Source of the DNA: Neelides folsomi
Taxonomy: Eukaryota; Arthropoda; Collembola; Neelipleona; Neelidae
Assembly: GCA_034687125.1 (NCBI GenBank)
Contig: JAQGBZ010000157.1
Location: forward strand, 62,001 to 126,000
Length of the DNA stretch: 64,000 bases
Reading direction: 5' to 3'
Position numbers and translations under genes: made by a program. The notes beneath the pieces are model-generated. The model had not been told where the DNA came from and searched no databases. It saw only the letters and a program-made list of their open reading frames with translations. Positions 1-64,000 of the stretch are shown here, piece after piece. Position 1 is the stretch's first letter. Each line of letters begins with the position of its first letter.

Positions 1-1858
1 ACCCTAGCAAATCTAAAAACACAATAAATTAATTTACCAATTTAATCCATCGTTTCGTGTACTACCAAAATTTAAAGAATCATTGACTAAAATATTAAAA
101 GTTGCTGCTTTATGTATTTAGTGCAAGTATTCAAAAGTACCTTTTGTGTTTACTTTCCTTTAGTGTTTCCCATCTTCAAATACAGCGAAACAGTGCAAAA
201 ATTTTGACTAAAAGCTACACAACCCATTTATGTATCTTCTACTCTATGTATCTGTATGCAAAAATGCGAATACACTCTTGATCCATTTCTGCTACTGATC
301 TTTTATATATAAATTTATATTTACACATTATATAAAACGTATGCAAACTCACGAGTTTTTTTATTCAATTCATTTGAGCATTAATTAATATATATGAATA
401 TTGAACATGTTTCTTGTTCTATTGTTGCAATTAAAACCTTTTAAAACCGTCAATATAAATTAACGAACACGTTTCCAGTTTCACTTTTATTTAACGGCAC
501 CTTAAGATAGGTTATCACGGGAAATGTTTTTATTATTGTACATTAAAATCATACCTAGAATAAAATGCACTGTAATTTGCATTGAGTAGTTACTAATTAC
601 TGATATTTATTATTGATATTACATAGTTTGTAAGAAAGGAATAGATCTATTATAATTTGTTCTATACAACATTCACAATTAATAAGTATTATATTACAAT
701 ATTACAAATATAATTTTGTAAATATCTGTACAATATTACTCATTCTGCATAATAAATAAATAATTACCAATTAATGAAATTAATAAAAGTCACAAAACAA
801 AAGGAAGAATATTTAAAGGATTAACATTTATAATTAACAGGAAGAGGAAGGATGTGAATTCCTGAATAAGCAATGAAGTGACTTCACTTAAGTTATTCTT
901 GAGATGATCACAGGAAAAATAAAAAGATAGTTCAGAAGGTAGACAGAGCCACGATTCGAATAAACGGAGTTTCATTGATGTACTTAGAATAATGAAACAA
1001 CGCATTAATATAACTTATAACAATGATATTACCTAATCATAATTCATAAATAATATGTAAAGATAACATCAACAATTTAGCATTCTATCAATTTTTTACC
1101 CTCAACACTATCAAATACAGAAATATTAAAATTTTGACCTTGCAAGGTTAATACGAAAATACGCAAAATATGAATCTTTAAGGTGTAAGTGCATACAATG
1201 TTAGGTATTCTATTAAAAAGGACCTCTACCTAAATTGTAATGTGAATGCAGAAACAACTAATTGGCTTATGTATTAGTGTGTTAAGGTAAGTCAATTAAA
1301 TGGTATAAAAATAAGGTACATGCACTTTACACACTTCACAAACTTGTTTTACCTAAAGGGAAAGGCCTTTCATATAAAACTACCCAAATATATATAAAGT
1401 AATCAGTAATTAGCAACTGATGCTATGTATAGTGAATGATAGGACATTACTTTTAGTGAACATTTACTTAAATATGTATGTATTCATTAAGTGCTTTTTC
1501 ATAGGATGCTTTTCAACAATGATTTTTCAAGGTTAGGAAGGAATAGTCAAATTTAAGCAAACAATGGTGAAAATGGATTTTGGAGTCATGAACAAAGAAC
1601 CAGAAAACTTGTATTTAATATCAACATTCTTATAGGAAGATGGAAATGAATGAAAATAGAAAAGACAAAAGAGATTCGTCCTGAGGTTCATTCCTCTTCT
1701 AGATGAATTGCAGGAATCATTATTTATCTTGCCCTATTTATTATTACTAATTAGCCCCATTAGATTAAAAAAGTAAGATCTTCATTTTCTTCATCCTCAT
1801 TGAGTCATTGATTGATAGCAAACAACAATAGAGAGATCAGTAGTGGAAAAAGTAAAGA
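1..1858. other. AT-rich intergenic region upstream of the lipase gene
   Basis: I see no convincing coding exon, RNA gene or element on either strand. A 71-codon open stretch on the minus strand near 0.8-1.0 kb has no splice partners and an unremarkable composition, so it looks like chance. The last part probably holds the lipase promoter and 5' leader, but no clear TATA box was found. Confidence 0.5.
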
Positions 1859-3709
1859 ATGGAATTCCCCGCTTTCAAAGTTTTCATATTATTAAATTTA
1901 TTTTTACTCGTTTCACCAAATTCTCCATATTCCCTCAACTTGCCTGAAATCGTCAACGAGCCGATTAATGAATCAAAAAATTTATTTTTCTCCTATCCTT
2001 TAATCGAGCCTTTAAGTGACGTTGTTCCTAATTTTTGCCCACCGAGATGGAAAAAAGGAAGTCCTGACATTTCCACAATTCGTTTCTTCTTATATAACAA
2101 GTAAAATCATTTCAAATAGTACAAGTATCAATAAATTAACTTTATAGGAAATTACTTTTGACTATATTTCGTACACTTTCAGAAAGCATGTACCAGTCGA
2201 AATTCGCATTGGTGATTCAGTCACATTGCGTAGAGCGTACAATCCAAATGCTGAAATGAAAATCCTCATCCATGGATATCAAGTGGATTCGAATACGGCA
2301 GACTCATTTGCAATTAACATGAGAAAAGGTTTGAACAAAATAAATATTTGACATTTAAAGGTGTTTTAGTAGTCTTTGTATTTGAGTATAGTATATTAAA
2401 TAGTTGAAATGAAAATATTTAATTTTGCATTTTAAAGGATATCAGTCATTGCAACGTGACATTAACGTCATTCTGGTCGACTGGGGTGTGATGTCCCAAT
2501 CCGGTAAAAAGCTTGCAGATTATAACTATTCTGCAAGCTCTACTTACGCTGTTGGCGAGTATTTGTCTCGGCTTATTAGATTCATTATAAGAGAGAGACT
2601 CGCCAGTTTAAGAAATGTTCACATTGTTGGACATTCTCTTGGTGCTCATGTTGCAGGTTAATTTCATGAAATTTTATATTGATGAAACTAAAATTTATAT
2701 GAATGTGAATATATGGTGTATGAAATTAACAATATTACTAATTTTAGAAAAAATTAAGCATAATTAATTTAATCGATTAACTATACCTATAATCTTCCTT
2801 TGAATGAAAGAAATGAATTGACAATTTTTGTTGTGTAGGAGTTGCAGGATATGCTTTAACCACCACCATCGGGAAACCTTCAAGAATAACAGGTTAATTT
2901 CCCACAATGCATATTTGATTAAACAGGTCAAGGTAAAGAAACATCAATAATTTCGCTATCATCAAGAAGATGTAATCAAATCATTATTTTGGTGTCATTG
3001 TTCTTTGATCAAATCCCACACGCTCTCATTTTTGTTGCAGGAATGAATTTTAGATAATGATAATACGATAATAATAATAATTATTTTAAATAGGATTGGA
3101 TCCTGCTTATCCATGTTTTCAATCAGTAAGTCAATTGAAAAGACTCGACGCTGCAGATGCGGAATTTGTGGATGTTATTCACACTGATGCGGGTTTGTTA
3201 GTTGAAGGCGGACTTGCATTTGTGGCCCCAATTGGAACTGTTGATTTTTATCCAAATGGAGGAAAAATTCAAGCTGGATGCAATAACATTCCTTGTATAT
3301 AAAACACTATATATCTGAACTTATAATTTAATTTTCAATTTTATGGTATGATTTGATAAATTATTTTGCAGTTTCCGAACCCACGAGTTGCTCTCACGGA
3401 AGGGCTTATAAATACATGATTGAATCCCTCACTTCACAAGTTGGATTCTTAGCGAGAGAGTGCAGGAATTGGTTGGACTATCAATTGGGAGCTTGCAATT
3501 CAAGACAAACAGCTTATATGGGAGAATACGTTTCGCGAAAGTAATTTGTTAACATTATATTTTATTTAATGATGATATAATTATATTTGTAATATTCATA
3601 TTATATTGTATACAATTGTTGTTATAATTTAACATTCGTCTTGTTTTTTAGTGCGAGAGGAAAATTTTATTTACGGACAAATCCACAACCACCATTTGCA
3701 ATTCGATAG
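1859..3709 (+). CDS. Secreted pancreatic-lipase-like / phospholipase A1-type lipase, 7 exons, 362 aa
   Basis: Exons: 1859-2100, 2183-2328, 2438-2656, 2839-2892, 3094-3294, 3372-3540, 3652-3709; phases close into 362 codons. The N-terminus is a hydrophobic signal peptide. Residues about 107-113 (KILIHGY) form the oxyanion-hole strand. The nucleophile elbow GHSLG places the catalytic serine near 196. GLDPAYP gives the aspartate near 223 and CSHGRA the histidine near 296, so the Ser-Asp-His triad of the pancreatic lipase superfamily is complete. The C-terminus (GKFYLRTNPQPPFAI) is typical of arthropod members, which lack a PLAT domain. It should hydrolyse acylglycerols or phospholipids outside the cell or in the gut; the exact substrate cannot be read from sequence. 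Donor and acceptor sites are all GT-AG. Confidence 0.9.
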
Positions 3710-3951
3710 AGTGTATTTTTTGTATTATAAATATCGTGTGTGATGGGAATAATTAATATTAGACAAAATTGTTAAAGTTGTTAGATTGTATGAACGATCT
3801 GAGTTTATGATGAACTCTGAATAACTCAGAAAAAACTGCCATTGTATTTCATTAAATGGGTTCTAGTTCTGAACTATAGGTATTTATATAACATAAATAT
3901 ATTTTTATATTGAATAAAATCATGAAATATTGTATGTACATTAGTTATAAA

Positions 3952-5203
3952 TTACAACTTTGATTTAAGCAGAATTTCGTTCCCATTTTGATCTGGAGGG
4001 ACAAAATTAACCAAATTAATTTCATTTTCAAAATCCTTCCATGTTTTTCCAATAACACTCGGAGCATCCGGTTGGATTGATGGATGAGATTGGCGAACAA
4101 AATCAAGATTTGAAAGATTTGAGTAAATGTTAGCTATCGTTGGATAATTTGAAATGTCCACTTCGTATCTTTCAGTGTTTCCAACTTGAGGAACCAGAAA
4201 GCAATCTGCCATTGTTAGCTCATTTCCCACACAATATCTTCCATTTGTTGAGCTTTCGCATAAAATTTTCTCCAAAGCTGTTGATAAATTATCATTCATT
4301 TAAACTTATGATTCCTATGATATGTGATATGGTTCCTACTAAAGATCAACAAATGAAATTACCAGATAATCCTTTTTTAATCCAAAATTGGGCCCAACGA
4401 AGACGCTCGTTACTCACCCGGCTGTGCATAAGCACCACGCTGAAATTTTGAAGTGGTTGAATTCCTGATCCTATAACTTCACATATTTCTCTAACCTAAA
4501 TCATAATATTTATCCATTTTAAACAATAAATACATAGATCTTATACTTTGTAAATAGAAGTATAATATAATAAATAGAAGTTGTGAAAATAATTAAAAGT
4601 AATACTTTTGATCTTAAATGAACGTCTTTGGGCAAAAGTGGATATTCAGGAAAAATTTCTTCAATGAGCTCAAGTATGGCTGACTTTAAAATAGAAATAA
4701 TGTAAGAAAATATTTTATCCCTAAATTTTTAGATTTAAAGTTATTTATTAAATTATTTACAGATTGTGTTATCATTTTCCCCTTTAAATATAAAGCTGGA
4801 ACTTGTCCCATAGGGTTGATCTCAAGATATTTTCTTGCATACTTGAAATATTTAATTTAGTTTATAGAGAATTGTTTTAATAATTAACAAAATATGTAAT
4901 GATTTGATGCGCTATATATTTTTTCATTAGGTTAGGTGTACCTTACTCGGGAGATTGTGTTTATATTTTACCTGTTCACGCTCAAACAATTTGATACTGT
5001 TTGTTTCATATCTGATTTTTTTATATGCTAAAGCTGGAAAGAAATCAATCTTGAAGTTATTTTTTCACAATTTATGGTATATAATGTTTGTAAATATGGC
5101 CAAAATATATTTTACCGATTCTGACTCTCCATGCACAAGAACTTCTATAGCTTGTAAATAATAAAGGAGTTGGCGTTTTTTGATTTGCTTTTATTTCAAT
5201 CAT
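3952..5203 (-). CDS. GSTZ1: Maleylacetoacetate isomerase / glutathione S-transferase zeta, 6 exons, 255 aa
   Basis: Exons on the minus strand: 5203-5116, 5033-4972, 4841-4761, 4683-4606, 4495-4363, 4277-3952. The glutathione-activating zeta signature appears as RSSCAWRVRI (Ser21, Ser22, Cys23). It is followed by the thioredoxin-fold segment YLEINPMGQVPAL and the helical domain motifs SGIQPLQN and MADCFLVPQV. The enzyme converts maleylacetoacetate to fumarylacetoacetate in tyrosine catabolism, using glutathione in the cytosol. The start is the ATG giving MIEIKANQ, about 13 residues before the conserved strand. The protein is about 40 residues longer than usual because of a polar C-terminal tail after the usual HPSIQPDAP end. 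A GT inside exon 5 (near 4417) could mimic a donor, but reading through restores the conserved RLRWAQFWI helix. Confidence 0.9.
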
Positions 5204-5632
5204 TTTAAAAATCAATGACACTTTTATTAGACGATATTTTAATTTTTAGAATTATTATTACAGCAATTGATTAATTTTCAGAATGAGTAGTGTTTGTTTT
5301 TGTGTTTCATTTTAATATATTAACATAATAAAAGGGTTTAGAATTATTTAGGTTAAATATTTATTAGATTTTGCTATTATGTTCTTCTATATAAATAATC
5401 TGTTCAACAGATGTAATATTTGGATTAATCTTAATACAGATTAGTTTAATATTATAACAATGTGCCTACTACATATATAAATAGGATAAATATACCCTAG
5501 TTATAAACAATATTAAAAAAGTTAAAAATTAAGAAGTTTAAATATTTAAGTAATTTTTCTTAATTTCATTTTATCAAGAGTATTTTGGTAGCACGGCAAT
5601 TTATTTGTCATTAGTATGTATATCAATGTTAT

Positions 5633-7165
5633 TTACAGTGAATGAGTTCCCATTAGCCAATTTCTTGGGTTTTGAATCATAATTGCTTTTAAATCATCTT
5701 CTGTAAATCCACGAACTTTCATTTTGGGAGCAATGTTCTGTAGAATGTGAGCAAATCCGTGACCTCCAAAGTTCGCCTATTTTGTATTAAATTAAACAAT
5801 ATTTACTTGCCACGTTTGTTATTAATTATTTATGATATGATAGACAATGTTATTAATATAATCGTACCAGACGATGTTTTGTGTGGATGTCATGAGACAT
5901 GAGAATTTGAGCCAAATGCCCATTATCTTTCAAAACTCTCAATTTTTGTATTCTCTGGGCATCTGAAATCATATCGACGTCTGCTAGTTGATAGTAAGAA
6001 CATTCAGTTCCAAACAAATCAAATTGGGTATAAGTCCCAAGAGATGCAAATTCAAGCAAGGACTCATCAGACAAAAATGTTCCTATTTAAAAGATTGGAA
6101 ATTAATCAATAGATGTAAAATTGAATATTTATTAGAAATCGATAATTAAATTACTATCAAGATGTGACATCACGACGCCTTTAACTTTTCCACCAGCTTC
6201 TGCAAATATTCTTAGAATTTCTTCCGGCCCTTTGGAATCTCTTCCTGGGTGAAATGTGACTGGAGCATTCGTCGATTGTTGAGCTATTGCCGTTGCTTCA
6301 ATCACCCGTTTCTCAAAATCTATAAAATGCATTTATATCATTTGTCAATCATTCTCATCTGTTAATGAATGATATTTAATACAATTCTTTTGGTCGTATG
6401 TATTTTATAGTAATTACCTGTAATTGGCCAAGATGAGGCGATTTCTCCTAATATTCCACATTTAATATTTGTATCTTCACATCCGATTGCGAGTTCTTTC
6501 ATCATTAAATTGTTAATTTCTTCAATGGAAAGTTTTAGAGTTGATTCATTTTGAGAATTCCAAACATAATAACCTACACATACACATAGCATTACATAAC
6601 TTAACATATTAGAATTGGAATAAAATACATAATTTGACAATAATTGAATATTAAAAAGAATGTACCAGTCCCGGCAATTATGTTCACTCCAGTCTCTTTA
6701 CTGATTTTTTGAAGAAGTTCAATGTTCCTTGAAATTCCATGTGTTGTGTTCTCAACAATAGTTTTTCCACCCAAGTCTTTGAATTTTTTCACTTCATCAA
6801 TCATCACATTTTTTGAATCTTCGTCATCCAATTTTAAATTATAAGGAAGCCCGTACCTTTAAACAAAATCAAACATTTAATATCGGGATTAAAACTAATT
6901 TTTTTTAATTACGGATATTGTCGAATGATTCCTAAATTTTTCAATTCAAAACTCGATTTTCCTAAAGACGACGTCGGATAATTTGGCTCAATTAGAGGAG
7001 GAACTTTGGTATAGACACAATGAAATTGCATATGAAGATGTTCATGTGTAAGCGTAATTCCCAAATCATCTCCGAATATTTCACCCGTCACTGGAATATA
7101 TTTTTACTATTAATTTTTCGTTATTTTCATTGTTTATTACCTGAAGAGATCGAACTTTTCAACAT
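5633..7165 (-). CDS. PTER: Phosphotriesterase-related protein (PTER), amidohydrolase family, 7 exons, 357 aa
   Basis: Exons: 7165-7141, 7090-6913, 6856-6666, 6573-6418, 6319-6155, 6082-5868, 5776-5633. The metal-binding HxH is in LTHEHLHM (His24, His26). Later blocks [26 protein letters not shown] and [11 protein letters not shown] supply the other TIM-barrel ligands. The C-terminus YGGHG-like block is [11 protein letters not shown], followed by the PTER ending [13 protein letters not shown]. Length matches the animal family (about 350). The family consists of zinc-dependent hydrolases; mammalian PTER has been tied to N-acetyltaurine hydrolysis, but the substrate here is only inferred. The first exon has only 25 coding bases. 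It lies tail-to-head about 430 bp from the isomerase gene on the same strand, with no sign of co-transcription. Confidence 0.92.
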
Positions 7166-7981
7166 GATGAATTTTTTAATCCCTTGTTTTTATTTTTATA
7201 GGAATGCTTTTAAGCACACGTTGTGTAGAATGATTTGACAAGCGAGTAGATTTGAGTTGAATGTTTTAGTAGAATGAATCTTAATATACAAATTTCATAT
7301 ACTAAATGAGTAAATGAAGTTTGAATCTGTGAATTTGTGGTTGTCTGCTGATGGAGCTCTCTGTCGCATCAAAATCTATTAAAGTTCATTCATACTTAAA
7401 ATACATTTTGAACCACACATGACCATGTGTTAAATTTGATGCTTCATTTACATACTAAAAGACCATTAACTACTAATATTTAATATATAGTACAGCTATC
7501 AGTTTAGAGTTCTATCAGAGTATTCAACTTGAACGTTGTTATTTGTTATCGTTTATCGCTAACTTGGTCTTACTATTAGTCTGATATTAATGATGTACTT
7601 TATGTAATATACATATTTATGAGAAACATCAAGAGTTTAAAGAATTTGAACTTTATTGGTGTCATATCAATTGAATGGTTATAAATGAGATAAGGTACTT
7701 CGGTTTCTTATTGATATTTACAATATAATATTACCTATACTGCAATATACAGTACATACATAAAGATAATCATATCAGTAAGATATTCCCATATAATATG
7801 CATATAAATGTACAAACAAGAATGAAAAATATTATAAAAAAGTAGTATTTAGAATAAGAAAAAATCATGTCTACTTAATAGTAAAATGGTGAACCTGGTA
7901 TACTTCTTTGGTATCTACCATACTTAAAGGCTAAGGGTTCAAGTCATAATGAGGGTTTAAATCTATTAATTTTTAACATAA

Positions 7982-8646
7982 CTAATCGAACTCAAAATAA
8001 TCTGTTCTAAATCTTCTTCGATCAAATGCGAATTTATTGTCAGCCAAACATTCATATTCTCCTCTGTCTCTCGTCGTTGCTGGATCAATTTCCATTTTTG
8101 ATTTAATTCTTGTATCGCTCTCCAACCATTCGTGAACGTGAAGAGAGGAGTGTTCATACAACTCAATGCCGTTTTTCATCCTTTTCAATCAACAAACAAT
8201 TTATTTAAATGGTTTTAAGCTTTTAACCATTTTACTTTTTGTAAACAATCACAGTTTACAAAAATACAAATTAATGTAGTTCAAGAATAAGTAGAGTAAA
8301 TTACCATGTAACGCGTGGCATGGGGTTTCCTTCAGCTGTACAGAAAAATATGATTTTTCTTCCAAGTTCGTATTCAGTTTCGAACCGAGAAGTTGACACG
8401 ATTTTTGCTCTCTATGAAAATATTTTAATTATAATTTTAGGTCATTTGAAATTGAAAAAGTGCGTGCGAACTCACGTTTGGATCATGATAGTAAGTTTTA
8501 GATTTTTCATTCACAAAAGGCCCGACTTCGTGTTTGTCTTTTTTCCCAAAACGATCAAATTTTCCTCTGATCCTTGCTGAAGTTCCCAATGAAAAAAAAG
8601 TGGAGAGGAGTAGTAGAATTAAAGAGAAAAGAGACGAGAGACGCAT
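7982..8646 (-). CDS. OIG-4-like secreted single-immunoglobulin-domain protein, 3 exons, 158 aa
   Basis: Exons: 8646-8476, 8411-8305, 8180-7982. The signal peptide (MRLSSLFSLILLLLSTFFS) is followed by a short basic spacer and one I-set Ig domain. The domain has the B-strand cysteine in FFCTAEGNP, the tryptophan in RVTWMKNGIELY, the F-strand cysteine in GEYECLADN and the family-specific ending FDRRRFRTDY. These features match the OIG-4 group of small one-Ig proteins; the nematode member stabilises acetylcholine receptors at muscle synapses. I chose the second ATG (8646): an in-frame ATG at 8682 lies right at a TATA box, so it would fall upstream of transcription initiation. A synaptic or extracellular-matrix role is inferred from the family only. 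Confidence 0.85.
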
Positions 8647-8680
8647 TTTTGATTGAATCAATCTTCGACTTGACGACCTC

Positions 8681-8687
8681 ATTTATA
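8681..8687 (-). promoter_or_regulatory. TATA box of the OIG-4-like gene
   Basis: The minus strand reads TATAAAT, with a run TTGATTCAATCAAAAATG downstream. The spacing of about 35 bp from the TATA to the chosen ATG leaves room for an initiator near 8655 and a very short leader. This placement decides the start codon of the gene. Confidence 0.55.
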
Positions 8688-10065
8688 CATTAACTGGCCC
8701 TTAAATAAACTGTTTGTTTTTTCAGACTGCTCAAAGAATGACATCTTTATATGTCGACAGGGTTAATTTATTATTCGCATCAATTGTCTAGTAGAATGAA
8801 TATATCACACCATATTTCAAAATATTTGTACTCGTATATTTATAGAGAAACCTGATATTATGACTTATGTATGACCTTTATTTGTTAGATTGTGCATTGG
8901 ACTTCTTAATAAGGATTGACATTACTATGTACATGCTATGTAATAGGAACATGAATGTTAAATGAATGAGCAATGAGAAATTAAAAACCCACATAAATAA
9001 ATATTACAAAATGCTGATGTATCCAAATTATGCTATAATATTAGGATTTAAGATGTCATAAGATATTAATAGATATTATTCGATAGAGCGTTTATATTTT
9101 CAATGTTTATGCTCAATTAATGTAAATAGAAGTTAAATGGAGTCAAGTTCTGTCCTATGGTCAAGCTACAATCCATTCACTCGGTTTCACTGTGACATAC
9201 TGCTTGTTCTCAATTAGAGGAAATTAAGAATGTCCGGATTATTCCGGACACATTTTTTGGTCAACATCCATCCTGGGCGTGATAGGGCAATGTGTTCCTA
9301 ATGACCTGTCAATTTAAATTTATTTAGAAAATGCGTATCTCATAAATATCCTTCTTTTTTACTTATCACATCACGTTATTGCAATCACACAAGATCACAT
9401 CACAATCTACGTATTTAGTTATTATATACACATTACATTTGTTTACTTCAATGAATGGAAAAAAGAAATGATTAATGTACTGTTTTCAAAAGTAATTGCG
9501 CTTATGAATCGTATTTTTAAATTTTCATCATAAACTACAGTACTATTACTATTATTTACTGTACTTGTATGTATAATCTACATTCTATTACATACTCTAC
9601 TCACATACCTACATAATATTCACATTAATGTTTTAATGGTATTATGGTGTATGTGTATCTAAAATATAAAAATAAATTGTGCTAATATATACCTGTAGCA
9701 TAAAAGTGAATAAGTATTTTACGAATTTGAATTAAATTCCTTAAAATAAATCAGGTATTATGAACGAATACAAAAAATGATTATATCAATAAAATGATTA
9801 TCATTATACATGAATGAAAATGAAGTGTGTATGTGAAATAAAGATCATGTTACTTTTATATGTTTTATTTACAAGTGAAATCTTTTATTGGAAGAAAGTA
9901 TTTGCATAGTTGGTGAAAGAAAATTGTCATAAAACTCCCCATAGTTTGAAGGCTTGAAGGTTGGACACAAAGGCAAAGGATGAACCAAACTTGTTTTAGG
10001 GACAATGAATGAAACCTCCTATAAGTTTTCTCAAGCTTCGAATGAACAACGGAATTAAGTTTCAT
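8688..10065. other. Intergenic region, no gene seen
   Basis: Both strands are dense in stops and show no splice-compatible exons. It contains one short perfect hairpin at 9231-9250, listed separately. The rest is AT-rich filler plus the possible 3' flank of the EF-hand-like gene. Confidence 0.5.
9231..9250. repeat. 20-bp perfect hairpin palindrome
   Basis: Two 8-base arms (TGTCCGGA and TCCGGACA) flank the loop TTAT, followed by CATTTTTTGG. The arms are GC-rich compared with their surroundings. No gene end is adjacent, so a terminator role is unsupported. Confidence 0.5.
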
Positions 10066-10896
10066 TTAAGAGCTTGCAAAGTCATGCGGACCAATTTCAT
10101 TCTTGTGACTGAAGTCATCTGAATCTCGGCGAGCTTGACGCACCAGAAAATGCATGCAAGTTCGGGTGAAGCTGTCGAAGTCAAGACCATTTCCTGAAAA
10201 ACAAAACATAAAAAGAAAGTCCTTTTGCCAAGTTTTCCTCTAACCTTCGACTTCATTAAGAGACGCAACGCTCCGAAGTTCTTCTTCATCAAATTGAATT
10301 CCAGGGTTGAGGGTTCTTAACAGAGTCGGCATTTGATATGATCTTACAATTCCTCTTCTTTCATGCATCTGGAACACTTTCTCCAGAACTATTCCATATA
10401 ACAAAATTAACAAAATTAACTTAATTTAATGTTTAACTAATGTCACTCGATCGTTAGTGAACGCATGATAATGGGAGTAAATACAATATTATTAATATTA
10501 TTGGGGTATTATAATTGAGTAATGGTAAATAAAATATTTGATCTTACGCGACAGTGATTCTTTTCTCACTTTGAAATCCTGTTAATAGAAATAATCCCAT
10601 TATGAACTTTTTAATATAAATACATTTATATTTAACATTTATTTACAATTTACAATGTAAGTTAGAAGATTGAAAGCAAGCTACCATTTAAATGACGAAA
10701 AAGTGAAATGAAGTGAGGGAGATAAGAAAAGGGTGATTATTGTGAGGAGATTGATGAAGTTTCTGGCTTAGAGAGTTTTATCTATCTGCAGCTCCTTTAC
10801 CATTTCCAACATCCTTTTATAACTCCGAACAACTTCCAACTCTTCACCTGATTTCCTGATTTTTTTATATGGGTTGAAGAACTTTTTGGCATTCTG
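10066..10896 (-). CDS. Partial gene with calmodulin/troponin-C-like EF-hand region (5' end not found)
   Basis: Exons that splice in frame on the minus strand: 10896-10801, 10578-10548, 10388-10245, 10193-10066. The last three give a helix-loop-helix style segment: LLEKVFQMHERRG, then TLLRTLNPG, FDEEELRSVASLNE, GNGLDFDSFTRTCMHFL and a short tail. The spacing and hydrophobic pattern resemble the second EF-hand pair of calmodulin-like proteins, but the calcium loops lack several acidic ligands, so calcium binding may be lost. The first listed exon (KKFFNPYKKIRKSG, then YKRMLEM) is less certain. No in-frame ATG was found upstream, so the start is missing from this model. I do not recognise the family, and a pseudogene is possible. 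Confidence 0.4.
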
Positions 10897-11993
10897 CTGT
10901 TGTGACAGGAGGGCCACAGAATGATTAAGCGCCAACGCAGTGGCTTATTCAAGAATGCATACAAATCCACGCACCGATCGCATACTCTCACAATTGCATT
11001 GAAATTAGAAATACTCTTTCCAAGTCAAATAAGTTGTCATTTTTGCACCATAATATGTAGGAGTAGGAATATCTACCATATAAGCTAAGATAACTATTTG
11101 TTTTTAGCATATTATCTGGATACTTATGTACAAATACAAGTGATGTATACAACGATGTTACAAAAAATTATTGCAATGAATTCTGAATGAATATAAAATG
11201 AATATGATTTAAATGTATGTTCGTATCTTATCTTAAATTATTATATCCAGGATTTATAATATGTGTGGTATTGAATATTTATACCTATACGAACTTTTGG
11301 CCATATTTGATAAACCGATAAACGATACGCGAAGTAACGAATCATGGGAATGTAATGACAATTTTGGAAAGACCGTAGTAATAAGTTATAAGTTATAATA
11401 AATAAATAGTATATCTAAGTATATATGGTATATAACATAATGGCAAGAAACGCGTAAAAGTCTGGTTTTCTATGAACTCACAAACCTCACACATTTTTAT
11501 CGAATTTTATCATTATTCATTTTAGATATATGTAGCAGATGGTGATTAGTCTGATTGGTGTGGGTTGGTTTAATAAAATTGCATTACAAGGTGTTGGAGA
11601 ATATCGCAATTCTTCTACATTTTTATTTATTTAATATTTATTTATTTAATATTATATTTTAGATCTTTATTTTATTTGTACATAAAATATATAAACAATT
11701 TTTATTCAGATCTAAATACTGATCAGTATTACCTATATATGCATACATGCATATTTACCAATATTCAAAATTACCTTCAACCTTTGTAAAATACTTTGAA
11801 TTCGAATTCGAATCAAGATTAAAAAGTGAAGGAAATTCGACGTCTGATTACTTTACATTGTGTTTATATTTAATTGAGTTTAATGGTCTTGCAAGAATAA
11901 TTTCATGCTAATATCATTTTTTATCCTTTGCAATTAATTAAATGATTTGCGATAAATTATACAGTTTTTTCTCTTGGAAAGTCACCAAAAGAC
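10897..11993. other. Intergenic or 5' region between divergent genes
   Basis: It may contain the missing first exon of the EF-hand-like gene and the promoter of the DUF229 gene to the right. There is a simple TTATTTAATA-type repetition near 11.62-11.66 kb. I see no other supported feature. Confidence 0.4.
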
Positions 11994-14797
11994 ATGTATT
12001 CCTCTTTCTTGTTTTTACTATTCCTTTGTTTTCACTATTTTTTTATTTTAAGATTGAAGCTGAGGTTGAATCTCAATACAATAATTGTAAGTACAAAACC
12101 TAGATATCATTAATTAGTAATTACAACCACAATAGCATTACAGATTAAATAATTATTCTTCCCATACATTAGATTTTATAGAAGAATCGGAACATTTAAA
12201 TATTGGATATCTTTTAAATACGCCAAAATGCAAGATTCTCAATATAAGCGCTTATGATGTCCAGATAAGGTCATTCTTGAAAACGGGTTTGAAATTGCCA
12301 ATTTGTCCTTCAAAGAAATGGACTTACAAACACAATTCCGTAAGTTAATAAATATCTCATTATAATTATAAATAACGTGTATTCTAAAATTCATTAATAA
12401 GATTGAATATCATTTTTATAGTATTTAATACTCAATAATACTGCAATTGTCGAATCGGGATATTCACCGAGTTCATTATATTGTTGTTTTAATACAATAA
12501 CGCGTGCCGAACAATCTCCAAAATCTTACACAAGAGATGCTGATAGAATGTTCAAGTAAGGACCATTCTAATTTTAATATGCTATAAAGTATTATCTAAA
12601 TTAATTAAATATTAACAATAGGCCAATTTAATTTAATACTCACTTTATATTTTAGATGGCTATTAATTATGGGTTTTAAAATATATTGATTTTATTTTAA
12701 TTTCATAGTGTCAACAAAACTTGCATCCAGATAAACGAAGTTACTGAAATGGTTGATGAGTTTATTCAAGTAACTTGTATTTCAAAGCACTGGCCTTACT
12801 TTTTAAATGTTGTATACAAAGATTACCACGCGTTCGCTATTCCCCAACAAAGTTCCAAAACGGACAACAAAATTGAGCATTGGAAAAACCATTCAATTGA
12901 AAAACCCCCAAATATATTCATGTTTGGAATTGATTCCATATCGAGGCTCAATTCTATAAGAACCTTTCCAAAAATTCGAAATTTTTTAAATAGCATTGGA
13001 GCTTATGAAATGATTGGATATACAAAAGGTATAATTTATACTTTCCATCTTAATATTTATTTTGCAGACATTATAAAATTCTAAAATATTCATTTTGTTT
13101 GTGTTGATAAATTATTAATTTCATGTAATTAATTTTATTTAATCTTTAGTTGGGGATAATACATTTCCAAATTCAGTTGCCTTTCACACTGGATATAGCG
13201 AAGAAGAACTAGAAGAAATTTGTTACAAAAGATATGAAAAGCAAGATTTTTGTCCGTATATTTGGAAAAAGCGAGTTTCTTTTTAAAATCAAAACAATTA
13301 ATACTTTTATTAATAAGGCGTTAATTTTTGGTTCATAATAAGTATAAATGAATTAAATTGTCCTAAAATTGTAACAGATTTGATGTATCAAATTATTTCA
13401 CTTCATTGGCTGAAGACGTTCCCTTTCTGAATGGATTTAATTATATGAAAACGGGATTTGTTGAAAAACCAGTAGATTTTTATCTTCGGCCAATTATGTT
13501 AAAAGCCCATAATAGTAAAACGACGGTGATTGACAATATAATCTTCATTTACTATATTTATTTTATTGCCAATATAATTTTAATCATAAATCATGATTGA
13601 AATTTTTACTTGACAGGGCTTCTTTCTTAATTGTATAGGCGATCAATTAAATGAAGAATTTTTGATGAGCTATATCGAAAACATCATGAACGTTTCCTCA
13701 ATTCATAACGTCCCTTTCTTCATTTATTCATGGTTTACCAAATTAGCTCATGAAGATCAAAACGAAGCCCAATCTTTTGCCGATCTTATAGAGAGCTTTC
13801 TTAGAAGGATCGATCTCTCAAATACAATTTTATTTTTCATGAGTGATCATGGAAGAAGGTAAATAATTTATATCAGAGTAGATTTAACCCTAAGTATCAA
13901 TTTAACACACTAGGATATTTATTTATTACAAGATATTTTTCCATATACAGAGCATTCCCTATTAGTACCTAACTATCTTTAATGCGCATCTAACTTTTTG
14001 CTATTACTTTCTGGTTCAGATTTTGGAATTTAAGTAAATTAAATTTAGGTATGGTCAATTCCGTAATACAAATCCTGGGTGGTTTGAGGATAAGCTTCCA
14101 ATGCAATGGGTTTACATTCCTCCGTCCATATCAAGAAAGCATAAGGACTGGAAAGAGAATCTCATTATGAACTCCAAGTAATTATCAAATGTTTGAGTGA
14201 AGGGTATTTTGAAGAATATTATTCAAGATGTTGTTTTACAGGCGGCTCACGTCACCGTATGACATTTTCCAAACACTCGCTCATGTCCTCGAGACGGAAT
14301 TGAAATTGAGAGTTGAAGATTCCATGAGGATGAATGGAACCATTCTGCAAAGGAAACACGGAGTGTCTCTATTTAAAGAAGTGCCACTGGAAAGAACGTG
14401 TCAAGATGCAGGGATTCCAAGTTCCTATTGTGCCTGTTCCGCCCCTACAAAGCTTTCACTTACTGATTTAAATCTTCAAGCTGCAGCTGAATCTGCCATT
14501 AAGAAAATCAACTCAATCCTTCCGCTCCAATGTTCCAATTTAACTCTTTCTCAAATACATTCTGGAGCTTTGCTCAAAACCACGTACAACGGGCAAGAAA
14601 TATCAACTTACATTGTTGGGTTTGAGACCAAACCGGGAATTTTTGTATTTGAGGCAAGCGTTGAACTGGTCAATCAAAATAATGAACAAATTGAATTTAA
14701 GACTGCAACTTTACCTAATCGAAATAATAAGATAAACACTGATACAAGTTGTACAAAAGATAATCGTGCGGAATTGTATTGCTTTTGTTTATCTTAA
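11994..14797 (+). CDS. DUF229 alkaline-phosphatase-superfamily type II membrane protein, 9 exons, 637 aa
   Basis: Exons: 11994-12090, 12173-12339, 12422-12555, 12709-13028, 13150-13270, 13378-13525, 13617-13858, 14049-14177, 14242-14797. A short cytosolic start leads into a membrane anchor (FLFLLFLCFHYFFIL), so the protein is probably type II with a large lumenal or extracellular domain. DUF229 motifs are in order: FGIDSISRLN (Asp208, Ser209), GDNTFPN, DFCPYIW, AEDVPF, NCIGDQLN, MSDHGRR (406-408, metal ligands), EDKLPM and SPYDIF. A cysteine-rich segment ends the fold. The family is sulfatase/phosphatase-like, but the reaction is unknown. The intron after exon 5 needs a GC donor (GCGAGT); the nearby GT donor would put a stop in the next exon. 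A related gene lies at 19.1-21.6 kb. Confidence 0.88.
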
Positions 14798-15619
14798 CTT
14801 TACTATTTATTAAACCTTCCAATATGGATATTTTATGAGCTGTGAATATGCTCTGTGAATAGTTTTGAAAATTCAATAAAACTTTACAATTAATCAGGAG
14901 AGTTTTGAATGAAAGAATTGGTTAGTTTTTTTTATAACATCCAAGAAAAGATTTATGCGACGCAAGTTAATTTATTTTCTTTTTGTGCGTCACACACATC
15001 CACTTCATAGAAGATAAGAGAGCCGTGAAGGAAAGTAAATTAAGAGTGTTAGAATTCCATTGCTCGCCTCAAAGAATTAGGGAAGAGGAAGCGTCGAGGA
15101 GTCTCAAGAATAGAAACTCTGGTTCAAAACGACTTCCCGATTCTTCTCTTTAAGACCAACTTTGCTATATGTAATATCTAGTGTAAGAAAAATTGTAATT
15201 GAGCTCATTAGTATTGGGTTCATTAATTTACCAAGTACAAGTACCAACCATAAAATCCATTATGTTTGATTGATGCTTTTGAGGCTAAATGTATGAAGGT
15301 ATTTGACCAAGTTTAAGTTTTCTGTTCTATTATAAGAGATTTCTATTGGTATAATATTTTAAAATTCTTTAAATTATATTTAATTTCAATTTAAACATTC
15401 TATAATCTTAAAAAATTTCTTTCAAATGCTCCACAAACTATATTGATAAGGAATAGACTGTAATGATGAGTTTGCAAAACGTTTTTTCTTGTATAAATAC
15501 TAAATAGAACTACATACCGATATATAAATATAGGATACTTTAAAATAATAAAACTGAACGGTGTTGAAGTATATTTCATTTTTTAATTATAAAAAATAAT
15601 TAAAAAGTGGAAAAGGTTA
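14798..15619. other. Intergenic, 3' flank of the DUF229 gene
   Basis: AATAAA-type signals follow the stop of the DUF229 gene (near 14875). A somewhat GC-richer stretch at 14950-15160 has no maintained reading frame. Nothing else supported. Confidence 0.45.
15611..15614 (-). terminator. Pol III oligo-T terminator of tRNA-Leu
   Basis: On the minus strand a TTTT run begins five bases after the last base of the tRNA, the usual RNA polymerase III stop signal. Confidence 0.6.
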
Positions 15620-15701
15620 GGTACGGGCGAGGTTCGAACTCGCGCCCACTAAAGTGGAATAGCACCTGAAGCTACCGCCTTAACCACTCGGCCACCGTAC
15701 C
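15620..15701 (-). tRNA. trnL-CAG: tRNA-Leu, anticodon CAG
   Basis: The 82-nt minus-strand sequence folds into a class II cloverleaf. The acceptor stem GGTACGG/CCGTACC is perfect. The D arm carries the A-box GGCCGAGTGG. The anticodon stem GTAGC/GCTAT encloses loop TTCAGGT with anticodon CAG. The long variable arm is CCAC-TTTA-GTGG, and the T loop TTCGAAC forms the B box. No intron interrupts the anticodon loop. CCA is not encoded, as usual in eukaryotic nuclear genes. Confidence 0.96.
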
Positions 15702-16073
15702 AATCTCATCTTCATGGGTCCAATTGGAGTCACAAGTACTGGATCACTTTGGGCTGAGGGAAATAAAAGCTGGCAACACACTATATTCTGCTAAAGGGTT
15801 GAGCGGCTCTTTTACTATTGTTCATTTTACTTTCACCGGGAAAGCAACAAGTTATTGTTTTTGTTTCATCACTTTCATCTTTAATTTATATTAAGTTTAA
15901 TTGCAATTTAATAAATTAAACTTTTTCATTTAAAGTTTTAAACTTTTATTGTTCCACTAATCCTAATTTAGTATCAGTTGAGTATAGTAGAATAATGTGA
16001 TTTTTATCCATTTTATTTTGAGATAATTGACGTTGAGAATTTGAGAAAATTATAAGATTTTCATTATTCAACA

Positions 16074-18478
16074 ATGGCCAAATTTACAATTCTTCTTCCA
16101 TTGTCACTTCGAAGAGAACAGTTCCAAAGTCAAGATGGGCATGGACATGATAGTGGAAGTGGTGAAACGAGGGAAATGGTTCGTGTCACGATGAATTATC
16201 CTGCGAGTTCATCTGGGTCGACTGGATCTTTGTCGAATAAGGAAATCACTTTAAGGCTTACAAGTGACGAGAATCCAACATTTTTCTTTCATTTGAATAT
16301 CAATGAAGGAGAATACCAAGGGTTGAAAAATGAACAAGGGCTCTTGGTGGACTTTTTCGGTTTTCCGAAGCAGCTACTCACGCTGCTCAAAAGATGCGAT
16401 CCGCATTCGAGAGATGAAAATGATTCGGAATTAATTGGAGGCCCAAAATTCCTTTTAGTTATGAAACTATCAATGAATGGATTCAGTAAGTTTATAAAAA
16501 ATATTATACAATTCAAATTTTTAGCTTATACATATTTTGTAATTAGAGTAAATTAGTCATCTGCGTGAAATCTAACCATAAGAATAACTTGAATGAATTT
16601 TTTACTTTTATTGTAGTTTTGGATTTTGTTGAGTCGAACCCTTTCAAATATCTTAGCCATCTCTCACTTCGAATCAACCAAGGAACGGATGCTGAAGTTA
16701 AAAAATATCTCGCTGAAGTCACACATTCACTCAAAAAAGATCAAGAGATGATGCAGAATAAATACATGAATTTATCTTCACAGATGAATGAGGAAATTAC
16801 CAACTTGAGAGAAAAATTGGAAGAGAAATGCGAAGAAACAAATCGATTGCGTCAAGAGATCAATTTCCAATCCAATTCCATTTCAAGTAAGTTTATGCAA
16901 GAATTGGCACTCGAGAAAGAAAAGAGCCTCAAACTTCAGACTGAGCTCTCTGGAAATTTTGACAACCACAGAAGAGAAATCGAAAAAAGAGAATATGAGG
17001 TAAAGTTATTAAAATAATAATAATTAAACAATACATTTTTAATCATCACTTGCTATTTATAATAATCAGTTATTTCATAATGCGTGCAATTCTTCTTAAC
17101 ATTCAATGAATTTTTCAATGTTTTTAATCTAGAACAAAAAAGTATTAGAAGACAAGCTTTCTCTTTATGAAAAAGAGAATAGAGATTTGACGGATCTTAA
17201 ATCGAAAAATCAGTCGACGATCGATGACTTGTACAACCGATTGAAGCATTACGAAAACGACGTCACGATTCTTCAAAAAGAAATAACTCTTGCTCGAAAG
17301 CACATCGGAAAGTTGGATTCGGATTATCATGACAAAGAACTTCAAGCCAGGAGTTTACAGAGTAAACTTAATTCAGCCGAAGAAGAACTAAGAGGAAAAC
17401 GGAGTTTGAATTCAAGTCAAGAAGAGCTCATCCGGACTTTCTCTGAACAAAAGAAGGCTTTGGAAATTCAGAATGAATCTCTGACTCGAGATTTAGAGAA
17501 ACACAAGAACTTGAGCAAAAGCTGTAATTCTGAATTAATGAAAGGGAATGAAATCATCAAGAAGCTTCAGAATGAAATTCGAAATACTCACAAAGACAAA
17601 AAATTAGAGGTATTTAAATATATTATTAAACAATTTCAATTTCATTGAAATATTTCATTTGAAATTAATTACTTAACATTCCTAATAATGTTCATTTTTA
17701 AGTATTTTGAGGGATATTTATTGTATAATATTAGTACATTGTACATAATATACTTTTTATTCTTATAATAATTGATTAATTGATTTTATATTTACAGAGA
17801 CAAAAAAGAATTGAGCTGGAAGAACTTGCAGAAAGAAAAGAGAAAGAAATGGTCGGAATAAATGAAGATTTGAAGAAGCTGAAAGAAGACTTTACTCATT
17901 TTGAAGCTGAAATGGAAGCAAAAACAAAATTATTGGAAGAAACAGAGAAAAAAGTTGAGGCTCAAGAAGAGGTTTTAAAAACAAAGGAAACTCTCATTTC
18001 ATGGCTCAACAAACAGTTGAATGAACTTCAGGGGCTTGGAAATCTCTCAAGATTTCGTCAGAACCTTGAAGTTGCTAAAGATCCGGAAAGATTCGGTCTT
18101 CGGGACGCTTCTGAATTGGAAAATCGTGATTCAACATTACGCGGAATTTCATTTGAACAGGACCAAAGTGTGGATAAATCCAAGTCGTTGAATCAAAATT
18201 CTTACAGTTCTCCCGCTTGGATGAATATTTACAAGAATTCCCTGAAAGCAAATGACTCACGAGTCGAAGCACATCAGGGCTCAATTAAAGAATCAACTTT
18301 ACTGGAAAATGACTCAAGTCGGAATGTGAATGGGAATATCAACGAAAAGGACAAAGTTGGAGGGAGGGGAAGAAAATTGAATCCTAAAAGACAACCAACT
18401 TGGGTGACGAATGGAAATTCAAAAGTAACATTGGATGCTCTCATTAACAAACCTACTTTCCCTATTTGGAAAAGTTAA
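16074..18478 (+). CDS. SASS6: SAS-6, centriole cartwheel protein, 4 exons, 650 aa
   Basis: Exons: 16074-16485, 16617-16999, 17133-17609, 17798-18478; phases are 1, 0, 0. Residues 1 to about 170 form the globular SAS-6 head: basic strand-turn segments, then FGFPKQLLTLLKRC, then FLDF-type strand and VESNPFKYLSHLSLRIN, and the PISA-like NQGTDAEVKKYLAEV. From about 170 to 480 the protein is an almost unbroken heptad coiled coil rich in Glu, Lys and Leu. The last 130 residues are polar and disordered. SAS-6 dimers assemble nine-fold rings that template the centriole. The insert HGHDSGSGETRE near residue 25 is longer than in vertebrates. An adjacent in-frame methionine before ATG 16074 was not seen, and the Met-Ala start is standard. 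Confidence 0.9.
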
Positions 18479-19093
18479 CCGTTTAAATGAGACATGTTTA
18501 ATAATTAACATAATTTTCTATTTTAAAATCTTGTAAATTTTTCACGCTTCTGCCACATTGTATTATCATTCTTTTTCCTTGAAAATGATTCATGAAAGTT
18601 CCAATTGTAATTTATTTAATTTATGTTTAAACAAGATTTGAGAATTTAAGAACCTATTGAATTATTTTTTATGAGTTTAAGTTTAAGTATTTGTGAATAG
18701 TGAATGTGTGATGTGTTCTTGATGCTACAACTTTTTTTTCTCAAGCCTTAACAATTTAAGTGCAATGTATCTGATTGATGTATGGTTATTTAAATCTGAT
18801 TTGGAAATTAATTCTATATATTTTTGCAGGTTATTTCAAATGCAATAAAAACATACTTTTTTTGTTTTAAATATTTAAACAACATTTACATTTATTTTAT
18901 ACAAATAGGTTAACATGCAAGGGTATTATGTTTAGGTAAATTCATTAAAGGTATAATTATATAATTATATCTTTATATTAGCATCACGAGAATATTTTAA
19001 TAGCAAATCTAACGTAGTAAAATGTAAAATTATAACGTTTATCATTAAGTAGATAACTTACAATAATTTAAATTATTTAAACATTAAAAAAGA
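18479..19093. other. Convergent 3' flanks of SAS-6 and the second DUF229 gene
   Basis: AATAAAA occurs near 18844 as a likely poly(A) signal for SAS-6. The region ends at the stop of the opposing DUF229 gene. No coding potential is seen. Confidence 0.5.
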
Positions 19094-21648
19094 TTAATTA
19101 CAAAAACAAATTTTTTTCAGTACAACATCTTTGGAGTCCGCTACGCATTTTGATTCTTGCGAATATTGACTTGTTCGAATTACCTCCCCAAACTTCCAAA
19201 TATTATTTTCCTTTGTTATCAACATATCAAAATGTCCCGTTCCTGGTATAGTTCTGAATGCCACTTGATACTTTTCTGATAATAATAATTGGCCCTTTTG
19301 TTCTTCTTTTAAAGCGGATGTATAATTGTGATATATCCTTTGAATGCTCACGATTTCTTTAACCTTTAAACTCGCACATTTGTTTAGACTATTTTTGATC
19401 AATAGATTCATTTCACCCACAAGCAAAAAAATCCCCTTCTTTGCATCATCACTACCAATTGGAAATGATATTTTAGAATTACAAAAACAAAACTCGTCCG
19501 GAATTCCACATGATTGACAATTCCTATCTTCCGGTATTGGAAGAAAAAGACTTATTCCTCTATTTGTTAATTCATTGGTTCGCGTCAAAAGATTTTCATC
19601 GGTTATTTTGCGCAAATCCAAGAAATCCTTTAAAGTTTCATGTAAATCGAAGTGAGTTGTTAGACGCCTTGTATTGTTTTTAAGGGTGTCGATCGCAAGA
19701 GGATATTTCTCTTTGAACTCATCGGGAAAGATGAAATACATAAAAGGCATCCGATCTTCCAAACTCCCTTGGGTGGTTTCTCTTAAAGGCCCCGTTCGAA
19801 TTCCATGGTCGCTCATTAGAAGGAAAATTGTTGTATTGAAATGGCCTTTGGCTTTCATCCATTCTAGAGTTTCCCGAAGAGCATTGTCACCCAGAAGGGA
19901 TCTTTCAAGATTGTCATGAAAGAGGGAATTGACCCAATTATAACCAAAATATCTCCTCGATTTTCCCATAAAATTGGCTATGAGCTTCAAGTTGTCAAGT
20001 ATAGATTGATATGCAAGTTTGGCCCCATGACAGAGATGTGAATTGTTGGGATGATTATTTCCAATGAATAGGTCCATTTGTCGAAAAAATCCATTGCCTT
20101 GAATAGAAATTCATAATATACCTTAATATATTGTAGATAAAGATTAAAATTAAACCTGGGCTCAACACTGGTTGGGAAACAAAGGATCCTACCACCTAAT
20201 TGAGGATGCTCATGGTTTGCGCGATTATTTATTATTATTTACCATTTACGATAAGGTATTTTAATAAGATAGATATGACTTTAAATCCTACCGTAATCAA
20301 CGGGTGATTTTCTAAATCCTTTTTTATCGAGTGTAAATAAGCCAATATCATTCCCATCTTCTGCATAACTCGTGTAAAATCCATTTTTCTTGAAATCGTC
20401 CCAAATAAATGTGCAATTATCAAAATAACCTTCATTTATCCAACAATCTTTTTTCAATTCATCTACATCCATACCGGTTAGCAAAGGCATCTGGATAAAA
20501 ATATTTATATGAATTAAAATAATATGAAATGCTTAACATATCTATTATCAATTTATTATTTGTGTCTTTTTTTGTGTCAACTTTAAAGATTATTAATATG
20601 TAAATATTATGTAATTCCATTCATTTTGATTACTATATTGGGAAATGTGTTTTCTCCATTTTTGGCCGCTCCATTCAACTCAATGGCATTCAATGTGTTT
20701 AAAAGATACTTGCGAGCTTTGGGTAACGCTCTGATAAATTGCATATGAGAAACTGCATCGAAACCCAATATAACAACATTATAATCACTAGAGACTTTTC
20801 TTTCACTGGCCGATTTCTTCATTTCTAATACCCGTTTTTCAATTTGTGGTTTGACGCGGATAAATCTGAATATGTCGTTTGAAACTTTGTTTTTGCTTCC
20901 TGGTAATGGACATTTTAAGAGAATCGTTTCGTAATTCTTCGGAATTAAAGTCACATTTGATTTAACATTTATGCATTCATCCTTAACTCTGAATAAAAAT
21001 TAAGGCTTAATACAGGTGCTTATGCTGCATAAGCACCTGTATTAAGCCTAGTGGTATAAGTTATGCACACATCGCTCTATCTATATTGTTTATATCATGA
21101 TTCATGAGTAACTTATAAATTAATATATTTTAAAATAAAGTTTAAATTTTTGAAACTTACATGTAATGGTTTTCGTAATTTCCATATTTGTAATCAGTCT
21201 CAGAACTCTTGTCGAGTAATTCTTGGTAGCAACATTCTCTGCTGTTATATTTGGAGTTTTGGGGAATTGAAATTATTGAAGAATCGAGATCAGATTCGAA
21301 TAATGATGTATATCTTAAAGAACATTTAATTTTTGGAGGAGGAAGAAGAAATTTTTTAATTGATTCTTCAAAAGGATCAAGTTGGGGAATAACACAGCCT
21401 TTATTGTTATTAATTAAACTTGTTTCAGAATCATTGTTTGTCCCATTTTGCGACAATGAACTGGTAATAAAAGCCTTTGGGCGTTCATAATAGGCCAACA
21501 AAGGTAAAGCGTTTATTACGATTATGATTAGAAAAATACCTAGCATAATTGAAATGACTTTTGGAATTTTCTTCCTTAATTTTAAAATTAAGTTAACAAT
21601 TTTCCTCTTCCTTGTCTTCAATGGCGATAACATTATAAACGGTTTCAA
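19094..21648 (-). CDS. Second DUF229 type II membrane protein, 4 exons, 681 aa
   Basis: Exons: 21648-21161, 20988-20634, 20490-20292, 20097-19094. A basic N-terminus precedes one long anchor (VISIMLGIFLIIIVINALPL), giving type II topology. The DUF229 core shows VVILGFDAVSHMQFIRALPK, NTFPNIMPLLTG, CTFIWDDF, SYAEDGND, MSDHGIRTG and DRMPFMYFIFP, then a cysteine-containing block RNCQSCGIPDEFC. It is a paralogue of the plus-strand gene at 12.0-14.8 kb but has far fewer introns and a longer stem, so the two are old duplicates or independent family members. The reaction is unknown; the fold belongs to metal-dependent phosphatases and sulfatases. The first intron (20989-21160) contains a striking 47-bp palindrome just before the acceptor. 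Confidence 0.88.
21003..21049. repeat. 47-bp near-perfect palindrome inside an intron
   Basis: Twenty-three-base arms, perfectly complementary, flank one central T at 21026. It sits in intron 1 of the second DUF229 gene, about a dozen bases upstream of that gene's 3' splice site. In RNA it would form a strong hairpin. No target-site duplication or internal sequence is present. Confidence 0.9.
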
Positions 21649-22690
21649 TATGGAGATAGCTCTAGGACGTATTTTTTTATAAAATTAATTATTCATGTAA
21701 TTCATTCAATTTACTTGGGTTCACTTACAAACAACAAAATGAAATTTTCAAACGATTAATTGAGTATAAAATACGATTATGCAACATATACTGCATATAT
21801 ATTGAGTTCTTTAGCATATAGGATATGATGGCCAAGTTTAAAAGGGACAAGATTTAAAATTATCGAGAACTTTAAACAAATAAACTGCATCAATATTAAT
21901 ATTCCTATAATTATTTATTGGCTTAATTAAACTTGCTTAAACATTGAAATGTGAAATATGTATACAAAAATATTAAATATTATTTGTAGGTACCTATGTA
22001 CTTTTACGATGGAAAGATGGAATATATTTAAAAGTATATAAAAGTCAGATGAATAACACACATCCTGAAAGCACTAATGAACAAACAAACACTACACCAA
22101 GATTTAAAAATCTATAAATAAGAAACAATGAAACAAATTACAATTTTACCTCTAGGTATTAACTATGGTCATTTAATTGTGTAGAAAGTTTCGGCCTTAA
22201 ATCTAAGCAAATAGTGAGAGATTCTTTACAATTACTTTCCTGTAACCCAAATTTAAAATTGGATTGGATCTTTTAAAGATGCAAATGAACTCTGACTCAT
22301 TTTCGACTGATTCCCTATACACGTGTCAGATAGTGTATTTATCGAAAGAAGTGAAAAAATCCCAGATAGCAAATTTTTTATTACTAATTCAAACTATGCA
22401 ATGTGCCTTATAAGGATGAGGTTTTACATAATGTGGTTATGTTTTATTTAATAGATTATTGTATGGTAGTAGTTACATAATTAATAATTAATACTTATCA
22501 TGAGGAAATTAAAATATCTTATATTAGGAACAAACTAAATATTAACTAATTTATAATATATAATATATGTTATGTAATATTATTAATATACGAAAAGGAG
22601 AAAGAATCGTTTATTTTCTTTCCTGGGACTGTATTTATAAAAATTTTATTCCTAATAACTACATCTTTAATAGTTAACCAAACAAATGTT
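21649..22690. other. Intergenic AT-rich region
   Basis: Upstream side of the second DUF229 gene. No exon, RNA gene or clear promoter element is supported. Confidence 0.5.
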
Positions 22691-23155
22691 GGGGGCTAAT
22701 AAAGAAATCCTATTAACGCTTTATAAATAAGGCGATTTTAAGCTAACAAACGTGTCAAATCAACCAGTGCAATCTACAGTGTAGTGCTCACGGATTTCAT
22801 TCCAACTTTTGTTGTGCTCGAGCATGCATATATCTATTTAGAAATTAGATTAATTAAAACAATAACGATTAAAATTGATCAAAAGCTTAAATTATATTTT
22901 CGCAAATTTGGGTCCACAGGTTTTCCTTTAATTTGTCGGTGACTTCCATCGAAAAGCTTCCGAAAAGTTGGTGTAATTTTCGATCACGAGATTAACCAAC
23001 AGAATGTTTTCTTGATGTGACCAATTGGCCCTCCTTGGTCTTTTCTCCTTCGCACCCGGGTTCGACATTTGCGAAAGTTGGGACATTTTTAGAAATGTGT
23101 AAAAATGCACTTATGAGCTAATAGCGAAATGTTTTCCCCTAACTATATTAGGCCC
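22691..23155. mobile_element. Probable PIF/Harbinger-type DNA transposon remnant
   Basis: The ends show degenerate inverted similarity: GGGGGCTAATA on the left, and GGGCCTAATA on the complementary strand on the right. Between them is a Myb/SANT-like coding fragment, the accessory protein class carried by Harbinger elements. No DDE transposase is seen, so this would be an internally deleted copy. A TTA is present at the right flank, but no matching duplication was found on the left, so the ends are tentative. Confidence 0.4.
22887..23110 (-). pseudogene. Myb/SANT-like DNA-binding domain fragment (transposon-derived)
   Basis: Starting at 23110 the frame reads a short leader, then RRANWSHQENILLVNLVIEN and TNFSEAF, the first helices of a Myb/SANT-like domain. 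The conserved last helix, TDKLKENLWTQICENII, follows in a different frame, so one frameshift separates them. The copy stops right after this helix. Such domains occur in Harbinger transposons and in host proteins derived from them. It is probably not expressed as a functional protein. Confidence 0.55.
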
Positions 23156-23188
23156 TTATTAGGTTGTTTGTTAATACGAAAAAACTCG

Positions 23189-23203
23189 AGGTCATAGTGA
23201 CCT
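23189..23203. promoter_or_regulatory. AGGTCA inverted repeat with 3-bp spacer (nuclear-receptor-type half-sites)
   Basis: AGGTCATAGTGACCT is a perfect inverted pair of AGGTCA half-sites with spacer TAG. This matches the IR-3 estrogen-receptor-type consensus, not the IR-1 ecdysone layout. It lies beside transposon remnants and far from any promoter, so chance is a fair explanation. Confidence 0.25.
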
Positions 23204-23336
23204 AACAAAGTTAGCTATTAGATGATAAAGTTAATGGACCGTTATAAAAATCTAGCTAGAATTTTCTCCTCGACGAATGAAAGAATTTTACTTTAATAAA
23301 TACTATATGGGACCTTTTGGGAAAAAACGGGGTCCA

Positions 23337-23776
23337 AGTATTTATTAATTTAAGTTTCTAAAGAATTCGAGATTTTAATTTATTTGATCTTCAGTAAAAA
23401 TAAACGATACATCACGTATTTCAACAAATTGGGGCAATTTACTACATTGACTATTATAACGTTAAAACATGATATCTTTGTTTATCAACCGTTACGTTTT
23501 GAGAATAATTTTGAAGAGACCTTTATGAATTTTATCATTTCCACTATTCTTTTTTCAATTCACTCTTCCAAGTTAAAAGAATTAAACATCTTCCGAATAT
23601 AATTTTCTCAAAACGACAGCTCAACAAATCGGATTGGGTAGATTATTCAGCATTTCAAAAAAGTTCAATTCAACTTTACAAAAAATTTGATGAATTCCTC
23701 ATGTAACTATAATTTTAATTGAAGTTCAAATAAGTTAAAATTCATAATTCTCTAGAAACTTACATTAATAAATACT
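23337..23776. mobile_element. Nested fold-back element, about 440 bp
   Basis: The ends AGTATTTATTAAT and ATTAATAAATACT are inverted copies, and the similarity continues inward (AAGTTTCTAAAGAATT against AAGTTTCTAGAGAATT). An inner pair around 23.49 and 23.60 kb (CGTTTTGAGAA and TTCTCAAAACG) shows that most of its length is palindromic. It splits the left arm of the surrounding element at a point where the right arm is continuous, so it inserted later. No coding frame of interest was found inside. Confidence 0.75.
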
Positions 23777-23986
23777 ATACTCCTCACACTCTAAGTTCCA
23801 AGAAAATTGAATCCCCCTCATGAAAGGGTTGTTTCGGAGGGCTGGATTTGGCGCACATTGAAATAACCGTACTATTTGCTTCAATGTTGCGTATTGCCTA
23901 TTACAATTATTTTAATATACATAGAACTTATAAAATATTTTATTTGGCGTTAATCCAACAAAACGGATTATAAATATTTATCGGAT

Positions 23987-24130
23987 CTAATCACTGTCGG
24001 ACCAATTTTTTTCCTCACTCGAATTTTCTTCGTCTATATCTCCAATTTGGATAACAACACGATCAATTTCTTTTAAGAATAGCTTGAAATTCTCAAAATT
24101 CATGGCGTCGTGGTAATCTGCTTTACCAGT
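23987..24130 (-). pseudogene. Remnant of a Tc1/IS630-like transposase
   Basis: The minus strand encodes GKADYHDAMNFENF, matching the transposase block usually written nYHdxMnxexF. It runs straight into an acidic tail with IDEENSSEEKNWSDSD and a stop. The catalytic DDE core that should lie between these parts is missing, so an internal deletion has joined the ends. It identifies the family of the surrounding long-inverted-repeat element. Confidence 0.55.
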
Positions 24131-24573
24131 TAGATTTAAATATGTTAATATTTGGAATAAAACTAGGTTTAATAACTTAAGAGTTTATGAATTAAGAATA
24201 GACTTAATTAATGCTAGATTATTAATTCAAATTCTTCCCGGTTTTAATACGCTTTATTAAACGCCAAATGAAATATTTAAAAAAATTCTATGTATATTAA
24301 AATAATAGTACGAGGCAATATGCAACATTGAAGCAAATAGTACGGTTATTTCAAGTTGTGCCAAATCCAGCCCTCCGAAACAACCCTTTTAAGAGGGGGA
24401 TTCAATTTACTTGGAACTTAGAGTGTGCGGAGTATAGGACCCCGTTTTTTCCCAACAGGTCCCATATGTAAAGTACATAATAGAACTCCTCGATAGAATT
24501 AAATTAAAATGAACGAATTGAAAAATATAATATGATGATGGTTTATGTTTATTTATATTTTAGTTTCATTTAT

Positions 24574-27500
24574 TCAATTTTTAGTTTTTGTGATTTTTCT
24601 TATTTCCTTATCGTAGTACGCAACGGCCGCGTCTCCTTTCCTGCAAATGATCTCAGCCCTTCTGAATCTGGCAAATCTGTCTTCTAGGACGTTGTTAACG
24701 TAGGTGAGATCATATATTTTGAGCATCCAATCATAAAGGCCTGCGAAAGGAGTGAATTAATCAGGGTGAGTAATAATTAATTAGATATTACGGGCAGCGG
24801 GTGGAAAGGCTCGCTCGAGTTTCTCCCGGTCAAAGTCTGGATGGGGAAGAATGTGTTCAACGAACTCCGCCACATTCTCCGGCTCAATACTTCCGGGCCT
24901 CGTCATTTCTCTCAAAGCCACGACAAAGTTTCCACCGAGGAGCCTGGAATTCCCTTCATAACTCCATTATTCATTCTCACAGTTTCTTACCTCCGGGAAT
25001 GAGCCCAAAAGTCCACATGGAGAACTTCTTTCGTCACTCGGTCGTACTTCACAATCGGATCAATCCCCTGTCAACAAAACATTCATACTTTATCTCTCAT
25101 TTGCATCTACGATCTCAATCTCTACCATTCTTCCCATTAATTCTCGAATCAAATATTAAAACCACGGGGCAATATACTTTTCCTTTTTATGTAAATATTT
25201 AACAATTAATCATATTAAACAAGTACACATATAAAGCTTGTAACATTAATTAAACAATTAATAATTGATAAATAAAACATCATCAACTTGTAATTATATA
25301 AATTACAAGTACATTAATTTAATCGGAGAGATTTTCATTCATTCGAGAATAATAACTTAACTTTACATGATGTAACTTCGTGTTTTATTAACATCGTACA
25401 CAGAGAAGAAAATAATAAGTACATTGCATACAAACACAAAGGTTCAGTAAACTCTGGATATTTTAGATTTATTTTAATATATCGATAGTTCAAAATTCAT
25501 GATTTTGATGGATAAGGTTTTTGAAGATATTACGAGTGCCGTGAGTGTTTTAAGGTAATAAAACACATTTTAAAATAAGGTTGTAAATTTAATGAGAATA
25601 GGTAATAATAAGGTTGGTATTAAAAATCACCTTAAGGATGCAGAGACCTTCCATTAAAATCCTTACGGGACTTGGGGGATTGTTCCTAATGGATTTCATT
25701 CTCGTAATGACCTCATAAGGAAGAACGGCTTGGTCCAAAGACGCATCTTGCATGGCTTTCACTTCTATGTATTCATGTTCAGCTCGTCGTTTTAAAAAGT
25801 AAGCTTCGTCTTTCAACCTCTCTGCCTCTTGTTTTTCATCCAAGAGTGCAAATAATTTCATTTTATCCTCATCGCTCAAATCCAGAGTTGCATGTAATTT
25901 GGAATATGGAGCCAAACGGCGATCGTTTTTGAAATCAAAGGTTTTCCATGTTGAAGACAACGCCGCCTTGTTGCGAAAAACATCCGACACCTTACGAGAA
26001 TTCTTTTGTCCAGATTGTTGTTGTTGAGATCCGCCATTATTTCCTTCAATGTTATTTGCTCCATTTGATGCAGAGGAAGAATTTGAATTTTCTTTGTTAT
26101 TTTCTTCCGAATCAAATGATCCAGAGTTTCCTTCATTCTTTTTTGTATCGGTTTCCCCTTTAGACTGCCCTTGGAAGGATTTTGATAATTTTGAAATACC
26201 CAATGGGTTAAGGAGAGATCCACCATGTCCATCTCCACCCTCCGAAACAACTCCATTTTTAATGTCTTCTTCTGCCCTTAAACTTGCTAATGTTCGTCTT
26301 TGGTGAAAATGAAAGTTTTTGAAGGAGTTATAATTAATTCTTTCATTTTAAGCAAACATTATTAAAAAATTAAAAACTTTACCTCAATGCTGATGATTCT
26401 CTAGATTTATTCTTCCAATGGGTTGTTCTTCTTTTGAGAATGGCTAGATTTATGAAATTTTTCGGCCACAAGTTGAGTTGACTAATAAAACAATGATTTT
26501 TAATAATGTATACCTTCTTGAATAGAACATGATTTGAAAATTAAAGATTTGAAAATTCTTATTTGCGCATAGTGTATGAATTTTAGTACATGCTTAAAAA
26601 TATGAAAAATTTAATGATAGGTTAATTTGATATTGCTTATTATTTAATTAAATATATAAGAACTAATAGTCTTACGCTAGTTTCTTTTTAACCCAATTCT
26701 TAATTGATGATTTAATCTTGATAATATTGAAGAAGCTGAATGTTGATCGAGGAGGACCATTGCTAATTACTCCTTTATTTTTATCATTTTTTCTTTGGGA
26801 TTTTCTTTGTGGTTGATTTTTATTTCCAGCCGCGACACTTGGACCTCCTGCTCTCTCAGGATTATTTATCGATTCGTCTTTTCTATGGTTTGAATCAAAT
26901 GATAACATAAACAGATCAAAAAGCACCATACCATATTACATTATACCTATACTGTGTAATTGGAATAGTATAGGGTCTTCAATTTATAACGTTACCCACG
27001 TAAATGATTCTACTGGTAAAAACTATCGTAGTATCGGTTGTATACTGATTTACTATATTATGTATATGTTTAGACATATAATATTACATATAGTAAATAT
27101 GCATGTATGGCAGATAGTTGAAATATGGAGATGTGACTTACTTTGCTTTCCAATCTTTCATCGTTCTTTTCAACCGAAGGATCTTGAATACGTCAAGTGT
27201 GGACTCTGCTGACTTCTGCTTTTGAAGTTTTTTGCTAATATAAAAAATTTAATTAAATGCGTTTTCAACTTTGTCCTTTCTCAAAGTATGTTTACATATT
27301 AAACATTTTTCTTTATATACCATATATTGACATATAATTAGTTTTTTATGGTTTTTATAGTAAATGACTGCTATTATATAGTAAAGTAATAAAAGTCATT
27401 TATAGAATGGAATATGTACTCTATATAAGCCATTTAAACATTCGTGTACCTTCCTCTGTTCTTGACCCATCCTTTAATTGATTTCTTTAAATAAATAACT

Positions 27501-28164
27501 TTGAACAAATCAGTCATTCCTCCATCATCTCTTATTTGGAACTTCATTCGACTTAAAGTTTGATTTAAAGAAATTACTTCCTCGGTATCATTTTTGAAAA
27601 TTGCATAAAATTTAACTCAATTCAATTTTTAGTGTAAAATACAGATATTATTGTAAAATCATGATATAACAATTTTCATTATAGGTAATTTTTGAACCAA
27701 ACTTACTATTTTTTCAACCATCCAAAAACACTTCTATTGAATCGAATGACACGAAATATGTCCATAGGTTTTTTGCCACTAAATTGAAAGAAGTACTATA
27801 TGTAGTTTATCAATAAATGACTTTTTAAAGACTTGTAAACATGACAAGAAAGTTCATAGATCTTTACCCATTTCCTTTTGTGTTTGCTCTCCATGCTTTA
27901 AAAATACTTTTCGCTTTGGGAAGAGCTTGAAATATTTTGGATATAATGTTGAATTTCCTATTTTAATGAAAACTTTAAGATATTTCATTTGTATTTTTTA
28001 AATTTTAAATAGATGTTTTTTATAATTGAAATTAACTTCTTATAATCATTGTTTGATATTAAATTCTAATACCTGAAATCAATTCTTTTAAGAAAAATTA
28101 AAGCTCTCACTCCACGTGATAATTTAACATTAGAAGCTGAAGCGTTTAAACTTGTATTTGACAT
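24574..28164 (-). CDS. Free-standing dynein heavy-chain stalk/microtubule-binding domain protein with exon-encoded basic repeats, 11 exons, 605 aa
   Basis: Exons: 28164-28073, 27957-27868, 27778-27707, 27551-27450, 27234-27142, 26882-26676, 26481-26383, 26297-25631, 25067-24991, 24943-24792, 24740-24574. Exons 2 to 7 are all multiples of three with phase-2 borders; each carries an 18-residue basic unit such as DIFRVIRFNRSVFGWLKK, DLFKVIYLKKSIKGWVKN or DVFKILRLKRTMKDWKAK. Exon 8 adds a Ser/Asn/Gln-rich linker, a charged coiled coil (about 392-440) and NPPSPVRILMEGLCILK. Exons 9 to 11 give DFWAHSRRLLGG, ILPHPDF and LYDWMLKIYDL. These match, in order, coiled coil 1, the microtubule-binding domain and the start of coiled coil 2 of axonemal dynein heavy chains. 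No AAA+ motor is present. An in-frame TAA lies just upstream of the ATG, and ATAAA signals follow the stop. Function unknown; microtubule binding is inferred. The exon 4 acceptor (TTTAAG) is the weakest junction. Confidence 0.78.
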
Positions 28165-29324
28165 TTTGTCCAATTTTTAATATAATTCTTGATTATAGTT
28201 AACAATAAGTTAATAATATTTTTACAAACTTTCTTCAAATATAAAAATTTTATATTACTAATTATTAATTTTACAAAGAGTTCTTTGAAACTCTTTGGGT
28301 CTCGGAAATGAAATGACTGGGAAATATTTGTGTGGGTCATTTTTATTCTTTATAGCCAGAATTAAGCTTGAATCAAGGGTAGCCCTGAAAATGCTGATGA
28401 TCGTAAAGAAAATCTTTTTAAAGGTCTTCGAGGTAGACGATGATGAAAATTAAGAGCACTTTTAACTTTCCATAAAATAAAAGTACAAAGTAAGGGGCGG
28501 ATAATCAAAAAATCTTAAGAGGTTATATCAACATTTGTTCATTGTTTGCTCTTTTGCCATTAAACCCAGAATTGTAAAACATTATTCAGGCTATATAATT
28601 CAGATTTCATCATTTCTTCTAATCTTTCCTTATACCAACAAGTACCTTAATATATTTAACAAAATTAAAGAGTTCCTAAATATTATAAAATATGCTTACT
28701 ATGTATTAACATTAACATGTACACAAATATGCCATTTAAACATGATGCCTCATGGTATTTTTATATAAAAAAAGTTATTTTTGAATATCAAGTTTTTACT
28801 TTCTCAAAATTTCATACATTAATTATTAATTAGAGAATGAGCCTCAGGTATAGGGATTTTACTCATATGAACTTCAATAAACATTTGATTACTTTGATTA
28901 GATAAACAATTAAATTTGAGTATAAAAAGTTAATTTGTTTTTTGAAACCCATTAACGCATGAAGGCAGGACAGATATGAAACCATTCATAAGTTTTATTA
29001 AAATTTCAATGTTTACCTTCAATTATAATCTGAATTTAATCACAATTAATCAGCTAATCAGTATAAATTCAAATTCATAGGAAAGCTTAAGATTTAACAA
29101 TAGCATGTATGAGTCTAAATAAAGCCGTTCTCAGACCAATTGGTGAAAGCTCGAACGGCTTAAATGAAAGTTAAATAAAGTCCAATGTCAAGTACCTTTT
29201 AACCGTGAATTATTTACTACCTATAGTATATGCAGGGTTTGTAGTATAGTACAATATTTTTATAAATATTTATAAATATTATCCCAAGTTATTTACAGGA
29301 GCATAAATGGAGTTTAAAATATAA
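28165..29324. other. Intergenic region between two minus-strand genes
   Basis: It holds the 5' flank of the dynein-stalk gene and the 3' flank of the CAP gene. One 64-codon open stretch (28146-28340, minus) ends overlapping the dynein-stalk start in another frame and is not supported. Nothing else seen. Confidence 0.45.
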
Positions 29325-30147
29325 TTAATTTTTTGGCGATATTTTTGTTGAAGGAGGAAGCACATTGTCTCTTATGGTTTTCTTATCCATTACATTCCCA
29401 GGTGGATCATAAATGGCGAGGATGACAGTGTATTTATTTTTCTTGTCATAACTGACTCCAAATCCAAGATTCTCCGAGGACTTCCAGACAAGTTGAGTGA
29501 AATGGCCATTTTTCCCGTTGATTTCTGGATTCTTCCAATTGTAGTCTTTTATTTCGTCGTACCACGCCGCGGCCGCTCGTTTCATTGTTGCACCATCAGG
29601 TTCAGAGCTTCCATACGAACCATAAAGATTTTCTCCATACTTTTCACACATGTGCTCAAATCTGTTATTGGCAGCCAAATAGTCGGAACATTTTTGAGCA
29701 ATTTTGTTCAACTGTTTAATTTTCATTAAATTAGTCAATCATTAAAAAGATAATTTTAAATTGTTTTGTTTATATCAATTTAACCTTTTCGTCAAGTTTA
29801 AGTGGAGGTGTTTTATGTCTTGATCTATATGAATTATGTTCAGCAAGACCAATTGACTTGATATCTGATAGGGAAATAAAAATAATAAATTTGTACATGA
29901 TACAATAATAAAATATTTTCAAAATACAAAGCAGTATATCTTTAAATGTACCGTGTATATTTTGCCATTATGTTAATAAATAAATTGCAAAAGAGAATAT
30001 TAGATTAGAGTATTTTGAGAAATTCAAAGAGATGAAATTTTAACCTTCATTTGCTTTGTATAAAGTAATGTTCGACATTGTTGTTTTTGCCGACACTTGA
30101 ATCAAGCCAAGAAGTAACAAAAGAAAGAGTTTAATTGAGAAGTCCAT
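29325..30147 (-). CDS. GAPR-1-like CAP (CRISP/antigen 5/PR-1) secreted protein, 3 exons, 189 aa
   Basis: Exons: 30147-30045, 29864-29785, 29711-29325. The signal peptide is MDFSIKLFLLLLLGLIQVSA. The CAP domain shows LAEHNSYRSRHKTPPL (helix with the conserved His), YGENLYGS, AAAAWYDEIKDYNW, GHFTQLVWKSSENLGFG (CAP1 motif with His and the Glu equivalent) and AIYDPPGNVM ending in DNVLPP. This ending is typical of the GLIPR2/GAPR-1 branch, but here with a secretion signal. CAP proteins bind sterols or lipids and act in venoms, reproduction or host interaction; the role here is unknown. A methionine 49 codons upstream is in frame but would bury the signal peptide, so I chose 30147. Confidence 0.88.
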
Positions 30148-31934
30148 TTCTCTGAATTCCAAATACTTTTTGACTGACTTGCAATGTCCATAAAAATCAC
30201 AATTTGAAACTACTTTGGTCGGTTTTATGTTACATAAATGGAACACGTTTTGAATATAATAGTAAATTATTTTATTATTCATTTCAAATGTCAATCAATA
30301 TTACATCTTTTCAATATCAAAAATCTTGGAAAAAAAGAGCTGATAAGAATGCATACCTTTAGTTATAAATAAATTTGAATTATATATTATACCTTACACT
30401 ATTTATATTTTACATAATATCAGTATTATCTATTTTTTATATCTAGACGTTTCTGTTCACTCAGACATTTCGACGTGAAAAAGAGTGTCAAGTATTTCTT
30501 TAAAAACCATACAATTGCGTCATTTGTGCGCGACTAACTAAAGGTAAGTTAAAAGAAGTAAATGAAGTTCTAGGAAAAGTTCCATATAAGTAAAACATGG
30601 TAAAAATGTACACCTTTGTTCCTTTTGGAGTAAAATTCCCAAAGGAGGAATTTAATTTAATACAAATCGCAACATAATAGATCTATGCATGCACTAAACT
30701 CAATAAATAAAGAATTCATCTTTCGAAGATCTATCTTTATGGAATCATTGTAAGAATCTGAAGCCGGGTCTGATGTGAATTATTAATTTCGAGGTGAGTC
30801 GGAATTCTCAATAAAGTATTCATAAGGTAGAATAGAGTTTTTGGCACAAAAGACAAGGTTTTAGACTCATTCTGTCTCTCATCATCCTGAGAGCCTTTAA
30901 AGAAGAGAAAAGAATGATCCACTTTTTATTATTCAACTTCGGAGACTTTCCTTCCAAACATTCTATTGTATACACTCAATGCGAGACAATTCGCCTTAAA
31001 TTCAAACTTGTTCTTAATCCTATTATTACACCCTTGAGCTTCCAGATAATGCATTTAAAATTTTAATCATCCTAAATACCTACATGGCATCCATTATCAT
31101 TTCACAAATTACAAAAAAATTGAATTATCCGAAAGGTCATTTACTTTTGTAAATTATAATAAATTCCTATTTTTTCATGTTAAAAGATCTTAAATCTTTT
31201 CATGCTTTTTATTTTACGAAGTTTTATTCTACCATTATGTAATTAACTCTCTGTAATGAAAGAATAAATGACAAAAATCTTTTAGATACTTACATGTCTA
31301 ATATAAGGGTTTAATTATTTGTCACTCATTTGTTTATTAACACTACTATCTAATAATTAAGGCAGTGACAAAAAAATAAAACTTTAATTGTTCATTTACA
31401 TAAAAGTACTCTTGCATCAAGCGAATAATAAAGCGAAGACTAAAATTGTTAATGAATATTTCATGTATTGCATTGTAAAATGTTTTAAATTGGCAATTCA
31501 TTCATGTAGGTTCGTATTTATACAAAAGATTTAAAAGTTTGATAATAAAAATCTCAATTGATTTTCAGAATTGAAATTAAGAGGCTTTGTAAAATTTATT
31601 GTAAATAAGCAATACGATGTGAATAATATTGTTGAATTGTAAGCAATCAATAGGAATTTACGACCCGTGGTGTAATAAAATTAAAGGTAAAATGAGATCC
31701 GACCGAGGTGTTCTTAACAGTGAAGGGATGAAGTGTTTTCCTTTTCTGAATTTAAGGCGCACGTTCACCTGGCAAATCCTCCACCGACCTCATCCGCTCA
31801 CTACCTTCCAATGAACAATTCACCGTGGTTGAGATCGATACACCCCGAACGGAGGCATATCTTGACTCCGAGTCCTAACCTGCATCTCTTGTTCTAATCT
31901 TCATTAGTCGTATAAAACTTAAACTCAACTCGGC
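30148..31934. other. Intergenic region between divergent CAP and ACBP genes
   Basis: No supported exon is present. Two 61-codon open stretches, one on each strand (near 30.8 and 31.7 kb), look like chance. A TATAAAA sits at 31912, 24 bp before the acyl-Co-A-binding ATG. That is too close for a normal leader, so its use is doubtful. Confidence 0.4.
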
Positions 31935-32696
31935 ATGGATTCTAAACCAGACCTCGAACTTGTAAGGAAATTATTTTATTCCCTATTTACCCTCAACAAC
32001 TTTTTTATCCTCATTGTTGTTCCGAAGAACCTGAGAAAAGCCGCACAGAAGGCACGGTTGATGTTGTCGAAGAAACTTTTGAACGAAATGGAAATCGCTG
32101 AGTTGCAGGCGCTTTTTCAACAAGCGACAGTTGGAGATGGAAGTTATTGGAAATTACTCCGTGAGTTTTTTAATTTTGATTCAACAAAGAAGAAGTGCAT
32201 TATTCCAAGCATTTATTTTACTATATAATGTAGTTCGAACTTTACGGTCAAAATTATAAGATAAAATAGCACCTAGGGTGTTAATTGATGGTATAATTAT
32301 AGGAGATTTTTTTCCTAAAATTAAATCGAAACGACAAGATAATAATTGCAAACACAATACAATCATTATTCATAAGCCATTAGTTCATTTAATTAGTCGT
32401 TTGCTAAACGAAGATGAACTCCCTTTTTGTCTTTGAGATGAAATTGAAAGTGATATGATGATCAATTTTTAATTTTCACTATAGGAAGCAAGACGTTTTT
32501 AGTGGAAGGTAATTCGAAGCGATACACGTGGTTGGGACTTCAGGGGATGTCCAAGAATGATGCAATGATAAAGTACGTCGAGGCGGTTGATCGGCTAGCG
32601 GCCAAATATCACTTCATAGTTACGCTCCCTCAGGTAAGAAACCTTTTAACTCTTGTGTTCATCAAGGAAAATGAGCTCATCTTTCACGCCTATTGA
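31935..32696 (+). CDS. Acyl-CoA-binding protein (ACBP)-like, 3 exons, about 123 aa
   Basis: Model: 31935-31961, 32028-32160, 32485-32696. The ACB domain shows NLRKAAQKARLML, then LQALFQQATVGD (usual form LYxLYKQATxGD), GNSKRYTWLGLQGMSK (usual GKAKWxAWxxxKGxSK) and AMIKYVEAVDRLAAKYHF. The lysine of helix 3 and the tyrosine of AxxxYV are kept, but the usual Tyr-Lys of YKQATVGD is Phe-Gln, which may weaken ligand contacts. A 14-residue segment (GSYWKLLRSKTFLV) replaces the usual INxxRPG loop. ACBPs carry medium- to long-chain acyl-CoA in the cytosol. The first intron is inferred from a strong GTAAGG donor and a pyrimidine-rich acceptor; reading through adds a hydrophobic insert instead. Downstream, the frame runs through a GTAAG to a stop at 32696. 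Confidence 0.68.
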
Positions 32697-35607
32697 TTCC
32701 TTTGACATGGTAGACGAGACGACTGGGGAGCATCGGTTCAGTACCTTCATGTTCAAGTTATGTTCCTTAAATTTCAAATATCCTTTTGAGTCTTTTGATA
32801 CCGAATATTTCGTCGTTCTTCTTCCTAAATGAAGTTTTCCAAAGTTTCCATTTCTAAGTTCTTCAAATTCATTAAAAGAACTAACAAAAGGGAAGTGGAG
32901 TTTAATTTCATAAAATGTAAAGTATATTTGTCCTCGTGCTTTGTACAGCGACTCGTATGTGGTGTACAAAGTCTCATATACTTACCTATTTAATATATTT
33001 ATGTAATACATGTGAGAATACATCCTAAATATTATATTATAAGCAGATACATTATACCAAAGGCAATTATTAATTATTTAAAAATCAAAAATTTACAATG
33101 TACCTAGTTAACTAACATTAAGCAGGAATATGAATTGAATTAAATATTTGTATATTATATGCGTACACCGGTTTGAAAACTGTTATCAACAATTTATTAA
33201 ATTCTCCATTTTTTATGTTAGACTATAATATAGAATTTCATATCTATAATATGATATTTAGAACTTTGATATATGAAAAATCTCGATCTTTTGCGTTAAA
33301 TTTATTTGAGTTCAAAATCAATGTGCTAATCAAAATATTTTATAAAACCGGTAATGTTCTCTATTAATCGTATCATATGACTACCAGGCAGTGTAATTGA
33401 TATTTTATAACCTTAGTATTAATTAGAAATTAGGATAATATTCAAGATTTCAATATTATTACTGTATGGTATTAATTAGTGTGTATCCTACTTGTAATAT
33501 GCGGTAGTATTTTATTAGAAGCTATAGTGGAAGGAATCTAGTAATTGCCTAGATTTTATAAAATCTAGTTATATTAAAGAACTACAGTCTTGTATTCCAA
33601 TGTACCATACATATAGATATTAGTAATCCCATCATATTGTGTTTTGTGAAATGTAGAAATGTATGTTTTTAGAATATTAACAAAACAATTGAATGAGTTG
33701 ATGTAATATATATTTGAATATTACGATACTGTAATAATAGTACACGAGTACTAATTGTTTGATAAATCCATTGTTGATTTATGTAATATTGTATAATAGA
33801 GTACATGATACTTTTATTTATTCTTTTCCTATTTTGTGATTTTAAGAGAATATCTTTTCATTCGGAGGAAAAACATAAGAAATTCACTAAAACAGTTTAT
33901 GCTTTTTTATATAAAATTTGTACAAATTCTACTAAAAATGCATTATTTTAAAATGTTGTTGTGTTTTACTTTACTAAAAACCTATTTATATTATTCTTCA
34001 TTTATGTTACCATTTTTATATTCAATATTCATTATGACAAAGTAGTTAAATTGTCACAAAACAAGTGTTTAAATGACCAATAAATCTTGATAAAAATATG
34101 ATCTACTACTGTCCATTAAGAATACATTTAAAATCATGATTGTGTAATATATGAATTAAAACGAGCATAAGAAAACATTTTGTTTTCAAAATTGTTTTTA
34201 AATGATCAATGTGTATATTTGTAAAGTTTGGTTGTCGAGGTCTGCACGAACGGTTCCTGTAGAAATCGAAACCCTCATTTCCTCTTCAAACTCGTTGATG
34301 TAATAGAAATAGGAGTAAAAGTTAGGAGCTTATGATTCAGAAGTCAAGATTAACTATTGAAACAACGGGTGGGTTGCGAAGTTCTTATGCTTCCTTTGGT
34401 TCCAACTCTTCAAAGTCCTCAATTGTAATTTTCCCTCACAATAAAAGTTGGTCTAAAAGTCAAATGGCAAATCTCCTTCGTCATTGAATCAGATATGACT
34501 CGGTTTATATTTATAATCCTTTAGGGTTATAGCCTTCTTTCCAGACACGTGGCCTTGTAACTTTTGCCTCAAATTGCCAAATTCTTATTTAACTATATTA
34601 TGTTAAGAGTTGACACGAAACTGGGTTAATTTAACTAACTTTTACAAACAAAAATTATATTAAGGGCTAACAAACTTCAAACAATTAAAGAGCGTAAAAA
34701 AGTATGACTAATTACATACCTAATACATACAAAAAAGTATATTCTTTATTGGTAATTGGACCATATAAAAATGCATTTTGTGTAGAAAGCATTGTAATGT
34801 ATTTTCTGGAATATTTTAGCACAAAAATGATTGAATAATTATCTCAAAAATGTTATACTATTAATCAAATTTAAAACATAGATATACAATGTAAAGGGAA
34901 AATAATGACCTAGATTATTTTGTACAACCTACAGTACAGTATACTAAAATTCATAAAAAAAGAGGTAAAATAATGCATTAAGATAAAAATTCATTTGCTA
35001 AAAATTATAATTATTGGAAATGCCATTTTAATTTTTATCGAATTCTATGATCTTGATTTGCAAAATATCGATGTTAAAATCCTTATCACCCAACGTGTTA
35101 AAGTGTTAATTAAGTTTAAATGAATTACATTTTCCTATTATTTTGCATTACATTTTTTATTTAACAATTAGCGTTGGCTTTTTAATCTTAAAAGTAGCAT
35201 CGATTTATATTTTCCTATATTAAATATCATAAAAATGATTTTTAATTGCGAATCTCCATACTCAGTTAAAATATTAATTAAAATTCAATTACTCGATTCA
35301 TTTAAAGACTCTTTGATATTCTGACTATAAGTTGCGATTTAGAAAATTTTCATAAAACAAGATGATATAAACTTATTAAACGGCAAAGTAGTGGTAGGAT
35401 TAAAGAATGATTTGGTTAGGTAGATGATAATTGATAATATTTATAAAAACATTTATCAACATTATTAAAATGCTATGTTGGTATATTTTTTATTTAACAA
35501 TTTTCGATAATGTCTAAGAATGCCAATTAATTTAATGGTTAAATAAGTATGGTTTAGTTTTAATCACACATTTTTAACAATTGAAATATTGAAATTTTAT
35601 GAGTAAA
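32697..35607. other. Large gene-poor AT-rich region
   Basis: Several open stretches of 60 to 110 codons occur on both strands (for example 32646-32969, minus) but none shows a domain or consistent splice partners. Near 34.2-34.5 kb the composition is more balanced and short open segments occur, without a persuasive gene. No repeat family was recognised. Confidence 0.45.
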
Positions 35608-37237
<1,630 letters not shown>

Positions 37238-37291
37238 TTTTCCAAACGAGTTAGCGAACGCAGCTAAACAGCTTTCGAAATAATTTTCCCA

Positions 37292-37298
37292 TTTTATA
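37292..37298 (-). promoter_or_regulatory. TATA box of the cathepsin L-like gene
   Basis: The minus strand reads GTATAAAATGGG, 55 bp upstream of the ATG at 37237. This fits transcription starting near 37265 with a short leader. Confidence 0.6.
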
Positions 37299-37802
37299 CA
37301 AAATCTTCAAATACGTAAGAATTGTTTAACTAGGGTTTATTAATTGTTCCCATTTTTAGGATGTCTGTTTCCATTATTTTCGTGCTTTTCCATCAGCCGT
37401 GTAGAAAGAATATAATTTATTTTTTTAATATAAATAACAGTTTTGATAATGAAATAATGAGTACCACTCATTAAAAATATAATAATCGATTAAGCACATC
37501 AGCGATTTATGTGATTTTGGTAATAATGAATGAGAAAAAAATAAATTATTACTAATGCAGGATAATACTTTATGTGAAATCCTGTTCAATTTGAAAAACT
37601 ACGAAAAGGTAATAAATTATTATGCAACAATAAATAAAGAGTGCGCCATAAGTTTTCTTTTTAATACATCTGTAGATATCTGTTTATCTACCGGTAATCA
37701 CTTATTTATTCTTTTTATAATAATAAATTACCTCACAATAATAATAAATTAACTTAATATGTAAGTATTCCAAGCATACATTTATATATAGTATATCTCA
37801 TA

Positions 37803-37882
37803 TACAGGGTGGGCCATAAGTTGCTTTATTTTTTATACGATTGTTTATTTAAAAAAGAGAGCAACTTTTGGCCCACTCTGTA
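37803..37882. mobile_element. 80-bp mariner-type MITE
   Basis: Both ends read TACAGxGTGGGCCAxAAGTTGCT inward (21 of 23 positions identical), with TA at each extremity as expected for Tc1/mariner insertion. The inside is only about 35 bp of AT-rich sequence. The CAGGGTGGGCC start resembles many mariner-family ends. It is too short to encode anything and must have been moved by a transposase supplied elsewhere. Confidence 0.85.
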
Positions 37883-38123
37883 TTCCACCATACTTTTTTT
37901 TAATAATAATATAAAATGACAGCACTGTTGTTCCTAATTTATTTAAAAAAATATTTAAATATACATGATATACATGTATAATGTATATCACTGACTGGTT
38001 TCACTAATACAATGAATCTTTGAATTGATAATATGTACTAAAAACGTATGATTCATGTAAAAGAATGTAAACCACAATGAAAATCATTTCTTTGCTTTTT
38101 ATTCACATTTTTCTCTATTAATT

Positions 38124-39223
38124 TTATTTTTGTGGAGGAAGGACATTTTCTCTAAAATGTTTTTCTCCCATTACATTTCCAGGTGGAAGATAATTGGCCA
38201 CAACGACTGTATATCCATTCACGGTTGCAACTCCAACTCCCAATTTATTCGTTGCTTTCCAAACCATTGCTGTGAAATGGCCCGTCTCCATCGAAAACCC
38301 CGGGCGATTGTAATTGTAATGTTTGATTTCTTCGTACCAAAGTCGACAAGCTTCTTCTGATGACTTGACCGGAGAATATCCTGTTCCAGAACTTCCATAT
38401 AAATTCTCAACATAATCGTTGCCACTCGAATGTTCTAAAGTTCTCCGTTTGGCCAAATGTACGGCATATTTCTGGGCCTCTCTATTCAACTAATAAATTA
38501 TAAAAATGTTTAAATAAAATATTTAACGACGAATGGTTAAATTGTCTTTTATTGCTGAAATACTATTTGTAATATAGCTAACCCTGTCATCAAGACTCAT
38601 AAGCTGAACTCGATGCTTTGAACGATATTTATTATGGCAAGCCAATCCAGCCCTTTCATAATCTGAATATTTATCAGTATTTGTCAAACTCGCTGAATAA
38701 ACTGAAGCCATTTATTAGTTCCTCAAAATTAATTTTTAATAAAATACCTTGAAAATGTTCATTAGCTGTTTTATTTTCATCTTTATTAGGTGTAAAGGAA
38801 CAAGGAGCGTAGGACGAAAGCTCGTTGTCAAATCCCCAATCTTCCAAATCATCAATAATTGTTGGATTTTCTTTAGTTGAAGAGAGTTTAATGGAATCTT
38901 TTAAACAATTTGGTCCAGAATAAAAATTGACACATTTTACATTATATAGCTCAACCGATGAAACTTTTCCTTTCCAATCTGATAGAAGATTTTCGCATGT
39001 TTCTGTCACTTCAACCTGGAGTCGTGCGCCTACCAATTAAAACACCGTTTTGACTTTCATAAAATTAATTATTATTATTATTTATAATAAAATCGATATG
39101 AGTAGTTTTACCTTCTAAATAAGAATCAACAAAGAGATTGATCGTATTTTCATTTTCGCAATAACAGAACCCAAGAAATAATATTACCAGATGAAATAAG
39201 ACCAACTTTTCCCTTTTCAACAT
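38124..39223 (-). CDS. Beta/gamma-crystallin-like plus CAP domain fusion, secreted, 4 exons, 292 aa
   Basis: Exons: 39223-39112, 39029-38748, 38701-38583, 38489-38124. A signal peptide (LVLFHLVILFLGFCYC) is followed by a domain of about 100 residues with two crystallin-like half motifs. The first is YLEGARLQV, CENLLSDWKGKVSSV and CVNFYSGPNC; the second ends IIDDLEDWGFDNELSSYAPC. A short polar linker leads to a CAP domain: GLACHNKYRSKHRVQLMSLD, VENLYGS, CRLWYEEIKHYNY, GHFTAMVWKATNKLGVG and ANYLPPGNVM, ending ENVLPP. The CAP part is close to the protein at 29.3 kb. The crystallin call rests on motif spacing and needs a profile search. The fused architecture suggests an extracellular, possibly calcium-stabilised, sterol-binding protein, which is inference. 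Confidence 0.8.
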
Positions 39224-39900
39224 TATTGAGCTATCAAGTGAGTAAGATGATTAAATTGTCAGAATCAAGTTTTTGATGATTGTATCAAAAATTTTGGAAT
39301 TCATTTTGGACAATTCCTTTTATTTATTCATATTGTTTTTAAGTTGAATTGAAACAAATACAAAGTTGGTCATTGTAACGTCAATCATAATCAATTGGGT
39401 CAATTTGACGCAAAAGATGAAGAATGTAATTTCCAAATTCCTCTTCATTCTTTAAAGAGATAAGTAAAACATTCAATAAATCTGCTAGTGGTATTCAAAA
39501 TATGCAACTATCAAAATGAATTCTAATAGTACTACTAATATTTCGTCAAAGTAGATTTGAAGATAAATGATCATGTAATTGTTAATTAAATATAGCTAAG
39601 CTAATTCAATATGAGCAACTACTACTAATACATTCATTATACTAGATATGCCATACTTAATAATCTACAACTATAGTATAGTATCGCCAACGTACATATT
39701 TTATATTTCAACTCTAAATCTAAATCATTCTCTAAAGATTCAATAGAGAAGGCAACATTTCCAATATGTCCAATAATAAGTTCACAACAATGAGTAAGAA
39801 AAAAATTAAGATTCAAATCCCCAGTTTAAATTAAAGTTAAATATTGAGTTAATGTTTTAATTTTGCTAATAATCATTTAGGGACAAAAAAGTTTATAAAA
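39224..39900. other. Intergenic region between divergent genes
   Basis: It separates the crystallin-CAP gene (minus) from the SAXO-like gene (plus) and presumably holds both promoters. No clear core elements were found. Confidence 0.45.
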
Positions 39901-40989
39901 ATGATGGGCCATTATAAAGTAAGGAGGAGCAACACTTGCTACAATCTTCATTACACAAAAGAATGTTGCAAGCCTTCGTTTGGAGCTCAAAGAACAAAGA
40001 TGATTGCTCCTTGTGATCAAATTCTCATCCCAAAAGTCCGAATGGAAGGATTGTCATCTTACAGATCCCAATATGACTCAAAAGCCCCTTCACGAACTCG
40101 CCCCTTCAAACCTGTCCATAATTTCGGACTGCCACTTGTAAACTCGCCGTGTTGCGAGAGGAGTTCAAGCTACAAAGCTCAATTTGTACCGAAAAAACCC
40201 CAACCGATCAAATCTGCCAAACCAGTTTGCTGCTACTTTCCCCGGGAATGTAAAACATTTTGTGGAACGTCAACGTACAAAACGGATTTTGATGAAAAGA
40301 GAGGCTCACGGTTTTATCCTTATAGACCAAAGGATAACATTAAAATACCATTTAATCGCTTTCATAATCGTACAACTTATAAACAAGATTTTCCTCAGAA
40401 ATCTGTCAATCAAGTTCATCCATACGCTCCACAGAAATGCTTTGCTCTTGTCAACATCCCCATGAAACACAATATGTCATTATATCAAGTAACAATTTTC
40501 TATATTAGTAATTAATATGTATTTATATTTATTATTCAATGAACTTTTTTATTAAGTTTTTTAATTTATTCATTTACAGCAAGACTATCAAGAAAAAAAG
40601 TTACCTGTCAAATTAAAGCGAAGAAAGCAAAGACCATTTTCACTTCCGTTTCGCTTCGCAGATCTCACAACTTACAGATGCTCCTATCAACAGTTCAATT
40701 TTGATGAAGAGCCCTACATTTGGAGAACTTCTAAAAAGAAACCCACTTGCAGTAATTTTACATTTAAGCTTATTCAAACTAACTTTAAGATAAAAACTAT
40801 TGTTCAAATGCTTTTAAATAAATTAATATTATTAATAAATATTTAGATGCACTTCATGCTCATTTCTTCTGTTGTGGGGATCCTCCTCAGGGTTCTTTTA
40901 ACCACAGTACAATGCCTCCTCCATGCTGCATAGAAATGCCATCAATCGTTCCTGAAATCTTTGACATGTCACTTGGCCAATGCGAGTAA
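39901..40989 (+). CDS. SAXO/FAM154-like stabiliser of axonemal microtubules, 3 exons, 300 aa
   Basis: Exons: 39901-40488, 40580-40751, 40847-40989. The protein carries at least five Mn-type repeats of the SAXO family: LSSYRSQYDSK (about 52), SSYKAQFVPKK (89), STYKTDFDEK (124), TTYKQDFPQK (158) and TTYRCSYQQF (226), each followed about 10 residues later by a proline-aromatic turn. The N-terminus is cysteine-rich (CYNLHYTKECC), as in SAXO proteins. This family lines the lumen of doublet microtubules in cilia and sperm flagella. A cysteine-rich tail (HFFCCGDPPQG, PPPCCIEMP) is not typical. Two ATGs are adjacent at the start; either may be used. Confidence 0.75.
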
Positions 40990-41747
40990 GGACATTATAT
41001 GCATGGAATGGATAGATGTACAAAACTTTAATTAACAACAACAGTGGAAAGTTGACTAATAAAAACAGCAATAATTGATTTTGAGATCATAAAATTGCCT
41101 TTATTAAAATTAATTATATCATCAGATAATCACATGCTTATATAGTACTAAATGAAATAATATAACAAATATTTTGCATAAAACAAGATAAAATATATAA
41201 TGTAAAAAGTTAAATGTAATGTACAAATTTTCAACTTAACTTTAGTAGTGCCATAAGTATTCTTGGCATTAATGAAATGGTTTTTAAAACTTTTCTCTAC
41301 TCCTTGCCATGTACCATATTATAAATATATAAAATGAATTAACTTTAAGATAAAAAAGTTAATATTTAACTTGTGCTGTTCGAGTTCTACATTCTACTGA
41401 CTGAATATTAAATTTCATCATATGATAAGATTTTGGTGGAACTTTAAATAAACATAAACGTTTGAACAAAGTTTTCAATTTCTTTATTTACCCTGAAATG
41501 TATGGTGTTTTATGAGGACTTCTGCTGCGAACTTGCGAACCAATTCCGCTCATTCAAATGCTCTCCATCTTTTCAAATTTTTGTGATTTTGAATTCTGAA
41601 TTTTTCTGAATTACAATTAGCGATTGAGCTAATAAATGTTTAAGAATTAGATTAACACTTTAATTAACTATTATATAATAAAAATTATAAACTAATGAGC
41701 TCTTGTCTTAAATATATAATAAATATTTGCGAATAATCTAAATCAAA
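40990..41747. other. Intergenic region
   Basis: Lies between two plus-strand genes. AATAAA-like signals are present after the SAXO-like stop. No other feature is supported. Confidence 0.45.
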
Positions 41748-42327
41748 ATGAGGCTAGGAACATTATTGTTCTTTGAGGGAGGAAAGAACCGATTACCACC
41801 TAGGCCTCCTATTAAATTTAAAGAAATGATTCCGTTGATCATCAAAGATAAAGTGTCTACAAAAGGAATGAAATCCACCGGTAATTAAAACAATATTGAA
41901 TTACATATTATTCTAAATATGACTAAAACAATTCGTTGAAAGCTAGCTTTACAAATCATTTGAAATTCTACTTAAGATTTAATTTCTTTAACTTTTTATT
42001 TAGAGGTTGTATGTATTCAAGAAATGACCGTCATGTTTGCTTGCCTTAAAGAAGCGGATTTCAAAGAAGCAAAATGTGCACCTGAAATTAATGAATTTCA
42101 AAATTGCTACTTCAAACAAATGGTGAGATTTGAGATTCTTTCTTTTACAATTTATTAATGTTATATAAATATTTTCTAATCTAATGATCATTTATTTCAT
42201 TTTAAAGGATATGAGGAAGAATAAAATCACCAAATTCGATTTGGAAGGGAACAAAAAACTAAACCCCATTGCAATGAATAAACTACTCGCCAAATACCCT
42301 CAGCCTCCTCCGAGAAGAAAAAACTAG
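41748..42327 (+). CDS. CHCHD1: CHCHD1 / mitochondrial small-subunit ribosomal protein mS37, 3 exons, 123 aa
   Basis: Exons: 41748-41880, 42004-42122, 42208-42327. Two CX9C pairs (Cys48 and Cys58, Cys69 and Cys79) form a coiled-coil-helix-coiled-coil-helix domain in MTVMFACLKEADFKEAKC and FQNCYFKQM. The protein then has a basic tail with LAKYPQPPPRRKN. Length and tail match CHCHD1, a component of the mitochondrial ribosome small subunit imported through the MIA40 relay. The N-terminal KNRLPPRPPIKFKE segment resembles other animal members. AATAAA occurs near 42392, a fitting poly(A) signal. Confidence 0.8.
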
Positions 42328-42903
42328 TCTCATCACCAGTCATATCTTTTATCGTAGTAAAACAATGAAATTCGACAAATTGTTATTGTAAAAATAAATT
42401 GTTATCTCTTTGTTTATGGCTAATAAATAACTATTGATTTAACAAATGCCTTTTAATGCCACTCTAAAATTGAGGAATTTCTGCACACCTTGCCTTGTAT
42501 AGTAAATGGTGTAGTGCAAAGGAATGAAATGACAACTTAAAAAAGGTAAAAAACATCATTTTTCATCATTACGCATTATATTTCATTTTATATTTAATTT
42601 GCATTTTAAGATTTGAAAGTCAGATATGAATTAATGAATGAATAAAAAGTCATTGGTATTTTGATGCCAGCACTTACTTTATTCAAACCTTTCTATTTAT
42701 TTTACAAGTATAATAAATTAATAAGTTACTAATAAAATAAAAACAAGTAATTCCACTTGAACGCGAACGATTCTTAAAATAATAGTGAATAAAAATTAAA
42801 TATTTACGCAATATTAATAAATTTAAATAACGATTAATAAAACAAGCGAAATAAACGTGATAAAAATCGAATATTGATCTATTATAATAAAGGAAATTCC
42901 AGT
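42328..42903. other. Convergent 3' flanks of CHCHD1 and PDK1
   Basis: No coding potential seen. Contains AATAAA-type sequences for both flanking genes. Confidence 0.45.
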
Positions 42904-45655
42904 CTAGTTTTTATTTTGACTGTTTTCGTAGGTATTCAAGCGAACTTCGTTGATAGCCTTGCACCAGTCAAGAGCGTAGCCTGTGTGATCTTCTAAATAA
43001 TAAGTTCTATTCGGCTGTAATTAATAAATTCATTTATAAAAAATCATGACCATAAAATCATGGCTGTAGCTACTAATATTGTGAAATGAAATTGGAAAAC
43101 TTACTGTATGCACAAAGAAAACTCTAAAATCCTTTGGTTCAGTTTTCAGCTGGGAAGACCAAGGGATTTCTCCCTTGACGTTCATGTTATTTGGTTCACA
43201 GTAATATAAATGAGGACCCTCAGTAAGCAAAAGCATTCGTCGTTTGGAAAAAAGACCCTAATGGATAATAGGAATTAGTTTCCAAAACTGAAGTGACAAT
43301 GTAAATTAAATATAAATTATTATTTACAATTAGTTAAATATAATATATACCTTTCGCTTCGTCACGAGTCCTTGCTTCAGGATCAAGTTCCCTTTGACTG
43401 ACTTGTTCCATGGATTATCCGCCATTTGATTCTTTAACCGCAATTGTCGCTCTTCGTTGTCAGCTGGAAATATGCTTTTGGGAGTGATTTGCCTATTTGG
43501 TGAGGATCTTTGTTCTCCAATGCTAAGGTTCTTTAAGGCCACTTCAGCTTCTTCTTCTTCGTTAGGCTGTTCTGGACTATTCCATGGAGGAATATCGTAA
43601 GAATCTGATCGAAGAATTCTCTCAGCAATAATAAGTGGATTGAACCCTGGCTCAAGAGTCTCGGAAACCTGGTTGAAGTTAAATTGTTAGCAAGTTGTTC
43701 ATTATCAAGTTAATTTTTCGTAATTAAATTCAATAAGATCAATAATTATTTTTACTCTATTATTGTGAAGCAATGGAGATTGTTGGATTCTTTGCTCGGA
43801 AGACTCCAAAGGAAATATTGGTGGCGGGGTTTCATTGTAGAGTTCATCAAAGTTTATTCCAGAATAAAATGGATGATCTTGAATTGAACTGTAAAGCTCA
43901 GTGTCATTGGCTCCCAATCTTTCTTTTGGCTCAATTTTCTATTAAAGGTGATCATGTATTATTATTAAAAATTATTTGATTCAAAGTTTAATTAAGTTTT
44001 TATTTGCATAATTTAAATGCGAGGAGTAGTATTTATGTATGTATTTACCAGAAAGTTTTCTATGATATTTTTCGCTTTAGCATCAAAACCTGAAGGAAAA
44101 ACGTATTCGAGGCCAAGAATTTTTTGGAATATAAGAAATTCGTTTCTGAAAATAACAATTGAAATAATTTTTAAATTTTTGATGATGAAAGGGTCAAACA
44201 ACTTAAGTGTAGATGTTTTTAGTTATCAATAAAATACAAACTAGGATAAAAATTCTCATACCCTGCTTGAAATGGAAGTGTTCCGGAAACAAATTGATAT
44301 AAAATGCAACCTAAGGCCCAAAGATCGGAAGGAGGTCCAACTTCTGTGTACTTTCCTCTCAGAACTTCTGGAGATACATACTGGGCAGTTCCGACAAAGC
44401 TACTTGATCTCCCTCGTTTATCGCTACTATTTTGGTTTTGGTTTTCTGATTTGAAAAAAAATGTTTAGAATTTATTTAGATTATTTAAAAAAATTCCTTT
44501 ATTAAATTATTCATAATAACAAATATAGTATTATAGAAAGTGCAATTAATAATTTTTACGTGATTCTATAATGGAAGCAGGTCCATTGGCCATGATTTTC
44601 GCAGACCCGAAATCCGTTATTAATATGTGTCCGTTATTATTTAAAAGGATATTCTCAGGCTTGAGGTCTCTATGAACTATTCCTTGTTTGTGCATATGAC
44701 GCAGAGCTTGGAGGATTTCACCAGTAAAGAATCTGGAGCACTCAATGTCAAAAGATCCTGCTTTGTTCAAGTGCTTCAGAAGTTCACCACCGGACCCAAA
44801 TGTCAAAACAAAGTCTAAAAAGTCAAAAGGTTAATTGTTAATTGCGAAATAATGAAAAACAACTTTATATTACTTATATCGCATATTAGACACATACTTA
44901 TATTTTGGATTTTATAATTATGAAATTACATAGTCTTTCAGAGTCTTGGAATGTGGCATAAAGCCTGACGAAAAATGGAGACTTCAAATTTCGATTAGCA
45001 GATAAAATGGCCAGCACATCCTTTTCCCTTTTCACTGACTCGGCCTTTTTCTCTCGTATAATATGTTGTTTATCACAAACTTTGACTGAAAGCAAGTTAT
45101 TCATTAGAAATATTTAGATATGAAAGGATCACACAAATCCCAAACATGTAAACATGTTATGTTTTATAACAAAGTTTATCAATGACTTAATTGATAATGA
45201 ATTCGACTTACTTGCATATTCGTGTGAACTTTTTACATCCTTGGCCAAATACACCTAAAATTCAATATATTGAAAATGTTATAACTCCATTCATATTTAA
45301 AGGAACTTGATTTTAAATCTTTCAAATAATTATAAAGATTTTAACTTACTGAAGAAAAACTTCCTTCTCCAATCAGCTTTCCAAAAATGAAGTCCTTAGG
45401 AGTCTTTTTTGATACAGAAGGCTGCTCTGGCTGAGTCTTTGAATTCGAGGCATCGGGTAAAGCTCCGTGTTCACTAATACTATTACTCGTTGAATTTGAT
45501 AAAGAAGACTTGTTGTTCTCGTCTGGAAATTGGGAATTGATCATCGCTCCCGGCGATTCATTTTTTGCAACATCTGGAGGCCGTTTGAGTTGATCGGCCT
45601 TTGCCAATTCAATCACCTTCTTCTCTTCCTCCATTCCCAACCGAATTAAGGGCAC
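42904..45655 (-). CDS. PDPK1: 3-phosphoinositide-dependent protein kinase 1 (PDK1), 10 exons, 601 aa
   Basis: Exons: 45655-45350, 45254-45212, 45085-44930, 44814-44560, 44445-44262, 44145-44049, 43938-43756, 43668-43351, 43257-43105, 43014-42904. After a disordered N-terminus, the kinase domain starts at [15 protein letters not shown]. Key residues: catalytic Lys118 (EYAIKV), Glu in [18 protein letters not shown] (216-223), DFG (236-238), activation-loop serine near 269 in [14 protein letters not shown], and [10 protein letters not shown]. The C-terminal PH domain has [28 protein letters not shown] and a last helix [16 protein letters not shown]1 phosphorylates the activation loops of AKT, S6K and related AGC kinases downstream of PI3K. 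A methionine seven codons into the frame is an alternative start. Confidence 0.95.
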
Positions 45656-47454
45656 TTAAAAGGAGGTCCACAAGGATCCCTCAGAAACTCAATACGTTTT
45701 ACCTCTCTACAACTATTCTGCTAAAATTTTGAGGGTCCATTATTGCTCCACGTTCCGAATTGGCTAATTTTGATGGAAATGTCTCAAATCTGCGGAAAGG
45801 GGATTGCAAATTATGAATGAAAACGAATGGGAATAACCCTTGGTTCGTAGGTTGACGGGGAAATGACTATAGAAGGAAGGGATCAAGAAGTTGAGTCCGG
45901 TTCTATGGGAGGCTGGATGGAGAATGGAGGACTCATTTTCGAGACAAGGGGGTTAACCAGGGTTTAGATCTCCGCCCCTTATGTTTATGCCGGTATTCTC
46001 ACGCTGTCAAGTCAATGATCTCCCAAGTCTCCCAATGTTGGTGTTGATGTCTCAACGGCTGCGGCTGTCTACAGTCTAGCCATAATATCAATAACTATAT
46101 TGCTACTACATTTATATAATATGTATGGTATATATTAAATATATATATTTACATATTTTTATAACCTCCTATATTAGAAATTCCTTTGAACTATTATTCA
46201 ATCCACTTATGTTGTTTTTGCCTTTCTCAATGGCTTTGATTGGGCCTTTGATAAAAAATGAATAGTATTGATTGCTAGTTTGATCCATTCCTAAATTATT
46301 TGTTTACTGTCGGTTAATGTTTGTCTGAAAAAATTACAATCTGAATGATCCGTATTATAGTTTGGTATGCCTTTTGGAGTCAATTCTCGACCGCCTGGCT
46401 ATTCTAAATTGTGACCCTAACATTAACAATTTGAGTAAACTTCAACTATTTTAGGTAATATTGCAGCAACTTTAAAAATGCACAAATCTCAGACTTGCCA
46501 GACAGGAATCCTATTACTGATCCAAATATATTATGGATTTTCTGTTTTCTATACAATATTTACCAAAGAGGAAGCAATCGATAAAAGAAAAGAGGCTTAT
46601 GATGTTATTCAGGTGATTTTATTCAACCAGTGTGATCCTTATCCATAATCCATTACCTTCAATGTGTTCAATTCAAAAGGTATTTTCAATATACCAGGTG
46701 GGAGTAAGCTATTACTAAATTCTTGACCTTTATTGAAAAAAGGCTTGTAAAGTGGCAAAATGTCTTAGGGAAAATTTTTAATAATTTATTAATATGATAT
46801 ATGAGAAATGAGTATAGTCTATAGTGTATTATAAATAGTGTGCCACATGCCTAAGCAGATTTTCAATGGGCAATTTTATTTGTAGATTCTGAAATAATTT
46901 AAGTAAACTGCCATATAATTTTAATCTTGACCACTGTGTTATATTCTAAAAATTGCTTAAGGACTCGTTGTAAACTCGTTAGTCATTATTTCATTTTAAG
47001 TACGTACAAATAGCATTTTAAGAAATTTTATCTCTCATATATTCTATACATTGACTCAGAGGTTATTCACCCTTGGTTCAAACTTCAAAGACAAAAATAC
47101 CAATACCTTTTACATTAATCAATTATACTTATTGTTATAATATTAAACCAACTAAAATATCTGTAGACTGTACTTATAAGAAATATAGTATGTATCGATG
47201 ATAGACGTATTGTGCACAACTTGACAAGCCTTTAATAATGTTAAACTGGGATTTAATAAAACGCTACTCATTGAATTTGTTTTAATGTATGATTCATGGA
47301 TTTAAAAAATTTTTATTTAATATTCATACTTGGCGCATTTTGTTAAATTAGGTCATTCACATTTAGATAAGTTCTTTTTTACCTACCGATTTTTGTCAAA
47401 TTTTAAGTATTTATATAGAATAATGTAGGAAATTCCCCAATATAATTCTGATTC
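45656..47454. other. Intergenic region upstream of PDK1
   Basis: The first 350 bp are comparatively GC-rich and probably hold the PDK1 promoter and leader. A small plus-strand ORF of 56 codons (46478-46648) reads coding-like but has no family match that I recognise and no splice partners. The rest is AT-rich without features. Confidence 0.4.
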
Positions 47455-49235
47455 TTAGAACTTCTTTCCTCTTGGAGATTTATCCGAATCGTGTAGGTTA
47501 AATTCTTTAAATTTTTCCAATACAACATTATCAGGCTCAACCTCGTTTCTCGTACTGTAATCATAGTTTGCATCCGCCTTTTTCCCTCCTGTGAGAATCT
47601 TCTTGTAATTGTCTTTTGCATTCAAGTTAGCGCTTCTGAATCTGTCATAAGTTTGACTAAGGGCCAAAGTTCCTTTGTCGTCGTCATTCCGAGCCATAGT
47701 TCGAAGCAGAGAGCGTGGCTGTATGAGATTCGCAATTCCTGTTTCTTCCGCTTTTCTCTCAAGTTCCAAACCGGCGCCAGTTGATTGTTGAGGTCGATCA
47801 CGATCACGTATGAATCCTCTAAGAGTCTTTGTAGAAGAGTTATTAAATCTCTTGTTCATTATTTTAATATTAAAGTCTTTTTCTCTCTCCGAATATTCTT
47901 GAAATGCCTGGACTCCCTTTTAGTATAATTAAGAAATTAATTATTAATTGATTTTGTAATAAGTTTATAAGCTCATGATCTCATGAATATCAATTTGTGT
48001 CTTGCCTGATAGCTCTTATCATTTGTTCGTGTCTTAAGCAGCTCAAGTTTAATCAGAGGGTCTGTTCTTTCCTTTGCGAGAAAAAAAGGATCAGATGACT
48101 CGTTGAGTTTAGCTGTAATATTGGAGAATTTGACAGATCTTGAAGAGTCAGTTTTGATGTGTCTTGGAGGTGCCAGTGAGGTAATTGTTCCTTTAGTAAG
48201 AACTTGTGCTCTGTTGAACGACCTCGGAGTCCGAATGGCTTCCCTTGGATTCTTCACCACAGCACTGAGGCTGTCTTGGAAGTCTTTACTGATCTTTTCA
48301 AGAAATTTGGATTTGGGTGGTTTGAGAATGCTTTTGGCTTGTTTTGATCCAGCAATTGAAGAAAAAGTTGATTCGCCCATTTTTCTCCTTCGTTCTTCTG
48401 ACAATTTCTTTTTTAGCTCTAACTTTCGGGAAATGTTTCGTATAGCTTCGTTTGTTTTCTTTGTTGCTTCGTCCATGGCCCGCTTCTTTTCAACGTTGTA
48501 AGATGCAACTGTGAATGTTTTGACCTTTTGGGGATTCTCAATAAGGGCATTTCTCCTTCAAAAAATTATTTAAGAATTTATTATAATTTAAATGTGACGT
48601 GGGTTTAATTTCGTTTAATTTTGTGTACTTTCTTACTTTCCAATATTTTCACCCAATTCGGATTTGATGCTTAGCCTTACTGACTTGGTCACGCTGTCGA
48701 GTTCCCGTGCAATTTTCTCAACATCACCAAAGAAGTTTTTCCCCATTTTTGCTTGTGCATTCTTTTGAAGTCGAAAAAGTGCAGGTTCAAGTGCAAATTT
48801 ATTGGCTTTCAAAGTTGTATTTTTGGATTTTGCTCCAGGTTCAGAATTCTGCTTTCTCCAATTGTTTAATTCACTGAAGGTTGGATCATTTTTGATATAT
48901 TCGTGATTTAAGTCAATTCCTATTTCTCGCACATCTAACTTTGGTATATCTGGGGGTCCATTATGAGCCAAAGGGTTTCTAGATTTGTATGCAAATTTGG
49001 ACGTCGTTGGAATGCTTTTGGAGAATCCAGCAAAGACATTATCCAACCGTCCTTTCTGTGAGACTTTAGCGAAAGTTGCTTGGATTTCGGCAGATGTTGG
49101 AAGTACGGGAAGTTTTGCTAAAATATTTTTATCTAAAACAGTGGTCAAATATAAGCTTTTAAATTAATTAATTTTAAATGTAAAAATATTAAACTCATGT
49201 TCATGTTTGTTTAATAGCTCACCCTTTTGCATCAT
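47455..49235 (-). CDS. Unrecognised basic, largely disordered protein, 4 exons, 506 aa
   Basis: Exons: 49235-49223 (13 bp), 49132-48637, 48555-48006, 47916-47455. The phases close into one 506-codon frame. The sequence is Lys/Arg/Ser/Asn-rich, with a charged helical stretch (ISRKLELKKKLSEERRRKM), a basic proline segment (AKSILKPPKSKFLEK) and little hydrophobic core, suggesting a disordered scaffold or cytoskeletal adaptor. I do not recognise the family. The third intron uses a GC donor in perfect consensus (CAG then GCAAGA); no GT alternative keeps the frame. Its neighbour upstream on the same strand is IFT56, but nothing shows shared regulation. Confidence 0.7.
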
Positions 49236-50106
49236 GAATTTATGCTGAATTAGGTTGATATTTGAATGTAAAGTTTATCGTATGGAGTAATTGAGTTGTA
49301 CAATTTTGAGGCTTTGCTTTACTAACTAAAGTGTTGAGTTGAAAGAAAGAGTCACTGGTTTATTGTGAATCAATCACAAAACGCATTTGATAATTTTTTA
49401 ATTTATTGCTTACTTTTATAATAGAGGAAGCCTTGGTTACTTTTAGGTATTCGAGGATTTGAGTATAGGCGTTATATCCCAAAACTCTATACTCTAGCGC
49501 TTCTTTAAAGAATAATTTCTTTAAAACTTAAAATAAAACTTAAAAGAATAATTCATCATTTTTGCTATCTTGCTTGCTTTGTTCTCACCGAGCATTCATT
49601 AACTATTGATAAGTGGCAAGAATAGAGAATTCAATTTATGCCATTTGTTTTTACATTTTTTACGATAACTATAAAGTCAATTTATAAAGGTGATTAGGTT
49701 TATAATAATTATTGCTAATCATAAATATTGATTTACGTGGATTTCATATTTCACCTCAGTCATTGAAGTTAGTTTTCTTTAAGGCCTTTTTATAGTTTTG
49801 CTAAAATTGATAGCTGTGTTGAGAATGAGCCTAATTGAAATGTAATGAATAATACAGATAATTGCGATAAATGATTTAATACATGCAAAATGAATAATAA
49901 TTAAACTTAGCTTGATGCATGTTCATCTAACGTTTTTCTTATTTGTTAATGTACAAATATTTATAATAAAGATAACATTTGATTCTGATTATCTGATATA
50001 TAAGTAGAGTTTACAAAATAATAAGAAGTACATAATGTATGGCTTGTATAACTATTAAAGTAAATACAAAAGATAGATGTAAACATTAAAAGGTTAAATG
50101 AGATCA
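49236..50106. other. Intergenic region
   Basis: Separates IFT56 (3' end) from the unknown basic protein (5' end), both on the minus strand. No further feature is supported. Confidence 0.45.
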
Positions 50107-53100
50107 TCAAAGATTTATTCTGTTATCCCTTGCCCATTTCTTAATGACCATCAGAATTTTCTCCGCGTTTCCTCGTGAAGAGTTTCGTAAGAGTGCGATA
50201 ATATCCGGTAATGACTCTCTGTTACAAGTAAAAGATTCCCACATTAGCCAAGCTTTTTCAGTAAGTTTTAGCTACACAAATCAAATAATAAATCACATTG
50301 ATTAGAATTTAATTTAAACAAATTAGAATAATTGGAAATAATACTTTGGTTCGTGTCCTGCAATGATGAGTTGAAAGACTCCAACACAAGCTCCTCGTTT
50401 CCCCTCCCAATGTTCTTGTGATGGGTCGAATCTTTCAAGGAGGTCAAAGGCCTTCGCTGCGTAATAAAACTGTCCCATTTTGTAGCACTCATTTGCAATT
50501 AGCTGGAAATTGGACAACAAATAATTAGAAACAAGACAAATGATTCCCATAATTGGTTCATGAAATTGTAATATAGTATATTCTGGATAAAAAATGTATT
50601 ACTCTATGTTCTTACACGCTAACGAGTAATGTACTTATATTAAAACATTATAATAGTAATAGTTGTACTTGTAAAAGTTGGAACGATTCCGGACTTGTTT
50701 CCATTCTGTCAAACAAATCCCATGCTAAACGTGGTTTCTTGTTCATTATATCTTTTAAAAAATTAACAGAAAAGTTAATTTAATAACAGTTTTACATTAA
50801 ATCAATTTAACCATTAAGATTTAGTGGTATGAATAAGGATGTATTTTATTATTACAGCATCTTGCGATACACTGAATAAAAGTGAAATCAGTTCTTAATT
50901 TTTCGCTTTGAATCATATTAAACAATTCCTCGGCTTCTTGAAATTGATTCAGCATGGTTTTTGCCTTAAAGAATCATTTGATTGAACATTCATTAAATGA
51001 AAATTCATATTTTTTAAAAAAAAGTCTTATTGATTTAAATTCTTCAAATAAATCAATAGGTTTAGACAAGTTATTAAAATCATCGATTTAATTATGTTTA
51101 AAACTACCTGTGCATAATTAAAATTGAACGTGTCATCACTGTAATAATGCGTCCTCACAGAATTGAGGTACAGAGCACAATGGTCAAAGTTTGAATTGAG
51201 GAAATGGGCAGAGGCCATACAAAGCCGCCCAAAGACCGAGTCCTGCTCTGACTCACTCGACCCAATCCGATTAAAGAAGTTCTGAGCTTTGACCAAATAC
51301 TCTCTCTGCTTAACAATACAAACACGAATTTTCATTTATCTCTCAAATGAGATTGGGTTGATCAGAGGAATTTTAATCTTTCCACTCACGCTACTCGCAC
51401 TCCCAGCTGTATGAGAAAAAAGAACGTTCACGATGGCATACACGATGAATTCCGGTATTGTTTTCGGTTTAATTTCCTTCATGAGGGCCGAGGCATTTCC
51501 AACATCATCCTGTTCATTATTTTAGGATTAAAAATTACAAATTACATCATCCTTTGATTATGTTAAACATGAAATATCCATTTAATCAATCCTGATGGAC
51601 TTGTCTCATGAATGTCATGAAATTACAATGTGGAGGTAATAGATGATCAAGTTGAGCCGAGCTTCTGGAATGAGATCAATAAGCTTCGGGAGGACTTGAA
51701 GAGCTCCTTCGCCATTCCGAAATACAACCAAATTGTGGCGAATGAGGTCAAATGCGTTGGAGAAGTTCCCAGTCTTGTGATGTTCTTCCTGGTTCTATCA
51801 GTAATGAAACAAATCACGTGGGGGAATCCTCGTAATTTTTAAATGTGACTTAAGCCCATAATTTAGTTGACTAATCGTAATTAAAAGAACTATAAAAGGA
51901 CTTAAGGGTCATTTCAAAACCAATAAACCAAGGAAGAGAAAGCGATTTTATACTTTTTGAACCATAATTTAATTTACAAGCAAGACATTTGTAATTGAAT
52001 TTTTGCTAAATAAGGATGAAATTTATTAGTTTAAGGGGAAATACATTTTTGCGTCGGTATAATGTAAACGTATAAGTAGTGTGGTTTAAGAAAGTTCCAA
52101 ACTTGCAATTCTGTCATTTTTACTATCATGTAATATAAAAAGAAATATGTATATTAAGATTTACCAAAAAATTAATGATGGGCTTTAAATCCTTTTCGGC
52201 TGATGATCCCGAGTAAAGCCGAAAGGAATTGCAAGCTCGGAGATTCAATGCAATAGCTGAGTCAGGAAAGGCTTGAAGATAAACGGAAAGAACTTCTTGG
52301 GAAACATCATAATACTCGAGACGGTGATAACAAAGAGCAACGTAGACATTCAAGGCCAAATATTCTCTATTCATATTAAAAATATTAGTCATACATCATA
52401 TCAGTAAATTATTTGGGATTTTCATTTGGGATTAAATTCATAAAATTCATAAAAGTGCATTTGAAAAAGTACAAATTATTAAGTAGAGCTTTCAAGAACA
52501 TTGAGCCAGTGGTTGGGTCAGGGAAAAATCTCATGCATAAATCTATGTGATAAGGATTAAGCGAAGCAAGATCATACGAGTGCTCTGGAAAGTATCTAAT
52601 TATCAAAGCATAAATAAGCGATCATTATTTTTTAAATTTTATTAATTAAGAGTTATTGGATTTTATAATATAAAAGGTCATTTAGTTTAAAATTGAGGTA
52701 TTATTGTAACTTTGTACCTGTTATCTAAAAGAATTCTTTTGTAAATGTCAATAGCACTCTGGTAATCATTTCTTAAATAGTGGATGCTCGCAAGTGAGAG
52801 TTGATTTTCAAGAGTATCGTCCAAATTCCGGTGTATTTCGATCAAAGCGTCTTCGTCGTTCAATTTATGAGCGAGGTGAAAGAGAAGCCGAGTTTTCAAA
52901 TTTGTCTTTTTCCCTTTTTCGGCCGCTGAAGCGGATTCCTTAAAGAGACCAAGACTGAAGAGACAACAAGCAATGTTAAGATACAAATCTCCCTTGTCGC
53001 TCTTCTCCCTTTTCAAAAGGCTCTCATATTCTTCTAATGCCTTTCGGAAATCGCACAAGTGGAAGGAGCAATAGCCAACTCCTCCTGGACACTTTACCTC

Positions 53101-53544
53101 TTTCACGCTCCTTTGAAACTAGAGAATTAAAGGATTTGTTCCAAATTAGGTCTTTTTGACATTTTTTGTAATTCGAACAATACAACATTGAATCGAGCTA
53201 AAATTAATTTGATTTGATTTGATCCTGATATTAATAACATAGACTTTGTGATAAAATGTTTCTTAAACCTCAAGAAGTGTCAGAGCTCCAACAAAGTCTC
53301 TTTTTCCCAAAAAATCATGAACGTCTGGAAATTGATTTTGACTGTTTGATCTTGGTAAAGTTCCTGAGAAATTATTCTGTGGTCGATTTGAAGGTCTTGA
53401 GAGCAACTATGAATCATTTTTAGCATTTCATCAAAAATGAAATTATTCCATATGGGTGCATGCGTGTAAAAAGTAAAAACGAAAGAAAAAGTATAATTTA
53501 TCTCATTTAATAATTTATGGGTTTTAAAAAAAGAATCTTACCAT
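50107..53544 (-). CDS. TTC26: IFT56 / TTC26, intraflagellar transport complex B subunit, 11 exons, 563 aa
   Basis: Exons: 53544-53542 (ATG only), 53406-53269, 53118-52718, 52366-52165, 51794-51627, 51509-51390, 51305-51108, 50964-50856, 50751-50669, 50502-50345, 50218-50107. TPR-repeat blocks match animal IFT56 throughout: [129 protein letters not shown] and [12 protein letters not shown], ending KKWARDNRI. Length is close to the human 554. IFT56 helps IFT-B carry motility-related cargo into cilia. The initiator codon stands alone in its exon, and the next exon starts directly with LLSRP, as in human MMLSRAKP. A possible acceptor at 50273 was rejected because it breaks the frame. Confidence 0.94.
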
Positions 53545-54873
53545 ATTCTATGTAATTATATACGAATGACGATCTATATGAAGAAAGCGGCTAACAATTA
53601 ACTCTATATTTAATTGTATTGAATTGATTGCATAAATGTCACACATTCACAAAGTGTAAGATTCTTTGTTTACTTCTTCGTTGACAAGCGTAGCTATGGA
53701 CTTGTTTTGTCTATGAGGCACCAATGAGCATGGGCCCCTATTGCGACCGCTTGTTTAACATGTGCGTGTTTGCCCTCAATGAAATGTGTGGGATTAAGTT
53801 TACGTGTGAGGATTTATGAAAACAACTTGTAAAAATGCATTTAAAGGAATTATGAAAACAAAATTAAATGTTGGACCAAATGGTAAACATTTGAAAGCCT
53901 CTTTTTAACGCAATAAGATTTAATTCCCAATATTATTTCTTAATTGTAATTGAAAGGTCAAATTATCTAATTGTTAGCTTTATAATAATCTACAGGTAAT
54001 TACTTAATTACATATAATATACATATAGAGATAGAGCGAAAGCAATATGTGTAATGTAATAATAAATATGCTTTCAACTATATATTTCTCCTTGAAGGAT
54101 GTGAAAGTTATTATATTTATATGCCGTGATTGTCTCTTATTATCAGTGTTAATGACATTGCCAAATTATAGTGCAAGTCGTTTTATAATTGATAAATTAA
54201 ATAAAAATAAACGCGTTCCAAAGGTTGATAATCTTGATTTTTGAGGTTGTATTGTTAAAAAGCATAAAAATTGCATTGAAAAATGTAGAAAGAAGAACAT
54301 TTAATTGATGCAAATAAAGAGAATGGATGCAATAGATTGCCCGATCGATGTTTGTGTAAACCGCTTATATTGCACATATTTTAACTCTTTTTTGGATATA
54401 TATATTTATTATATACAGCATTCAATTACATCACTATTATAACTTAAAGCGACGCTATTTAGTTTGAGAAACAATTTACAGTAATGTGTCACTCAATGAG
54501 ATAAATTTATACACTTATAATAATTTCTTATCCTATATAATACATTTCATACACACTTTTATCAATCCTAACCTTGGCAGTTAGTTTCTTGCAAAATGCA
54601 AAATACTGCAATCAATTAAATAATGATTTGCAATTAAATCTTGTGGAAATATTGTAAGACTTTTATGGAACATTACAAATTAATCCTAATAATAAAATAA
54701 TGCTTTAATGAAGAGTAAATGATAACATTTAACTAAATAATATACTTAATTTAGGTACGAGAAGTTAACCTTTGGTTTATGAAGGAGCTTCATGTAAAAA
54801 AATAATGAGTATAAAATAGCGTTTAAAAAAGGATTAATAATGACATTTGAAAAATGGATTGAATTAAATCGAC
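53545..54873. other. Intergenic region
   Basis: Contains the IFT56 5' flank and the 3' flank of the acyltransferase gene. A 65-codon plus-strand open stretch near 54.1 kb has no support. Nothing else seen. Confidence 0.45.
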
Positions 54874-56902
54874 TCAACATAATCCAGCCGTTTCTTCTGC
54901 CAATATCAACGCTTCTTTTCCAACGTCATCAAGAAGAGTCTTAAGCTGAACTTCTGACATGCAGGCTGAATCTGTGACTCCACAAAGTCGAAGTCCATCT
55001 TTATATCCTGCAGCCGAAATGCTTAATCCTAAAAGTAATTAAATCATGAAAATTTTAATTATGAAATACCAACGCTCTTAACGTTTACTTAACTCTTAAC
55101 ATTTTAGTCAAAGATCATAGAAAATAGTAAAGACTTAGTTAGACTTAAACTGTAATTGTATGCAATTTATGCATTATATGACTAATTTGATAAGACCTTA
55201 ATGCTACTTATAAATTTCATATAAATTTAATTCTTTAATTAAAATTCTATCTGGATGAAACTGAAATGAAAGTGAAGAGAAATTAAAAATTAAGGAATTC
55301 ATACCTGCCACAGTGAGAAGTGGAACCCAAGCTCCTCCGTCAGCCACGGCATCTCCCCACAAGTAAAAGGTTTCAGAGGCTCCTGGTAAGTTACTGAAGA
55401 TCAAAGAAGTCCCGCAACTTTGCATCATGAACGTTTGCATCTTAGCGGGGAACATTCCAAAGAATTTGAACAAGTAAAAGTTCCATAGCGGCTCGGGGCT
55501 CCTGGCCAAAGCCAACCCAGTTTCATGAGAGAGGTTGAGTCGTGCCAATGGAGATAATTTCCCAGTCGGGACCATAAAGTTCACGATTGTGAACCTGTTC
55601 TGGAGGAAGAAATTCGGGTAAGGGAGAATGGCCGCCACAGCACCAATCCCCATCGTATCGCCCAAACCCTTCTGCCCTTTTTTCAAAGGATACTTCACAT
55701 CGAATTTCCTCAAAGCTCCGCCTAAAAGGCTTGCCAATATTGTTGGTATACAAGTCCCAGTCTTCTTTTTAATATCTTTGATGATATTCAAGTCTAACAT
55801 TTGCGACCATACGAAATGTTTTTTTCCTGAATAATTCATTGTCACGAATCTGTTTCGAATGAACGTCGCTTCCCACGTTGCTCTCAAAGCAGTTGTGGCT
55901 CCAAAAACAAAGGCGTTGATATAATACAAAATTTTCTTCCAGAGAGGAACGTAAATGCCTTTGAGGGGATTGACTGCATAGGGGATTTCTCCTCCAGCCA
56001 TGCAATAACTATAAAGGAGAATCCAAGACCCAGCGTCTCCATAAGAGTGATGAAATCTGAAAGAACATTTTTGAAACATTTAACCAAAAATTTAAAATTC
56101 AACCCCGAACAAAAAAACTACCAATTGAATTGTGATAAATTAATCAATAATAAAAGTTAAATAAAATTTTATGAACAGCTTTTAGGTAGATGATTAATTA
56201 ATTAATATTTTATTAATTTTAGACATATTAAATTAATAATTAAATTCTTAGTTTTTACCTGAGAATTCTACAACTTTTCTCTGTCCCATCAATGAGACTC
56301 TCAGTCATGTCATATTTAAATCTCGGAATAATGATTTCTTGCCACTGAGGATGTTCCTCGCTCATGTCCTGAATCAATTCACCAAGCATGTTGAGCATTT
56401 CAGACTCATTAACAACTTTGTCCTCCGGGAGAACCACGACGTGATTTGCAATGTCAAAGGCTTCATCATCTTTCCAAGCATAATAGCCATAAGCCTTCGT
56501 GAAAATTTTTTTAAGTTTCAAATAAGGATTCGTCCCATCTGGTGCAGTGAAATTGACAACATGTGAGAGGAATTTCTCTCTGTATTTGAACCCGTCGATT
56601 CGATTTTGGTAAATGGCAATAAAAAGAACATTTCGCGAATTTCCACCACTGGGCGTTTTATACCCCCAAATATTGTCCAGTCCATGAGAAGACAAGCGAA
56701 TGGAATTGGATCCCTTGGCTTTCAAAATTATGTAAATAACACCTCTTATACTTTGATTGATCAAATAGAGAAGAATTAGAGAAGGAATGACAATGAAGAG
56801 GGTCAGAGCGAGGGAAATAATTCCTTCGATAATATGTAAGAGGAAAAGTGCGAATGCAATTAACACTTGCATTTTACACAGCACGAAGGTGAATTCTCTC
56901 AC
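54874..56902 (-). CDS. Wax-ester synthase / diacylglycerol O-acyltransferase-like membrane protein (WSD family), 3 exons, 516 aa
   Basis: Exons: 56902-56259, 56056-55305, 55028-54874. Two hydrophobic segments near the N-terminus (residues about 11-60) would anchor the protein in a membrane. The acyltransferase motif HHxxxDG appears as HHSYGDA (His217, His218, Asp222). The C-terminal WSD half shows GDTMGIGAVAAILPYP, NLSHETGLALARSPEP, SLIFSNLPGASETFYLWG, WVPLLTVAGLSISAAGYKDG and RLCGVTDSACMSEVQLKTLL, the usual pattern of this family. Such enzymes join acyl-CoA to long-chain alcohols or diacylglycerol. The last motif residue Gly is Ala, so activity is likely but unproven. Wax ester storage would fit a marine crustacean, which is inference. 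Confidence 0.82.
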
Positions 56903-57439
56903 ATATAATTCAACGTGTTAAATATACAAATCGTAGAACATTCAAACAAACACTTTTTGAAGAGTCAGTTATTAGGAACTTGAAAATGAACAGTCTGGGA
57001 AGGAATCACATAATTAAATAAAATTATACAATAGGATGAAAGTACAGAAAAGAGATTGGACTAAAAGATGACACCATTTTGGGGTCTCTGGTGTTTGTCG
57101 ACTGTTTCACTCGCACTCTCTCGATCGTCTCTCTCATCCCGAGACGAGAGAATCCAACAATGAAAGATTGTGACATAGTGTTCTAGTAAAATACAGGTTT
57201 TCATCCCTTGTGCCCTAATGGCTCAGGAATCCACGGAAAGACTTTTCCTTGACCATTCATTCCTCTCTTGCAGTCGGAGGAGGAGAGGAAGTGCTGGGGA
57301 GTTGGTCATTCCAATGGACATTGGACACCCAATGGATTTTCATCATAATTCATTCATTTCAATCTCCTCATGTGTGTTTTTAACTTAAAACTCCCATTAA
57401 GTTATCAACTAATATCTAGTTATGTAACTAACCTAACAT

Positions 57440-57487
57440 TATCTATTAAGTAAGTATCCTATCTATTAAGGTACTCTATCTATTAAG
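57440..57487 (+). repeat. Three spaced copies of TATCTATTAAG
   Basis: Copies begin at 57440, 57460 and 57477, each followed by a similar GTA-containing spacer. They abut the left end of the 225-bp inverted-repeat element. Confidence 0.6.
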
Positions 57488-57499
57488 TAAGGATATACT

Positions 57500-57724
57500 A
57501 CTCAAACACACGGGAGTTGGCGCGGTCCCTGTTTTGACATCTTTCCTTATTTTATTCCTCATCATTTTATTTCTCACCAATTTTACCTTTCAAATTTTAT
57601 ATTAAACGGGGAAAGGATAAGTAACGCCACAAGAGTTAATTAATTTAATAAGAATTCAGTTTTTAGAAAATTAAAGTAAGAAAAATAAGGAAAGTTGATC
57701 GCGCCAACTCCCGTGTGTTTGAGT
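57500..57724. mobile_element. 225-bp non-autonomous DNA element (MITE) with perfect 25-bp terminal inverted repeats
   Basis: The left end ACTCAAACACACGGGAGTTG and five more bases are exactly inverted at the right end (57700-57724). Weaker inverted similarity continues inward (TTTCCTTATTTT against AAAATAAGGAAA). The inside has no coding frame. The superfamily cannot be assigned from the termini, and no clear target-site duplication was found. Confidence 0.8.
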
Positions 57725-60700
57725 GTTACTACTAGTATCTTAAACCTTGTGTCAGAATGGATTGAACAATTGAGTTGTGCCCACACTCTTTTAAAAAATA
57801 AGAACGTTTTTTGTGACAATCAATGAGAACAATAAGAATAGGGAGGAGTTGTCATGATTAAAACTTCGTCATCTTTGTCGTATTGTTCTTATCACTTGGG
57901 CTAATCATTCTGACGCTGATCAACTTGGGTGATTCTCTTATTCTCTTATTCTATATAATTAAACTATTTTTTAAGTTGTAAGATATGAAGTTGAAGTGTA
58001 AAGCTCTGTCTGTTAAATGTCGTGAGAAATGAGAAAAAATGGGTTGTTAGTTTATTAAAAAATGAGAGAAAGCGTTTCCATTAACTTATTAAATTAAGTC
58101 ATTTGGTTGAGAGTGGAGGACTTGGATGCGTTCAATTCAATGTAATCGAGATGTTTGTTGTAACATCTGAGCTTGCGATGAAAAACGCTGAAGAACGTCG
58201 AAGTAAAACAACTTTCATTAACTGCGAAATGATTGAGGAACAAAAAATGGATTCCTCGTAGTAAAGGATTCTCCTATCATTTTATCACACACCGTTTACA
58301 CATCATTTTACATGTGTACCTCATTAGCTTTTAATAATTCTAATCTTTTTTTTTATTAATTTTACTATCTAAATGTTGGTTTGACTTTATGAATGAATAT
58401 GAAAATGATGAATAATGTCAGTAAAGTTCAATGTTTCGTGTATTGTTAATATAATTTATTCAACAACAGTTTATTAAGAAAAATGTTTTATTCTTTTTTG
58501 TTTCTTTTCTACATTAATACACATTTTATATGAGAAAAGAAATGCAAAATTAAGATTAGAGTATTCAATATAAGAGAGATTAAGGGATTTTATATTCGCA
58601 CTAAAATTGTTGCATTTTTAATTTATTCCTTAAAACCACTGAAGATTCACAAACATGTACAAATAAAATAAAAGATTTTCTACAACATTATATTTATAAG
58701 CAAAGACAATTTACATTAAAATTTAAGTAAAAACATTTCTTAGTCATTTAAACATGTTTTTGGCAACTGCGGATTATAAATGCCATCATTTACGCATGAA
58801 AAACATTGGTTTTAGATGTTTATTACGTCATTTTGTTAGTCTATTCATATATCCTTAAACGAATTCCTTAAAACGTGTATTTATTTATCATGGGTGTAGT
58901 CGAATAATAAAGAGTTAAAAGCATGAAATAATGAGCCCTGAACACACAACACCTATACCTATTCTTACATTTAATGGCGTAATTTTTTTGATGTTTCGAA
59001 GAGTATTATTTCTCATCATCATCATTTGAATAATACATTTTTATTGACAGAGTACACTTTTCCAAATACTAAAGATTTTCATTTTTTCATAATAAAAACG
59101 GATGGAGCATGAGAGAATATTAAGTTCTCATTGTCAGTTATAAAAATCATATTGCCTTCACAATTGAATGACTCAATAATTATGAATTTAAAATTCAAAC
59201 TTGGTCTTAACAACTCCCAACCTTGCAGCGCTTTCCATTTCATTAACGTTAATAAAATGCCAAGTTTCGTTAACTCAATCTACTGCACAACCTGACTCAT
59301 CATTTTATTTAATTATATTTCGAGTTGGAAGATATTGTAATATAATAAGAAAAGGGTTTGTTTATATTAAATAAGCTGCAAGGTGAGTTGAATCTAACTA
59401 TTAATTTCCTGTTGAAAGGTCAATTGAACATTATAGAGGAATTACTCCTAAGAACATTCAAAAGAGAAGCCTTAAAAGTCTTTAAACAACTGAATGAATC
59501 TATCTCTCATCTGACATCATCTGATTATGATCATCATCATGACATTGAGTCATTAGGCCTTTACTACTTTCCGCTTTCATTGTCATTTGAGTAATTTTCT
59601 ATAGATGAGTTATGTTTGGTAATAATATGAGGAATTGATACTTTGTAGCATGGAACGGATCATCCATCAGATTCAATAATAATTTAAATACACCCAAAAC
59701 TTCCCATATAAAGGGCTATGTTGGCAAACCCACGCTACACCAATTTGCATTTTATAAAGGTGAATTTGTAATTATTGTTTTTTTCTTGCTTACTGGTGGC
59801 GGTGGCATTAGTTGATTAATGATATTTTCCTTTGTTTTCCATGTTCTTGTTTTACTATTTGCATAAATGTCAATCTTTGTATTAAAAAGAGGAATATTGA
59901 AATGTTCTTTAGTTTATCCTTCAAGTTATCTCAAGTTTTACCTTGCTAAACTTTATTTGTTTTCCAATTCTTGTGTGGGAATTAATTTAACCTTCTTTAA
60001 AACTTTAATGAGGCTGCGGTTGAAGTTGGATGAAATTCACTACCATTATGAACAAAGAAATTTAGACTTCCTTTGTTAATTAAACAGCTTCAAAACACCA
60101 TAAAAGATATTGAACTTTTATTTATAAAGATTGTCCACGTTATATTGATTGATTGAATTATGATTAATGACATAATGGTAAAAAAGTAATGATAAACGAG
60201 ATTAGAATAACAATGATGTTTGTTCATATTAAAATTCATAACGAACTTCTACTCTCAATATTCTTATACACATTTATTGTTTTAATATGTAATTTATATA
60301 GTGACTCTATTTGAACTTCGGTTTTACTTTTTAATCAGCGGACCCCCATACACACAAAAGTAATCAAAAAATATTTTGAACAGAAAACCAGTTTTGAATC
60401 ACTTGAGTAGAGACCCTTATTTTCTCATTCCATACAAAGGGGTTGTAAACCAGAAGAATATAAGGACTGATGAAGTAAGCATTGAAGTAATAGGCTTATA
60501 AATGTGATCATTGTCAGTGAAATAAATAAGCTATAAAGGTATATAACAAACTCTCGTTAGGAGTTTAGGAATATGAATAGTCTTTTTATGTATACAATGC
60601 GTAAATATTTATCTTAAGTAATAATAAGTAATATCATATCTGTATATAATATAATGGAAAGATTAAACCTAGTATTATATTTTACGCATCCACATTGAGT

Positions 60701-61095
60701 GCGTAAATAACTGAGAGATTCGCTATCTAATATCTGCTTCCAAACTGGGACTGAAACTACACGAAAATAATTTGATCCTTTGAGACTTAAGACCTATCAT
60801 CAAAGGCCATCAGTCCACGGCACTAACAAAGACTTTTTCGATATCTCCATATGAAATACAAAAGCAGGCTTATGGGGGAATGTACACAGCTAATAATTCA
60901 CGAAGCATTCGAAGAATTTCGTGTTCTTGTACGAATAAGGAGAAGAGAAACAATGAAGATTGAACAGTTGTTTTTTTGATTGTAGACGGATGTGGGAGAA
61001 TTTTTTGTAGATAGGTATAAACATATATTATTAATATACTCAAGTAGAGAGGAATGGAAAGTGGAGGGAGGTTTTACACACGTGAGATGGTTTAT

Positions 61096-62011
61096 CTATT
61101 CCTTAAATTGAAGCCAGAGAATGGCAAGGGCCAAGAAAATGAAGTTGGATCCAACAATGCCAAAATATGCATCTGACAAATGAGTTCCGTTCAGCCGATG
61201 GTTAAGGGGAATGGCGAAACAAACAATGAGAGCAGCGACGAGTCCACAGTGAATCCAAATCCAGAATACTTTGGTCAATTTCTAAAATAAAAGTAAAACC
61301 TTGTTTAACTCAACTTCCCAACTTAATACCTTTGTTAAAGCCTAACCCTAAGAATTTCAATCTAGTTATCCTGATATTATAACCAAATTCTTCAATACTT
61401 CCAAAATACAATCATGATCTAATGCCGATAATGACTCACGAAACTCGTTGAAATATATTAAAGTTTAACTTTACATAATAAATACTCATTATCCAGAAAA
61501 GGGAACCTATCTACTAATAATAGTAATAATAAATCAATGAGTAATGAATACTGAGAAATAAAATTATGAGTATGTATTTATACTGAGAAATAAAATTATG
61601 AGTATGTATTTAATGCATACTGAGAAATAAAATTGTTCTGATATGATGTGTATTTCTGTATACCAATATTCTAAGAAGTAAAGAGTTAAGATTAAGTTTT
61701 ACCCCAGATGCCATCAAGAAGGATCCAATGGCTTGAATAAGTCCAACAGCAAGTGCCCCTGATGCACAGGCAACAAAGTCATGGTATGCTGTATACCTGG
61801 TGGAGTTGTGATAGTCGTGAATGACCCAACTCGAAATGATGATCGTTGCCACTCCAAAAAGCTAAAAAAGTATCAAATTACAAAATTAAACATTGTCAAT
61901 AAGAGTTAAATATTCTTATAAGTATGTATAAAACAATTAAACTGATGTTTATATAAAAAAACTCACGATGCAAATAGCGGAGATGCTTCCAGCAGGTGAA
62001 GGTGATGCCAT
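61096..62011 (-). CDS. Small four-transmembrane protein, unrecognised family, 3 exons, 129 aa
   Basis: Exons: 62011-61967, 61861-61703, 61281-61096; all junctions are phase 0. Four hydrophobic helices are visible: SISAICILFGVATIIISSWV, ACASGALAVGLIQAIGSFLM, FWIWIHCGLVAALIVCFAIP and GIVGSNFIFLALAILWLQF. Short loops contain HDYHNSTRY and NHRLNGTHLSDAY, the latter with an N-glycosylation sequon. The layout suggests a tetraspan or MARVEL-like membrane protein, but no diagnostic motif was recognised. The second intron contains a 32-bp tandem repeat. Confidence 0.75.
61549..61635 (+). repeat. 32-bp tandem repeat, about 2.6 copies
   Basis: The unit begins TACTGAGAAATAAAATTATG. Copies start at 61549, 61581 and 61618; the first two are identical, the third is partial after a 5-bp interruption. 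It lies inside intron 2 of the small four-span gene. Confidence 0.9.
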
Positions 62012-64000
62012 GATTTCTACCGTTGAGACTTTTAGCTTATTGTAAAAAGAGGAAGTGCGTAATTGGATCTCTAGGTGAAGACTGAGTCCCACCGTCAGCT
62101 TACCATGAAGTTATTCAAGCGACGATGGAAAAATTCACTGGAGTGGATCATTGGAGAAGTACTTGGTTGGATTGGGGAAAGGGGTCATCCTTTTTTCCAT
62201 ACATGGGGATGAGGTAATTTCTCTTTGGGCTGCAACCCTTCCCTTCATACATCCACGAGTCTCCCTCCGTTCCTCTTTTTCATGGGCGATGATTGTTGAC
62301 AGGAAGGGCCTTGAAACTGCGGGGTTGAGGTCCCTTTCGGCACTTTACCATCCTCCCTCACCTTCTTTTGATATAGCACTTATCTGGGAGAGGATCTTCC
62401 TACACTTGTTTTATTACGATATGAATATCACCCACACTCCTTGTATACAGACCTTTGTGGCATTACACATCATACACCTGTAGCTAATATTTGGTGAAGG
62501 AATTCGACATTCTTGCGAGCCTATGCATATAAACTAGGTACTTTATGCAGGCATATGCCATACTTTTCTTGCGCAATTACTTTTTCTTATTAGGTCATCG
62601 CTAAATTGTGTCGCTTGTAAGTCTCATCTTATGAGTCATTTTGGAATGTCCACGCTAATGAGAATATGTTGAATTGATATGATATATTCAAACTATCCAC
62701 AATAATTATTTTATAAATGTTTATAAGTGGAGTATATTACGTAAATACAACCTATACAATATGATAGATGGATATATTATTAGAAGGTGGAGTTTGTCAT
62801 TTGGATGAGGAAGGATGAACATATTTTGAAATAAGAGACCATTCGTAAATTGAGTATGTTTATTGTTGAAACTGGATAATTGCATGAATAAATTAATGTG
62901 TAAAATGATATTAATATTGTAATTAGCAATTTTATTATATATTAATTGATACTTACATATAAGTTTGCTTTATATTATTGGTAAATACCTTTTATTTATG
63001 ATAAAACTATAATTGTCTTATTTTATAAATATTTTGCTATTAGTTATTACACTCATTCATAATTGTATAAATATCCTAAAAAATTCTCTTGTTCCTCGAC
63101 TTTTGAACTCATGTTTTTTCAATGCAATGTTCTAACATTGTATAGAATCAATGAGCCCACAATCAGATTATAATTACACACTTAAGAGTTTATGAGCAAA
63201 AATCCAGATTAAAAATATTAACCTTTTCTTCTTGGCTCCTCGTTCTTTGTTCATGTTAAAATATGTAGGTACTGTTTCGATTCTTGTAAAAATCTTAAAT
63301 CTTCTAATATTATTTAAAATTCTAGAAATAAAAACATAACGTGATAAACCTGCCCTATGCGTGCTTTATTGTATTTAAATAAATGCCAATTTGGTCCCAG
63401 ATTCAATTGTACTTGGATTTATAAAAAATAATTAATGATGTTTATTTCGTGTTAAAAATATAAAAAAACAAAATATTGATCTTACTACAAAAATATTAAC
63501 TTTGGAAAATATTTAAAAATTAATAAATAAATATATAAAATACATAACATATTACAATAGAATTAACTGTATTATAAAAATATGAACTTTAGACTAACTA
63601 GCTAAAGTCGTCACGATTTCATAGTATTATGATCATTGGATTATTGTTGGTAGGTTGAGCCATTTTCTTGAGCCCCTCTGAGTAATTTTCCTTTAGTTCC
63701 AAGAATTGCATTAACAACGAGGCGAACATATAAAATCAAAGAATGAGTTTAAAATGGTTTTAGCAATCAAAAACATTTAAAGCAAAACATAATTATTCGT
63801 TACAATGTATATAAATTACGTTAAATATGTCAAATTACATAAAGGATTATTATTATTTTATATGTAATAAAATGAAATACCAATATATCTTTTTTTAATG
63901 CATGGAATTTCATTTGAAGTGTGTCAGGCTTGTAACTTCAGGAATCTCTGTAGTCTGTAGTCCAGCTCTTTCTTCGTCTCTCTGCTTCCGATTTTTAAGT
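62012..64000. other. Promoter-side region and right edge, no confirmed gene
   Basis: The first 500 bp are GC-richer, consistent with a promoter and leader of the four-span gene. A 110-codon plus-strand open stretch (62151-62483) overlaps this region but shows no domain. Near 63.65-64.0 kb the minus strand has short coding-like segments (LELKENYSEGLKKMAQP, ETKKELDYRLQRFLKLQ), possibly last exons of a gene extending beyond the window; this is not certain. Confidence 0.35.

Follow-up and report, generated by a model that had tools for sequence, protein, structure and literature searches.

A predicted family of motor-less dynein stalk genes in the genome of the collembolan Neelides folsomi

Dynein stalks are familiar as components of giant motors. 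Our analysis strongly supports the view that, in the genome of Neelides folsomi, a dynein stalk and its microtubule-binding domain are encoded as a motor-less gene of their own. The gene lies in the window, by which we mean the whole 64-kb stretch of contig C157 that was analyzed. An earlier note on this DNA had recognized the stalk; beyond it, we find that exons 2 to 7 of the gene are a repeat array, and that the gene is one of seven whose origin is a flap-type inner-arm dynein. We are highly confident of this anatomy and origin, that is, of descent from the distal stalk of a DNAH3/DNAH7/DNAH12-type dynein. The stalk itself is a known module.

Gene structure and genomic neighborhood

Rebuilt from the sequence, the window stalk gene runs from 28164 to 24574 on the minus strand and comprises 11 exons and 10 GT-AG introns. 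The coding sequence is 1818 nt long (605 codons and a stop), every junction is phase-consistent, an in-frame TAA precedes the ATG at 28164, and an AATAAA overlaps the stop codon. The rebuilt model bears out the earlier note, which had described an ATG of its own after an in-frame stop, 11 in-phase exons, a stop after 605 codons, and a poly(A)-like signal at the gene end. For exon 4, 11 AG candidates were compared as acceptors, and 27551 was chosen because with it the frame stays open into the W repeat. GC content per codon position is 0.43/0.38/0.35, against 0.34 and 0.29 in the 2-kb bins across the gene. The parts of the gene are as follows.

Exon 1, 28073..28164, minus strand: start ATG; repeat-like degenerate end VRALIFLKRIDFR
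Exon 2, 27868..27957, minus strand: divergent W repeat IFQALPKAKSIFKAW; phase-2 introns on both sides
Exon 3, 27707..27778, minus strand: W repeat IFRVIRFNRSVFGW; phase 2-2
Exon 4, 27450..27551, minus strand: W repeat LFKVIYLKKSIKGW; phase 2-2
Exon 5, 27142..27234, minus strand: W repeat VFKILRLKRTMKDW; phase 2-2
Exon 6, 26676..26882, minus strand: low-complexity stretch and W repeat FFNIIKIKSSIKNW; phase 2-2
Exon 7, 26383..26481, minus strand: W repeat FINLAILKRRTTHW; phase 2-2
Exon 8, 25631..26297, minus strand: low-complexity linker, coiled coil 1 (residues ~391-455), helix 1 of the microtubule-binding domain
Exon 8, 3' boundary: phase-0 intron, also in the DNAH7-like dynein of C399
Exon 9, 24991..25067, minus strand: microtubule-binding domain, flap segment
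Exon 10, 24792..24943, minus strand: later helices of the microtubule-binding domain
Exon 10, 3' boundary: phase-1 intron, also in C399 and in each of the seven stand-alone genes
Exon 11, 24574..24740, minus strand: coiled coil 2 from LYDW; stop codon, with AATAAA over the stop

Several other features of the window were recorded. Just downstream of the stalk gene are two nested pairs of inverted repeats, the inner arms at 23775-23929 and 24283-24437 (155 nt, 92%) and the outer arms at 23305-23335 and 24437-24467 (31 nt, 97%); in sequence, the resulting element (23305-24467) looks like a non-autonomous transposon. Right upstream of the gene lies a CAP (cysteine-rich secretory) frame (29325-29738, minus strand). 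Farther away are two DUF229 frames on opposite strands (14213-14794, plus, 5e-22; 19097-20110, minus, 2.9e-61), a SAXO1-2 frame above the Pfam cut-off (39853-40512, plus, 1.2e-7; stabilizer of axonemal microtubules), a TPR frame that matches the ciliary gene for intraflagellar transport protein 56, IFT56 (52690-53118, minus, 2.7e-27), and a WS/DGAT C-terminal frame (55207-56079, minus). The SAXO1/2-like frame and the IFT56 exon fit a ciliated animal, though in animals the neighborhood of a gene is weak evidence. Elsewhere in the assembly, contig C742 (L044, L045; 15,157 bases, 69% A+T, code 5, COX1 by Pfam) is mitochondrial, and its frames read as ND2-COX1-COX2-ATP6-COX3-ND3 and ND6-CYTB-ND1, which we take to be the arthropod gene order.

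Identity of the stalk

The last 235 residues of the protein, encoded by exons 8 to 11, match dynein heavy chains in order (phmmer against the PDB, best E value 1.9e-13). The match spans residues 22 to 209 of this piece, running from coiled coil 1 through the microtubule-binding domain into the start of coiled coil 2. DNAH3, DNAH7, and DNAH12 head the PDB rows; another label appears on one row, which reads "putative malate dehydrogenase 1B" and is a 4069-residue chain that aligns as dynein. A paralogous stalk from contig C360, searched separately, reached 6.1e-14 to DNAH12, and a profile built from all seven stand-alone stalks reached 2.1e-26 to the same protein; this profile recovered 56 chains at E ≤ 0.01, nearly all labeled as dynein and none of which we read as another protein. 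When the window stalk is aligned with DNAH7, DNAH12, and the genome's own cytoplasmic dynein, a flap is present between helices 2 and 3, and across the stand-alone stalks the flap segment is as long in the alignment as that of DNAH7.

The stalk is nonetheless divergent, being 15 to 31% identical to the nine dynein rows of our alignment. All nine of those rows match the Pfam stalk family MT (PF12777), whereas Pfam assigned no family to the 235-residue window piece and none of the seven stand-alone stalks reached the MT cut-off; the only one to match MT at all, on C486, scored 23.4 bits against a cut-off of 24. The earlier note had read the last four exons as the stretch from coiled coil 1 through the microtubule-binding domain to the start of coiled coil 2 in axonemal dynein heavy chains and had proposed a profile search as the test of that identity. 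The search agrees with the assignment: the PDB yields a dynein match, with the Pfam MT cut-off left unreached.

Absence of the AAA+ motor

In real dynein, the AAA_8 and AAA_9 domains flank the stalk. Profile searches of the genome, in which the best candidates were scored, found AAA_8 and AAA_9 on seven contigs (C122, C44, C117, C399, C66, C500, and C453), all of which also carry stalk (MT) matches; neither domain matched any of 14 prokaryote controls. AAA_7 matched the same seven contigs and, weakly, C396, and this model gave matches in 12 of the 14 prokaryote controls, in one of them above the cut-off. The C396 matches (4315-4455 and 7294-7500, minus strand; 1.9e-5 and 9.1e-5) lie on a contig where neither AAA_8 nor AAA_9 nor the stalk gave a match, and they perhaps belong to another dynein-like AAA+ protein that is not a dynein. 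Among the best candidates scored, no match to AAA_7, AAA_8, or AAA_9 fell on the window contig C157 or on C95, C360, C724, C3, or C486, the contigs of the other stand-alone stalks.

We also compared the genome's own AAA+ frames with the 64-kb window and the six paralogue loci by tblastn and obtained no match. As a positive control, the same frames matched four of six dynein loci (L001, L002, L003, and L007, with one query for L002 coming from the same gene) and gave none at L004 and L008. A dynein heavy chain split by the assembly was rejected as an explanation, AAA_8 and AAA_9 having been located on seven other contigs.

With both searches empty, the earlier statement that no AAA+ module is present holds. 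The feature that defines the dynein class, an AAA+ ring in the same chain, is absent from the window gene, and because of this absence the predicted protein is not a dynein, though it carries a dynein stalk. From these sequence searches, we count seven true dynein genes and seven motor-less stalks in the genome. By best PDB matches, the dynein on C117 is DNAH17/9-like and that on C66 is DNAH2-like; the alignments mark C122 as a cytoplasmic dynein 1 and C399 as a dynein of the DNAH3/7/12 type.

A family of seven stalk genes

The genome searched for stalks spans 75.1 Mb in 840 contigs, and since each search scores the best candidates, distant members may escape. The window stalk as a query found six further loci, on C95, C360 (two genes, C360a and C360b), C724, C3, and C486. 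Two further queries with distant members recovered the same loci together with weak matches to the true dyneins on C399 and C122; a match on C89 was non-significant (E 0.59). The three stalk queries thus give at least seven stand-alone stalk genes on six contigs, and the six further loci rule out a chance match for the window gene. Decay of a single gene was likewise rejected, there being seven copies with open stalk frames.

For the paralogues, splice sites were chosen by script. The C360a model runs from ATG to stop over 535 aa. The C724 (254 aa) and C3 (262 aa) genes were modeled from an ATG as bare stalks without repeats, and the models on C95 (at least 529 aa), C486 (at least 536 aa), and C360b (at least 340 aa) have incompletely modeled N termini. 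All seven genes stop ~50 to 100 residues past the start of coiled coil 2. The six paralogous stalks are 24 to 41% identical to the window stalk, and 19 columns are invariant across all seven, 7 of them within an NPP...LKG stretch that we take, from its sequence, to be helix 1 of the microtubule-binding domain. The stalks show one-residue shifts before the NPP, and six of the seven carry an [FY]PPxA.LYDW signature in place of the S.A..L..W of dyneins.

On C360, the two genes (L038 and L039) occupy opposite strands, separated by ~6.5 kb, and do not pair with each other as closest relatives. In the C486 paralogue, a long exon of low complexity (L042:3132-4109, plus strand) contains repeated KDSLNSAN units and is perhaps a phosphorylated region.

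Origin from a flap-type dynein gene

A tree of 16 stalks places all seven stand-alone ones in a single clade (100/99), within which the window, C95, and C360a stalks cluster (99/96). The tree leaves the nearest dynein unseparated, with 10 of 13 inner branches open and long branches for C500, C122, and C3.

Introns were compared with those of the dyneins on C399, C122, C66, C500, C117, and C453. A phase-0 intron after helix 1 is present in C399 and in five of the seven stand-alone genes (window, C360a, C360b, C724, and C486). The site is contiguous in C95 and C3 and in the dyneins C122, C66, C500, and C117, and in C453 an intron lies a few codons downstream in a different phase. A phase-1 intron before coiled coil 2 is found in C399, in C117, and in all seven stand-alone genes and is missing from C122, C66, C453, and C500. 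Among the dyneins classified, namely C117, C66, C122, and C399, C399 is the one flap-type dynein of the genome.

These sequence comparisons support the common descent of the stand-alone stalks with a flap-type dynein gene. Since the stalks and C399 share introns in place and phase, they further indicate that the family consists of stalk exons copied from such a gene by DNA duplication and then multiplied to seven genes. Origin as a processed retrocopy was rejected, the introns having been retained.

The N-terminal repeat arrays

Each of exons 2 to 7 of the window gene carries one copy of a short repeat with the consensus hhKhhKhKKShKxW (h, hydrophobic), and the seven junctions from E1/E2 to E7/E8 are all phase 2. 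The same repeats occur in C95, with six phase-2 junctions, and in C360a, with four phase-2 junctions and a first exon that holds two repeats. The repeat pattern is found 5, 4, and 5 times in the N-terminal regions of the window, C95, and C360a genes, respectively, compared with shuffled means of 0.09, 0.07, and 0.18; none of 5000 shuffles of any region reached the observed number, which, the pattern having been derived from these same sequences, attests repetition and does not count as an independent discovery. In raw six-frame DNA of the paralogue loci, the pattern is non-specific, with 0, 2, 3, 3, 3, and 4 matches on opposite strands and 1 to 4 on the sense strand of L039 to L042. The N-terminal regions of the three genes are basic (K+R 0.23 to 0.29, D+E 0.05 to 0.09). 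Upstream of the C486 gene, short frames resemble the repeats by eye.

Pfam returned nothing for the N-terminal part beyond one match, at E 1.5, to a family whose function is unknown, and the PDB returned no profile match to the repeats at E ≤ 10 and, by sequence, one chance-level match (E 0.95). An amphipathic alpha-helical reading of the repeats was rejected: their mean hydrophobic moment at 100 degrees is 0.251, below the shuffled mean of 0.309, and peaks at 110 to 120 degrees, a period near 3. The centrin-binding repeats of SFI1, for which a passage of PMC9406199 gives the consensus AX7LLX3F/LX2WK/R, were considered as a known counterpart. Of 15 W repeats, 12 resemble them in being hydrophobic at positions -7 and -3, with W at 0 and a K/R among the three residues that follow, but position -8, the first L of LL, is hydrophobic in only 1 of the 15, and this identity was rejected.

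Relation to known systems

The nearest known proteins, DNAH3, DNAH7, and DNAH12, have in common with the stand-alone proteins coiled coil 1, a microtubule-binding domain with a flap, and the start of coiled coil 2, along with the two stalk introns of C399; they differ from them in possessing an AAA+ ring, linker, and tail, and in a length of about 4,000 residues versus 254 to 605 for the complete stand-alone models. The engineered SRS-MTBD fusions described in part of PMC6629372 likewise consist of a short stalk and microtubule-binding domain severed from the motor. Those constructs, however, are man-made and fixed in one registry by the fused synthetase, whereas here the cut stalk is genome-encoded, with a repeat array added in three members.

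A protein search with window residues 370 to 605 found nothing at E ≤ 0.001 among 1279 candidates scored, which were predicted frames without introns. A search with the seven-row stalk alignment gave 11 matches among the best 8000 candidates scored. Eight of these were read: six extend as far as the LGGEK..RW region that belongs to a full dynein, one (P0010) is a coiled-coil-1 piece, and one (P0011) is a 127-residue frame that decides neither way. For the remaining three, the table gives an additional AAA domain from Pfam. No stand-alone relative outside the Neelides folsomi genome thus appeared among these intron-less predicted frames, which is not evidence of absence. Judged by titles and the starts of abstracts, full-text searches of the open PubMed Central library turned up no paper on a motor-less dynein stalk gene; PMC2674883 states that the dynein heavy chain genes of arthropods had gone unclassified.

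Possible functions

We lean toward a reading in which the proteins are non-motor microtubule binders, derived from a stalk of the DNAH3/7/12 type, that serve as passive tethers or cross-linkers; the tether role taken by itself we regard as an even call. The earlier note had offered a microtubule tether and a competitor of real dynein as roles, and both are plausible. Like engineered stalk constructs, the coiled-coil hairpin may fold alone and turn its microtubule-binding domain and flap toward the lattice. Lacking an AAA+ ring, it would undergo no ATP-driven registry change, so that binding would be passive and the protein, on its sequence, a putative ATP-independent microtubule binder. In dynein, according to the part of PMC6629372 that treats these contacts, helices 1, 3, and 6 touch tubulin, helix 1 shifts into the tubulin cleft on binding, and the flap of DNAH7 touches the adjacent protofilament, for which the authors propose microtubule flattening. 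The W-repeat array could bind a second partner, either another microtubule or an adaptor, and stalk and array together would tether or cross-link microtubules, probably in the axoneme. It is the position of the basic array, at the opposite end from the stalk, that suggests a tether or cross-linker; because C724 and C3 were modeled without repeats, such tethering would not be the role of every member.

Natural competition is an unlikely but serious alternative: a free stalk would fill dynein sites on microtubules and tune or block the dyneins without linking anything. In flap type, the stalk matches the full dynein on C399, and two members were modeled as bare stalks, as a competitor might be, yet the repeat array kept in three genes would be superfluous for a mere competitor, and a lone, ring-less microtubule-binding domain may bind weakly. 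Somewhat less probable still are static dynein arms, in which the seven motor-less flap-type stalks would take on the passive role of single-headed inner arms that were lost and would hold the neighboring doublet without ATP, with the W-repeat array anchoring some of them; the single flap-type full dynein among the dyneins classified is the setting for this idea. We also doubt, to a slightly greater degree, that the stalk hairpin has given up microtubule binding and become a coiled-coil adaptor or structural piece. The divergence of the window stalk from dynein and the failure of all seven stalks to reach the Pfam cut-off would suit such a scaffold, but the most conserved stretch of the family is NPP...LKG, the putative helix 1, and helix 1 is among the helices that contact tubulin in dynein.

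Far less probable is that the genes are decaying fragments of a duplicated dynein gene. The inverted-repeat element adjoining the window gene does place mobile DNA nearby; the stalk frames, however, are open and spliceable at seven loci and keep their invariant columns despite deep divergence, repeat arrays are retained in three genes, and coiled coil 2 ends alike throughout. That the gene belongs to a full dynein with AAA+ exons in another place, through misassembly or trans-splicing, can be dismissed almost entirely, given its own ATG after an in-frame stop and its own stop codon, the stalk matches that the seven AAA_8/AAA_9 contigs bear themselves, and the failure of the genome's AAA+ frames to match either the window or the six paralogue loci.

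Significance

The Pfam stalk model misses all seven of these stalks at its cut-off, so relatives may go unnoticed in other genomes. The seven stalks would offer natural, small, ATP-free microtubule-binding domains with a flap for structural work, and the role of flap and stalk without force generation would become directly testable. If a natural family of motor-less stalks is real, a microtubule-binding domain can leave its motor and evolve as an independent binder of the lattice, and the seven genes of Neelides folsomi point to microtubule-binding proteins of a new class, built out of one part of a motor.
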